From a virus: a stretch of 24,852 nt of DNA. The stretch spans positions 1 through 24,852 of the IMG/VR virus record IMGVR_UViG_3300037119_003952. One strand, given 5' to 3'. Both the position numbers and the translations under genes were made by a program. Shown here in pieces: positions 1 to 24,852 of this stretch (within the stretch, counting starts at the first letter, position 1; each line of letters opens with the position of its first letter). The notes beneath the pieces were generated by a model. It saw nothing but the letters and a program-made list of their open reading frames with translations. It searched no databases and was not told the origin of the DNA.

Positions 1-140
1 GATGCCAGCTCGGCAATGCAGTAATCCGGCAGGTACAGATCATCCACAGCATCCGTGGCGCAGCTCATTGCATCGCGCTCGTTTTCTGCAAGCGCGTAGA
101 ATCCGATCTCAATAGTACAGTGATATAGTTTCTTGCTCAT
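1..140 (-). CDS. Small hypothetical phage protein, C-terminus cut by window edge
   Basis: An open frame starts at ATG 140-138 on the minus strand and runs off the left edge, giving 46 codons. The N-terminus reads MSKKLYHCTIEIGFYALAEN and is followed by an acidic stretch with DAVDDLYLPDY. A purine-rich GGGAAAG lies upstream. An ATG five bases further upstream is in another frame and stops after two codons. The gene follows the 74-aa gene on the same strand, so it is probably the next member of the leftward unit. No family was recognised and no function can be assigned. Confidence 0.6.
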   Translation of the reverse strand, partial: MSKKLYHCTIEIGFYALAENERDAMSCATDAVDDLYLPDYCIAELA

Positions 141-176
141 CTCATTCTTTCCCGGCGCTGGCCGTGTGGGGGTTGG

Positions 177-401
177 TTAGCCGTGTGTCTTGAGATTATG
201 ACGGGCTGCAGTAAGTAGATTTAATGCACCTGTGATACGGTCCAAGCAACGGCCCGCATATTGTTCTACCGTCTCACCACTTTTCTTACCGCCAGTGATG
301 GACGGACATTCGCGCATTAATTGTGACTCACGTTCCACTACCTCACGGAAAAGTGCTGCTTTTAGAGCTTCCTTGCGACAGGTTTCAAAGTCATTCTTCA
401 T
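177..401 (-). CDS. Hypothetical small protein (74 aa)
   Basis: This short charged, probably helical protein begins MKNDFETCRKEALKAALFRE and ends in RHNLKTHG. The start was chosen at ATG 401 rather than ATG 407 because the GAGGAG Shine-Dalgarno (minus strand 413-408) abuts the first ATG but sits six bases from the second. Residues 1-35 look like an amphipathic helix, then comes a Gly/Lys-rich turn (TGGKKSGE) and a second helix. It lies 30 bases downstream of the 139-aa gene and is probably co-transcribed with it. No recognised domain. Confidence 0.6.
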   Translation of the reverse strand: MKNDFETCRKEALKAALFREVVERESQLMRECPSITGGKKSGETVEQYAGRCLDRITGALNLLTAARHNLKTHG

Positions 402-431
402 CTTCATCTCCTCGCGCCGTGGCGATGGGGG

Positions 432-851
432 TTATTCGGAAGCGTACTTGTCTTCATCGCCAACGTCATCACCAATAGGGTTATCAAATCCATACTTTAC
501 CGCGGTCAGTTTGAAAAGCGGAAGCCCGTACTGTGCGTAATCATCGTTGTCCTCCAAGCCGTCTTCTAGAACCCAATTCCACATACGCACCACATCGTGC
601 ATAAATGAAGAGGAAATGCCGCGCTGGTTCAGGGCCTTCTCGAACCCAAACGCCAAATCGCGCTTTAGTCGCTCCAGGACCGCTTCACGAGTAAATGGAA
701 CGGCTACGTGCTTTCCGACAAACTCCGGCTTTAGATCAACGTCGATCTTCGGTAGGTCGGCCTCTGGCACAAAATCTGCCAAGCGGGCAACATCGCGTCC
801 GTCCATCGACTCACGCTTGTATGTAAGAATTTCTTCCAGCGTCTTCATCAT
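432..851 (-). CDS. Conserved-type phage hypothetical protein (139 aa)
   Basis: The frame is acidic. Its central part has the feel of a conserved phage family (RGISSSFMHDVVRMWNWVLE, followed by DDYAQYGLPLFKLTAVKYGF), but I cannot name a function. The start was chosen at ATG 851: AAGGGA lies five to six bases upstream, while ATG 866 has no such site. The C-terminus is strongly acidic (DDVGDEDKYASE). It is the first gene after the minus-strand TTGACA/TACAGT promoter at 891-918, so it probably heads a secondary leftward transcript that also carries the next two genes. Confidence 0.7.
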   Translation of the reverse strand: MMKTLEEILTYKRESMDGRDVARLADFVPEADLPKIDVDLKPEFVGKHVAVPFTREAVLERLKRDLAFGFEKALNQRGISSSFMHDVVRMWNWVLEDGLEDNDDYAQYGLPLFKLTAVKYGFDNPIGDDVGDEDKYASE

Positions 852-890
852 GCATCCCTTGGCCATCTGGCCGGTTGTTATTCTAACTGG

Positions 891-918
891 ACTGTAGACA
901 AGAGAGTGTGGTTGTCAA
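891..918 (-). promoter_or_regulatory. Candidate sigma70-like promoter, leftward
   Basis: On the minus strand TTGACA (918-913) is followed after 16 bases by TACAGT (896-891), in the gap between the nuclease gene and the 139-aa gene. The -35 is followed by AC, as in the other TTGACAAC boxes at 2845, 3376 and 15762. The predicted transcript would begin about 30-35 bases before ATG 851. Confidence 0.6.
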
Positions 919-927
919 GGGGGCCTA

Positions 928-1458
928 TTATTCCGTGAACATCGTAGCGAGGGCCGTGATGTTGTACTTACGCTTCCCGCCAGACCCACAGGCGGCGAGG
1001 TGTTCGCTCATCGGGGCGCACGAGCATCGGCCGTCGTGGACTGCGATGACGAAGTGATCTTCTCTCCGACGAGGGTAGACTTTCTCAGTCTTACAACGGC
1101 CACGATGCGAGTGTACAGCCGTCTTGACTTCAATGCGCAGTCCTGATGCGGTGGTGAGGTCGGGGCCGTTCCACTCGGCGGATACCGCAGCACGATCGTC
1201 TGGGTGATGGGCGTTCCACCACGCACAGGCGATGTGCTCATTTGCACGGCCGAGTGCGGCGCGCTCATCCACTGGAGCTGTCGGATCCGGTGTGGGATTG
1301 TTGCGGTGTTTCTTGCACTTGGGGCAGAAGTGCCCGTCCCAACGCCGACCCCGCTCATCGCGGTACCGGTACGCTTTCTTACCGGGGCTCAGTTCCGCGC
1401 GGTTACGGATGACAAGAGTACTGCACTTCCTACAGGCTACCAAATTATCGGCGCTCAA
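928..1458 (-). CDS. Zinc-ribbon plus PD-(D/E)XK-type nuclease, TTG start
   Basis: The 176-aa protein appears to have two parts. Residues 9-48 hold two CxxC pairs (C9/C12 and C45/C48) that form a zinc ribbon with a basic loop. Residues 70-115 hold a PD-(D/E)XK-like signature: E74 in a GRANEH helix, then D100 in NGPDL and E110-x-K112 in LRIEVKTAV. Families with this core cut DNA in restriction, repair or junction resolution; which one applies here is not clear. No ATG or GTG exists in the frame near the beginning. TTG at 1458 has GGAGG six bases upstream, so a TTG start is well supported. The gene overlaps the end of the RHH gene by 14 bases, which implies translational coupling. The C-terminal third is Cys/Arg-rich (RGRCKTEK, GRCSCAP). 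Confidence 0.65.
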   Translation of the reverse strand: MSADNLVACRKCSTLVIRNRAELSPGKKAYRYRDERGRRWDGHFCPKCKKHRNNPTPDPTAPVDERAALGRANEHIACAWWNAHHPDDRAAVSAEWNGPDLTTASGLRIEVKTAVHSHRGRCKTEKVYPRRREDHFVIAVHDGRCSCAPMSEHLAACGSGGKRKYNITALATMFTE

Positions 1459-1597
1459 GGTAAGCCTCCACGATCTCGCGAATGATCTGCGAGCGGGCTC
1501 GCTTCTGCTCGTCGGCCATAATCTGTAGTTTACGTATGTGCTCCTCGGTGAGGCAGAAGGTGATGGGGATCTGGCGCAAGGCCTTGGTCTTACTCAT
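1445..1597 (-). CDS. Ribbon-helix-helix (CopG/Arc-type) DNA-binding regulator
   Basis: This 50-aa protein reads as a minimal RHH: an N-terminal basic arm (MSKTKALRQ), a beta-strand IPITFCL, helix A TEEHIRKLQIMADEQ, a turn KRARS and helix B QIIREIVEAYLERR. RHH proteins bind DNA as dimers through the paired beta-strands and often repress their own promoter. The frame is open upstream to 1852, but that extension is low-complexity Gly/Arg, so ATG 1597 is preferred. There is no obvious Shine-Dalgarno before it. It is the first gene of the leftward unit, next to the divergent control region, and overlaps the nuclease gene by 14 bases. Confidence 0.75.
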   Translation of the reverse strand: MSKTKALRQIPITFCLTEEHIRKLQIMADEQKRARSQIIREIVEAYLERR

Positions 1598-1620
1598 ACA
1601 TGTAGCATATGTAGATATGT
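1598..1620. promoter_or_regulatory. Candidate RHH operator: repeated ATGTAG boxes
   Basis: ATGTAG occurs at 1600-1605 and again at 1609-1614, then ATATGT at 1615-1620. The palindromes ACATGT (1598-1603) and CATATG (1606-1611) overlap these. Short, regularly spaced or partly symmetric boxes immediately before an RHH gene suit an autoregulatory operator. Binding itself is inference. Confidence 0.35.
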
Positions 1621-1676
1621 GGGGAGTCAACCGCGTATAGTGGGTATCCTTCTCTCCCCGCGCATAGGCCGCCTCG

Positions 1677-1758
1677 CCCCCTCGCCCCACCCTCGACAAC
1701 GCCCTCGATCCACGCACCCCGCCCCTATCCCCACATCCGCCCATCTCCTCCCACCCCC
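1677..1758 (-). other. G-run tract in the leftward leader (G-quadruplex potential)
   Basis: The plus strand carries C-runs at 1677-1681, 1685-1688, 1690-1692, 1702-1704, 1717-1720, 1722-1725, 1729-1732, 1740-1742, 1750-1752 and 1754-1758. On the minus strand the last six form consecutive G-runs with loops of 1, 3, 7, 7 and 1 bases, a canonical G-quadruplex pattern. The tract lies between the predicted leftward promoter near 1880 and the RHH start at 1597, so it would be part of an untranslated mRNA leader. Confidence 0.5.
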
Positions 1759-1877
1759 ATCGTTTAGCCCTAAGCCCTTCCCCTTTCTCGCGATATGACG
1801 TACCACAGCCCATCAGCCCGGGGGATTCGGCAAGTTTGTAGGTAATAGTCATGGGGCAATACTGACACCTTACACCG

Positions 1878-1883
1878 ATTATA
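1878..1883 (-). promoter_or_regulatory. Candidate leftward early promoter -10 (TATAAT)
   Basis: A perfect TATAAT on the minus strand sits five bases outside the conserved TTACGAAAAACAATAATAA block of the left repeat arm. The mirror arm has a TATAAT six bases from the same block. No TTGACA lies at the usual distance, so the conserved block may replace the -35 as an activator or alternative sigma-factor site. It would give a leader of about 270 bases before the RHH gene. Confidence 0.5.
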
Positions 1884-1888
1884 ATAAC

Positions 1889-1965
1889 TTATTATTGTTT
1901 TTCGTAACCCTCCAACCCTGTTACGGCAAGGGGTTATGCCTAATTTTGGGGCATTATTATTCTTA
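1889..1965 (-). repeat. Left 77-bp arm of large inverted repeat
   Basis: Read on the minus strand, this arm starts with TAAGAATAATAATGCCCC (18 bases) and ends with TTACGAAAAACAATAATAA (19 bases), separated by exactly 40 bases. The right arm at 2142-2218 has the same two blocks without mismatch and the same 40-base spacing. In between, the arms share TAACCC, TTGCC and AACAG at equal offsets. Both arms are symmetric about position 2053.5. Confidence 0.9.
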
Positions 1966-2141
1966 TGAGCTAGAGAGACCCGGAGACGGGGTGACAGGTG
2001 AGGAAGTGAATATCTATAAATAATGTAAGAACTATATATTGAGATTTGTTTTTATAGGTTTATATGGACTCACTCTTGATTGATTTTGAAAATTGATACC
2101 TCACTTTCACAATATCTACCTCTCTCCCTCTTTCTAGGGTG
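1966..2141. other. Non-coding centre of the inverted repeat
   Basis: These 176 bases between the two arms carry no credible gene. Weak mirror symmetry continues: CTAGA followed by an AGA occurs four bases inside each arm (near 1970 and near 2135), and GTGAGG/CCTCAC with AGTGA/TCACTT occur on both sides. The middle (about 2010-2095) is strongly AT-rich with several TATA-like strings, as in an easily melted replication origin or a shared activator region. Confidence 0.5.
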
Positions 2142-2218
2142 TAAGAATAATAATGCCCCTTTTTCCAACGTAACCCATTGCCCCAACAGCGCGGAGGCAT
2201 TACGAAAAACAATAATAA
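2142..2218 (+). repeat. Right 77-bp arm of large inverted repeat
   Basis: This arm carries TAAGAATAATAATGCCCC at 2142-2159 and TTACGAAAAACAATAATAA at 2200-2218, the mirror image of 1889-1965. The 40-base interior is only partly conserved, which argues that the two end blocks are under selection as protein-binding sites. The arm points toward the first rightward gene at 2285. Confidence 0.9.
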
Positions 2219-2224
2219 ATTAAA

Positions 2225-2230
2225 TATAAT
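2225..2230 (+). promoter_or_regulatory. Candidate rightward early promoter -10 (TATAAT)
   Basis: A perfect TATAAT lies six bases after the right repeat arm, 55 bases before the first rightward gene. As on the left side, no consensus -35 is present, while the conserved TTACGA... block occupies the -35 region. The remaining leader to 2284 is AT-rich with no hairpin that I can see. Confidence 0.5.
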
Positions 2231-2284
2231 TCTTCTAAGACCTCCACCCCTTTACTTTTAATAAACATAAACATACTAAGAGAT

Positions 2285-2515
2285 ATGAACCCTACCCAAT
2301 TCAGCATCTTGAACATCGTGTCCAAGTGGAGCGATGGTGTGTTGCTATCTGTTATCAAAAACCGAATCCGCCAACCCAATCACGTCTTCGATCCCGCGTT
2401 GCGTAGCCTTGTGGGCGCGGCTCTGCTGACGAAGACAACCACGCCTCGTGGAGCTGCGATCATCGCCATCACTGAGGCTGGGCAGTTGGCCCTGGCGCAG
2501 GGGCGCACGTGGTAA
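2285..2515 (+). CDS. Small winged-helix protein (76 aa)
   Basis: The whole protein looks like one winged-helix module: SILNIVSKWSDGVLLSVIKN at residues 7-26, then a recognition-helix region VFDPALRSLVGAALL and a beta-wing with GAAIIAITEAG. The spacing of the helix, V-[LI]-x-N-R and wing matches the module in the next gene and at the end of the DUF3987 protein (14413-15765). It is the first gene of the rightward unit, directly after the mirror-image control region, so a role as DNA-binding regulator is likely but inferred. The Shine-Dalgarno is weak (AAGAGAT). Its 3' end overlaps the next gene by seven bases. Confidence 0.65.
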   Translation: MNPTQFSILNIVSKWSDGVLLSVIKNRIRQPNHVFDPALRSLVGAALLTKTTTPRGAAIIAITEAGQLALAQGRTW

Positions 2516-2826
2516 CGCCGAAGCCTTGCCCTTTTTGTGGGCACTCGCAACTTGCTCGGAACAAACGCACCAGTGTTGTGCGCCCCAAGCCGGTGCCGGA
2601 GACCGAGGAGCGGGCTAAAATCCTACGGCACCTCACCCGGGCAGGCAGCGAAGGCCTCCTCCGTACGGTCCTTATGAACCGTATGAAGATGGACAAATCC
2701 CGCGTCAATGGCTACATCCTGCAATTTGTCGTGGAGGAGCTTATCGATATTTGCCCAACCGCGAATGGGTCTACTCGCCTGTACATCCGTGCCTCGGGTT
2801 ATCCACTTCCTCCCGAAAAGACATGA
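2509..2826 (+). CDS. Half zinc-ribbon plus winged-helix protein (105 aa)
   Basis: The start is GTG 2509, overlapping the previous gene. The N-terminus carries CPFCGH (residues 7-12), like the first half of a Lar-type zinc ribbon, but no second Cys pair follows. After a Pro/basic linker, residues 36-93 form a winged-helix domain very like the C-terminus of the DUF3987 replication protein: both share EG-L/I-LR-T/S-VL-x-NR and end in a T-R-L-Y-I strand. This suggests a regulator that recognises the same DNA or partner as the replication protein. Function is inferred; the coding call is strong because the protein similarity runs in frame. Confidence 0.7.
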   Translation: MVTPKPCPFCGHSQLARNKRTSVVRPKPVPETEERAKILRHLTRAGSEGLLRTVLMNRMKMDKSRVNGYILQFVVEELIDICPTANGSTRLYIRASGYPLPPEKT

Positions 2827-2844
2827 GTGCAGCACACAGCACCC

Positions 2845-2871
2845 TTGACAACCCACGCGCCTCGCTAGATT
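2845..2871 (+). promoter_or_regulatory. Candidate promoter TTGACA-15-TAGATT
   Basis: TTGACA (2845-2850) and TAGATT (2866-2871) lie in the 80-base gap before the 46-aa gene. The same pair with the same 15-base spacing recurs at 15762-15788, with TTGACAAC and TAGATTC identical. Confidence 0.6.
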
Positions 2872-2906
2872 CAAGCCCATCAACCCAACTCCCTGGAGTT
2901 TCAATC

Positions 2907-3047
2907 ATGTCGAAAGCTCGCACGATGGCCCGTAAGATGCTCAAGGCTGGCTACAGCCGCAATCAGGTGCAAGAGTCGCTGATTAACCTGCACGGCATGA
3001 CCTCGACTGAAGCCACCGTTCTCATTCTGTGTATCGCTGGATTCTAA
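2907..3047 (+). CDS. Hypothetical small protein (46 aa)
   Basis: This basic helical protein begins MSKARTMARKMLKAGYSRNQ and continues VQESLINLHGMTSTEATVLI. The layout, with helix, turn and a second helix after G-M-T, resembles a short UBA or HTH-like fold, but I do not recognise a family. GGAG lies eight bases before ATG 2907. It is the first gene after the promoter at 2845 and is followed two bases later by the next gene. Confidence 0.6.
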   Translation: MSKARTMARKMLKAGYSRNQVQESLINLHGMTSTEATVLILCIAGF

Positions 3048-3049
3048 CC

Positions 3050-3208
3050 ATGACCATCGCCCTACTCCGCGCCAATCGCACCGCCTGCCGTCTCGCCACC
3101 ATCACCAATTCCAACCACGTCCGTATCACCATCCGCAACCGCTCGGCCCTGGCCAATTGGCTCCGCTCGGTTCAAGGGCTGTTCGCTGCGGAAGGGTGGG
3201 AGGTGTGA
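3050..3208 (+). CDS. Hypothetical small protein (52 aa)
   Basis: The frame begins MTIALLRANRTACRLATITN and ends NWLRSVQGLFAAEGWEV. It has a beta-strand pair (VRITIRN) followed by a helix, and it is rich in Arg. The start lies two bases after the previous stop, and the stop TGA overlaps the next GTG start (GTGA). No clear Shine-Dalgarno is seen, so expression probably depends on coupling. No recognised family. Confidence 0.5.
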   Translation: MTIALLRANRTACRLATITNSNHVRITIRNRSALANWLRSVQGLFAAEGWEV

Positions 3209-3366
3209 ACGATTATCGCATCACTCAAACGGTGTGCTTTGTGGGATTCGTGATCGTAGGCTTTTGGATCGGGTATGCCTGCTCGCACTCCGACGCAAGA
3301 ACCATCGAATCCCGCCCCATTCTCATCACCCCGCACCAGGATTTCGGAGTCTACAGCGGGCAGTAA
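3205..3366 (+). CDS. Small single-pass membrane protein (53 aa)
   Basis: The chosen start is GTG 3205, overlapping the previous stop, with GGAAGG and GGGAGG upstream. Residues 9-25 (TVCFVGFVIVGFWIGYA) form one transmembrane segment followed by a short polar tail. A Cys directly after the segment is only a weak lipobox. It could act at the inner membrane, for example in superinfection exclusion, but nothing beyond topology supports that. Confidence 0.55.
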   Translation: MNDYRITQTVCFVGFVIVGFWIGYACSHSDARTIESRPILITPHQDFGVYSGQ

Positions 3367-3375
3367 AAGAGACTG

Positions 3376-3403
3376 TTGACAACCAATCCCCGACCCCAAT
3401 ACT
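3376..3403 (+). promoter_or_regulatory. Candidate promoter TTGACA-16-AATACT
   Basis: TTGACA (3376-3381) is followed by AC and, after 16 bases in all, AATACT (3398-3403). It lies in the gap between two membrane-protein genes, about 35 bases before ATG 3437. Confidence 0.5.
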
Positions 3404-3436
3404 GCGCATCATCAACCCCGCCTCCTGAGGCTTCCA

Positions 3437-3676
3437 ATGCTCGCCCTCTTCATCGCCTTTGCCCTCACTGATACCGCCCTGATCGTGCTCCTGTGCAGCT
3501 CGCAGGCTCGCCGGGTTGTACGTCGGCTGATCCGTCCCCGGCTGAATAGCGATTGCCGCTGGCATCCGCCCGTTAGGGCCGTGAAGCCCTTGGACCGGGA
3601 CGTAAAAGAATATCTCGGTTTGTACTTCCAGGGTGCGGATGTGGCCCTGATCCGTCAGCACGCGTCCTTTTTCTAA
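3437..3676 (+). CDS. Small membrane-anchored protein (79 aa)
   Basis: Residues 1-20 (MLALFIAFALTDTALIVLLC) form a transmembrane segment, followed by an Arg-rich stop-transfer region (ARRVVRRLIRPR). The rest would be cytoplasmic, with a short helical tail. GAGG lies six bases before ATG 3437. It follows its own promoter candidate, which separates it from the upstream coupled genes. No family recognised. Confidence 0.6.
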   Translation: MLALFIAFALTDTALIVLLCSSQARRVVRRLIRPRLNSDCRWHPPVRAVKPLDRDVKEYLGLYFQGADVALIRQHASFF

Positions 3677-3687
3677 CAACATGTCCC

Positions 3688-3704
3688 GCCAATGACTGAT
3701 TGGC
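3688..3704 (+). other. Short hairpin in a 5' leader
   Basis: GCCAAT (3688-3693) pairs with ATTGGC (3699-3704) around a five-base loop, 20 bases before ATG 3725. It is followed by CAACCGCAAGGAAACG, reminiscent of the sequences after the hairpins at 4084 and 11018. No T-run follows, so it is not a classical terminator. Confidence 0.4.
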
Positions 3705-3724
3705 CAACCGCAAGGAAACGAATC

Positions 3725-4072
3725 ATGGATTACTCCGACCTCGACGAATTCACCGCTGCCTTCTCTGAAGCCGCCGCATGGCAGGCCACGGATGAAGCTG
3801 GCGACAATCTCGACGGCCACTACTTCAGTGCGGAAGCTGAAAAGACTATCCGCGCATGGTGCTCTGAGTTTATCGATGCGAATGCGCTGGACCTGCTGAC
3901 GCTCGACGCTTCGCAGTCTGGCCATGACTTCGCACTGTCCGCCAACGGCCATGGCGCTGGTTTCTTCGATCGTGGATACGGTGCAATCGGCACTCGCCTT
4001 CAGAAAGCATGTCGCCCCTACGAATATCATGTTTGGCTCGACGAAGAGACCGGTGAGCTTGAGATAGAGTAA
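3725..4072 (+). CDS. Conserved phage protein with NGHGAGFFDRG motif (115 aa)
   Basis: The C-terminal half contains SGHDFALSANGHGAGFFDRG (residues about 61-80), the hallmark of a widespread phage protein family of unknown function that usually reads GHDFxLTRNGHGAGFWDR. The N-terminal half is acidic and helical (DLDEFTAAFSEAAAW). ATG 3725 was chosen because AAGGAA lies seven bases upstream; the frame is open a little further but lacks a site. The family is common in accessory regions of tailed phages and its biochemical role is not known to me. Confidence 0.8.
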   Translation: MDYSDLDEFTAAFSEAAAWQATDEAGDNLDGHYFSAEAEKTIRAWCSEFIDANALDLLTLDASQSGHDFALSANGHGAGFFDRGYGAIGTRLQKACRPYEYHVWLDEETGELEIE

Positions 4073-4083
4073 CAACGCCAAAA

Positions 4084-4103
4084 GCGGGAGGCGTCATTCC
4101 CGC
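4084..4103 (+). other. Leader hairpin followed by CCCGCAACCAAA
   Basis: GCGGGA (4084-4089) pairs with TCCCGC (4098-4103) around eight bases. An alternative stem is possible between AGGCGT inside the loop and ACGCCT just downstream. The 12-mer CCCGCAACCAAA at 4099-4110 recurs at 11034-11045, again as the 3' side of a hairpin before a gene. Confidence 0.5.
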
Positions 4104-4144
4104 AACCAAACGCCTGCCCAGCGATAAACGGGCCTGGAAATATC

Positions 4145-4333
4145 ATGGCTTATAAAACCTTCAAGCGTTCCGCCCGTAACTGGGATGAGTTCGTCACCGC
4201 AACTAAGTACGCCGACCGTAGCGGACTGACCCGTGAAGAGGCGCGCGAGCGTTGCCACGACTTCAACGACAACCGCACCGATGCGCAGATTGCTGCCGGT
4301 ACGAAAATGGAATTTGACGGGGAGGGGGAATAA
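4145..4333 (+). CDS. Conserved small phage protein (62 aa)
   Basis: The sequence MAYKTFKRSARNWDEFVTAT, followed by GLTREEARERCHDFNDNRT and a C-terminal GTKMEFDGE, matches a small phage protein type that I recognise from many accessory regions and whose function is unknown. It is highly charged with two predicted helices. A GGAAAT site precedes ATG 4145. The next gene starts two bases after the stop. Confidence 0.75.
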   Translation: MAYKTFKRSARNWDEFVTATKYADRSGLTREEARERCHDFNDNRTDAQIAAGTKMEFDGEGE

Positions 4334-4335
4334 TC

Positions 4336-4758
4336 ATGTCGACCAAACCTAACCCCGTCGCTGCATTAGGCGCCCTCCTCATGCATCGTTGGCTTACTGT
4401 GGCCAACCCGAAAGGCGGACCCCTCGGTATCGAGCTGTGCGCGCAACTGGCGTCAAGACTGTCTCGCCTCGCAAAAGGCTGTCAGCGCGCATCGGTCGGT
4501 GAATGTAACGGCACCCTGCGCGACCAGCGGTACTACACCCCGCCGGAATTGCGCAGCAAGGAAGCCGACGAAGCCACGGCGTACGCTGCCCGCATCGACA
4601 AACAGGTTTCCAAGCTCTCAAAAGAGCTGGCCCCCCTCGGCTTGTGGTGCAAGCGCAACGGCGATCCGCGTGGTTTTTCGCTGTGCGTGCTTGGATTTGC
4701 TGACGGTACCCCCGTCCCCAGCAATGGCACGGAAGCCAACGTGTGGGGGATCGAATGA
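4336..4758 (+). CDS. Conserved phage hypothetical protein (140 aa)
   Basis: Residues 60-110 form a helical region with a coiled-coil flavour (EADEATAYAARIDKQVSKLS). They are followed by a beta-rich end with GLWCKRNGDPRGFSLCVLGF and a short C-terminal NVWGIE. The GDPRG strand and N-x-W-G ending resemble a common phage family of unknown function. GGGGG lies seven bases before ATG 4336. The stop overlaps the next start (ATGA at 4755). Confidence 0.65.
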   Translation: MSTKPNPVAALGALLMHRWLTVANPKGGPLGIELCAQLASRLSRLAKGCQRASVGECNGTLRDQRYYTPPELRSKEADEATAYAARIDKQVSKLSKELAPLGLWCKRNGDPRGFSLCVLGFADGTPVPSNGTEANVWGIE

Positions 4759-4934
4759 GCACTAACGAAACGCTACTGCTTGACCAATTGTCGCAGCTCC
4801 GCACGGAAAACGCGGAGTTGGCCCGTCGCCTCGCGTTCAAGGATAGAAAGATAAAGCTGGCGATTATAAACATCGACAGCAATGTCCCAGGTTTCGCCCG
4901 GCAGCAGTTGTGCCACGCACTCCGCAACACCTAA
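4755..4934 (+). CDS. Small coiled-coil protein (59 aa)
   Basis: The start ATG 4755 overlaps the previous stop (ATGA). Residues 4-34 carry leucines at heptad spacing (LLLDQLSQLRTENAELARRL), which predicts a short leucine-zipper-like coiled coil, followed by a small basic and hydrophobic tail. Such peptides often oligomerise or bind a partner, but the target is unknown. Confidence 0.55.
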   Translation: MSTNETLLLDQLSQLRTENAELARRLAFKDRKIKLAIINIDSNVPGFARQQLCHALRNT

Positions 4935-4962
4935 CGAAACGCCTGACCTCACGAGGTACACC

Positions 4963-5133
4963 GTGAATCCCACCGAACCCAAACACACGACGCTTTCCCG
5001 TCGCCAGATCCGTACCCTCATGCGCTGGGCCTTCATGGCCGGGCACAAGGCAACGGGCGATCAGAAGGCGCTCGAATGGCAATCCCACGAACTAACCCGC
5101 AATTTGCTTGCGGGATTGGAGAAGACGAAATGA
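4963..5133 (+). CDS. Hypothetical small basic protein (56 aa)
   Basis: GTG 4963 has GAGG six bases upstream and was preferred over ATG 4882, which lies inside the previous gene. The protein starts MNPTEPKHTTLSRRQIRTLM and is rich in Arg, Lys and His, with helices RRQIRTLMRWAFMAG and SHELTRNLLAGLEK. The stop overlaps the next ATG (ATGA). No family recognised. Confidence 0.55.
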   Translation: MNPTEPKHTTLSRRQIRTLMRWAFMAGHKATGDQKALEWQSHELTRNLLAGLEKTK

Positions 5134-5891
5134 CCACTGAAAACCAACAGACCCCGTTCGCGATCCGCTCGCGTTGGAATAACGAAACGATTGTCTATCA
5201 GGCGAAGGAGGCGACCACCCTCGGCACTGCCATGCGTGAGGCTGCCCTGTGTGGGGCTAACCTGTATGAGGCTGACCTGCGTGAGGCTTACCTGCGTGGG
5301 GCTGACCTGCGTGGGGCTGACCTGCGTGAGGCTAACCTGCGTGAGGCTTACCTGCGTGGGGCTAACCTGTCTGGGGCTAACCTGTCTGGGGCTAACCTGT
5401 ATGGGGCTAACCTGTATGGGGCTGACCTGTCTGGGGCTAACCTGTATGGGGCTAACCTGTCTGGGGCTAACCTGTATGGGGCTAACCTGCGTGGGGCTGA
5501 CCTGTGTGGGGCTGACCTGCGTGGGGCTGACCTGCGTGAGGCTAACCTGTGTGGGGCTAAGAACGCGGAAATGGTCATTGCGCAGACCCGCATCCTGCCC
5601 GAAGGCGCTTTGATTGGGTGGAAGAAGTGCAAGGGTGGTGTGATCGTCAAGCTCCGCATTCCCGAAGTAGCGAAACGCTCGCACGCCTTCGGACGCAAGT
5701 GCCGGGCTGAATTTGCGGAGGTGCTAGAAGTCATCGGAGAGGGCGAAGCAATCAGCATGCACGACGGCGAGACGAGATATGTGGTCGGGGAGACGGTGCG
5801 TCCTGACCGTTTTAGCGAAGACTGGCAGGATGAATGCGCCCCCGGCATTCACTTCTACATCACCAAGGCCGAAGCGGAGGCGCACTCGTGA
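5130..5891 (+). CDS. Pentapeptide-repeat protein with DUF5758-type C-terminus
   Basis: The 253-aa protein has three parts. Residues 1-37 are a short N-terminal region. Residues 38-142 hold 21 consecutive A-(N/D/Y)-L-x-x pentapeptides, which fold as a right-handed quadrilateral beta-helix. Residues about 143-253 form a globular domain with [20 protein letters not shown] and ending [15 protein letters not shown], a type that I associate with DUF5758. Some pentapeptide proteins mimic DNA (Qnr/MfpA bind gyrase), but here the function is unknown. GGAG lies eight bases before ATG 5130, which overlaps the previous stop. The repeats are nearly identical at DNA level, so copy number may vary. Confidence 0.85.
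5241..5555 (+). repeat. Tandem 15-bp repeats encoding 21 pentapeptides
   Basis: Units of the form GGGGCTAACCTGTAT and close variants (GCTGACCTGCGTGAG) repeat without interruption. Variation is limited mostly to the second codon (AAC/GAC/TAC) and the last two codons. Because the unit is a multiple of three and lacks stops in several frames, false long frames appear on both strands. Confidence 0.9.
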
Positions 5892-6136
5892 AACTCCGCG
5901 ATCGAATCCTGACGCACGCCATTGCGGCTTGCTTCCTCAACGCCCACGATTGTCGGGCCGACATCTCGGCGCTCAACGATCGGGAAACCGAAATCGCTTT
6001 CGGCATTCGCGTGTGTCGGAGGGAACCTCGGCAGGTCCAATTGATGCGCGTCCGTGGGGAGGTGTCGAATACGTTTGCCAAACTCAACGCCTGGGAGATG
6101 AAGGCAGAGCGTTTCGCTATGGAGATATTCGCATGA
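5888..6136 (+). CDS. Hypothetical protein (82 aa)
   Basis: GTG 5888 overlaps the stop of the pentapeptide gene (GTGA), with GGAGG seven bases upstream. The protein is Arg-rich and helical ([20 protein letters not shown], then VCRREPRQVQLMRVRGEV, ending MKAERFAMEIFA). I recognise no domain. Its tight coupling on both sides places it in the same transcription unit as the pentapeptide protein. Confidence 0.55.
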   Translation: MKLRDRILTHAIAACFLNAHDCRADISALNDRETEIAFGIRVCRREPRQVQLMRVRGEVSNTFAKLNAWEMKAERFAMEIFA

Positions 6137-6549
6137 GTGTTTCGTACAAAGATGGAAAAATCATGATTTGTACGATCGATCTTTTCCGGGGATTGATCGG
6201 CCCGGAAAGGGATGAGTTTCTGGACCGCATGGCGTGCGAGGACGCGGTTATCGAAAGCGTGGCGGCGCAGATCATTGAAGGCTGGACGCAGCTCGGCTCT
6301 CGGGCCGGGTCGTGTGGTACGCACGCTACTCCGCACACCCCGCTAGATCGGGCGATCCGCGAAGTAGCGAAACGATCGGGCGAGGTGGCAAAGGAGGAAA
6401 TCGAAGCCCTTGAGACGGCGCTTGCCGCTGCCGAGGCCGCCCGTCGCAAGGCCGAAGATGCGAAATGGACCTTTTACCACCGGTTAGGTGATCTCGGATT
6501 TCACGATGTAGCAGAGAAAATTCTGCGGGGAACGGAGAGTAAAGCATGA
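6133..6549 (+). CDS. Hypothetical protein with C-terminal coiled coil (138 aa)
   Basis: ATG 6133 overlaps the previous stop, with GGAG eight bases upstream. The N-terminal part (MSVSYKDGKIMICTIDLFRG) has beta-strands, and residues about 92-120 are an Ala/Glu-rich helix (EEIEALETALAAAEAARRKA) that predicts a coiled coil. A GFHDVAEKIL helix ends the protein. No function known. Confidence 0.6.
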   Translation: MSVSYKDGKIMICTIDLFRGLIGPERDEFLDRMACEDAVIESVAAQIIEGWTQLGSRAGSCGTHATPHTPLDRAIREVAKRSGEVAKEEIEALETALAAAEAARRKAEDAKWTFYHRLGDLGFHDVAEKILRGTESKA

Positions 6550-6713
6550 TCTCCGAACAAACTTTCACCCTTGCAATCTCCGTGTGCGTGGAGATAAACG
6601 CCATCCTCAAACGAAACGAAAGTCATCCTGAGAGCAAGAAGCGTCAACGTGCGTTGTCGCTGAACATCCAAGACGCTATCGCCCGTGTTGTGGCGGATGT
6701 GGAGAAACCATGA
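6546..6713 (+). CDS. Hypothetical small protein (55 aa)
   Basis: ATG 6546 and the stop at 6711-6713 both overlap neighbouring genes in ATGA junctions, which supports a genuine coupled gene despite its size. The protein begins MISEQTFTLAISVCVEINAI and ends NIQDAIARVVADVEKP, giving two helices joined by a basic linker. No family recognised. Confidence 0.55.
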   Translation: MISEQTFTLAISVCVEINAILKRNESHPESKKRQRALSLNIQDAIARVVADVEKP

Positions 6714-7060
6714 CCACCAAACCGAAGAAGACGCCTGCGCCGAAGCCAGTCAGTACGGAAATGATTAATTTCCTGCTTGGCGAAGGTCTGTTGGACGGGA
6801 CTCAGTTCGGTGAAGCGCACCGCATCTATCCCGGCAATTACTGGTGGCGTGCTTTTCTGCGTGCGGACACCAAGAAGAGCGCCGCTCCAATCCCCCTTCC
6901 CCCGGCGGTGCGGCGGTTGATTAAGGCGGCGCTAGCCTTGACCCAAACGTCATACACCACCGGAGCAACGCGCATCACGCTGGATTCGTGGAAGCATGCG
7001 GACTTCTGCGACGAGGTCGACGCCTACCGCAAATCCATCGCCAAGGGAGCCAAGAAATGA
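6710..7060 (+). CDS. Hypothetical protein (116 aa)
   Basis: GGAG lies five bases before ATG 6710. A Lys/Pro-rich N-terminus (TTKPKKTPAPKP) precedes a helical domain with TEMINFLLGEGLLDGTQFGE and NYWWRAFLRADT, and the C-terminus is basic (RKSIAKGAKK). The aromatic YPGNYWWRAF block is distinctive but not one that I can place. It is coupled to both neighbours by ATGA overlaps. Confidence 0.55.
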   Translation: MTTKPKKTPAPKPVSTEMINFLLGEGLLDGTQFGEAHRIYPGNYWWRAFLRADTKKSAAPIPLPPAVRRLIKAALALTQTSYTTGATRITLDSWKHADFCDEVDAYRKSIAKGAKK

Positions 7061-7317
7061 CCGACCTTATTTCGCGGATTGATGAACTGATAAATCCACC
7101 GCCAGGGGAACAGGTCGCTTGGCCTGAGCACATCGCGGAGGAGATGTACCAGAGTTGGGGTAAGGTGCGCGCGGTCCTGATCGCGGCGGAGGCTATTAAG
7201 GTTTCCGAGATTCCATGTCCGTGCGGAATGTGCAGCAACACTACGGCTGAGGTAACGTGTACTCAAACTGAGCTGCGCCAACTTAGGGACGCGCTCACGG
7301 CCTTGGAGAAGAAATAA
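7057..7317 (+). CDS. Hypothetical protein with Cys-rich centre (86 aa)
   Basis: ATG 7057 follows GGAG by seven bases. After two helices (DLISRIDELINPPPGEQVAW and AEEMYQSWGKVRAVL), residues about 53-66 contain PCPCGMCSNTTAEVTC, with four Cys that could bind zinc. A C-terminal helix TELRQLRDALTALEKK follows. The role is unknown. Confidence 0.55.
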   Translation: MTDLISRIDELINPPPGEQVAWPEHIAEEMYQSWGKVRAVLIAAEAIKVSEIPCPCGMCSNTTAEVTCTQTELRQLRDALTALEKK

Positions 7318-7318
7318 C

Positions 7319-8308
7319 ATGACCAACCTAACCGCCCGCCTAGCTGATGCCCCGCGCCGTCTGATTCACGATGATGGCGGATCTATTGCGCGCAGCCGTA
7401 GCCATAGAGATCCCGTGATGGCGCGGGAAGCCCTCGCCCAATACGACGCCTCGGCACAGTCCGCCCAGGCTCCGGCGTCGGACGATGCGCGCCAGATCGA
7501 AGACCTTCCGCCCGATGAACAGCTTGCGGTCCTCAGGCGCAACCGTGAACGACTCAGCGCTATGGGTGTCGTGTTCCAGACCGAGGAAGACCTCCAGCGC
7601 ATCGGCAATTCGCCCGCCCTCCCTGCCCCCGGCGCGCTGGCGGGGTTGGTGGAGAGCGTGCGTATTTTATTCAATGCCGTCGAAGCCCATCACAACGCAC
7701 GCGGTGGCGCAAGTAGAGATGCTGTCGGAACGTGGTACACGCTATTGGCCCGCACTGTTCCGAAGCTGGAGGCCGCCATCCGGGCCGGGGGTGAGCCAAT
7801 CGACCTGCATCCGAAATACGCTGCGGAACTGGTCACGGCACGGGAGGCGATTAAGCGCCTGACCGCCGACGTGGAGCACTTCAAGGCCAAGGCCGAGCAG
7901 CACCGCCAGGATCACAGCGAGCAGGCTCGGATGCATGCGGAGACGGTCTGGCAGCAGGACATGCTGGACGAAGAGGTGAAGGCGCTCCGGCAGCAGCTCG
8001 TTGCGAAGGATGCGGAGCATGTCAAGCTGCTGCGCGACTGGACCACGGCGCAGAGCTGGCGGGATAGCGTCGAAGATGAATGGAAGGCGATCCAGGAACT
8101 ACTCCACTGCCAGCACTCGGACGACCTGCGGCATGCGGTGGTCAAGCTGATCGACGATCGCGACGCACTGCGCGGCCGACTCAAGAGCGCCGTGGAGTTG
8201 CTGACCGAGGCGCGCGCATGGAATATCGACGAAAAATATGGGGCCATCATCGACCGAATCGACGCACTCCTAGCATCCGAGCAGCGCAGCGACGCGGGGG
8301 CGATGTGA
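7319..8308 (+). CDS. Large coiled-coil hypothetical protein (329 aa)
   Basis: The N-terminal 50 residues are disordered and Ala/Ser/Arg-rich. A helical region with EDLPPDEQLAVLRRNRERLS follows, then a folded part with ESVRILFNAVEAHHNA. From about residue 175 to 270 the protein is a long heptad-rich coiled coil with many Glu/Gln/Lys (ITADVEHFKAKAEQHRQ-like pattern). The C-terminal ELLTEARAWNIDEKYGAIID repeats a motif seen in many small phage proteins. It may have grown by fusion of small accessory modules, and no enzymatic motif is seen. A GGAG site lies upstream of ATG 7319. Confidence 0.6.
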   Translation: MTNLTARLADAPRRLIHDDGGSIARSRSHRDPVMAREALAQYDASAQSAQAPASDDARQIEDLPPDEQLAVLRRNRERLSAMGVVFQTEEDLQRIGNSPALPAPGALAGLVESVRILFNAVEAHHNARGGASRDAVGTWYTLLARTVPKLEAAIRAGGEPIDLHPKYAAELVTAREAIKRLTADVEHFKAKAEQHRQDHSEQARMHAETVWQQDMLDEEVKALRQQLVAKDAEHVKLLRDWTTAQSWRDSVEDEWKAIQELLHCQHSDDLRHAVVKLIDDRDALRGRLKSAVELLTEARAWNIDEKYGAIIDRIDALLASEQRSDAGAM

Positions 8309-8547
8309 GAACCGAACACATGCCGCTCCACCTCGACAACATTACTCGCCTTGGCTTATGTATCCCGCTCGACGTGCTCAACGAGGAGTGGGCACAGAAC
8401 AACCACGGGCAGAGCCTTGCGCGCTTGAAGGAGCGCGGCGGTCTGTCGATGTGCGAAGCTGCGGCCATCGTTGAGCGCAGGAAATGGCGGGCTATGTCGA
8501 ACAAAGACGCGCTAAACGTCATCCGTGAATATTTGGTGACGCCATGA
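8305..8547 (+). CDS. Hypothetical small phage protein (80 aa)
   Basis: GTG 8305 overlaps the previous stop (GTGA); ATG 8320 is an alternative start. The central LARLKERGGLSMCEAAAIVE followed by RRKWR resembles a small phage protein type with ERGGLSxxEA(L)AI motif whose function is unknown. It is helical and charged. Its stop overlaps the following micro-ORF. Confidence 0.55.
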   Translation: MRTEHMPLHLDNITRLGLCIPLDVLNEEWAQNNHGQSLARLKERGGLSMCEAAAIVERRKWRAMSNKDALNVIREYLVTP

Positions 8548-8594
8548 CCACCGAACACCAGCCCACGGCGGACGCCGACGCGGAGCCGACGTGA
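8544..8594 (+). CDS. Micro-ORF (16 aa) bridging two genes
   Basis: ATG 8544 sits in an ATGA overlap with the previous stop, and its stop TGA 8592-8594 overlaps the next GTG start. The peptide is MTTEHQPTADADAEPT. The DNA for QPTADA is a 19-bp exact copy of the end of the next gene (8807-8825). This suggests either a remnant of a duplicated gene end or a short coupling ORF that carries ribosomes to the Lar-like gene. A functional peptide is unproven. Confidence 0.35.
   Translation: MTTEHQPTADADAEPT
8559..8577 (+). repeat. 19-bp direct repeat, copy 1
   Basis: CAGCCCACGGCGGACGCCG here is identical to 8807-8825. Both copies are in the same reading phase (QPTADA) near a stop codon, which suggests a small local duplication or recombination around the Lar-like gene. 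Confidence 0.85.
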
Positions 8595-8842
8595 GAACCG
8601 CCCACAACCAGCCCGTGATCACCCCCGAGGTGCTGGCGTGTCCATGTGGCAGCAGTGCCCGGCCGATCGACTGGGACTTCCGCGATTCGTGGAAGGTCTA
8701 CTGCGAGAAGAACTGCACTAGTCCGCTCGGTGAATGCCTGACGCGACACCGGGCCGTATGTCGGTGGAACAACTTGGTCCGACTTAGCCCGGACCGCATA
8801 ACAAAACAGCCCACGGCGGACGCCGGCAAGGGGGAGATGTGA
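8591..8842 (+). CDS. Lar-like (restriction alleviation type) zinc protein
   Basis: Residues 15-62 follow the Lar-family layout: an N-terminal LACPCGSSARP half of the ribbon, a middle KVYCEKNC pair and a C-terminal alanine/Arg-rich helix ending in CRWNNLVR, like the usual A-x-x-x-W-N-R. Lar proteins of lambdoid prophages modulate type I restriction, but most phage members are only zinc proteins of unknown role. GTG 8591 has GGAG five bases upstream. The last residues QPTADAGKGEM contain the 19-bp repeat. Confidence 0.65.
   Translation: MRTAHNQPVITPEVLACPCGSSARPIDWDFRDSWKVYCEKNCTSPLGECLTRHRAVCRWNNLVRLSPDRITKQPTADAGKGEM
8807..8825 (+). repeat. 19-bp direct repeat, copy 2
   Basis: This is the exact copy of 8559-8577, placed at the C-terminal codons of the Lar-like gene. 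The distance between copies is 248 bp, close to one gene length. Confidence 0.85.
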
Positions 8843-9138
8843 GCGAAATACCATGGTCGGAGATTATGGATATGGAGGTTGCTGGAGGATATCTACGCAG
8901 GCGCGATGCATCGCCAGAAAAACCATCACCGATTCTGAACATTCAGGATGTGAGGCGCATGGCCAACGATCTAATTTGCGCCACGCCATCGCCAGCGGTG
9001 TCGGAGGAGATGGTGGATGCCGCAATCGCCGCATGGAATGAAGCGCCGTTGATTAACCGCCATGGCCATATGATCGCTAATCGATTTGAGCGCGACCAGA
9101 TGCGCGCCGCGTTGCTCGCCGCGATGGGGGAGGGATGA
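8839..9138 (+). CDS. Hypothetical protein (99 aa)
   Basis: GTG 8839 overlaps the previous stop, with GGGGGAG just upstream. The C-terminal half has SEEMVDAAIAAWNEAP, then RDQMRAALLAAMGEG, a pair of short helices common in small phage accessory proteins (x-x-E-M-V-D-A-A, then M-R-A-A-L). No function is known. The stop overlaps the following membrane peptide (ATGA). Confidence 0.6.
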   Translation: MSEIPWSEIMDMEVAGGYLRRRDASPEKPSPILNIQDVRRMANDLICATPSPAVSEEMVDAAIAAWNEAPLINRHGHMIANRFERDQMRAALLAAMGEG

Positions 9139-9221
9139 TCGTTGGCGCTTTTCTCATCCTTTACATCAGTTGCACTCTCTGTCTTTTCATCTACGCCATC
9201 TACCTGGAGATTTTCCAATGA
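9135..9221 (+). CDS. Tiny transmembrane peptide (28 aa)
   Basis: The ORF is fixed by ATGA overlaps at both ends (9135 and 9218) and by GGGGGAGGG before the start. The peptide MIVGAFLILYISCTLCLFIY plus AIYLEIFQ is almost entirely hydrophobic and would span the membrane once. Such peptides are frequent in phage early regions. No role can be assigned. Confidence 0.5.
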   Translation: MIVGAFLILYISCTLCLFIYAIYLEIFQ

Positions 9222-9424
9222 GCCGTTGGCTTGACCCCATCATCAACACCCGCCCCGAGTTCTGCAAAACCGCAGTGATTCGAGCCCTTGAAGCGTCGAA
9301 GGCGTGCGTACACTCGGCAGCCCGCGTGCTCTGTACCACCCCCGCGAAGCTGAAGACGTTCATGGATGCGAACGGGATCCGGGTCCCAAACCCCACTGTT
9401 GACAAGAATCAAACCCCTGCATAA
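9218..9424 (+). CDS. Fis-like helix-turn-helix protein (68 aa)
   Basis: Residues 19-55 (AVIRALEASKACVHSAARVL, then TTPAKLKTFMDANGI) follow the Fis/NtrC-type C-terminal HTH pattern: A-x-x-x-x-A-A-x-x-L, a turn, a recognition helix with L-K and a final G-I. It probably binds DNA as a dimer. GGAG lies eight bases before ATG 9218. The end of the gene overlaps the promoter candidate at 9399-9425, so its stop codon and the -10 coincide. Confidence 0.65.
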   Translation: MSRWLDPIINTRPEFCKTAVIRALEASKACVHSAARVLCTTPAKLKTFMDANGIRVPNPTVDKNQTPA

Positions 9425-9425
9425 T
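9399..9425 (+). promoter_or_regulatory. Candidate promoter of the replication block
   Basis: TTGACA (9399-9404) and CATAAT (9420-9425) with a 15-base gap overlap the 3' end of the Fis-like gene, 18 bases before the Sak4-like gene. It marks the border between accessory genes and replication genes. Confidence 0.55.
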
Positions 9426-9442
9426 CCGACCAAGGAAAACAA

Positions 9443-10219
9443 ATGTCACTAAACACGAAGCCAGCAGAGCCCGTCCCGGAGGTCGTCGTCATCTCCGGTG
9501 ACAACGGCAGCGGCAAGACGACGCTCGCCAACTGCTTTCCCAATCCCTACATCATCAACGCCGAGAACATCGGCGCAGTGCGTGGCCAGAAGCACTGGGA
9601 GACGGGTGGCCCCAAGGATTGGGCCGAGATCCGCAGCGCCGTGAAGGACTTCCTGACGGAGCCTCACGAGTACAAGACGCTGATCGTGGATTCGGTCAAT
9701 GCGATCGAAGCCCTCGCCGTCTCCGACATCTTCGCTCGCAACCCGGGCAAGACGAACCTCGCGGAGTGCGACGGTGGGTACGGTGGTGGCCACAACAGCC
9801 TGTACAAGCTGATGGGCGACTTCACGCAGGGGATGCTCAAAGTCCGCGATGTGAAGAAGTGCTACGTCGTGCTCGTCGTCCACTCCCGCCCGCTGGACAT
9901 CGAACTGCCCGGCACGCCCACGTATCAGCAGTGGCAGCCGTCGCTGATGAAGACGAAGGCGGTGGACGTGGGCTCGCTGTTCCGACGCGACTCGGATCTC
10001 TGGCTCCACTGCTTCGCCCGGTACACCACGACCGAAGATCAGGCCGACGATGCGCGCGTCCGCCGTCTCATCGGCACCAGCTCGGCCGTGCGCCGGGTCA
10101 TCGGAGTGGACCAGACGCCGACCTACTTCGCCAAGAATCGACGCGGATGGACTGGATTCGTGGACTTTGAGCCCGACGCCAAGTCTTTCCTTAACAAGCT
10201 CACCAACAAGGACGCCTGA
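9443..10219 (+). CDS. Sak4-like / AAA_24 RecA-fold ATPase
   Basis: This 258-aa protein has a Walker A at residues 19-26 (GDNGSGKT) and a Walker B ending in D83 (TLIVDSV) within a RecA-like core. That suits the phage AAA_24/Sak4 family, which helps single-strand annealing or strand exchange together with a phage SSB. AAGGAAA precedes ATG 9443. A small basic gene and an SSB-like gene follow directly, as usual for Sak4 systems. The exact activity is inferred from fold and neighbours. A purely replicative NTPase role is the alternative. Confidence 0.8.
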   Translation: MSLNTKPAEPVPEVVVISGDNGSGKTTLANCFPNPYIINAENIGAVRGQKHWETGGPKDWAEIRSAVKDFLTEPHEYKTLIVDSVNAIEALAVSDIFARNPGKTNLAECDGGYGGGHNSLYKLMGDFTQGMLKVRDVKKCYVVLVVHSRPLDIELPGTPTYQQWQPSLMKTKAVDVGSLFRRDSDLWLHCFARYTTTEDQADDARVRRLIGTSSAVRRVIGVDQTPTYFAKNRRGWTGFVDFEPDAKSFLNKLTNKDA

Positions 10220-10410
10220 TGGAACCCACCACCAACCCCTTCCGCCACAAGGTCGAGATCTACACCGACGCCGATGGCCAGAAGCGTACCCTCAACCAGC
10301 ACATCCGCCACCGGATGCCGTTCCGCCTCTCCAAGTTTGAGCGCCGTTGCGTCCGCAAGGCCACCCGATCCATCAACCACAACCGCAAGGTTCAGGAGCT
10401 TTTCAAGTGA
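10219..10410 (+). CDS. Small basic protein (63 aa)
   Basis: The ORF starts at ATG 10219, one base inside the previous stop, with AAGGA six bases upstream. It is very rich in Arg, Lys and His (FRLSKFERRCVRKATRSINH), which suggests nucleic-acid binding. It sits between the Sak4-like and SSB-like genes and may take part in the same recombination or replication complex. No family recognised. Confidence 0.55.
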   Translation: MEPTTNPFRHKVEIYTDADGQKRTLNQHIRHRMPFRLSKFERRCVRKATRSINHNRKVQELFK

Positions 10411-10997
10411 GCTTTATCGAAGACATCAATACCGAGAAGACCAGCAACCCGAACGCTGGCATGCAGCAGTTCGACAACGATCCGCTCCCGAACGGACTCT
10501 ACACGTTCGTGATCGAAAAGTCGGAGGAAGGTCCGTACGTCGATGGCGCCGGTTTCAAGCCCGAGGCCATGGCGAAGTACCTGGAGGAGAACCCCGGCGT
10601 CGAGCCGGGCGTGAAGTGGTATCTCACCCTCAAGGTGGCGGATGGCGAGAAGGCCGGTCGCAAGCTGTTCGAGAACTTCCTGATCACTCCCAGCTCGAAC
10701 CAGCGTTCGTTCCCCACGGCTGGCGGCGGTAGCTACGGCCCGGAGGAGATGCTGAAGCAGTCCAAGGAGACCGCCGTCGCCCTGCTGAAGCGGTGCAAGA
10801 TGGAGAAGCTGGGTGATCTGACCGACTTCACCGGACAGGTGGTCGTGCTGGAGGTGAAGGTGAAGGCCGACAAGAAGCCGCCGCATACGCTCCGCAATAA
10901 CGTCGTGTACGTGCTCCCCAAGGACGGGAAGGCCGCCCCGGTCGGCAAGGTGTCGGGCAGCACTCCGCATGTGGACGACTCGGCGGCGCCGTTCTGA
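10407..10997 (+). CDS. SSB-like / DUF669-type ssDNA-binding protein
   Basis: The start is GTG 10407 in a GTGA overlap, with AGGAG eight bases upstream. The 196-aa protein has a beta-rich core (YTFVIEKSEEGPY, WYLTLKVADGEKAGRKLFEN, VVVLEVKVKADKK) and an acidic C-terminal tip DDSAAPF, similar to the SSB tail D-x-I-P-F that recruits partner proteins. The location just after the Sak4-like gene supports the role. The fold could be DUF669 rather than a classical OB-fold SSB, and sequence alone cannot decide. Confidence 0.65.
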   Translation: MSFIEDINTEKTSNPNAGMQQFDNDPLPNGLYTFVIEKSEEGPYVDGAGFKPEAMAKYLEENPGVEPGVKWYLTLKVADGEKAGRKLFENFLITPSSNQRSFPTAGGGSYGPEEMLKQSKETAVALLKRCKMEKLGDLTDFTGQVVVLEVKVKADKKPPHTLRNNVVYVLPKDGKAAPVGKVSGSTPHVDDSAAPF

Positions 10998-11017
10998 TCT
11001 GAACAACTAGCTCCGCG

Positions 11018-11039
11018 TGCGGGTCGGACAATGCCCGCA
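11018..11039 (+). other. Leader hairpin followed by CCCGCAACCAAA
   Basis: TGCGGG (11018-11023) pairs with CCCGCA (11034-11039) around ten bases. The 12-mer at 11034-11045 is identical to 4099-4110. It lies in one of the few gaps in the operon, 28 bases before ATG 11067, and could act as a weak terminator, a processing site or a translational regulator. Confidence 0.5.
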
Positions 11040-11066
11040 ACCAAATCACCCCTTTTAAGGAACACC

Positions 11067-11366
11067 ATGATAATCCCCCTCGAAGAAATCAGCGTTTGGG
11101 ACGAAGCGGACATCCGCCACCGAATCCAACTCCGCGTGAAGGCTGAAGTCCAGTACGCTGGGAAGTGGGCCGGGTATGTGTGGAAGATCTCGTGGCCCGG
11201 CGACTGCCGATCGGAGCAGAACGACACCTTCGCGCAGGCCGCCGACCATCTCGCCCCGAACTATCGGAGCGTCATCCGCGATCTGTACGAGGAGTTGGAA
11301 GAGGCGTGGGAGAAACACGTGGAGGAGATGACGTTGCTGAACAATCAACAGGTGCCGAGTGCGTAA
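11067..11366 (+). CDS. Hypothetical protein (99 aa)
   Basis: AGGA lies five bases before ATG 11067, which was chosen over the upstream ATG 11031 that falls inside the hairpin. The first half has alternating strands (IQLRVKAEVQYAGKWAGYVW) with a WxGxC-like piece, and the second half is helical and acidic (RDLYEELEEAWEKHVEEM). The layout resembles small phage proteins of unknown function. It overlaps the next gene by eight bases. Confidence 0.6.
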   Translation: MIIPLEEISVWDEADIRHRIQLRVKAEVQYAGKWAGYVWKISWPGDCRSEQNDTFAQAADHLAPNYRSVIRDLYEELEEAWEKHVEEMTLLNNQQVPSA

Positions 11367-11745
11367 CTGCACGGCCCCCGGCTGCACCCGCCCCATTCCG
11401 TACGGTCGCAAGCACTTCTGTTCGAGCACATGCGCGAATGGGGTCGGGGCGAAGGATCGGAATGACGCAGCGTGGGATCGGACAGACGGCGCACGCACCA
11501 CGATGCGAGAGTTCGACATCGGTGCTTCTCAATTGGCGGCGAAACTGACCGATCAACGGTGGCGGAAGAACACGCGGAAGCGTCACCGCCAGTACCGACG
11601 ATGCTACAACTTGTTTTGTGGCAAGCCTACCAACGGGGCGTGCTACTGTCCAGCATGTCAGCTCGTGAACAACGCCCGTGAACGTGAACGACGGAAACTA
11701 AAGAAACGACCATGCGCCAACTCAGGCCCTATCAACAACGGCTAG
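11359..11745 (+). CDS. Zinc-binding protein, possibly HNH-like (128 aa)
   Basis: GTG 11359 gives MRNCTAPGCTRPIPYGRKHF, with Cys pairs C4/C9 and C21/C25. A second Cys cluster lies near the C-terminus (CYNLFCGK and CYCPACQL). The centre and end are very basic (RKNTRKRHRQYRR, then ARERERRKLKKR). This suggests a nucleic-acid-binding zinc protein; I do not see an HNH triad. Its 3' end overlaps the helicase start by 34 bases in another frame. Confidence 0.55.
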   Translation: MRNCTAPGCTRPIPYGRKHFCSSTCANGVGAKDRNDAAWDRTDGARTTMREFDIGASQLAAKLTDQRWRKNTRKRHRQYRRCYNLFCGKPTNGACYCPACQLVNNARERERRKLKKRPCANSGPINNG

Positions 11746-13358
11746 TGGATGCTATTCGAGGGGCGTTAAATGACGGTATGATGAGCCCGTGCGCCTCGGC
11801 CGCCACAGGATCTGGAAAAACTTTGTGCATAACCACTCTCGCCCAAGCCGTCACGGCCAAAGGCAAGCGGATGATGACCGTCACCCATGTCAAAGAGCTG
11901 ATCGGACAGTTGGAAGCCACGGCCATCGCTCAAGGGCTCGTTCCCGGTGTGTACGCAGCGGGGTTGAATCGACGCGACAAGTCGCAGAACTACCTGATCT
12001 GCCAGATTCAGTCCGTGTACAAGCGCGCGTTCGACTTTCCGATACCCGATGTTCTGTGTATCGACGAGGCCCATTTGCTCAACTCCGATGATGAGGGCAT
12101 GTACCGCACGTTCATCGGCCATCTCCGCGTGGCGAATCCGAAGATGCGCCTCGTGGGCCTGTCTGCCACGCCCTTCCGCATGGGCTCCGGTCTGATCTAC
12201 GGACCGGATCGGATGTTCGAGGCGTGCGTGGCGCGGGTCGGGATGAAGGAACTCATCACGGACGGCTACCTGACTCCAATCATCGGGAAGAACGGCGACC
12301 GGAACTTTTCCGCTGCCGATCTCCACATGCGTGGTGGCGAGTTCATCGCGGCGGAAATCGAAGCGATGATGGCCGACGAGGCGAAGGTCAGTCTGGCAAC
12401 GAAGGAGATCCTGCACCAGTGCGTCGGCCGGAACCAGATCCTCCACTTCACCACGGGCAACAAACACAGCGTGATGCTGATGGACGAGCTGCGCAAGTCG
12501 GGCGAGACGGCCGAGATGGTGAACGGGGAGATGGCTGCCGGGGAGCGTGAACGGATGTTGACGGGATTCCGTACCCGCCAGTTCCGCCATCTCGTCAACT
12601 GTGCTTTACTTACCACCGGCTACGACGACACGGGCATAGATGCAATCTGTAATTTGCGTCCCACGCGCTCGCCCGGTCTCCTCTTGCAGATGGCGGGACG
12701 TGGGCTTAGACTCGACCCCCGGAAGACGAACACGTTGTTCCTCGACTTCGGGGGTAGTTTGGAGTACTTCGGGCCGTTAGACCTGATCGAAGAGAAGATC
12801 ACCGCCCGAAAATCAGTTGAGATCGGGGGAGAAGCCCCGATGAAGACCTGCCCGATGTGCGCGGCGGTCGTGTTCGCTGGTCGGGTGAAGTGCGATTGCG
12901 GCTACGTGTGGGAGCGCAAGCTGAACCACGAGACTACGGCCAGCGGTGCTGCGGTGTTGTCTGGTGTTCAAGAGAAGCAGGTGTCCCGCACGATGTACAC
13001 CGTCCACTCGCCCCGCGACATCGGGAAAAAGCCCATGCTCAAGGTCGTTCACTACACGGCGGATCGCGAGTCAGTGTCCGAGTACCTGACCGTGTCTCCC
13101 GAGGATAGTGCGACGTGGGCGCGCAAGCAGCTCGAAGGCTGGCTCGCGTCCGTCCCCCGCAAGGATCTGCCCGGCTGGTCGCTGACCATGGAGGCGGGAG
13201 TGATGAAGGGCGTGCGGCAGGGCCAAGAGGCGGTTGTGATTACGTCGGCTGTTGAGATGCTGCCATTCTGCCAATGCCTCGTGGGTCCGAAGACGATTAA
13301 GGTTATGCCGTCCACCAATAATCCGCGATACAGCAGTGTCGTGGGGAGGAGTTTCTGA
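11712..13358 (+). CDS. SF2 DEAD/DEAH-box helicase
   Basis: The 548-aa protein has the SF2 helicase motifs in order: Q-like RPYQQRLV (residues 5-12), Walker A ATGSGKT (31-37), DEAH (118-121), SATPF (about 151-155) and motif VI QMAGRGLRLD (about 325-334). After the helicase core comes a zinc knuckle CPMC...CDCGY (about 379-395) and a C-terminal domain of about 150 residues that I do not recognise. It should unwind or translocate on DNA in replication or recombination. The start at ATG 11712 has only a weak purine-rich site, so translation may be coupled to the overlapping upstream gene. Confidence 0.9.
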   Translation: MRQLRPYQQRLVDAIRGALNDGMMSPCASAATGSGKTLCITTLAQAVTAKGKRMMTVTHVKELIGQLEATAIAQGLVPGVYAAGLNRRDKSQNYLICQIQSVYKRAFDFPIPDVLCIDEAHLLNSDDEGMYRTFIGHLRVANPKMRLVGLSATPFRMGSGLIYGPDRMFEACVARVGMKELITDGYLTPIIGKNGDRNFSAADLHMRGGEFIAAEIEAMMADEAKVSLATKEILHQCVGRNQILHFTTGNKHSVMLMDELRKSGETAEMVNGEMAAGERERMLTGFRTRQFRHLVNCALLTTGYDDTGIDAICNLRPTRSPGLLLQMAGRGLRLDPRKTNTLFLDFGGSLEYFGPLDLIEEKITARKSVEIGGEAPMKTCPMCAAVVFAGRVKCDCGYVWERKLNHETTASGAAVLSGVQEKQVSRTMYTVHSPRDIGKKPMLKVVHYTADRESVSEYLTVSPEDSATWARKQLEGWLASVPRKDLPGWSLTMEAGVMKGVRQGQEAVVITSAVEMLPFCQCLVGPKTIKVMPSTNNPRYSSVVGRSF

Positions 13359-13359
13359 G

Positions 13360-13653
13360 ATGCACCACGTACTGCTTATCCGTGTGCTTCCGAAGCAGGA
13401 GGCCGAGATATTTCGCCAACACCCGCGCCTCGCCTACGACCGCGCACTTCGCCCCGTGTCCTACTTCTCTGCCGGAAAGAGGCTGCGCGACCCAGCGGCA
13501 CGGTACACGGATCGCGCCAACAAAATGGTGAAGGCCAAGGACCGGTGCGTTCACAATATGTCGACGTGTGCCGCACAGATCATGACCGCGCAGATCGCTG
13601 GGCAACTGGACGAGGGTCTGGCCGAATCCCTGCTGTCAGCGTTGATGGCATGA
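13360..13653 (+). CDS. Hypothetical protein (97 aa)
   Basis: GGAGGA lies about nine bases before ATG 13360. The protein begins MHHVLLIRVLPKQEAEIFRQ and has a basic helical centre (DRANKMVKAKDRC) and a C-terminal helix (AQIAGQLDEGLAESLLSALM). It is sandwiched between the helicase and the primase and overlaps the latter by ATGA, so it may be a replisome accessory, but no family was recognised. Confidence 0.6.
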   Translation: MHHVLLIRVLPKQEAEIFRQHPRLAYDRALRPVSYFSAGKRLRDPAARYTDRANKMVKAKDRCVHNMSTCAAQIMTAQIAGQLDEGLAESLLSALMA

Positions 13654-14492
13654 TCGCGGATCGCAACGCCGAAGTCCTGCGGCTCGCCAATCTGGGCTTC
13701 CATCTCGTTCCCTGGAAAGGGCGCAAGCATGTCACTGACGAATCCCGACCACTTGTTGCTGGCTTCCTTGGAGAAGGATCTGCCCGATCCGCCGGCTCCG
13801 TGGCTGCATTCACACGAATATATCCGGCTGCCGACTGGGCGTGTGTACCTGAGAGAGGGATCGCGCTGGATCTTGATAGAAAATCCGGGCGAGACGGTGT
13901 TGCAGCGCTTCAAGAAATTGTCGCAGAGTTTTCCGACTGGAGCACCTTCACCCGTGACTGCCCCATCACCGAAACCAAGTCCGGTGGTCTGCATATCTGG
14001 TTTAGACAGCCAGATGGAGGAGACATCACGTGCTGCGGAAGCATTGCTCCGGGAGTTGAGTTCAAGTCTCGAACGGGATCCGTCCACGTCCCTCCGTCCT
14101 TTGGATACCGGGCAGTGGTGCCTCTCCGAGCTGAGTCGGAGTTGCCGCGACTTCCTGTGGAAATTGCAGATCGTTGCCGCCAAACGAAGAGAGGCGCAGC
14201 GAACGACTACCGGGCTCGCTCCTTTGGGGACGGCGAACGGAGGCTGATGTTGTGTTCGGTAGCCGGAAAGGCACGATCTGCGTTAGCCCTTAACGCTACG
14301 GAGCTGTTCGCCCTACTGACCGCCGTTCGTGATGAGCGTTGCGATAATCCCGAAACCTTTACGGACGAAGAAGTTGCCGGCATAGCCCGTGACTTCGCCA
14401 AGAAAGCTGCCGATGACATCGACGCCCTCGCCCTCGCCGGAGATCAAACCGCTGCTGCCGTCGTCTCTCTGTTCAGTCGAGCCCGGCGATGA
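13650..14492 (+). CDS. PrimPol (bifunctional primase/polymerase N-terminal type)
   Basis: This 280-aa protein matches the archaeo-eukaryotic primase superfamily prim-pol domain. An N-terminal GFHLVPWKG strand precedes catalytic DLD (residues 74-76) in ERGIALDLD. SGGLHIWF follows with H115, then GVEFKSRTGSVHVPPS (136-150), where E137 and K139 stand in for the third acidic motif. It would make primers for the phage polymerase. The C-terminal third (ALNATELFALLTAV, EEVAGIARDFAKKAA) resembles a PriCT-like helical domain. Usually this domain is fused to a helicase; here the helicase-like part is a separate gene overlapping by 80 bases. Confidence 0.85.
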   Translation: MIADRNAEVLRLANLGFHLVPWKGRKHVTDESRPLVAGFLGEGSARSAGSVAAFTRIYPAADWACVPERGIALDLDRKSGRDGVAALQEIVAEFSDWSTFTRDCPITETKSGGLHIWFRQPDGGDITCCGSIAPGVEFKSRTGSVHVPPSFGYRAVVPLRAESELPRLPVEIADRCRQTKRGAANDYRARSFGDGERRLMLCSVAGKARSALALNATELFALLTAVRDERCDNPETFTDEEVAGIARDFAKKAADDIDALALAGDQTAAAVVSLFSRARR

Positions 14493-15765
14493 CGAACCGA
14501 TCGTCGTGGTAGAGGAGCAGACGTTCGATGAGCAGCTAGGCGACCCTACGATTCTCCGCGCCACACCCTTGCTGGCTGCGTGGCAGGATTGGGCGAACGC
14601 ATGTTCTCATAGGCGTCAACCTTTCTTGGCAATGCTGTCAGCTATCACTACGTTCGGCTGCATCATGGGCCGCAACTACCGTGGGCCAACCGGCGCTCTC
14701 GGTAATCTGTACACCGTGGCCCTCGCAGATTCCACGATGGGCAAGGACATGCCCCGCCAGATGGGCAAGATGCTTTTGGAGAAGGTCGGGCGAGGGATGG
14801 CGATCGGTGCCGACACGATGGCTTCCGAGGCCGGCATGCAGCGTGAGATGCAGGAGCAACCTGAGATCGTCTGGTACTTGGACGAGCTGGGCGGTATGCT
14901 GCGGGACTGGCACGCAACAGCCTGCCCCTCGTACAAGCTGGCCATCCGCGATCTGTGGCTGAAGACCAGCAACGGCGAACGTTACTCGGGCAAGAGCCTG
15001 AAGGACGCGAAGGAACAGATCGTCATCGAGAACCCGTACCCGTGCATCTACGCCACGGCCCAGCCGGATATGTTCTGGCCTTACGCGGACAAGGAGATGA
15101 TCTCCTCCGGCTTCCTGGGGCGATGCCTCGTGTTTGAGGGTCAGATCCTTGAGAAGGCCCAGTACGGTCGGAAGATCCTGACGCGCGAGGAGTCGATGCC
15201 GAAGCTGCTGACGGAGCAGATCATCGCCGCCGCCAAGCAGACGCGCAAGACTGGGGCTGTACTCACCAACACCCTCGCCACGATCCACGTCCCCCTCGCT
15301 GACAAGGATGCCGAGGCTGCTGATGCGGAGGTCCATGACTTCTGCGAGGATGCCCGCTACCTGCGTTACCACGGCGAGAAGACGGAGGCGATCCTCGCGG
15401 GCCGGTCGTGGGAGCGGATGCACAAGTTGGCTCTGGTTCACGCGTGGTCTGCCGACCCCTGTAACCCGAAGATCACCGCCGAGTCCATCCATTGGGCGTG
15501 GCGTCTGGTCCAGATGAGTAACGGCGTAGTCACGCGCGGGCTCCGCGACTCGGGTGGCACGAGCGACTTCGAGAAGAAATACAACAGCGTCCTGAAGCAC
15601 ATCGCCCGCGCACAGAACGAGGGCATTCTCCGCAGCGTGCTGCTGAATCGCTGCAAGTTCGAGCAGGCCAAGTTCGATGACATCATCAACCAGCTCGTCA
15701 GTGGAGGCCGGATCCGCCGGGCTGCGGCGGCGACTGGGGCTACCCGACTCTACATCATCTCTTGA
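14413..15765 (+). CDS. DUF3987-like ATPase/helicase with C-terminal winged helix
   Basis: The 450-aa protein is of the DUF3987 type, often the helicase partner of PrimPol. After a Pro/Ser-rich start, the core has LAAWQDWANACSHRR, a divergent P-loop VALADSTMGKDMPRQ (GKD in place of GKS/T), a Walker B-like IVWYLDELGG and a later YPCIYATAQPDMFW strand region. The last 58 residues are a winged helix (EGILRSVLLNRCKFEQ ... TRLYI) homologous to those encoded at 2285 and 2509. ATG 14413 was chosen because AAGAAAG precedes it; GTG 14389 is an alternative. The gene overlaps the PrimPol gene in the +1 frame. Confidence 0.8.
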   Translation: MTSTPSPSPEIKPLLPSSLCSVEPGDDEPIVVVEEQTFDEQLGDPTILRATPLLAAWQDWANACSHRRQPFLAMLSAITTFGCIMGRNYRGPTGALGNLYTVALADSTMGKDMPRQMGKMLLEKVGRGMAIGADTMASEAGMQREMQEQPEIVWYLDELGGMLRDWHATACPSYKLAIRDLWLKTSNGERYSGKSLKDAKEQIVIENPYPCIYATAQPDMFWPYADKEMISSGFLGRCLVFEGQILEKAQYGRKILTREESMPKLLTEQIIAAAKQTRKTGAVLTNTLATIHVPLADKDAEAADAEVHDFCEDARYLRYHGEKTEAILAGRSWERMHKLALVHAWSADPCNPKITAESIHWAWRLVQMSNGVVTRGLRDSGGTSDFEKKYNSVLKHIARAQNEGILRSVLLNRCKFEQAKFDDIINQLVSGGRIRRAAAATGATRLYIIS

Positions 15766-15788
15766 CAACAGTCTGAGGGCTGTAGATT
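15762..15788 (+). promoter_or_regulatory. Candidate promoter TTGACA-15-TAGATT
   Basis: TTGACA (15762-15767) overlaps the DUF3987 stop codon, and TAGATT (15783-15788) follows after 15 bases. Both elements and the spacing match 2845-2871. The ATG of the next gene begins only seven bases after the -10, which predicts a leaderless or nearly leaderless mRNA. Confidence 0.6.
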
Positions 15789-15794
15789 CCACGT

Positions 15795-15977
15795 ATGGAA
15801 AAGACCCATGTCCTGTTCAAGGGTCAGCGGAGGGCTGTGAAAGGCCACGAGTGCTGCCACTGCGGACGCGAGATTTGCCGCAACGAATACTACCACTGCA
15901 AAGTCTTCCTCTATCTTCGCGGCGGTCGAGACCGTGAAGTCCAAGTCTTCAAATCCTGTTGCAAAGGAATCCGATGA
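15795..15977 (+). CDS. Small Cys-rich zinc-binding protein (60 aa)
   Basis: The protein has HECCHCGREICRNEYYHC (residues 18-35), followed by strands KVFLYLRGG and REVQVF and then a closing CC pair (FKSCCKG). Such spacing suits a treble-clef or zinc-ribbon fold. No Shine-Dalgarno precedes ATG 15795, and the predicted transcription start falls at or near the ATG. The stop overlaps the DUF2800 start (ATGA). The function is unknown; it may be an accessory to the nuclease. Confidence 0.6.
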   Translation: MEKTHVLFKGQRRAVKGHECCHCGREICRNEYYHCKVFLYLRGGRDREVQVFKSCCKGIR

Positions 15978-16969
15978 GCACCCACGCCCTCTTCTCCCCC
16001 AGTTCCGCCCACCGTTGGCTGACCTGCACCGCTTCCCCGATGCTCGAAAAGGATATGCCCGACACCAAGTCGGAAGCAGCTTCGCGGGGTGATCGGATCC
16101 ACAAACTCGCCACCGAGATGTTCGACGGCGTGGCGTTCCCCGCCGATGCAGCGGAGGACGAAATCCTGGTTGCCGCCGGGTTCGTTGCTCGGGTGCGCGA
16201 ACTGGCGCAGGGTTCGCCCATCGCCAGCGAGATTCTGCTCAAGAGCTGGGACCCCGACTTCTTCGGAACTGCCGACGCCATTGTTGGCCACACGATCATC
16301 GACCTGAAGACCGGCGAGACGTGGGTTGACGAGAAGGACAACGCGCAGCTCGCTGCGTACGCGGTGATGTTCGCGTATACGCGACTGCTCGCCCCGCCGG
16401 CTGAGGTCACGGCAGGCATCGACCAGCCATCCACGGGCATTCCGCGATTTGCCAATCTGACGTACGACGAACTCGTCGTGTGGGAATCCCGCTTCCGTGC
16501 CGCCATCCACGAGGCCCGGACGGCTCCGAAGATCGTGCGTGGCGATCACTGCCACTTCTGCAAGGCGAAAGCTGTGTGTCCTGCGCAGCGCGAGCTTGCC
16601 GTTCAGGCTGGAGCCAAGCAGCTCGCCCCCGTCGCCACGCTCACCACTGAGCAGCGCAAGGCCGTCATCCTCGCCGCCGACCAGATCCGCAAGTGGCTGG
16701 ATTCGGTCGAGACGTTCGTGGAAGCCGAGACCGCCGCTGGTCTGCCGACTGGGTTCGAGCTGAAGGACGGACGCAAGAAGCCCGCCGCATGGAAGGATGC
16801 CACCGCTCTGCCTGCCGGCTGGTACGAGAAGAAGCCGCTGACCCCGGCTGCCGTGGTGAAGGAAAAGCTGGCGACTCAGGCGGAGGTGGATGCGATCTCC
16901 GAACGTCCGGCTCCGAACAAGGTGCTGTCTCCGCTCAACGGCATTGCGATCGTGGGAGGTGACTGGTGA
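15974..16969 (+). CDS. DUF2800 Cas4/RecB-like PD-(D/E)XK nuclease
   Basis: The 331-aa protein carries the DUF2800 hallmarks. SSAHRWLTCTASP near the N-terminus contains C18, SRGDRIHKLATEM is the helix with H, GTADAIV has D101, and IIDLKTGE has D110 and K112. QLAAYAVMF follows, and a C-x2-C-x5-C cluster lies at 193/196/202 (CHFCKAKAVC). C18 plus the three later Cys would hold a 4Fe-4S cluster as in Cas4 and AddB-type nucleases. It probably processes DNA ends in recombination or replication. AAAGGA lies five bases before ATG 15974. Confidence 0.85.
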   Translation: MSTHALFSPSSAHRWLTCTASPMLEKDMPDTKSEAASRGDRIHKLATEMFDGVAFPADAAEDEILVAAGFVARVRELAQGSPIASEILLKSWDPDFFGTADAIVGHTIIDLKTGETWVDEKDNAQLAAYAVMFAYTRLLAPPAEVTAGIDQPSTGIPRFANLTYDELVVWESRFRAAIHEARTAPKIVRGDHCHFCKAKAVCPAQRELAVQAGAKQLAPVATLTTEQRKAVILAADQIRKWLDSVETFVEAETAAGLPTGFELKDGRKKPAAWKDATALPAGWYEKKPLTPAAVVKEKLATQAEVDAISERPAPNKVLSPLNGIAIVGGDW

Positions 16970-17220
16970 ACTACGAAGACATGCCCGTCTGGGAATCGCT
17001 ACCGGAAAAGGTCCTTGAAGACATGAAGTGGCTCGGCTCTTTCGGCCCCACGGTCAACATTGAGAGCCGGGAACTCAAAGGCAGCATGGCTGACCACGAG
17101 GAAGGGGGTTGCTACAAGACCTACCTCAACGTGCGCGATCTTCGCCAGCTAGCGATCTCGTGCCTCGTCGCTGCGGATTGGTTGGACCAACGCGCGGCCC
17201 TGAAGGCGGTGGCGAAGTGA
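16966..17220 (+). CDS. Hypothetical protein (84 aa)
   Basis: GTG 16966 overlaps the DUF2800 stop (GTGA), with GGAGG six bases upstream. The sequence has MNYEDMPVWESLPEKVLEDM, a middle acidic HEEGGCYKTYL and a helical end RQLAISCLVAADWLDQRAAL. No domain recognised. It is coupled on both sides. Confidence 0.55.
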   Translation: MNYEDMPVWESLPEKVLEDMKWLGSFGPTVNIESRELKGSMADHEEGGCYKTYLNVRDLRQLAISCLVAADWLDQRAALKAVAK

Positions 17221-17576
17221 GCAAGGAATTAATCGAAGCCGCCCAAGCCGTCGTAGGCCGCTGGGATACTCCGCTCTGGAAGGACGCGCCGGCTACGGCG
17301 ATCTACATTGAGCGGTTGCGACGTGCGCTGGCCCAGCCGGAGCCCGTTGAGGATCCGGTTAGGGTTGTCTGGAACGAGATAAACCACAAGTACAACTGGG
17401 TTGCAATGGATGCCGATGGGGTGTGGGTAGCGTATGAGTCAACGCCTAGCATTCTAGGCCCCCTAGGAACTGTGTGGGATTCTCCTGGCCTGTATATCTC
17501 AGTCGGTGGCCGTGCTGGCTGCTCCGAAGGCACCGACTGGCGCACCACGCTCCGCAAACGCCCGGATCCGGCATGA
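17217..17576 (+). CDS. Hypothetical protein (119 aa)
   Basis: GTG 17217 gives MSKELIEAAQAVVGRWDTPL, followed by WKDAPATAIYIERLRRALAQ. This head occurs as a module in many short phage proteins (V-x-R-W-D-[ST]-P-x-W-K). The second half (residues 60-119) is beta-rich with Trp and Gly (HKYNWVAMDADGVWVAYEST). The two halves may be a modular fusion. Coupled by ATGA to the polymerase gene. Confidence 0.6.
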   Translation: MSKELIEAAQAVVGRWDTPLWKDAPATAIYIERLRRALAQPEPVEDPVRVVWNEINHKYNWVAMDADGVWVAYESTPSILGPLGTVWDSPGLYISVGGRAGCSEGTDWRTTLRKRPDPA

Positions 17577-19555
17577 ATAGGCTGGTTTTGGATTTGGAAA
17601 CGCGCAGCCGCGCCGAACTTACCGACGTGGGCGCATGGGTATACTCCTGCGACCCGTCGACCGAGATTCTGTGCGCGGCAGTATCCGTGAATGGCGGAGC
17701 CCCCGAGATTCACGATCTGCGTGGCGGCCTCCAGCCCCCCGAGTGGTCACAAGCCGTTCGGGAAGGCTGGGAGATTTGGGCACGCAACGTGTCGTTCGAG
17801 TACTCGTGTATCACGAACGCGTCGAAGTGGGAACAGCCCAATCTGAATGCGTGGCGAGATAGCGCCGCCGTCTCCGCAGCGTCGGGCTTCCCCGTGGGAT
17901 TGGACGAGTGCGCGAAGGCGCTGCGCATCCCCGAACAGAAGGACGGGGCTGGTACAGCGCTGATTAATTTCTGGTCCAAGCCCGTCAACTCAGGTGGACA
18001 CAAGGGCGAGTTCCGTAGCCCGGACGATCATCCTGAGAAGTGGGCTGACTTCCTGCGGTACTGCCATCAGGACGTGGTCACGGATCTGGCGATTCTCCGT
18101 GAGTTGCCTCCGTTGACCGAGCGGGAGATGACGTTCTGGTTGGCGACGTGGCGGATGAACGTGTCTGGGATTTACATCGATCTCCCCCTGGTTCGCGGGC
18201 TCAACAAACTGGTGTCCGAGAGTCGGGATCTGATCGGCGGGAAGCTGCTGGAATCCACGAACGGTCTGTTCGATGCAGATGTGACGAGCAACCACAAGAA
18301 GGTGCTGGGCTACGTGAACGAGCACGGGGCGGGCATGGATTCGGTGGCCAAACCCAAGGTGAAGGAAGCCTTGGCTCGCGACGATCTGCAAGATGAGGCG
18401 CGCGATGTCCTCGAAGCGAGGCAAGCCCTCGGCAAGACGAGCGTGTCGAAGTTGGAGAAGCTGCTTGCCCAGACCGGAGCCGACTCCCGCCTTCGCTTCT
18501 ACATCCGTCCACACGGCACGGAAACCGGCCGCGATTCCTCGCTTGGGGTTCAGCTCACGAACCTGCCGCGAGGCGGCAAGTTCCCGTTGGATCGGCTGCT
18601 GAATGCGGCCCGCGATGGACACACGCAGGAGTTCATGGAACTGGCCTACGAGAAGGGGAAGTTCGACCCGCTCGGGGCCGTCGTCACCTGTCTCCGTGGA
18701 TGCTTTGCCGCCACCCCCGGCAACAAGCTGACGCAGTGCGACTGGTCCGCCGTGGAGCCGCGCATCGGTGCATGGCTTGTGCAAGACGAAGATATGCTCG
18801 CTGCGTTCCGATTGATTGACGAGAAGGGCGGGCTTGATATTTACCAACTTGAAGCGGCGCGGTTCTATGGCTGTAAGCCCACAGAGATTTCGGGGGATCG
18901 CCGCCAGTTCGGCAAGGTCTTCGTACTTGGATCGCAATATGGGGCCGGCGGTCCTAAACTGCAACTGTTCGCGAAAGACCAGTACAGCGTGATTCTCGCA
19001 GACGACGAGGCGCAGGTGGCCGTGGACGTGTGGCGCGCACTTCACCCGAAGTGGACGCGGATGTGGTCGGACCTGGACATCGCGGCACAGAGCGCCGTTC
19101 GCAGCAAAGGTCGCGTGTTCAACTGCGGTCGCGTAGCTTTCTGCTTTGATGGCACACACCTGCGGATGCGCCTCCCGAGCAAGCGGATTATGACGTTCCC
19201 CTTCGCTTCCATCAAACTCGTCAAGACCCCGTGGGGTGCATGGCGCGACCAGCTCCACTACTGGGGCATGATCGGGATGGGAGCGGGGAAGAAGTGGCGT
19301 GAGTTCCCCATTGCCGGCCCTGCGATCTTCAATAAGGTGGTCCAGTCCAGCGGCGCGTGCATTATGCGCGAGTCCGTTGTGAAACTGGACGCCCAAGGCC
19401 GGCGGGTGGTCCTGCGAGTACATGACGAACTGATCGAAGATACCAGCGCCGACGATGGGTTGCTGAAGCGCGTCATGTTGGAAGTCCCTGCGTGGGCAGA
19501 TGGACTCCCTTTGAACGGCGCCGGCTGGTCCGGTGCATTCTACCGTAAAGAGTAG
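17573..19555 (+). CDS. polA: Family A DNA polymerase with 3'-5' exonuclease
   Basis: This 660-aa replicative polymerase has an N-terminal DEDDy-type exonuclease and a C-terminal family A polymerase domain. The exonuclease carries D7/E9 in LVLDLETRS, NVSFEY as Exo II with Glu in place of Asp, and YCHQD as Exo III. Polymerase motif A is DWSAVEPR (D390), motif B is RRQFGKVFVLGSQYG (about 442-457) and motif C is VHDE (H617, D618, E619). The 5' nuclease domain of bacterial Pol I is absent, as usual for phage enzymes. The DWSAVEPR form is common in environmental phage polymerases. ATG 17573 overlaps the previous stop. Confidence 0.95.
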   Translation: MNRLVLDLETRSRAELTDVGAWVYSCDPSTEILCAAVSVNGGAPEIHDLRGGLQPPEWSQAVREGWEIWARNVSFEYSCITNASKWEQPNLNAWRDSAAVSAASGFPVGLDECAKALRIPEQKDGAGTALINFWSKPVNSGGHKGEFRSPDDHPEKWADFLRYCHQDVVTDLAILRELPPLTEREMTFWLATWRMNVSGIYIDLPLVRGLNKLVSESRDLIGGKLLESTNGLFDADVTSNHKKVLGYVNEHGAGMDSVAKPKVKEALARDDLQDEARDVLEARQALGKTSVSKLEKLLAQTGADSRLRFYIRPHGTETGRDSSLGVQLTNLPRGGKFPLDRLLNAARDGHTQEFMELAYEKGKFDPLGAVVTCLRGCFAATPGNKLTQCDWSAVEPRIGAWLVQDEDMLAAFRLIDEKGGLDIYQLEAARFYGCKPTEISGDRRQFGKVFVLGSQYGAGGPKLQLFAKDQYSVILADDEAQVAVDVWRALHPKWTRMWSDLDIAAQSAVRSKGRVFNCGRVAFCFDGTHLRMRLPSKRIMTFPFASIKLVKTPWGAWRDQLHYWGMIGMGAGKKWREFPIAGPAIFNKVVQSSGACIMRESVVKLDAQGRRVVLRVHDELIEDTSADDGLLKRVMLEVPAWADGLPLNGAGWSGAFYRKE

Positions 19556-19590
19556 TTAACACTGCAATCTGCACAGGTGACAAGAAAACC

Positions 19591-19608
19591 CATTGCAAAA
19601 ATGCAATG
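19591..19608 (+). other. Perfect hairpin before the HNH gene
   Basis: CATTGCA (19591-19597) and TGCAATG (19602-19608) pair fully around the loop AAAA. It lies in the 73-base gap between the polymerase stop and ATG 19629 and may stop or tune read-through into the endonuclease gene, or mark the insertion border. Confidence 0.5.
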
Positions 19609-19628
19609 ATTCCCGACGATCAGGTTAC

Positions 19629-20294
19629 ATGGGTATGACGCCGATACCGCTGGACCGCCCGGGGAATATGCGCCTGTGCGCTTCTTGCGGCGAGACAAAA
19701 CCCAGGGACGAGTTCTGGAATCTCTCGACTAATTACGAAGGCAAGCACCGCGCCTGCATTGTCTGTAAAAAGCAAATTCGCAAACGTTGGTACGATCGAC
19801 ATGCAATCGAGATACGTGCGCGCCAGAAAGAATATTACCGCGCCAACACGGATGCGTGCCGGCGAACGGGAGATCGCTGCAAGAAAAGATGGAAGGCAGA
19901 AGTTCTGGCCGACCCCGAACGGCTCAAGGTTTTCCGGCGGAAAGCTGTGGCGTATCGAGCCACGAAATATAAAACCGATATTCAGTTTCGGCTAGGCCTA
20001 TCGCTTCGCCATCGGCTAAAGCGTGGATTGCGCAGGAATGAGCAAAAAGCCGGATCCGCCGTTCGGGATTTAGGGTGCAGTGTTCCCTTTTTGAAGACAT
20101 ATCTGGAATCGCTATTCAAACCGGGGATGTCGTGGTCTAACTGGGCACATAAAGGATGGCACATCGATCATATCGTTCCCCTGTCTGCGTTCGATCTAAC
20201 GGATCGCGAGCAATTTCTGCGGGCGTGTCACTATACCAATCTTCAGCCCCTATGGGCTGCGGAGAACTTAGCAAAAGGCGGTTTCCGTGCGTAA
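19629..20294 (+). CDS. HNH homing-type endonuclease
   Basis: The 221-aa protein has an N-terminal zinc region, C17-x2-C20 and C43-x2-C46 (LCASCGETKPRDEFW ... ACIVCKK), and a long basic helical middle. The HNH core near the C-terminus has HIDHIVPLSAF (H178, D180, H181), N204 in CHYTNLQPLW and N213 in AAENLAKGG. It is a typical free-standing HNH endonuclease. ATG 19629 was chosen because AGG lies five bases upstream; an upstream TTG 19593 would extend it through the hairpin. Less GC-rich codon use and the flanking gap suggest later insertion between two otherwise adjacent replication genes. Confidence 0.9.
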   Translation: MGMTPIPLDRPGNMRLCASCGETKPRDEFWNLSTNYEGKHRACIVCKKQIRKRWYDRHAIEIRARQKEYYRANTDACRRTGDRCKKRWKAEVLADPERLKVFRRKAVAYRATKYKTDIQFRLGLSLRHRLKRGLRRNEQKAGSAVRDLGCSVPFLKTYLESLFKPGMSWSNWAHKGWHIDHIVPLSAFDLTDREQFLRACHYTNLQPLWAAENLAKGGFRA

Positions 20295-20946
20295 CACAGT
20301 TATCCTGAGCGACCTGCACATACCTCACGAAAACGCAAAGGCGTTACAATTTGTGAAGCGGATTCGTGATAGGTACAAGTGCCAAGATGCTGTCTCTGTG
20401 GGGGATCTCTACGACTGGCACAGCACGTCGTTCCACTCCCACGACCCCGATCTCGACGGGCCGAAACGCGAACTGGACGCTGGCCGCAAGCACGTCGCCC
20501 CGTGGTTCAAGGAGTTCCCGAAGCTGGTCATCACCACCGGGAACCATGACGCCATTCCCGCGCGGAAGCTGTTTGAGATGGGGTTGCCGGCGGAGATGCT
20601 GGTTGGCTTCAATGATCTCTACAGTACCCCAGGTTGGCAGTGGAAGGACGATCACATCGTCAAGGGCGGGCGCCACGACATATGGTTCCGTCACCACTGG
20701 GCTCCGAAGGTCATCAACAACGGCGGTGATGGCGGGTATTCAGTGGTCTGCGGGCACACGCACTCCAAGGCTCAGATCGTATGGAGTCAGTACCCCAGCC
20801 ACTCGACCTTCTCTATGATTACTGGGTGCTTAATTTCACTGCAAAATCGTGCATTTTCGTACAATAAATACGACGCCAAGCGCCCCATCCTCTCCTGTGC
20901 CACTATCATTGACGGCGAACCCCAAATCCACAGGCTATTTGAATGA
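20287..20946 (+). CDS. Calcineurin-like metallophosphoesterase
   Basis: This 219-aa protein has all metal-binding motifs in order: SDLH (D9, H11), GDLYD (D40, D43), GNHD (N86, H87, D88) and GHTH (H157, H159). It hydrolyses a phosphoester; phage members act on DNA ends, RNA or nucleotides, and the substrate cannot be told here. GTG 20287 follows AGGCGG by five bases and overlaps the HNH stop. Downstream genes are coupled. Confidence 0.9.
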   Translation: MRNTVILSDLHIPHENAKALQFVKRIRDRYKCQDAVSVGDLYDWHSTSFHSHDPDLDGPKRELDAGRKHVAPWFKEFPKLVITTGNHDAIPARKLFEMGLPAEMLVGFNDLYSTPGWQWKDDHIVKGGRHDIWFRHHWAPKVINNGGDGGYSVVCGHTHSKAQIVWSQYPSHSTFSMITGCLISLQNRAFSYNKYDAKRPILSCATIIDGEPQIHRLFE

Positions 20947-21119
20947 GAAATGAAATCACTCTGCCCAAGGGAAAGATCCTCGGGCTGTCTCCCACCAAGT
21001 TCCTGCTGTACATCGAAGACAAGTTCGGTGGTCAGTTCGAGAGTAAGGAGTCAGCATTCGAGGCGTACACTACCAAGTTCCCCGATGACGGGGATATGTG
21101 TCTGAACTGCGGGAGCTGA
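20943..21119 (+). CDS. Hypothetical small protein (58 aa)
   Basis: ATG 20943 overlaps the phosphoesterase stop (ATGA). The protein is MRNEITLPKGKILGLSPTKF, then LLYIEDKFGGQFESKESAFE, ending in DMCLNCGS with a CxxC. It has a helix followed by a short Cys-containing end. No family recognised. A strong GGAG for the next gene overlaps its stop. Confidence 0.55.
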   Translation: MRNEITLPKGKILGLSPTKFLLYIEDKFGGQFESKESAFEAYTTKFPDDGDMCLNCGS

Positions 21120-21120
21120 C

Positions 21121-21318
21121 ATGGCTACTCAACGCGCACCAGTCTACGAACTCGGAGACATCGTCACGCAGGTTGTTGACGGAGACAAAGACCTCGGGAT
21201 GGTCACCGGGATCTTTCGATCATTCTTAGGGGTCATGTACCATGTTACGTGGGCGAGCGCCGGAGTCACCGCGCACTACGCCCAAGAACTCAAGCCGATG
21301 GAGTTGCCCAGTGTCTAA
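21121..21318 (+). CDS. SH3-like small protein (65 aa)
   Basis: Residues 9-60 read as a small beta-barrel: YELGDIVTQVVDGDKDLGMV, then TGIFRSFLGVMYHVTWAS, ending in HYAQELKPME. The GD-I-V and G-M-V-T-G-I pattern is typical of small phage proteins with an SH3-like fold and unknown function. GGAG lies five bases before ATG 21121. The stop overlaps the next GTG start. Confidence 0.65.
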   Translation: MATQRAPVYELGDIVTQVVDGDKDLGMVTGIFRSFLGVMYHVTWASAGVTAHYAQELKPMELPSV

Positions 21319-21706
21319 TACCGGTCACTACCCGGAATGTGCCGTTCACGTAGGCGGGCGGTGCAATTGCCAGCAGCTTTACGATCTTCGCAGAATCAGC
21401 GGCGGAAACGCCACGAACGTCCCCTTTCTTGGTTTTCAGGAACCCACCATGCCCAGTCCTTCCATCGTTGAATCCGCCGCAGGCGCTCACTACCGTACCG
21501 GCGCGGTCGAGTGTATCGACGCCATGCGCGCCGCTCTTGGCGAGGAGCAATTCCTCGGCTACCTGCGCGGAACCATCATGCGGTACACGTGGCGTCTCGG
21601 CCGTAAAGACGAGTCCAAGGTCGAAGCGGAGAAGATCGCCGTCTACTCCGGCTGGCTCACCGATGTCCTCGCTGGTCGCCCCCTCGTTAAGAGGAACAAA
21701 CTGTGA
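21311..21706 (+). CDS. DUF3310 (SaV-like) protein with Cys-rich N-terminus
   Basis: The C-terminal part (residues about 57-131) is a DUF3310 domain: HYRTGAVECIDAMRAALGEE, FLGYLRGTIMRYTWRLGRKD and a final AEKIAVYSGWL. Its role in phage is not settled. From GTG 21311 the frame also encodes HYPECAVHVGGRCNC (Cys 10, 18, 20), an unusual N-terminal extension. An internal ATG 21450 has AGGA seven to eight bases upstream and would give DUF3310 alone (85 aa), so two products are possible. Confidence 0.75.
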   Translation: MSNTGHYPECAVHVGGRCNCQQLYDLRRISGGNATNVPFLGFQEPTMPSPSIVESAAGAHYRTGAVECIDAMRAALGEEQFLGYLRGTIMRYTWRLGRKDESKVEAEKIAVYSGWLTDVLAGRPLVKRNKL

Positions 21707-21879
21707 AAGGTCCAGAGCAAGGCTTCTATCCGCTCCAGATGCACGACCGCGTTCCTGCTAACGGCTGGCACAAGTGGCAGTTCGAGGCGGGGAAGGGGCG
21801 GATTATCACCGCCTGGAATCGTGAGGACCGCCCGCCCGTGAATCTTCCGTTTGTGAGGATGGAAAGGATTGCACGATGA
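21703..21879 (+). CDS. Hypothetical small protein (58 aa)
   Basis: GTG 21703 overlaps the DUF3310 stop, with GAGG eight bases upstream. The sequence (MKGPEQGFYPLQMHDRVPAN, then GWHKWQFEAGKGRIITAWNR) has aromatic strands like a small beta-sheet protein. The end overlaps the RusA start (ATGA). No family recognised. Confidence 0.55.
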   Translation: MKGPEQGFYPLQMHDRVPANGWHKWQFEAGKGRIITAWNREDRPPVNLPFVRMERIAR

Positions 21880-22268
21880 TCGACTTCTTCGTGCAAATGG
21901 ATCCCGTGGGCAAGGGCCGAGCCCGATGCACGCGGGGTGGCCGCATGTACACGCCCAAGGCGACGGTCGACGCCGAGCGAAAGATCCGTCGCGCTTTTCT
22001 AGACGCGTACCCGGCACACATCCCCTTCGCCAAGGGGACGGCGCTGCACATGGAGATCTATGCGTTTTTCCTGCACGCAAAATCCAACAAGACATCGGAA
22101 ATGACGCAGAAGCCTGACGTAGACAACTGCGCCAAGCTCGTGGCCGACGCACTCAACGAAGTCGCGTACGCCGACGACTGCCAGATCACCAGTATAATGG
22201 TCAATAAGTTGTGGGCCGTCCCGGGCCACTACTCGCCGGGATTCCGAATCGTTATCTCGACCGTTTAA
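21876..22268 (+). CDS. rusA: RusA-like Holliday junction resolvase
   Basis: The 130-aa protein has the RusA core KPDVDNCAKLVADALNEVAY, with D81, D83 and N84, K87 and D91, followed by ADDCQI (D100, D101) that complete the metal site. The N-terminal strand (DFFVQMDPVGKGRARCTRGG) is basic and fits junction binding. It resolves Holliday junctions made by phage recombination. AAAGGA lies seven bases before ATG 21876. It is the last rightward gene, and its TAA overlaps the stop of the convergent lipoprotein gene. Confidence 0.9.
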   Translation: MIDFFVQMDPVGKGRARCTRGGRMYTPKATVDAERKIRRAFLDAYPAHIPFAKGTALHMEIYAFFLHAKSNKTSEMTQKPDVDNCAKLVADALNEVAYADDCQITSIMVNKLWAVPGHYSPGFRIVISTV

Positions 22269-22501
22269 GGATTCACAACCCGATCGCTTGCGATCCACCA
22301 ACCTTCACGCAGGACCACCCATTCCTGCGTGAAGCCTTTAGGGGACTTGACCCAAACCCGGACGGACGCCTCCCTCGCGACTTGGTGAGGAATGCGATCG
22401 TCGGGAATCGTCCGGGGAACCATCGCGCAACCCGCGCACAGCATCACGAATACGCTGAGACCGGGCCAGATCATCCGCAGTGGGTTCCTCTTTGACAGCA
22501 T
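22265..22501 (-). CDS. Lipoprotein, candidate outer-membrane spanin (Rz1-like)
   Basis: The start at minus-strand ATG 22501 has AGGAGG six bases upstream. The 78-aa protein has a basic N-terminus (MLSKRNPLRMIW), a hydrophobic segment (PGLSVFVML) and a lipobox ending LCAGC (residues 19-23), which predicts signal peptidase II processing after the G. The mature part (about 55 aa) includes a Trp-rich end (EWVVLREGWWIASD). Small phage lipoproteins near holin genes are usually o-spanins. The Pro-rich feature of Rz1 is weak, so the role is inferred. About two thirds of the gene overlaps the 81-aa gene in another frame. Confidence 0.65.
   Translation of the reverse strand: MLSKRNPLRMIWPGLSVFVMLCAGCAMVPRTIPDDRIPHQVAREASVRVWVKSPKGFTQEWVVLREGWWIASDRVVNP
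22303..22334. terminator. Perfect 11-bp hairpin at the convergent junction
   Basis: CTTCACGCAGG (22303-22313) is fully complementary to CCTGCGTGAAG (22324-22334) around a ten-base loop. It starts 35 bases after the rusA stop and lies inside the lipoprotein gene. No T-run follows on the plus strand, so termination would not be classical. It could still halt the rightward transcript. Confidence 0.5.
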
Positions 22502-22583
22502 ACGCAGCCTCCTTTTGTGCATCAAAATACGCTGACCAAAATCCCTTGGCCAGCGCGTAGATGATCGCGGTCAACCAGTCCAC
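22338..22583 (-). CDS. Small protein overlapping the lipoprotein gene (81 aa)
   Basis: The gene starts at GTG 22583, two bases after the holin-like stop. The N-terminus MDWLTAIIYALAKGFWSAYF is a short hydrophobic or amphipathic helix. An acidic region (EEPTADDLARSQRIRDAVR) and a basic, Ser/Pro-rich tail follow. A similar MDWL...FW...YF head is known from small phage proteins next to lysis genes. Its 3' two thirds overlap the lipoprotein in another frame, as in Rz/Rz1 arrangements, but it lacks a clear i-spanin coiled coil. Confidence 0.6.
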   Translation of the reverse strand: MDWLTAIIYALAKGFWSAYFDAQKEAAYAVKEEPTADDLARSQRIRDAVRGLRDGSPDDSRRSHSSPSREGGVRPGLGQVP

Positions 22584-22584
22584 G

Positions 22585-22764
22585 TTACTTCAGGGTGGGC
22601 TTGGGATAAGCCACGCTGAAATAGTCGAGGAACTTGACCACGGCAGCGAGAATGCTGTCGTCCTTGACGGTCGGCGTAAGCTTCACGATCACCGAGGCGA
22701 TCGTCACGAGCCCGCCGATGATGGCGAGAGCGTCAGCCCAATGAGCAGAGATGTAGTCGAGCAT
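22585..22764 (-). CDS. Holin-like small membrane protein (59 aa)
   Basis: AAGGAA lies six bases before minus-strand ATG 22764. Residues 1-30 (MLDYISAHWADALAIIGGLV plus TIASVIVKLTPTV) hold one transmembrane helix. A charged turn KDDS follows, then a second, amphipathic helix (LAAVVKFLDYFSVA). This is the layout of a common small phage membrane protein often annotated as holin-like. No endolysin is present in the window, so lysis function is inferred from topology and neighbours. Confidence 0.6.
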   Translation of the reverse strand: MLDYISAHWADALAIIGGLVTIASVIVKLTPTVKDDSILAAVVKFLDYFSVAYPKPTLK

Positions 22765-22774
22765 GGGTAATTCC

Positions 22775-23161
22775 TTACCTATCAAAATAATCAACGGGCA
22801 ATTGACGCAATGGGCGATCTTCCACAACAGCGTGGAGATCAGACGAGGTTTCCTCCTCGGCCCCCAGTACCTCACGGCGAAGGCTCTTAATAGCGTCTCG
22901 CATCAGGTTGAACGCTTCCACGAACTTGAGGACGTGGCCGTTGTGCAGCTCCGCTTGGGAATCCAGCTTCTCCTGCAACGCACGGTTGTCCTCGCGACAC
23001 TGATTGCGGGCAATGGCCGTGTCGCGACGTTGCGTACGGATCACCCACCACGCGAGGGTGGTGAACGCGCCAGCTACGGCGACAATGGTGCCACCGAAGA
23101 CCCACGCGCAGATCCACAAGGCGTGAACGAGATCGGCCGGAGCCACGGGTACGTCAGTCAT
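22775..23161 (-). CDS. Membrane-anchored coiled-coil protein (128 aa)
   Basis: Residues 14-40 (LWICAWVFGGTIVAVAGAFT ...) form a transmembrane helix. Residues 45-100 are a Glu/Gln/Lys-rich coiled coil (RRDTAIARNQCREDNRALQE). This topology suits an inner-membrane spanin or a holin accessory. It lies between the tail fibre and the holin-like gene. The ATG at 23161 follows the fibre stop by four bases, with a GGTGA-like site, so it is co-transcribed with the fibre. Confidence 0.6.
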   Translation of the reverse strand: MTDVPVAPADLVHALWICAWVFGGTIVAVAGAFTTLAWWVIRTQRRDTAIARNQCREDNRALQEKLDSQAELHNGHVLKFVEAFNLMRDAIKSLRREVLGAEEETSSDLHAVVEDRPLRQLPVDYFDR

Positions 23162-23165
23162 GTAT

Positions 23166-24852
23166 TCACCGGATAAGGCAGAGGGCCACAGCGTACCCCT
23201 TGGTGGAATCGAACGGGCGGCGAATCTCCAAGCAGCGCAGATTCGTGGCGGTATCCGAGTAGTGACCCACGCCCCCGTCGATCGCCTTCACGTAATCGTC
23301 GGGGCTCACTTCGGCAGACACACGGACATGCACCTGACCGAGCAGGCCGATCACAGTCCACTCATCAGGACGCTCGGAGCGAGCCACATTAGGCCGCGCC
23401 TCGTCGTACGCCGGGTTCGGGCGGGGAACCTGGATGTGACTGGCCGCACCAAGGAGCCCGAAATCCGGGTTAGGGATGGTGTCGTACAGCGGCTCACCAA
23501 ACTCGCCCGTCAGGAAGCGTGCAGACCACTGGAACTGCGAGTCGCCGGCCACGATGAGAGCCGTTGCCGACACGACACCCGCGATCGAATCGCCCGCCGC
23601 AGCGATACGAACCTTCCGCCCTTCAAGCGCGACCAGCGAGCCGAGGGGGATGGTGCCGTTGCTGACATTCTCGAACAACTCCGCGTAGTCCGCGAACACC
23701 GTGCCACCCGTGAAGGTGCCGGCCGCAGTGACGTTGCCCGCCGCAGTGATCTGGAACTTACGATTCGCGGAGAGGGTAGAGCCAGCGGCGCTGTCGCCAA
23801 ACACCCACGAGTTCGCGAGGAACGACGCGGTACGCCGACCGACGACCGTGGTGCCGGCATGATCCACGGTGCAGTTCAAACCACCGATGATGACACCGCC
23901 AGCCGCATTCACTTGTGAGTTGTTGCCTGCGACCACCACACTGCGATCTGCACTGGTGGCAACGGCACTTCCGGTCGTGCTAGCAATAACCGCCGAGTTC
24001 TCAGCCTGCGTATTGCACGTATCGCTGGCAATACACGCCGACTCACGACCGTTCACCGTGCAGGTGTCGCTGGCCATCGTGACAGCGAACTGCTGGGTCG
24101 AAATACCACGCGCCGAACCGACATGCGCCGAATACGCACCGCGAGTAGCTACGCGCAGGTCAACCGTGGAACCTGCCGAGTATCCGGTTCCGCCGTTGAC
24201 GATGGTGATGCTGGTAACGGTTCCGCTCACATCCACCGTGAAGGTGAAGACTGCCGCGACGCCGGGCGTGTTGATGCGGTCGCTGGCGCTCATCACGTCA
24301 ACGATATTGTAGCCGATACCACCACTGTTGATGACGTATCCAGTGATGACGCCAGCGGTGACCGTCAGGGTGACATTCAGCCCCCAGCCACGGCCAGCAA
24401 CGCAGGTAAAGCTGCCGAGATTGCCGGCGTTCTCCGCACTCGAACGGCAGGTATCGGAACCAACGTTCCACGACGACGAACCCTCGCAGCGAGAGAACTC
24501 GGAGCCAGCATTGATGCCTCGGAAGCCGTAGACAACGCACTCCTCGGACGCGATGTTCACCGACTGGGGGCAATCCGCGATCGACTGACGAGCACAGATG
24601 TTGCCGGACAGGTTGCCGTTCGCTTGGCTGTAGATGGAGGCGATGTTGATCGACCGCGCGAAGGTGCTGCGGCAATTCTGCGAAGCGAGCAGAGAACGAA
24701 GTCGGTAGGTGCTCCGGCCACTGACCGTGGGGACCGGGATGGTTCCGCCGCCATACGCAGCTTCGACGCCTCCGGTGTCGGTTGCATCGCTGATCGACGC
24801 GGGGGTGTCTCCGGCTTGGAACAGCGTTCCGCCGATCTTCCACGAGCCGTTT
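23166..24852 (-). CDS. Tail fibre/spike C-terminal part with Peptidase_G2-like domain
   Basis: The frame is open from the right edge (first full codon at 24851) to a stop at 23166, giving 561 residues of an incomplete protein. The N-terminal visible part has SxA/CxxA rows with many Cys (GNICARQSIADC, SEECVVYG, SDTCRSS). It is followed by a glycine-rich GGIGY/GGTGY beta module and then a YadA-head-like 14-15-residue repeat (AENSAVIASTTGSAV, then ADRSVVVAGNNSQV). From about residue 385, FADYAELFENVSNGTIPLGS and GDSIAGVVSATALIV fit the Peptidase_G2 self-cleaving chaperone domain of phage fibres. It binds the host surface, and the chaperone end would be released after trimer folding. Confidence 0.8.
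   Translation of the reverse strand, partial: NGSWKIGGTLFQAGDTPASISDATDTGGVEAAYGGGTIPVPTVSGRSTYRLRSLLASQNCRSTFARSINIASIYSQANGNLSGNICARQSIADCPQSVNIASEECVVYGFRGINAGSEFSRCEGSSSWNVGSDTCRSSAENAGNLGSFTCVAGRGWGLNVTLTVTAGVITGYVINSGGIGYNIVDVMSASDRINTPGVAAVFTFTVDVSGTVTSITIVNGGTGYSAGSTVDLRVATRGAYSAHVGSARGISTQQFAVTMASDTCTVNGRESACIASDTCNTQAENSAVIASTTGSAVATSADRSVVVAGNNSQVNAAGGVIIGGLNCTVDHAGTTVVGRRTASFLANSWVFGDSAAGSTLSANRKFQITAAGNVTAAGTFTGGTVFADYAELFENVSNGTIPLGSLVALEGRKVRIAAAGDSIAGVVSATALIVAGDSQFQWSARFLTGEFGEPLYDTIPNPDFGLLGAASHIQVPRPNPAYDEARPNVARSERPDEWTVIGLLGQVHVRVSAEVSPDDYVKAIDGGVGHYSDTATNLRCLEIRRPFDSTKGYAVALCLIR

Follow-up and report, generated by a model that had tools for sequence, protein, structure and literature searches.

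The DNA studied was a virus contig of 24,852 nucleotides (IMG/VR record IMGVR_UViG_3300037119_003952, positions 1 to 24,852), the whole of which was analysed and is referred to below as the window. Toward one end of the window, two sets of genes diverge from an intervening region that carries a large inverted repeat. The first leftward gene (1445-1597, minus strand) encodes a ribbon-helix-helix protein of the CopG type (PF01402, E 2.6e-5, above the curated cutoff), with a putative start at 1597 in a frame that is open to 1852. The first rightward gene (2285-2515, plus strand) encodes a winged-helix protein of 76 amino acids and overlaps by 7 nt the next gene (2509-2826, plus strand), which encodes a winged-helix protein of 105 amino acids. 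The other genes of the rightward unit form a replication module and encode a Sak4-like AAA protein, a DEAD-type helicase, a Prim-Pol primase/polymerase (13545-14492, plus strand; PF09250, E 2.4e-10), a DUF3987 replicative helicase (14389-15765, plus strand; PF13148, E 8.8e-11; phrog_3022 DNA primase, E 2e-44), a DUF2800 nuclease, a family-A DNA polymerase and RusA. Farther to the left, an orphan protein of 176 amino acids (928-1458, minus strand) matched no family, showed by eye a D...ExK-like motif and is possibly a PD-(D/E)XK nuclease. Large Serratia and Klebsiella phages encode a hypothetical protein (phrog_5706) to which the product of 432-866 (minus strand) showed about 60% identity; kinship with those phages was considered and dropped, since this single gene and nothing else was shared, and the gene has likely been exchanged with them.

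The inverted repeat contains two perfectly matched blocks in each arm. Block A (19 bp, TTACGAAAAACAATAATAA) occupies 1889-1907 on the minus strand and is matched exactly at 2200-2218 on the plus strand, while block B (18 bp, TAAGAATAATAATGCCCC) occupies 1948-1965 on the minus strand and is matched exactly at 2142-2159 on the plus strand. Blocks A and B are 40 bp apart in both arms, both pairs have their dyad centre at 2053.5, and the short motifs TAACCC, TTGCC and AACAG recur at equal offsets on the two sides. All of these features had been described in the initial annotation, and its coordinates, block lengths, spacing and centre proved exact when rechecked, as the partial interior matches proved reproducible. 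The dyad is real and lies far beyond chance expectation. Dinucleotide shuffles of 1600-2500 served as the reference. In 1000 shuffles, perfect inverted repeats had a mean longest length of 10.3 bp and never exceeded 18 bp, compared with 19 bp in the region itself; in 60 shuffles, the best 90-nt dyad arm averaged 39.4 matches and reached at most 45, compared with 66 of 90 positions in the region. Folding and self-alignment of the region, both of which had been proposed as checks, gave concordant results: the single-strand DNA fold of 1880-2230 was -68.2 kcal/mol versus -28.1 +/- 3.9 for shuffled DNA (z -10.2), and gapped alignment of the whole dyad halves scored 58 versus a shuffle maximum of 19. 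Apart from the two block pairs, no inverted repeats of such length in the window had arms separated by less than 7 kb, no further copy of block A was found in the contig at up to 3 mismatches, and a sliding scan of the window found no mirror structure other than the dyad that has two copies on each side.

The strength of this fold (z about -10) raises the possibility that the dyad is extruded as a hairpin or cruciform, in the manner of plasmid pRN1, whose type of Prim-Pol helicase uses a stem-loop origin (PMC4234260). We consider such a structure improbable, given that the copies of block B are 176 nt apart, that the core is largely unpaired and that perfect blocks combined with a diverged interior are better explained by duplicated sites than by a compensated stem. 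A protelomerase site was also considered and was dropped because the centre of the dyad is not palindromic.

Blocks A and B are themselves related through a shared 11-mer core. Thus, in the 24.9 kb the consensus AA[C/G]AATAATAA had exactly 4 occurrences, one in each block, in the form AACAATAATAA at 1889-1899 (minus strand) and 2208-2218 (plus strand) and in the form AAGAATAATAA at 1954-1964 (minus strand) and 2143-2153 (plus strand), the copies within an arm being 65 bp apart. These four sites are the only occurrences of AANAATAATAA in the contig, two on either side in mirror orientation, and AATAATAA is itself rare in the contig. Likeness between the arms extended beyond the blocks. In the stretch between blocks A and B, 21 of 40 positions matched between arms without gaps (P 1.3e-4), and the gapped alignment of this stretch scored 15 versus a shuffle maximum of 11. 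Since this stretch was significantly alike, the arms are best described as diverged copies of one module rather than as isolated sites. By gapped alignment, the left arm (1877-1984, minus strand) reads leftward and the right arm (2123-2231, plus strand) reads rightward, i.e., both read outward; alignment of the innermost 69 bp and of the outer flanks from arm to arm was without significance, so that the homology is limited inward at about 1984 and 2123 and outward by a TATAAT on each side. The dyad is accordingly two diverged inverted copies of a module of about 110 bp, larger than first noted. Only blocks A and B have been kept perfectly, the remainder of the duplication being about 50% diverged. 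The earlier suggestion that the blocks are selected sites for protein binding is plausible in light of this difference, with the amendment that the stretch between blocks A and B is also significantly alike; blocks A and B are therefore referred to below as putative binding sites.

The TATAAT at which each arm ends is a putative -10 element, at 1878-1883 (minus strand) for a leftward promoter and at 2225-2230 (plus strand) for a rightward promoter. TATAAT is rare in the contig, with five occurrences in all, two on the minus strand and three on the plus strand. The two at the dyad occupy mirror positions to within 1 bp, and that on the right lies 55 bp before the ATG at 2285. Because the repeated unit ends at the -10 element, the arm module is most simply read as a promoter preceded by its control sites, with one copy serving each direction. 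No -35 element resembling TTGACA was found at a spacing of 16-18 bp, the nearest hexamer being TTACGA at 18 and 19 bp, and neither TATAAT site was listed by the promoter scan. Activator-dependent promoters may be without a consensus -35 element, and its absence here consequently does not exclude promoters but would fit promoters that depend on a regulator. The proposal made at the outset that the region is a bidirectional promoter is well supported by the TATAAT at the end of both arms and by the divergent layout of the genes, the missing -35 consensus being a point against it, and the case for a co-regulated pair of divergent early promoters, as judged from the sequence, is strong.

Several other observations concern the leftward transcript and its first gene. 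The leader RNA showed no structure beyond that of shuffles (z +2.3). The untranslated leader at 1640-1800 (minus strand) is extremely G-rich, most strongly at 1717-1758, with runs that fit a G-quadruplex, and has both the top G4Hunter score and the strongest GC skew in the contig; it could favour an R-loop beside the AT-rich core of the dyad. Short ATGTAG repeats, 9 bp apart, were noted at 1598-1625, directly upstream of the ribbon-helix-helix gene, and are a possible autoregulatory operator of this gene.

The outward direction of the apparent promoters bears on whether the repeats might instead be recombination sites that allow the interior to be inverted, as happens in phase switches of bacteria. 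The 176-292 bp enclosed by the inverted repeats of 18-19 bp is a typical size for invertible promoters. However, since the promoters appear to sit in the arms and to point outward on both sides, flipping would change nothing; moreover, the repeats are two blocks within a diverged duplication, and neither a tyrosine nor a serine recombinase was found among the proteins of the contig, which is probably a fragment. An invertible promoter thus seems very improbable.

The two small winged-helix proteins encoded beside the dyad are related to the replicative helicase. The 105-residue protein was 43% identical to the last 56 residues of the DUF3987 helicase of the phage (E about 1e-10). Its predicted fold was helix-helix-helix-strand-strand (mean pLDDT 68), and the model resembled winged helices of the Fur and MarR types, with none of the matches below E 0.01. 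By homology to this modelled protein, the helicase carries a C-terminal winged-helix domain, encoded at 15565-15762, that is predicted to bind DNA. A profile made from the helicase C terminus and the 105-residue protein identified the 76-residue protein as a more distant paralog (E 0.0011, next match 0.6) and as the sole further member in the six frames of the contig; compared with HTH_27, the 76-residue protein reached an E value of only 0.065. Prediction of the whole helicase structure without an alignment gave a pLDDT of 37 and was discarded as unusable. In the literature, the DUF3987 family is predicted to comprise helicases of mobile elements, and primase-helicases of this type have been proposed to recognise origins through a C-terminal winged helix (PMC5862659).

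The centre of the dyad is AT-rich, as the initial annotation had stated. The core (2004-2103), a candidate melting region, is 76% A+T over 100 bp and 82% over 60 bp (2007-2066), and its A+T content is the highest in the contig for lengths of 60-330 bp, the best value elsewhere being 59% over 100 bp. The further suggestion that the region is also the replication origin met with mixed evidence. Cumulative GC skew, one of the checks proposed for an origin, had its minimum at 5170 and not at 2053, a result that gives an origin at the dyad no support. The DUF3987 gene is 12.3 kb away, with the dyad upstream of it, and no mirror structure was found 3' of this gene in the window. The other side of the balance consists of the winged-helix paralogs that adjoin the dyad and of an analogy to mirror iterons beside homologous helicases, described below; from this analogy, there is about an even chance that the dyad doubles as an origin. 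It may alternatively be that the region contains divergent promoters and operators only and that the origin is elsewhere, possibly in a part of the genome outside the contig. The twin promoter anatomy, the minimum of skew at 5170 and the status of the contig as a stand-alone IMG/VR record, probably a fragment, agree with this possibility, whereas a core of 82% A+T is not needed between a pair of promoters and the adjoining genes copy a DNA-binding domain that belongs to replication. We judge a region with promoters and operators only to be not far short of an even chance.

Searches for the region in other genomes were largely negative, and searches of Rfam and for tRNA produced no match. Close relatives of the contig were not found in INPHARED, PLSDB, IMG/VR or GTDB genomes, no homolog of the region was found in phage and plasmid collections, and relatives recognized by the polymerase, the helicase, the phrog_5706-like protein or a winged helix were at best about 30% identical, none of them with the region. 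A search of phage genomes for the block sequence had been suggested as a check. Exact scanning of IMG/VR with the 19-mer gave 12 matches, all in contigs of 33-39% GC; because these contigs are AT-rich and none contained a dyad or block B, the matches were taken as chance. The 18-mer of block B had no match in IMG/VR. These results also bear on the idea that the repeat is a decayed, MITE-like mobile element inserted between genes, for which the long, imperfect terminal inverted repeats around some 180 bp could be cited. Contrary to this idea, there was no second copy in the contig and no match in the phage or plasmid collections, promoter elements are present at the ends, and perfect blocks would be unexpected in a decayed element of a coding-dense phage; we regard it as highly unlikely.

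Comparable architecture without the same sequence was noted in distant phages. In those that carry a DUF3987 helicase (25-27% identity) or a VapE-type helicase, the sequence just 3' of the helicase gene often contained mirror iterons, which usually had an AT-rich core between them. Thus, two Rhizobiales phages (about 26% identity), a Sinorhizobium and a Rhizobium phage (L016, 13228-13500; L018, 13237-13500), have mirror TTGGAATT sites on both sides of an AT-rich core immediately after the DUF3987 primase-helicase gene; these sites are conserved between the two phages, and the regions are likely unannotated replication origins. Of 30 relatives from IMG/VR, a subset (including L114, L120-L122, L124, L131 and L132) also had mirror repeats beyond those of shuffles after the helicase gene, and repeats above all shuffles followed the VapE-type helicase in 24 of 51 loci of distant polymerase-A phages, these loci being partly redundant. 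Iterons of the latter phages were of the TGTCAACA, ATGTCCAT and GCAATG types (at about 14430-14650 in L048, L051, L054 and L057, at 16170-16304 in L061 and at 15331-15443 in L076); those of L051 lie between the VapE-type helicase gene and the next gene. In L016-L020, no free-standing protein paralogous to the helicase winged helix was found. In L111 (9772-10464) and L112 (11903-12595), the winged-helix domain of the helicase has been reused at the C terminus of a second protein, of 231 amino acids, near the helicase.

The matching layout next to homologous helicases of distant phages, together with the AT-rich core between mirror sites and the winged-helix paralogs adjoining the dyad, would agree with a region that is primarily a replication origin of the phage-inducible-island type, bound by the helicase winged helix and with only incidental promoter activity. 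Such an origin would not by itself explain why homology between the arms stops exactly at TATAAT; in addition, the dyad is not 3' of the helicase gene, the sites are long with only two per arm, and GC skew provides no support. A region of this kind is a serious possibility, but one to which we assign somewhat less than an even chance.

The explanation that we favour, and consider reasonably probable, is a divergent early control region with twin outward promoters, four sites, winged-helix proteins as binders and possibly an origin; the two readings that take the region as an origin or as promoters only overlap with it. The leftward promoter would drive the ribbon-helix-helix operon and the rightward promoter the winged-helix and replication operon, with block A over the zone from -37 to -19 of each promoter and block B some 80-95 bp upstream of each start. 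If one DNA-binding protein acts on all four sites, both operons would be on or off together, and the region probably switches on both early gene sets. As far as can be judged from sequence relationships, the blocks are probably bound by winged-helix proteins, the likeliest candidates being the two small proteins and the related winged helix of the helicase, with the ribbon-helix-helix protein less likely. With about an even chance, the AT-rich core would melt between its flanking sites and the helicase would load by way of its C-terminal winged helix, in which case the small winged-helix copies may tune or compete for the sites and so link early transcription to initiation. A more specific scheme, in which the region is a dual origin and early promoter and the origin-binding winged helix of the helicase was copied into two free-standing proteins that regulate transcription and restrain initiation at these mirror sites, so that a single symmetric element would couple early transcription to the start of replication, is rather unlikely.

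To our knowledge, most origins have yet to be mapped in phages whose helicase is of the Prim-Pol/DUF3987 or VapE type. Judging from the comparison with distant phages, mirror iterons that surround an AT-rich core seem to be common next to helicases of the DUF3987 and VapE types. The window may hold an unusual variant, in which the mirror structure has been moved to, or merged with, a divergent early promoter. Copies of the helicase DNA-binding domain beside the dyad would constitute a testable link between early gene control and the start of replication.

Among known systems, the origins of phage-inducible chromosomal islands (PICIs) consist of two sets of iterons that flank an AT-rich region, a layout called unique to phage-inducible islands in 2018 (PMC6092414). 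In agreement with SaPI and Gram-negative PICI origins, in which mirror sets of repeated sites flank such a region, AANAATAATAA occurs twice on each side of a core of up to 82% A+T, and the replication helicase has a C-terminal winged-helix domain. PICI origins differ in having tandem short iterons, as opposed to two blocks of 18-19 bp per side, 40 bp apart, and in being immediately 3' of the helicase gene, as opposed to 12.3 kb upstream of it between divergent operons; in addition, each arm of the dyad ends in a putative promoter -10 element. Since two defining features (position and tandem iterons) fail, the dyad was not classed as a PICI-type origin. Sinorhizobium phage AP-16-3 and Rhizobium phage RHph_TM3_3_14B resemble the window in having a homologous helicase (about 26% identity), mirror iterons and an AT-rich core, but their iteron, TTGGAATT, is unrelated in sequence and directly follows the helicase gene. 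Plasmid pRN1, with its orf56 repressor and orf904 Prim-Pol helicase, has in common with the window a Prim-Pol and a helicase with a C-terminal winged helix as well as a small repressor gene at the control region, whereas its origin, which lies 3' of the replication gene, is a stem-loop of 100 nt and the primase and helicase are separate proteins only in the phage. Early operators of temperate phages, of the lambda PR/PRM or PL type, are similar in that common operator sites lie between divergent promoters with regulator genes on both sides. Next to the dyad, however, no cI/cro-type HTH repressor gene was detected, its neighbours being the ribbon-helix-helix and winged-helix genes, and the operators are mirror duplicates, both promoters having the same pair of blocks. 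By analogy with these systems, the region would appear to work like a divergent operator-promoter while resembling an origin of the PICI type.
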